Source: Candidatus Eiseniibacteriota bacterium
GTDB lineage: Bacteria; JAFGKV01
Length of the DNA stretch: 9,708 nt
Direction of reading: 5' to 3'
Assembly (NCBI GenBank): GCA_025453925.1
Contig: JALOPK010000100.1
Location: 1 to 9,708, forward strand
A program made the translations under genes and the position numbers. Positions 1 through 9,708 of this stretch are shown piece by piece (the first letter of the stretch is position 1; the number at the start of each line of letters is the position of its first letter). The notes below the pieces were generated by a model, which was given only the letters and a program-made list of their open reading frames with translations, was not told the origin of the DNA and made no database searches.

Positions 1-306
1 ATCGATCTCCACCTGACCCGCCATGGCCATGCTTTCCCTGACGACCTCACGGTTCCCGCCCGCTTCCAGGCCGGCCAGAAGCACCTTGGCGACCGGCACC
101 CTCCCAATACGGCATCGGGTCTGAGCCATATCGCGCTGGCCGTCTCTGATCAGGGTAAGAATCTCCCACGAAGCCCGGTCGGTGCCCTTCCTCGCCCGCC
201 GGACTACCATACACCGCTCGATGAAGACTCCCAGCGCCACGAGAGAACCCAAGGCGATAGGCACCATGAAGAAACCGCCCTTGATCACCAACGTCAGCAG
301 ATTCAC
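1..306 (-). CDS. MotA/TolQ/ExbB-family proton channel subunit, N-terminal part (cut by window edge)
   Basis: The family forms the inner-membrane, pmf-driven stator of Exb-TonB, Tol-Pal and related motors such as Myxococcus AglR. The 102 visible codons begin NLLTLVIKGGFFMVPIALGS, followed by LVALGVFIERCMVVRRA: the first transmembrane helix and the basic 'IER..V.RRA' end typical of ExbB/TolQ. A cytoplasmic stretch follows, with PVAKVLLAGLEAG (about residues 72-84) matching the family's 'P.a.v...gl..g' block. The remaining two helices lie beyond base 1. The GTG start at 306 overlaps the previous gene's TGA by 4 bases (GTGA, 303-306) and has a good AGGAGGG ribosome site at 319-313. An ExbD/TolR partner would be expected next, outside the window. 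ExbB, TolQ and AglR cannot be told apart from this fragment, so no symbol is given. Confidence 0.88.
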   Translation of the reverse strand, partial: MNLLTLVIKGGFFMVPIALGSLVALGVFIERCMVVRRARKGTDRASWEILTLIRDGQRDMAQTRCRIGRVPVAKVLLAGLEAGGNREVVRESMAMAGQVEID

Positions 307-1730
307 ACGAATCCCTCCTGGCTATTCGGCCGTCTCAGACTCCAGCCGATCCCAACCGAAAGCACCGGTCCGGGGCGAGACCAGAGGCGCCACCCCCAGG
401 ATTGCCCCGCCTGAAGCCACGCTTCCCATCCCGCCCTGAGGGGCAGTGTGGCCTCGATTGATAGACCCGACGACGCGGGGATCGCGTCGTTCCATCCGCG
501 CATTCCGCTGTCCCCTTCCAGAGCAAGACGAATCCGAGGGCGCTCACCGCCCGCCGCGCGGACCCACCACGTGGCTTCGGGGGCGAGCGGCCACCGGGAA
601 GAGTTGGGCGCGGGACTGACAGATGATCGTGCGACCTTCAACCCATCCATGCCCAGGCCGGCCTCAGCACGCAGCAAGCCGTCCCTCCAGACAACGGATA
701 AGTGCGCCCGGGGGCCTTCTCCGGAGAGCGACTCGACCACCCAAGTCGAATCATCGTCGCGCCACGCAGGGGCACTCCCCACCTCGCGAACTTCCACGGA
801 TCCCCCGATACTCAGCCGGGGTGTGACCCGAATCTGCGCGGTAGCAGCTGCGCGCCACGGAACGAACTCGGCTCGAGCCGAGGCCTCTCCCGCTGCGGGG
901 AACTGCTCCCGCAACAATGCGGCCGTGATGAGACGAAGCCGTCGCTCGGCTACCACGCCGATGGCCGCCCGGCCGAGCTCCCAAGGTCCGCCGGAGGCGG
1001 ATCCCTCCAGCGCCCAGCGAGTCTCGTTGCCGTCATCCACCATGGCGGGACCTGCACGAACGCCCATCCGAGCGGGAGCGTACCACCATGCGATGCTCGC
1101 GCCCAACACGCGGTCCCCGGCGCAGACCTGAAATGGCAATTCCACTCTGGGCGCAATGCCCTGCACGCAGACGTCGCCATGGATGCCCTCACCGTCCGGC
1201 CCGCTTCCCGTGAGCCGGGCACGAATCGCGGCAGCGGCCGACAACGGCGCCGCCACGGTGATTCCCCCGTGCACCCATCCCGGAGCAACCCCGACGCCAT
1301 TCAGCCGGTCCGCCCAGTGCTTAACTCGGATGGCCGCGCTTCCCCATCGCCCTGACGCGACGGCCAGCGCGCGTACTCCACGGCGGTCAAGGTCGCCTGC
1401 GTCGAACCACCAGGCTTCGGCGGCGAGGCCTCCGGCGGTTTCCCCGATCCCCGCCAGAACCCTGCCGCACCCATATGGCCCGACACCCCCCATTGCACCG
1501 AAACCCGCCGGCGGCGGCCGACGAATCAGCCCCGCAGGGGCGTCACCGAGTATCTGTGCCAGCCGGGGCGCGGGGACGGCCCGAGGCCGCATTCCCGGAG
1601 GGATCGCGGGTTCAGGCCAGAAGTCCCGTCTGGGCAAGTCGACATGGGCCGACCCGGCCACCACGAGATGCGGAAGCTCCAGGTCGGCGGCAGCCATCAG
1701 CGCGACCACCGCGAAGAAAACGCCGGTCAC
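303..1730 (-). CDS. Putative outer-membrane beta-barrel-like protein, function unknown
   Basis: I do not recognise a named family in this 475-residue protein. The N-terminus (MTGVFFAVVALMAAA) looks like a very short signal peptide, with likely cleavage near residue 15, although it has no positive charge before the hydrophobic stretch. The mature protein begins DLELPHLVVAGSAHVDLPRRD, a short beta segment before a Pro-rich linker (about 40-75). The rest is rich in Gly, Trp and alternating polar/apolar stretches separated by short turns, and the last residues contain GPVLSVGIGWSLRR, resembling a closing barrel strand, although the true C-terminus is SQEGFV. Three Cys occur, in YGCGRV, DVCVQG and QVCAGD. 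The GTG start at 1730 overlaps the TPR gene's TGA (GTGA, 1727-1730), with GGGAG about 7 bases upstream. Its position between a periplasmic TPR protein and an ExbB/TolQ subunit suits an outer-membrane partner of the motor. A soluble beta-rich periplasmic protein remains possible. Confidence 0.7.
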   Translation of the reverse strand: MTGVFFAVVALMAAADLELPHLVVAGSAHVDLPRRDFWPEPAIPPGMRPRAVPAPRLAQILGDAPAGLIRRPPPAGFGAMGGVGPYGCGRVLAGIGETAGGLAAEAWWFDAGDLDRRGVRALAVASGRWGSAAIRVKHWADRLNGVGVAPGWVHGGITVAAPLSAAAAIRARLTGSGPDGEGIHGDVCVQGIAPRVELPFQVCAGDRVLGASIAWWYAPARMGVRAGPAMVDDGNETRWALEGSASGGPWELGRAAIGVVAERRLRLITAALLREQFPAAGEASARAEFVPWRAAATAQIRVTPRLSIGGSVEVREVGSAPAWRDDDSTWVVESLSGEGPRAHLSVVWRDGLLRAEAGLGMDGLKVARSSVSPAPNSSRWPLAPEATWWVRAAGGERPRIRLALEGDSGMRGWNDAIPASSGLSIEATLPLRAGWEAWLQAGQSWGWRLWSRPGPVLSVGIGWSLRRPNSQEGFV

Positions 1731-4573
1731 CGGGCGGCTCCCGTTCCGGCGCCCGCCAGCGTGCGGGCAACGGCGCCGGCCGGGGCGGCCAGGGAGTCCT
1801 CCGGAAACAGATAGGCCAACTTGAGGAACAAGCGCCGCGCCTCAGCCGAATCGCCGCGCGCCGCCTCGGCCTCCGCCGCGACCCAGTAGGCTCGCGGCGA
1901 CCCGCCCGACGTCTGGGCGAGAAGCTGCGGGAGCCAGGCCAGCGCGCTCTCCGGCCGGCCTGCCGCGAGGTGAACTTCCGCCCCGGCCAGAAGGGCCTTG
2001 TCACGCCATTCGCCCGTACCCGTCCTCGCCACGTGGGCCCATACTGCCAGTGCGGAGTCTGGCTCCTCTCGCAACGTCCTCCCCAGCTCAAACCGCGCCG
2101 CGTCACGCAGGTCGCTGGAAGGATATGACTCAAGGAGTGTACGGAGGAGATGCCGCGCGCCCGCCGGGTCGGCCTCTCGGGCCAAGCGGGCCGCCTGGTA
2201 GAGGCCCTCGGCGGCCTCGGGTGCATCAGGCCAGCGGCGGGCCAGTTCCTCGAACGCCCTGCGGGCCTCCTGCGGTCTGCTGCGGAGGCACCACGCGGCC
2301 CGGAGGTCGGAACCCGGCTGGTTCAACTCACGGTAGAGAGGAAGCGCCTCGTCCACCCGGTCCGCCCCGTAGAGCAGGTCCGCCTTGGCCAAGGTCAGGA
2401 TGCCGCGCTTTCCCCCGTCCTGGACCCAGCCGAGTAGACTGTCGCACAGGGCCAGAGCCTGCGGGGCGCCGGAGGACTGCATTTCCGCCCAGAGCGCGCC
2501 CTGCACCGCGTGCGCCCAGAGATCCGAGTCGGGATAGCCGCTGATCACCGACAGATAGGTGCGCCGGGCAGGCGGATACTCGCCACGATTGTACTGGCAG
2601 TCTCCCACCCGGTACAGCGCATTGTCGCGCGTTTCCCGATCACGCTGCAGGTCGATGATACTGCGATACTGCGCCTCCGCATCGTCGAATCTCCCCGCCC
2701 GGAAGAGGGCCTCCCCCTTCTCGAACAATGCGTCATCGGCCATCGGCCCGGTCGACGAGCCCCGGAACAGCCGCTCCAGCACCGCGACCGCTTCGTCGGT
2801 CTCCCCTGCCAGCGACAAGGCGCGACCGAGGCCCAGGAGCGCTTCATCACCGATCTCCCGGCGGGTGATCATTTGGGTTGCCTGCCGATAGGACGCCGCC
2901 GCTTCGTCGTAGTTGCCCAGCATCATCAGCACGTCCGCCGCACGCACCACCGCCCTGGCGGCGGTCTCGGCACCCGGATCGTGAGCGGCGGCACGCCGGA
3001 ACTCCTCCAGGGCCTCCTCACGTCGTTCCAGCGAGAGCCACGCCCACGCTCTCCCGAATGATGCCTCCGCCCGCTCACTCATTGCAAGAGGGCCGGCCAG
3101 CGCCGCAGTGTACGCCGACTCGGCTTCCGTCCAACGCCCCTGACGGGCCAGAGCCTCGGCCTTCCAGAATGAGGTTCGAGCGGCGATGCTGTCGCCGGAG
3201 TCCTCCAGGAGCGACTCAGCCAGTCGTTCGACCTTGGCCCACGACTCGGCCCGGTAGGCAGCGATCAATGCCCGAAACGCCAGGTCGCGCTCCAGCGGTT
3301 TCCCTGCATGATCGCGGGCGTCCAGCAGCAGCCGGGTCGCATCGTCCCACCTCCCCTGCCGTGAAGCCACGTCGGCATAGAGACAGTATCCTTCCAGGCT
3401 GTCGTCACCCGTGACGAGGTGCCTGAACCCACGGTCCAGCGTGCGGGTGGCCGCGTCAAGGTCGCCCGACTCCCGCTGAAGGGCCGCCCTCAGAAGCACC
3501 GCGCGTGACAAGAGAACCCGATCGCTTATGCCGGCCGTTTCGACCGCCAACAAGGAATCCCCCGCCAAAGGCCGCCCCGTGGCGCCTAGAGCTGAGGCCA
3601 GCGTCACCGCCGCCTCGGAACGGTCGAAACCCTCCAGGTACCGCATGGCGGGGGTCAAGACGCGGACTGCCTCAACGGGCTGGCCTTCCTCCAGGAGCAT
3701 CCATGCAAGGAGGGTAGGCGACTCCCCGGAATGTACCGACAACAGGGTGATGGCGTCCCGGTGCTTGCCCTGTTCCCACAGGCTTCTGGCCTTCACCTCC
3801 CTGAGGAGCCGCGAGTCTCCTCGACCCGGCCACCGGTTCGCCATGGTCTGGAGGGTGCGCTCGGCAGCGGCGGCCATCCCTCCTTCAAGCTGCAGCCTCG
3901 CCAGGGACAGAAGATCCTCAGGCTGTGCGTCGGAGCCTCCGGCAAGACCGGTCAGCAACTCCCTCGCCTGGTCCTCTCGGCCGATGCGCTGGAGCGCTTC
4001 CGCATGCCGGCGCACCGCCCATCCGCGGAGTTCGCCCGAAGGGAGGACTCCCGCCGCCCGGCTGAGCAGCTCCGAGGAACGCGAGAACTCGCCGCGGCGA
4101 AACGCGGCTTCTCCCGCCCAGTAGAATGCCTCCCCCGCTCCCTGCCCCTTTCCCGCTCCTACCTTCAGGTACAGGCTCTCCGCTTCGGCATAGCTGCCCA
4201 GCTCGAACAGGGTCGCGGCAAGCCTGAATCGAGCCTGATCCGACCAGTGCGACACAGGGTTGGCCGCCACGAAGGTCTCGAGGCTGCGTCGCGCGCGAGT
4301 CCAGTCTCCAAGGAGCACCCAGCAGTCAGCGGCGAGAAACGAGGCTTCTTCGGCGTCGGGATGGTCAGGGTGACCCAGCGCGAACTGCTCCAGTTCCTCG
4401 GCGGCAAGCCGGTACTCACCCTGCGCATACAAATGCCGCGCGAAGTCGAGATCCAGGCCCGCGCCCGCATCCGGCTGCGCAACACTGCCAACCGGCCACA
4501 GCATCAGCGTGAAGTACACCGGCAGGAGAATCCGCATCGGCCCGAACCGCCCTGCGAAGCGCACCGAAGTCAT
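1727..4573 (-). CDS. Large secreted tetratricopeptide-repeat (TPR) protein
   Basis: A 948-residue protein made almost wholly of helical TPR-type repeats, probably a periplasmic or outer-membrane-associated scaffold. A signal peptide (about residues 13-32, MRILLPVYFTLMLWPVGSVA) precedes the mature start QPDAG. TPR pairs recur from about 41 to 925; clear ones are FARHLYAQGEYRLAAEELEQ (44-63), LFELGSYAEAESLY (122-135), FWKAEALARQGRWTEAESAY (469-488), LMMLGNYDEAAASYRQ (549-564), EKGEALFRAGRFDDAEAQYR (618-637) and DCQYNRGEYPPARRTY (658-673). Proximity to ExbB/TolQ recalls CpoB/YbgF of Tol-Pal and the TPR proteins of Glt gliding machinery, but this protein is far larger than CpoB. The ATG at 4573 was chosen because it overlaps the upstream TGA (ATGA, 4570-4573); the ATG at 4537 is an alternative that starts directly at the signal peptide, and neither has a strong ribosome site. 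No enzymatic domain is visible. Confidence 0.9.
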   Translation of the reverse strand: MTSVRFAGRFGPMRILLPVYFTLMLWPVGSVAQPDAGAGLDLDFARHLYAQGEYRLAAEELEQFALGHPDHPDAEEASFLAADCWVLLGDWTRARRSLETFVAANPVSHWSDQARFRLAATLFELGSYAEAESLYLKVGAGKGQGAGEAFYWAGEAAFRRGEFSRSSELLSRAAGVLPSGELRGWAVRRHAEALQRIGREDQARELLTGLAGGSDAQPEDLLSLARLQLEGGMAAAAERTLQTMANRWPGRGDSRLLREVKARSLWEQGKHRDAITLLSVHSGESPTLLAWMLLEEGQPVEAVRVLTPAMRYLEGFDRSEAAVTLASALGATGRPLAGDSLLAVETAGISDRVLLSRAVLLRAALQRESGDLDAATRTLDRGFRHLVTGDDSLEGYCLYADVASRQGRWDDATRLLLDARDHAGKPLERDLAFRALIAAYRAESWAKVERLAESLLEDSGDSIAARTSFWKAEALARQGRWTEAESAYTAALAGPLAMSERAEASFGRAWAWLSLERREEALEEFRRAAAHDPGAETAARAVVRAADVLMMLGNYDEAAASYRQATQMITRREIGDEALLGLGRALSLAGETDEAVAVLERLFRGSSTGPMADDALFEKGEALFRAGRFDDAEAQYRSIIDLQRDRETRDNALYRVGDCQYNRGEYPPARRTYLSVISGYPDSDLWAHAVQGALWAEMQSSGAPQALALCDSLLGWVQDGGKRGILTLAKADLLYGADRVDEALPLYRELNQPGSDLRAAWCLRSRPQEARRAFEELARRWPDAPEAAEGLYQAARLAREADPAGARHLLRTLLESYPSSDLRDAARFELGRTLREEPDSALAVWAHVARTGTGEWRDKALLAGAEVHLAAGRPESALAWLPQLLAQTSGGSPRAYWVAAEAEAARGDSAEARRLFLKLAYLFPEDSLAAPAGAVARTLAGAGTGAAR

Positions 4574-5175
4574 TCGCTGGTGACGAAGAACAGGGCCAGA
4601 AGCGTGCCCACTACCCCCGCCACCGCAAGGGGGGCCACGAGTCCCGGCGTGGTCGGCACCGCGGTGGAGGGAGAGAATACGGGATCGGACAGGCGGCCCA
4701 GGTCCGCACCGCGGGTCCACTCCCGGGCGCTGCCGTTGGTCCGCACGCTCGCTACGACCGCGCCGGATGGGCTCAGCACTCTGGCAGCGAGGACGCAGGA
4801 GCCGTCCCTGAGGACCCAGGGAGTCATGGCGATGCCTTTGCGGTCGACCTGCCGGTGCCGCACTCCCAGCTCCGCGATCCGAACATTGATGACATGAGTC
4901 GTTGAGTCGCCCCCTGTCTCCCGGAGCGGAAACCCTTGCTCAAGAAGCGCCCGCTCCAACTGGGAGCGGACGAGCCACGCGCCATCCCCGCCACCCGTCA
5001 GATCCACCCGGAAGCCGAGGCCCTCCAGCGGCCGGCACGCCGCCACGACACTGTCGATGCAGGAACCAGCCGCCCTCGCCACCAGATCAAGATCCGTCGC
5101 AAGGGGGACGACACGAGTCGTCCCGGACGCGCAGGCCAGAACCACCAGCCCCGCCAGGATCAGGCCGCGCTTCAC
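4570..5175 (-). CDS. Putative lipoprotein with C-terminal transmembrane segment, function unknown
   Basis: The 201-residue product starts VKRGLILAGLVVLAC, a signal peptide with a lipobox and lipidation Cys at residue 15. The middle (about 60-150) reads as an alpha/beta domain: a helix LVRSQLERALLEQGF (69-82), then strands around HVINVRIAELGV (94-105), CVLAARVLSPSGAVVASV (127-144). This resembles in outline small envelope lipoproteins that measure or cap secretion assemblies, but I cannot assign a family. The C-terminus is strongly hydrophobic (LVAPLAVAGVVGTLLALFFV, about 179-198) and ends TSE, so the protein may be anchored at both ends. The GTG start at 5175 overlaps the preceding TGA (GTGA, 5172-5175); AGGAG and GGAG lie upstream at 5182-5178 and 5187-5184. 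The frame is open further upstream to 5331, but that part lies inside the neighbouring lipoprotein gene and would bury the signal peptide. Confidence 0.8.
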   Translation of the reverse strand: MKRGLILAGLVVLACASGTTRVVPLATDLDLVARAAGSCIDSVVAACRPLEGLGFRVDLTGGGDGAWLVRSQLERALLEQGFPLRETGGDSTTHVINVRIAELGVRHRQVDRKGIAMTPWVLRDGSCVLAARVLSPSGAVVASVRTNGSAREWTRGADLGRLSDPVFSPSTAVPTTPGLVAPLAVAGVVGTLLALFFVTSE

Positions 5176-5693
5176 GGCTCCTGCTCCAGCTCGTAGCAAT
5201 CGGTCATCCGGAACCGGCCATCGCTTTGTTTCTGGACCACGAACTCCAACCAGCCGTAGCCGACCCCCTCTTCGAGAAGCTCGGTGGCCGTCTCCCAGAC
5301 CAGGAGGTCGAACTCCCGATAGAGTCGCCACGTCTCAGGATCGTCGGCGATCCTCGCGGCGTAATCGCCGACAAGCGTCAACTCTATGTGATCCATCGTG
5401 TCGAACATGTGCCGATGGAATCGCTCTTCCTCTACCTTCCCCCACGAAGGAGCAGGCCAGACATCGTTCACGTCCCGGGGCACCAGGTGGTACTCGAACG
5501 TGTCCACGAAACATGCCAGGTAGCGATCGATGTCCATGTTGCGGTAGGCGTCCGCCAGTTGCACGACAACGCCGCTGGGCGTCTTCAGCAGATCCTCGGG
5601 ATCGCCAGGCTCCTTGTCGGGATCGAAGATGCATCCCGGGAGGCTCAACACCGCCGCGACCGCGAGCATCGCCACACGGCTCCCACGCATCAT
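5172..5693 (-). CDS. NTF2/SnoaL-like domain lipoprotein
   Basis: The 173-residue product begins MMRGSRVAMLAVAAVLSLPGC, a signal peptide with the lipobox LPGC and lipidation at Cys21; Asp at +4 and the acidic spacer after it (DPDKEPGDPED) suit an exported, probably outer-membrane lipoprotein. From about residue 38 the pattern VVVQLADAYRNMDIDRYLACF, followed by a beta sheet-rich second half (IELTLVGDY, WRLYREFDLLVWE, YGWLEFVVQKQSDGRFRMTDC), matches the cone-shaped NTF2-like/SnoaL fold. In lipoproteins such a domain normally serves binding or scaffolding; no catalytic residues are evident. The ribosome site AAGGAGG (5704-5698) lies inside the end of the ClpX-like gene. It is 4 bases from the ATG at 5693, which forms the ATGA overlap, and 7 from a second ATG at 5690, so the protein could start one residue later. 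Confidence 0.85.
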   Translation of the reverse strand: MMRGSRVAMLAVAAVLSLPGCIFDPDKEPGDPEDLLKTPSGVVVQLADAYRNMDIDRYLACFVDTFEYHLVPRDVNDVWPAPSWGKVEEERFHRHMFDTMDHIELTLVGDYAARIADDPETWRLYREFDLLVWETATELLEEGVGYGWLEFVVQKQSDGRFRMTDCYELEQEP

Positions 5694-7285
5694 GGTTCCT
5701 CCTTCCCTTGCGGTTCAGTGATCTCGGTCTGCGGATCGTCGGTCCCCGCCTGCCGCCGGGCATAGGCGTTCCTGATGAGCGAATCGAGGTAGGCCCGGGG
5801 ATTCCTGCACGCCGCCAGTCCGAGACGCAGGCTCTTCTTGCCCGCAAGCTGCAAGCCGTACTCGAGATCCGAGAAATGGTGCAAACAGAAAACACGGGGG
5901 TCCTTCCCCTCCCGCCCCGAGCGTTCCACGATCCAGCGACGGGCAGCCGGCGTGAGGTCGAGTCTGATCCCGGTCCGCTCCCGGAACTGCGTCACGAACT
6001 GGTGAAGCGCTCCCGAGATCAGCATCCGCCGCAGTTCGCCTTCGGGATCGGCGATGGTATCACTGGTGATCACCACCTTGGGCACACCGGAACCCGGGAG
6101 GGCGTGCTCCAGGGGGAGTAGACATTGCTCGAGGATGGACTTGAGCCCCCTCGCACCGGTGCCCTCGCTGGCCGCGCGGTGGGCGATCTCTCGAAATGCC
6201 TCCGCCTCGAACTCGAGAGCGATCCCGTACGAGGCGAAATCACGGATCTTGCCCTGGGTGAGGGGACTCATGGGGTTCTGAAGGATCTGCCGCAGTCGGT
6301 CTTCGTCCAGCGGCCGGAAAATCACCACAATGGGCAGCCTCCCGATGAACTCCGGCTCAAATCCATAGGCAATCAAGTCCTCCGAGCGAACCTGGCTGAG
6401 GGTCCAGTACGCGTCTTCGAGCTGCGCCTCCTCGTGTGAACCGAATCCGATTACCTTCTTGCGCAGGCGACGCCGGATGACATCCTCCAGTCCGACAAAC
6501 GCCCCGCTCATGATGAAGAGGATGTTCCGTGTGCTGATTTTCCTGCGATGGACCCGACCCGTGCGCTGCACCTCGATCATCGCCTCCATCTGACTGGCGA
6601 GATCGAAGGGCGCACGCAGCTCGACGTCGGTCTCTTCCATGAGCTTGAGCAAGTTCCGCTGGACGCCTGTTCTGGAGACGTCAGGACCCTGGGTGATCCC
6701 GCTGGAAGCGATCTTGTCGATTTCGTCCAAGTAGATGATCCCGTGCTCCGCCAGGTTCACCGAGCCGTTCGCCTGATGGACCAGATCGCGGGCCAGTTGG
6801 TCCACGTCGCCGCCCACGTAGCCCGTTTCGCTGAACTTCGTCGCATCTCCCTTCACGAAGGGCACACCCAGTTCATCAGCGATCAGGCGCACGATGTAGG
6901 TCTTGCCCACCCCCGTCGGCCCGATAATCAGCATGTTAGCCTTCACCTCTCCCACGAGCCGCTGACGGTCGGGTGAAGCAGACTCCCACGCGACGCGATG
7001 GAAGTGGGTGCAGACCTTGGTGGCCATGGCCCGGGTAGCCTCGTCCTGACCGACCACGAACTGTTGCAGCCGGGCCTCCAACTCACCGGGCAACCGGTCA
7101 AACTGGATCGTTGCCGAATCCTCGGGCGTTTGGTCGTCGACTTTCACGGCCGAGGTCTTTGGTGCGGGCATCATCACTTTCACTCCAACTTGATCGCCGA
7201 GGAAGCCCTGGAGCTTCTCCTGGAGCTTCTCCAGAACCCGTTCAAACCCCTCGGCGCCTTCTTCCTTGGTTGGTCCCTCGCTCAT
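5690..7285 (-). CDS. ClpX-like AAA+ unfoldase lacking the zinc-binding domain, with C-terminal extension
   Basis: A 531-residue ATPase of the ClpX clade, which unfolds proteins and usually feeds them to ClpP. Visible motifs: VVGQDEA (77-83), Walker A GPTGVGKT (122-129), pore loop GYVG (155-158), Walker B IIYLDE (183-188), sensor 1 region NILFIMSGAF (254-263), IGF tripeptide (279-281, the ClpP-docking loop in ClpX), arginine finger in FIGR (R316) and sensor 2 GARGLKS (377-383). Differences from ordinary ClpX: no Cys4 zinc domain, replaced by a charged, possibly coiled-coil N-terminus (about 1-60); no RKH substrate loop where one would expect it (about 228-250); and an additional C-terminal region (about 424-531) rich in aromatic and basic residues. 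HslU is unlikely because its I-domain is absent. The ATG at 7285 has AAGGA at 7295-7291, spacing 5. It is the first gene of the coupled operon and overlaps the NTF2-like lipoprotein by ATGA. Confidence 0.93.
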   Translation of the reverse strand: MSEGPTKEEGAEGFERVLEKLQEKLQGFLGDQVGVKVMMPAPKTSAVKVDDQTPEDSATIQFDRLPGELEARLQQFVVGQDEATRAMATKVCTHFHRVAWESASPDRQRLVGEVKANMLIIGPTGVGKTYIVRLIADELGVPFVKGDATKFSETGYVGGDVDQLARDLVHQANGSVNLAEHGIIYLDEIDKIASSGITQGPDVSRTGVQRNLLKLMEETDVELRAPFDLASQMEAMIEVQRTGRVHRRKISTRNILFIMSGAFVGLEDVIRRRLRKKVIGFGSHEEAQLEDAYWTLSQVRSEDLIAYGFEPEFIGRLPIVVIFRPLDEDRLRQILQNPMSPLTQGKIRDFASYGIALEFEAEAFREIAHRAASEGTGARGLKSILEQCLLPLEHALPGSGVPKVVITSDTIADPEGELRRMLISGALHQFVTQFRERTGIRLDLTPAARRWIVERSGREGKDPRVFCLHHFSDLEYGLQLAGKKSLRLGLAACRNPRAYLDSLIRNAYARRQAGTDDPQTEITEPQGKEEP

Positions 7286-7310
7286 GGGAATCCTTCCCGG
7301 CTGAAAACGA

Positions 7311-7334
7311 CCGCGCGGCGCGGCGGCCGCGCGG
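7311..7334 (-). promoter_or_regulatory. GC-rich hairpin in the leader of the ClpX-like operon
   Basis: Two copies of the self-complementary octamer CCGCGCGG (7311-7318 and 7327-7334) are separated by 8 bases, so the leader transcript can fold a strong all-GC stem of 8 pairs. The stem ends about 25 bases before the ATG at 7285 and leaves the AAGGA ribosome site free. No U-run follows, so it is not an intrinsic terminator. It could stabilise the 5' end of the transcript or be a binding palindrome in DNA; GC bias alone could also produce it. Confidence 0.4.
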
Positions 7335-7337
7335 CAG

Positions 7338-7365
7338 CACATACACGCTCACGATAGGGTGCCAA
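7338..7365 (-). promoter_or_regulatory. Candidate sigma70-type promoter for the ClpX-like operon
   Basis: On the minus strand TTGGCA (7365-7360) matches the -35 consensus at five of six positions, and TATGTG (7343-7338) matches the -10 at three of six, with a 16-base spacer. Transcription would start near 7331, giving a leader of about 45 bases. An overlapping alternative, with TAGATT as the -10 just upstream, is about as good. The motifs are weak in GC-rich DNA, so this is only a candidate. Confidence 0.3.
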
Positions 7366-7408
7366 TCTATCAGCCCGCGGGCCAAATGCCCACGCCTGAG
7401 TGGTCCAC

Positions 7409-7626
7409 GTACCTCCCTGGGCCCTCAAGAAACCGGGCGCTTCCGGGCCCCGCCACAGAACCGGAGAACCACCGCTCATCTGCGTGGCGACGCACTCACA
7501 AAAGGCGGTCTGCCTCCCTTCACGCCGCCGATTCACCCAGCCTTCCAGTAGACGGTACCACACTGCCTACCCATCGTCCCACCAAGCGGTTCCTGACTCG
7601 AGACCGGGCTCGGGGTACCTCCCTGG
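7409..7626. repeat. 12-bp direct repeat pair in the divergent intergenic region
   Basis: GTACCTCCCTGG occurs exactly at 7409-7420 and again at 7615-7626, 206 bases apart, both in the non-coding stretch between the two divergent transcription units. A partly similar ATACCTCCCC lies near 7713. The copies may be paired regulator sites, or chance repeats in biased sequence; the flanking bases differ. Confidence 0.4.
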
Positions 7627-7792
7627 TGAGAAGAGGAGTCCCCCCGTGGTCCCGCTGTCTTGACCGGGCCGTATGGCAGGGCACGGGACGCCGCCGTTGT
7701 CGCCTTCGAGGCATACCTCCCCCGCATCGCCCACCTGCCTCCCCGAGCGACCCACCCCGGCTGCCCGAATCGCACCGAACCCGCGGATGCCC

Positions 7793-7821
7793 TTGACATC
7801 GCAGGCGTCCGTTCGCAACTC
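7793..7821 (+). promoter_or_regulatory. Candidate -35 element for the GH13 gene
   Basis: TTGACA at 7793-7798 is a perfect -35 consensus, 89 bases before the GTG start. At 16-18 bases spacing the -10 candidates (GCAACT, CAACTC, AACTCC) are poor, so the promoter may be activator-dependent, use another sigma factor, or be a chance match. Confidence 0.25.
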
Positions 7822-7871
7822 CAGGTCCTGCGTCAGCAGTCCGGGACTGATCATGCCGCTTCTCACCGACT

Positions 7872-7878
7872 GGAGGAG
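7872..7878 (+). promoter_or_regulatory. Ribosome binding site of the GH13 gene
   Basis: GGAGGAG lies just before the GTG at 7882. Counting GGAGG as the core, the spacer is AGTAT, 5 bases. It favours the GTG over the in-frame ATG at 7897, whose only nearby purine run (AGGA) abuts the start codon. Confidence 0.55.
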
Positions 7879-7881
7879 TAT

Positions 7882-9708
7882 GTGCCGCCCACAGGAATGC
7901 TCGCCGGCCTCGCGTGTGTCCTCGCCGCCCACTGTTCGCCAGTGCTTCACGCCACCGGAGCGCATCCCGTGGGGGGCCAGGTGATAGTCCCCTACCGGGC
8001 GCCCGAGTGGGCCAAGAACGTCGTCTGGTATCAGATCTTCCCCGAGAGATTCCGTAACGGGGATTCGTCCAACGACCCCACGCTCGATGACATCCGCGGC
8101 TCCTGGCCTCACGACAACGCTTCGCCGTGGCAGATCCATCCCTGGACATCGGACTGGTATGCCCTGCAGCCCTATGAGCAGAAAAACGGGCGGGACATCT
8201 GGTTCAACCTTCAACGGCGCCGGTATGGCGGTGACCTCCAAGGGATCATCGACAGACTCGACTACCTGCGAGACCTCGGTATCGGCGCGATCTACCTGAA
8301 TCCGGTGTTTCAGGCCCCGTCCCTGCACAAGTATGATGGCGTCAGCTATCATCACATCGATCCAACCTTCGGCCCGGATCCGGCAGGCGACCGCTCACTT
8401 ATCGCCGGCGAAACTCCGGACGACCCGGCAACCTGGGTATGGACCGCGGCCGATCGCCTTATGCTGGAGTTGATACGCAGAGTGCACGCCAACGGCATGC
8501 GAATCATCTTCGATGGCGTGTTCAATCATATGGGCATCACCAGTTTTGCCTTCCAGGACGTGATGAATCACCAGGAGGCCTCCCGGTTCAGGGACTGGTT
8601 TGAAATCAGATCCTGGGATAACCCGCTGAAGGGTTCGCGCTTCGACTACCAGGGATGGTTCGGGGTGCGGGAGCTGCCTGAGCTCCGGGAGGATGAGCGG
8701 GGCATCGTGACGGGCCCCCGGGAATACATCTTCGCGGCGACCCGCCGCTGGATGGATCCGGATGGCGACGGCGCACCCGCCGACGGCATCGACGGATGGC
8801 GTCTGGATGTCGCTTTCTGTGTGCGCCATCAGTTCTGGAAGGACTGGCGCGTGCTGGTCAAGGCCATCAATCCGGATGCCTACCTCACGGCTGAGGTCAT
8901 CGACAGTCTGAGGGTGCTCAAGCCATACCTGGAGGGTGACGAGTTCGACGCCATCATGAACTACACCCTGGCCGCCGTCTGTGGAGAGTTCTTCATCGAG
9001 CAGGAAAACAGAATCACCGCCTCGGAGTTCGATGCGCGCCTCGGAGAACTCCGGGGTGCCTTCCACCCCGAGATGGCCTACGTCATGCAGAACCTCTTCG
9101 ACAGCCACGACACCAACCGGCTCGCGTCCCACATCGTGAATCGTGGGATGGGTGGCTACCGCAACTGGCCCGAGTACTTCGACCGATCCAAGGCCACCAA
9201 TCCCGCCTACGATACGCGAAAACCGACCGGGGATGAGCGCAGGATTCAGAGGCTCTGCGTGCTGTTCCAGATGACCTACGTCGGCGCACCGCTCATCTAC
9301 TATGGCGACGAGGTCGGCATGTGGGGCGCCAATGATCCCTGCTGCCGCAAACCCATGCTGTGGGATGATCTCACGTACGAACGGGAGATCGCTCGACCAG
9401 ACAGATCCCGGCGAGAGGAGGGAGACGCGGTCTCTCCTGACGCCGATCTCAGGGCCTACTACCGGTCACTCATCTCGATCCGCAATCGACACCCCGCCCT
9501 TCGCACCGGGGACTTCGCGACACTGATCAGCGATGACAGCCGATCGATCTACGCCTTCATCCGGCAGGCAGGTGAGGACACCGTCGTCGTCGCCCTGAAC
9601 AACCGGGATGCTCCGCAGGATCTCGTACTGCCTTTGCCCAACCCGGGGCTCTGGATCGACGAGATGGGTCACCGAACGTTTGTGGCCGAGGAGCGCGGGC
9701 TGCGTGCG
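7882..9708 (+). CDS. GH13 (alpha-amylase family) glycoside hydrolase, exported, 3' end beyond window
   Basis: Hydrolyses or transfers alpha-glucosidic bonds in starch, maltodextrins or cyclodextrins. 609 codons are visible and the frame is open at the right edge. After a probable signal peptide (residues 1 to about 29) the catalytic barrel starts at W43 with VVWYQIFPERF. Numbered from the GTG: region I DGVFNH (211-216); a DPDGDG calcium-type loop (292-297); region II GWRLD with nucleophile Asp309; region III TAEVID with acid/base Glu338; region IV FDSHDTNR with transition-state Asp410; then YYGDEVGM and, from about 530, a beta C-domain (YAFIRQ, TVVVALNNR). The motifs resemble the neopullulanase/cyclomaltodextrinase branch, but the usual N-terminal domain of that branch (about 120 residues) is absent, so a periplasmic or extracellular alpha-amylase is likelier. 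The start is uncertain: GTG 7882 has GGAGG at 5-base spacing; ATG 7897 is the alternative. It is divergent from the ClpX-like operon. Confidence 0.92.
   Translation, partial: MPPTGMLAGLACVLAAHCSPVLHATGAHPVGGQVIVPYRAPEWAKNVVWYQIFPERFRNGDSSNDPTLDDIRGSWPHDNASPWQIHPWTSDWYALQPYEQKNGRDIWFNLQRRRYGGDLQGIIDRLDYLRDLGIGAIYLNPVFQAPSLHKYDGVSYHHIDPTFGPDPAGDRSLIAGETPDDPATWVWTAADRLMLELIRRVHANGMRIIFDGVFNHMGITSFAFQDVMNHQEASRFRDWFEIRSWDNPLKGSRFDYQGWFGVRELPELREDERGIVTGPREYIFAATRRWMDPDGDGAPADGIDGWRLDVAFCVRHQFWKDWRVLVKAINPDAYLTAEVIDSLRVLKPYLEGDEFDAIMNYTLAAVCGEFFIEQENRITASEFDARLGELRGAFHPEMAYVMQNLFDSHDTNRLASHIVNRGMGGYRNWPEYFDRSKATNPAYDTRKPTGDERRIQRLCVLFQMTYVGAPLIYYGDEVGMWGANDPCCRKPMLWDDLTYEREIARPDRSRREEGDAVSPDADLRAYYRSLISIRNRHPALRTGDFATLISDDSRSIYAFIRQAGEDTVVVALNNRDAPQDLVLPLPNPGLWIDEMGHRTFVAEERGLRA

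Follow-up and report, generated by a model that had tools for sequence, protein, structure and literature searches.

Why is a cytoplasmic unfoldase encoded at the head of a series of genes for the cell envelope? The question is raised by a 9,708-nucleotide stretch of DNA (the window), which is an entire contig (C51) and part of a 3.9-Mb draft genome of Candidatus Fermentibacteria, a bacterial phylum about which little is known. An earlier note on this DNA had described six co-directional genes led by a ClpX-like AAA+ unfoldase, and had proposed that the unfoldase belongs to an envelope motor that it may turn over or disassemble. The window was compared with G001, a genome of the same genus (loci L004 and L051 on a 92-kb contig), and G002, of another genus of the same family (loci L005 and L052 on a 47-kb contig), the three genomes together forming our sample of the phylum; homologues were searched for in a set of 290 genomes.

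Organization and conservation of the operon

All six genes are on the minus strand, as described before, in the order of a gene for the ClpX-like protein (hereafter ClpX2), a small lipoprotein gene, the gene for a C-terminally anchored protein, those for a TPR protein and a putative barrel, and the start of exbB. Start and stop codons overlap by 4 nt (ATGA or GTGA) at all five junctions in the window, overlaps that are mostly retained in L004 and L005. In each of the three Fermentibacteria genomes, the second operon gene, that of the small lipoprotein, is preceded by a Shine-Dalgarno-like AAGGAGGA. Gene order is also the same in these genomes as far as the contigs extend, the contig of G002 stopping after the barrel gene, and the gene for ClpX2 comes first in all three, which bears out the earlier description of a ClpX-like gene heading an envelope operon. 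Compared with G001 and G002, the proteins of the window show the following amino acid sequence identities: unfoldase, 67-75%; small lipoprotein, 55-72%; C-terminally anchored protein, 42-62%; TPR protein, 44-61%; barrel candidate, 32-45%. Since gene order is retained despite this divergence of the barrel candidate, the arrangement is not due to chance. The region upstream of the unfoldase gene varies: the window contains a divergent GH13 alpha-amylase-family gene (positions 7660-9708, plus strand, cut by the contig end), and different genes are found in L004 and L005. On the other side, the operon of G001 extends further than the window, which has the exbB start only, and includes contiguous exbB, exbD and tonB (L051; PF01618, PF02472 and PF03544, respectively) as well as genes for an NHL protein, a 1,186-aa protein and an Omp85-type protein.

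The small lipoprotein candidate (173 aa, positions 5172-5693, minus strand) has no family match and has a signal-like segment that ends in LPGC, while the exported 201-aa protein encoded next to it (4570-5175, minus strand) possesses a plausible lipobox plus a C-terminal hydrophobic segment. Both small genes are thus present as claimed, and the reading of their products as two lipoproteins is plausible for the first and needs qualifying for the second, with its additional hydrophobic segment. The predicted exported TPR protein (1727-4573, minus strand) is 948 residues long, in agreement with the earlier note, with an N-terminal signal-like segment and YbgF/BamD-like repeats that match NCBIfam YbgF (3.3e-48) and OM_YfiO (7.4e-20) and Pfam TPR and YfiO. 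The next gene (303-1730, minus strand) encodes a 475-aa protein that is phylum-specific in sequence, with no credible homologue outside the phylum among the 290 genomes. Its model is all-strand at low confidence (pLDDT 47), and the top Foldseek hits, with few exceptions, are outer-membrane barrels at low TM-scores; model and matches weakly suggest that the product of this gene is an outer-membrane beta-barrel, as described before. The last gene (1-306, minus strand), cut by the contig end, encodes the N-terminal 102 residues of a protein that is 76% identical to the product of the full-length gene in L051. Because this relative in G001 matches PF01618 (E 1.5e-27), the window gene is identified as encoding an ExbB/TolQ-family proton channel, as had been claimed.

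ClpX2 and its place in the ClpX/HslU family

ClpX2 (531 aa, positions 5690-7285, minus strand) is a ClpX-type AAA+ unfoldase without the zinc domain. It contains the Pfam domains AAA_2 (2.8e-27) and D2-small, and in the PDB it is matched best by ClpX (E 4e-69). Its scores against the NCBIfam ClpX models, 303 and 275 bits, are nevertheless below the respective cut-offs of 359 and 371 bits, and it scores 162 bits against the HslU model, whose cut-off is 362. In an alignment of 18 ClpX2 and 13 canonical ClpX sequences, Walker A/B, the GYVG pore-1 loop (residues 155-158 in the window, positions 6812-6823, minus strand), sensor 1, the Arg finger, sensor-2 GAR and xGF are intact in all 18 ClpX2. The last of these, IGF in the window (residues 279-281, positions 6443-6451, minus strand), lies where ClpX has its ClpP-docking loop; the xGF tripeptide is present in all the aligned ClpX2 and canonical ClpX sequences and does not by itself prove ClpP binding. 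The zinc CxxC pairs before the AAA module, two of which are found in each canonical ClpX, are absent from every aligned ClpX2, which has 37-89 residues of different sequence in place of the zinc domain, and no Pfam zinc-domain match was obtained for ClpX2 of the window. Beyond the AAA+ module, about 100-170 residues follow in ClpX2 vs. 13-22 in ordinary ClpX.

By profile comparison, this C-terminal extension (residues 419-512 in the window, positions 5750-6031, minus strand) duplicates the small subdomain of ClpX. With hhalign and alignments of 13-17 sequences, the extension matched the protein's own small subdomain (about residues 350-416) at a probability of 97.7 (E 2.3e-12), compared with 0.2-0.3% for three control regions, and the small domain of canonical ClpX at 87.8 (E 3.3e-6). 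The GARGL stretch of sensor 2 is absent from the second copy. The C-terminal region of some ClpX2 (L063 and L064) is longer, reaching about 170 residues, and contains an additional insertion ahead of the duplicated small domain.

Phylogenetic analysis places the ClpX2 members in one clade apart from ClpX, and when HslU is added, ClpX, HslU and ClpX2 form three clades with support values of 98/98 and 100/99 in an unrooted tree in which long branches meet. A plain ClpX identity is rejected by the tree and by the NCBIfam cut-offs, and an HslU identity by the separate clade and by the score against the HslU model. The host genome also encodes an ordinary ClpX, on a different contig, and in G001 and G002 the ordinary clpX is part of a tig-clpP-clpX-lon cluster; the earlier identification of the unfoldase as a ClpX paralogue is thus supported, and ClpX2 is distinct from the ClpX of its own host. 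Taken together, these results place ClpX2 beside ClpX and HslU as a probable third branch of their family, apparently not described before and characterized by a duplicated domain. A literature search found no description of this paralogue, which is weak evidence of novelty as most subscription articles were outside its coverage. A model of ClpX2 predicted from three sequences reached a pLDDT of only 33. A role in anti-phage defence was considered and dropped, as PADLOC matched neither the unfoldase nor the TPR protein.

Distribution and genomic contexts of ClpX2

A profile search of the 290 genomes identified 18 with a long ClpX2 match, scoring 377-1,114 bits, while ordinary ClpX scored about 230-275 bits. 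The clade is present in at least five phyla, because its remaining genomes lie outside the phyla of G047, G055, G267 and the window. Co-occurrence of ClpX2 with the envelope genes across phyla had been set beforehand as the test of the motor proposal, and the neighbourhood survey found the two adjoining in the three Fermentibacteria only. When the operon proteins were compared by BLAST with all ORFs in the surroundings (up to 20 kb) of ClpX2 at 15 loci outside the phylum, the unfoldase alone was recovered, except for one weak TPR match two genes from the unfoldase in L057. Outside Fermentibacteria, ClpX2 is found beside unrelated genes. In the phylum of G047, nadC is upstream of ClpX2 in 17 of 28 loci and uvrC downstream in 11 (both identified by eye, then extended with BLAST), and none of the operon proteins is among its nearest neighbours at these 28 loci; in that of G055, ClpX2 is followed in 6/6 loci by a gene that resembles a thiolase, named by eye; and in that of G267 the contexts are varied. 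Proteostasis genes are neighbours in about four lineages and include those for DnaJ (L060 and L064), an M48 peptidase (L066) and, in L062, a trypsin-PDZ protease that stands behind sigma and anti-sigma-like genes. ClpP is encoded in all the 18 genomes with ClpX2. HslU is found in 0/3 Fermentibacteria vs. 12/17 other genomes tested. In the three Fermentibacteria, a second clpP is present between tpiA/secG and ackA (L120, L122 and L123), besides that of the tig-clpP-clpX-lon cluster. A dedicated pairing of ClpX2 with such a second ClpP is rejected, as 11 of the 18 ClpX2 genomes show only one clpP match.

Several of the envelope genes also have relatives in places without ClpX2. Homologues of the C-terminally anchored protein were found in 14 other genomes of the 290, and in several genomes of other phyla (L085, L086, L087 and L089) their genes precede a BamD-like TPR gene and nadD without ClpX2; the proteins of these four loci are small and exported, with a C-terminal hydrophobic anchor and no family match. 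Relatives of the 1,186-aa protein of the G001 operon were found in 57 of the 290 genomes, including the three Fermentibacteria, often arranged as an NHL-barrel-Omp85 trio, and no ClpX2-type unfoldase was found in 20 regions carrying them. The trio is present in many phyla (L051/L069 of G001, L150, L151, L157, L160, L161, L162 and L164) and consists of an NHL-type gene, a gene for a protein of about 1,150 aa without Pfam or NCBIfam match and an Omp85-type gene. A suspected link of the 1,186-aa protein to SprA of the type IX translocon found no support.

Possible roles of ClpX2

The neighbourhood surveys reject, as a general claim, that ClpX2 is a dedicated unfoldase of an envelope motor, and what the earlier note had named as refuting its proposal is what is observed outside Fermentibacteria. 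As it adjoins unrelated genes in many other phyla, ClpX2 is probably not part of any such motor, and its varied contexts argue for a general rather than a motor-specific activity. We propose that ClpX2 is a ClpP-linked quality-control unfoldase that Fermentibacteria have recruited into an operon for envelope biogenesis, a reading to which we give an even chance. It is based on the motifs of ClpX2, on the presence of ClpP in every genome of the clade and on the DnaJ and protease neighbours in four lineages; the absence of HslU from the three Fermentibacteria also agrees with it. That the operon is strictly conserved within one phylum could equally mean that ClpX2 works specifically with the envelope proteins encoded there.

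A housekeeping ClpX2 could also share a promoter with the envelope genes by chance and be functionally unlinked to them, much as its nadC/uvrC or thiolase neighbours in other phyla are without obvious link, but we consider this rather unlikely, as two genera have kept the association and its translational coupling even though the barrel candidate has diverged to 32% identity. The turnover or disassembly proposed in the earlier note, in which ClpX2 as a dedicated regulator would disassemble or limit the motor by remodelling or degrading ExbB, ExbD or TonB at their cytoplasmic parts, is possible and no longer favoured. It agrees with the position of ClpX2 as the first, coupled gene in the three Fermentibacteria and with the presence of all three proteins in the operon of G001; we regard it as unlikely, however, given that these genes do not adjoin ClpX2 elsewhere in a clade of at least five phyla, and that several of the envelope genes have relatives that do without it. 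A chaperone or complex-remodelling unfoldase independent of ClpP, with a second small domain that caps or changes the ring, would suit the long divergence from ClpX and a C-terminal domain newly formed from the small one but is improbable, as the xGF kept at the ClpP loop of every aligned member would be unexpected if docking had been lost.

Under the quality-control reading, we propose that the window contains the start of an operon for outer-membrane biogenesis, or a TonB-energised one, to which Fermentibacteria may have added, as first gene, an old and otherwise free-standing unfoldase. ClpX2 most likely assembles as a ClpX-like hexamer, whose GYVG pore loop would grip substrates for ATP-driven unfolding and whose IGF loop would hand them to ClpP, while the second small domain, with no sensor 2 of its own, probably serves in the selection of substrates or adaptors or in ring assembly. 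The substrates would be precursors or misfolded products retained in the cytoplasm, and coupled translation would tune the dose of the unfoldase to the load of exported proteins.

More tentatively, and with some doubt, ClpX2 may stand beside ClpX and HslU as a third principal branch that, with its tandem small domain, forms a ClpP-linked protease of its own in many mostly uncultured diderm phyla. In Fermentibacteria, ClpX2 would then be tied specifically to the building of the outer membrane and keep watch, from the cytoplasm, over exported proteins. The list of bacterial unfoldases known to feed ClpP is short, and a widespread ClpX2 of this kind, lacking the zinc domain, would, if confirmed, add an unannotated class of protein-degradation machine. 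It would also offer a natural test of the role of the small domain in ring assembly, and its operon link is a concrete entry point to its substrates.

Comparison with known systems

The Agl-Glt machinery of Myxococcus, with which the earlier note compared the operon, resembles it only in generally combining TPR, barrel and TolQ-type proteins, and is not known to include an unfoldase. The resemblance to the TonB-ExbB-ExbD and Tol-Pal systems lies in the joining of ExbB, ExbD and TonB with a YbgF/BamD-like TPR protein; Pal, TolA and TolB were not identified within the operon of the window and its continuation in G001, and the operon differs from both systems by the addition of the unfoldase, the phylum-specific barrel candidate and, in G001, the NHL, 1,186-aa and Omp85 proteins. 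ClpX2 belongs to the same AAA+ family as HslU, to whose model it has a detectable match, but is far under the cut-off of that model, forms a separate clade and retains the xGF loop of the ClpX type. ClpX shares with ClpX2 the AAA+ module and each of its hallmarks from Walker A/B to GAR and the xGF loop. The zinc-binding N-domain (C4), which ClpX uses for adaptors, is missing from ClpX2, and a duplicated small domain, a separate clade and scores below the NCBIfam cut-offs further set ClpX2 apart.
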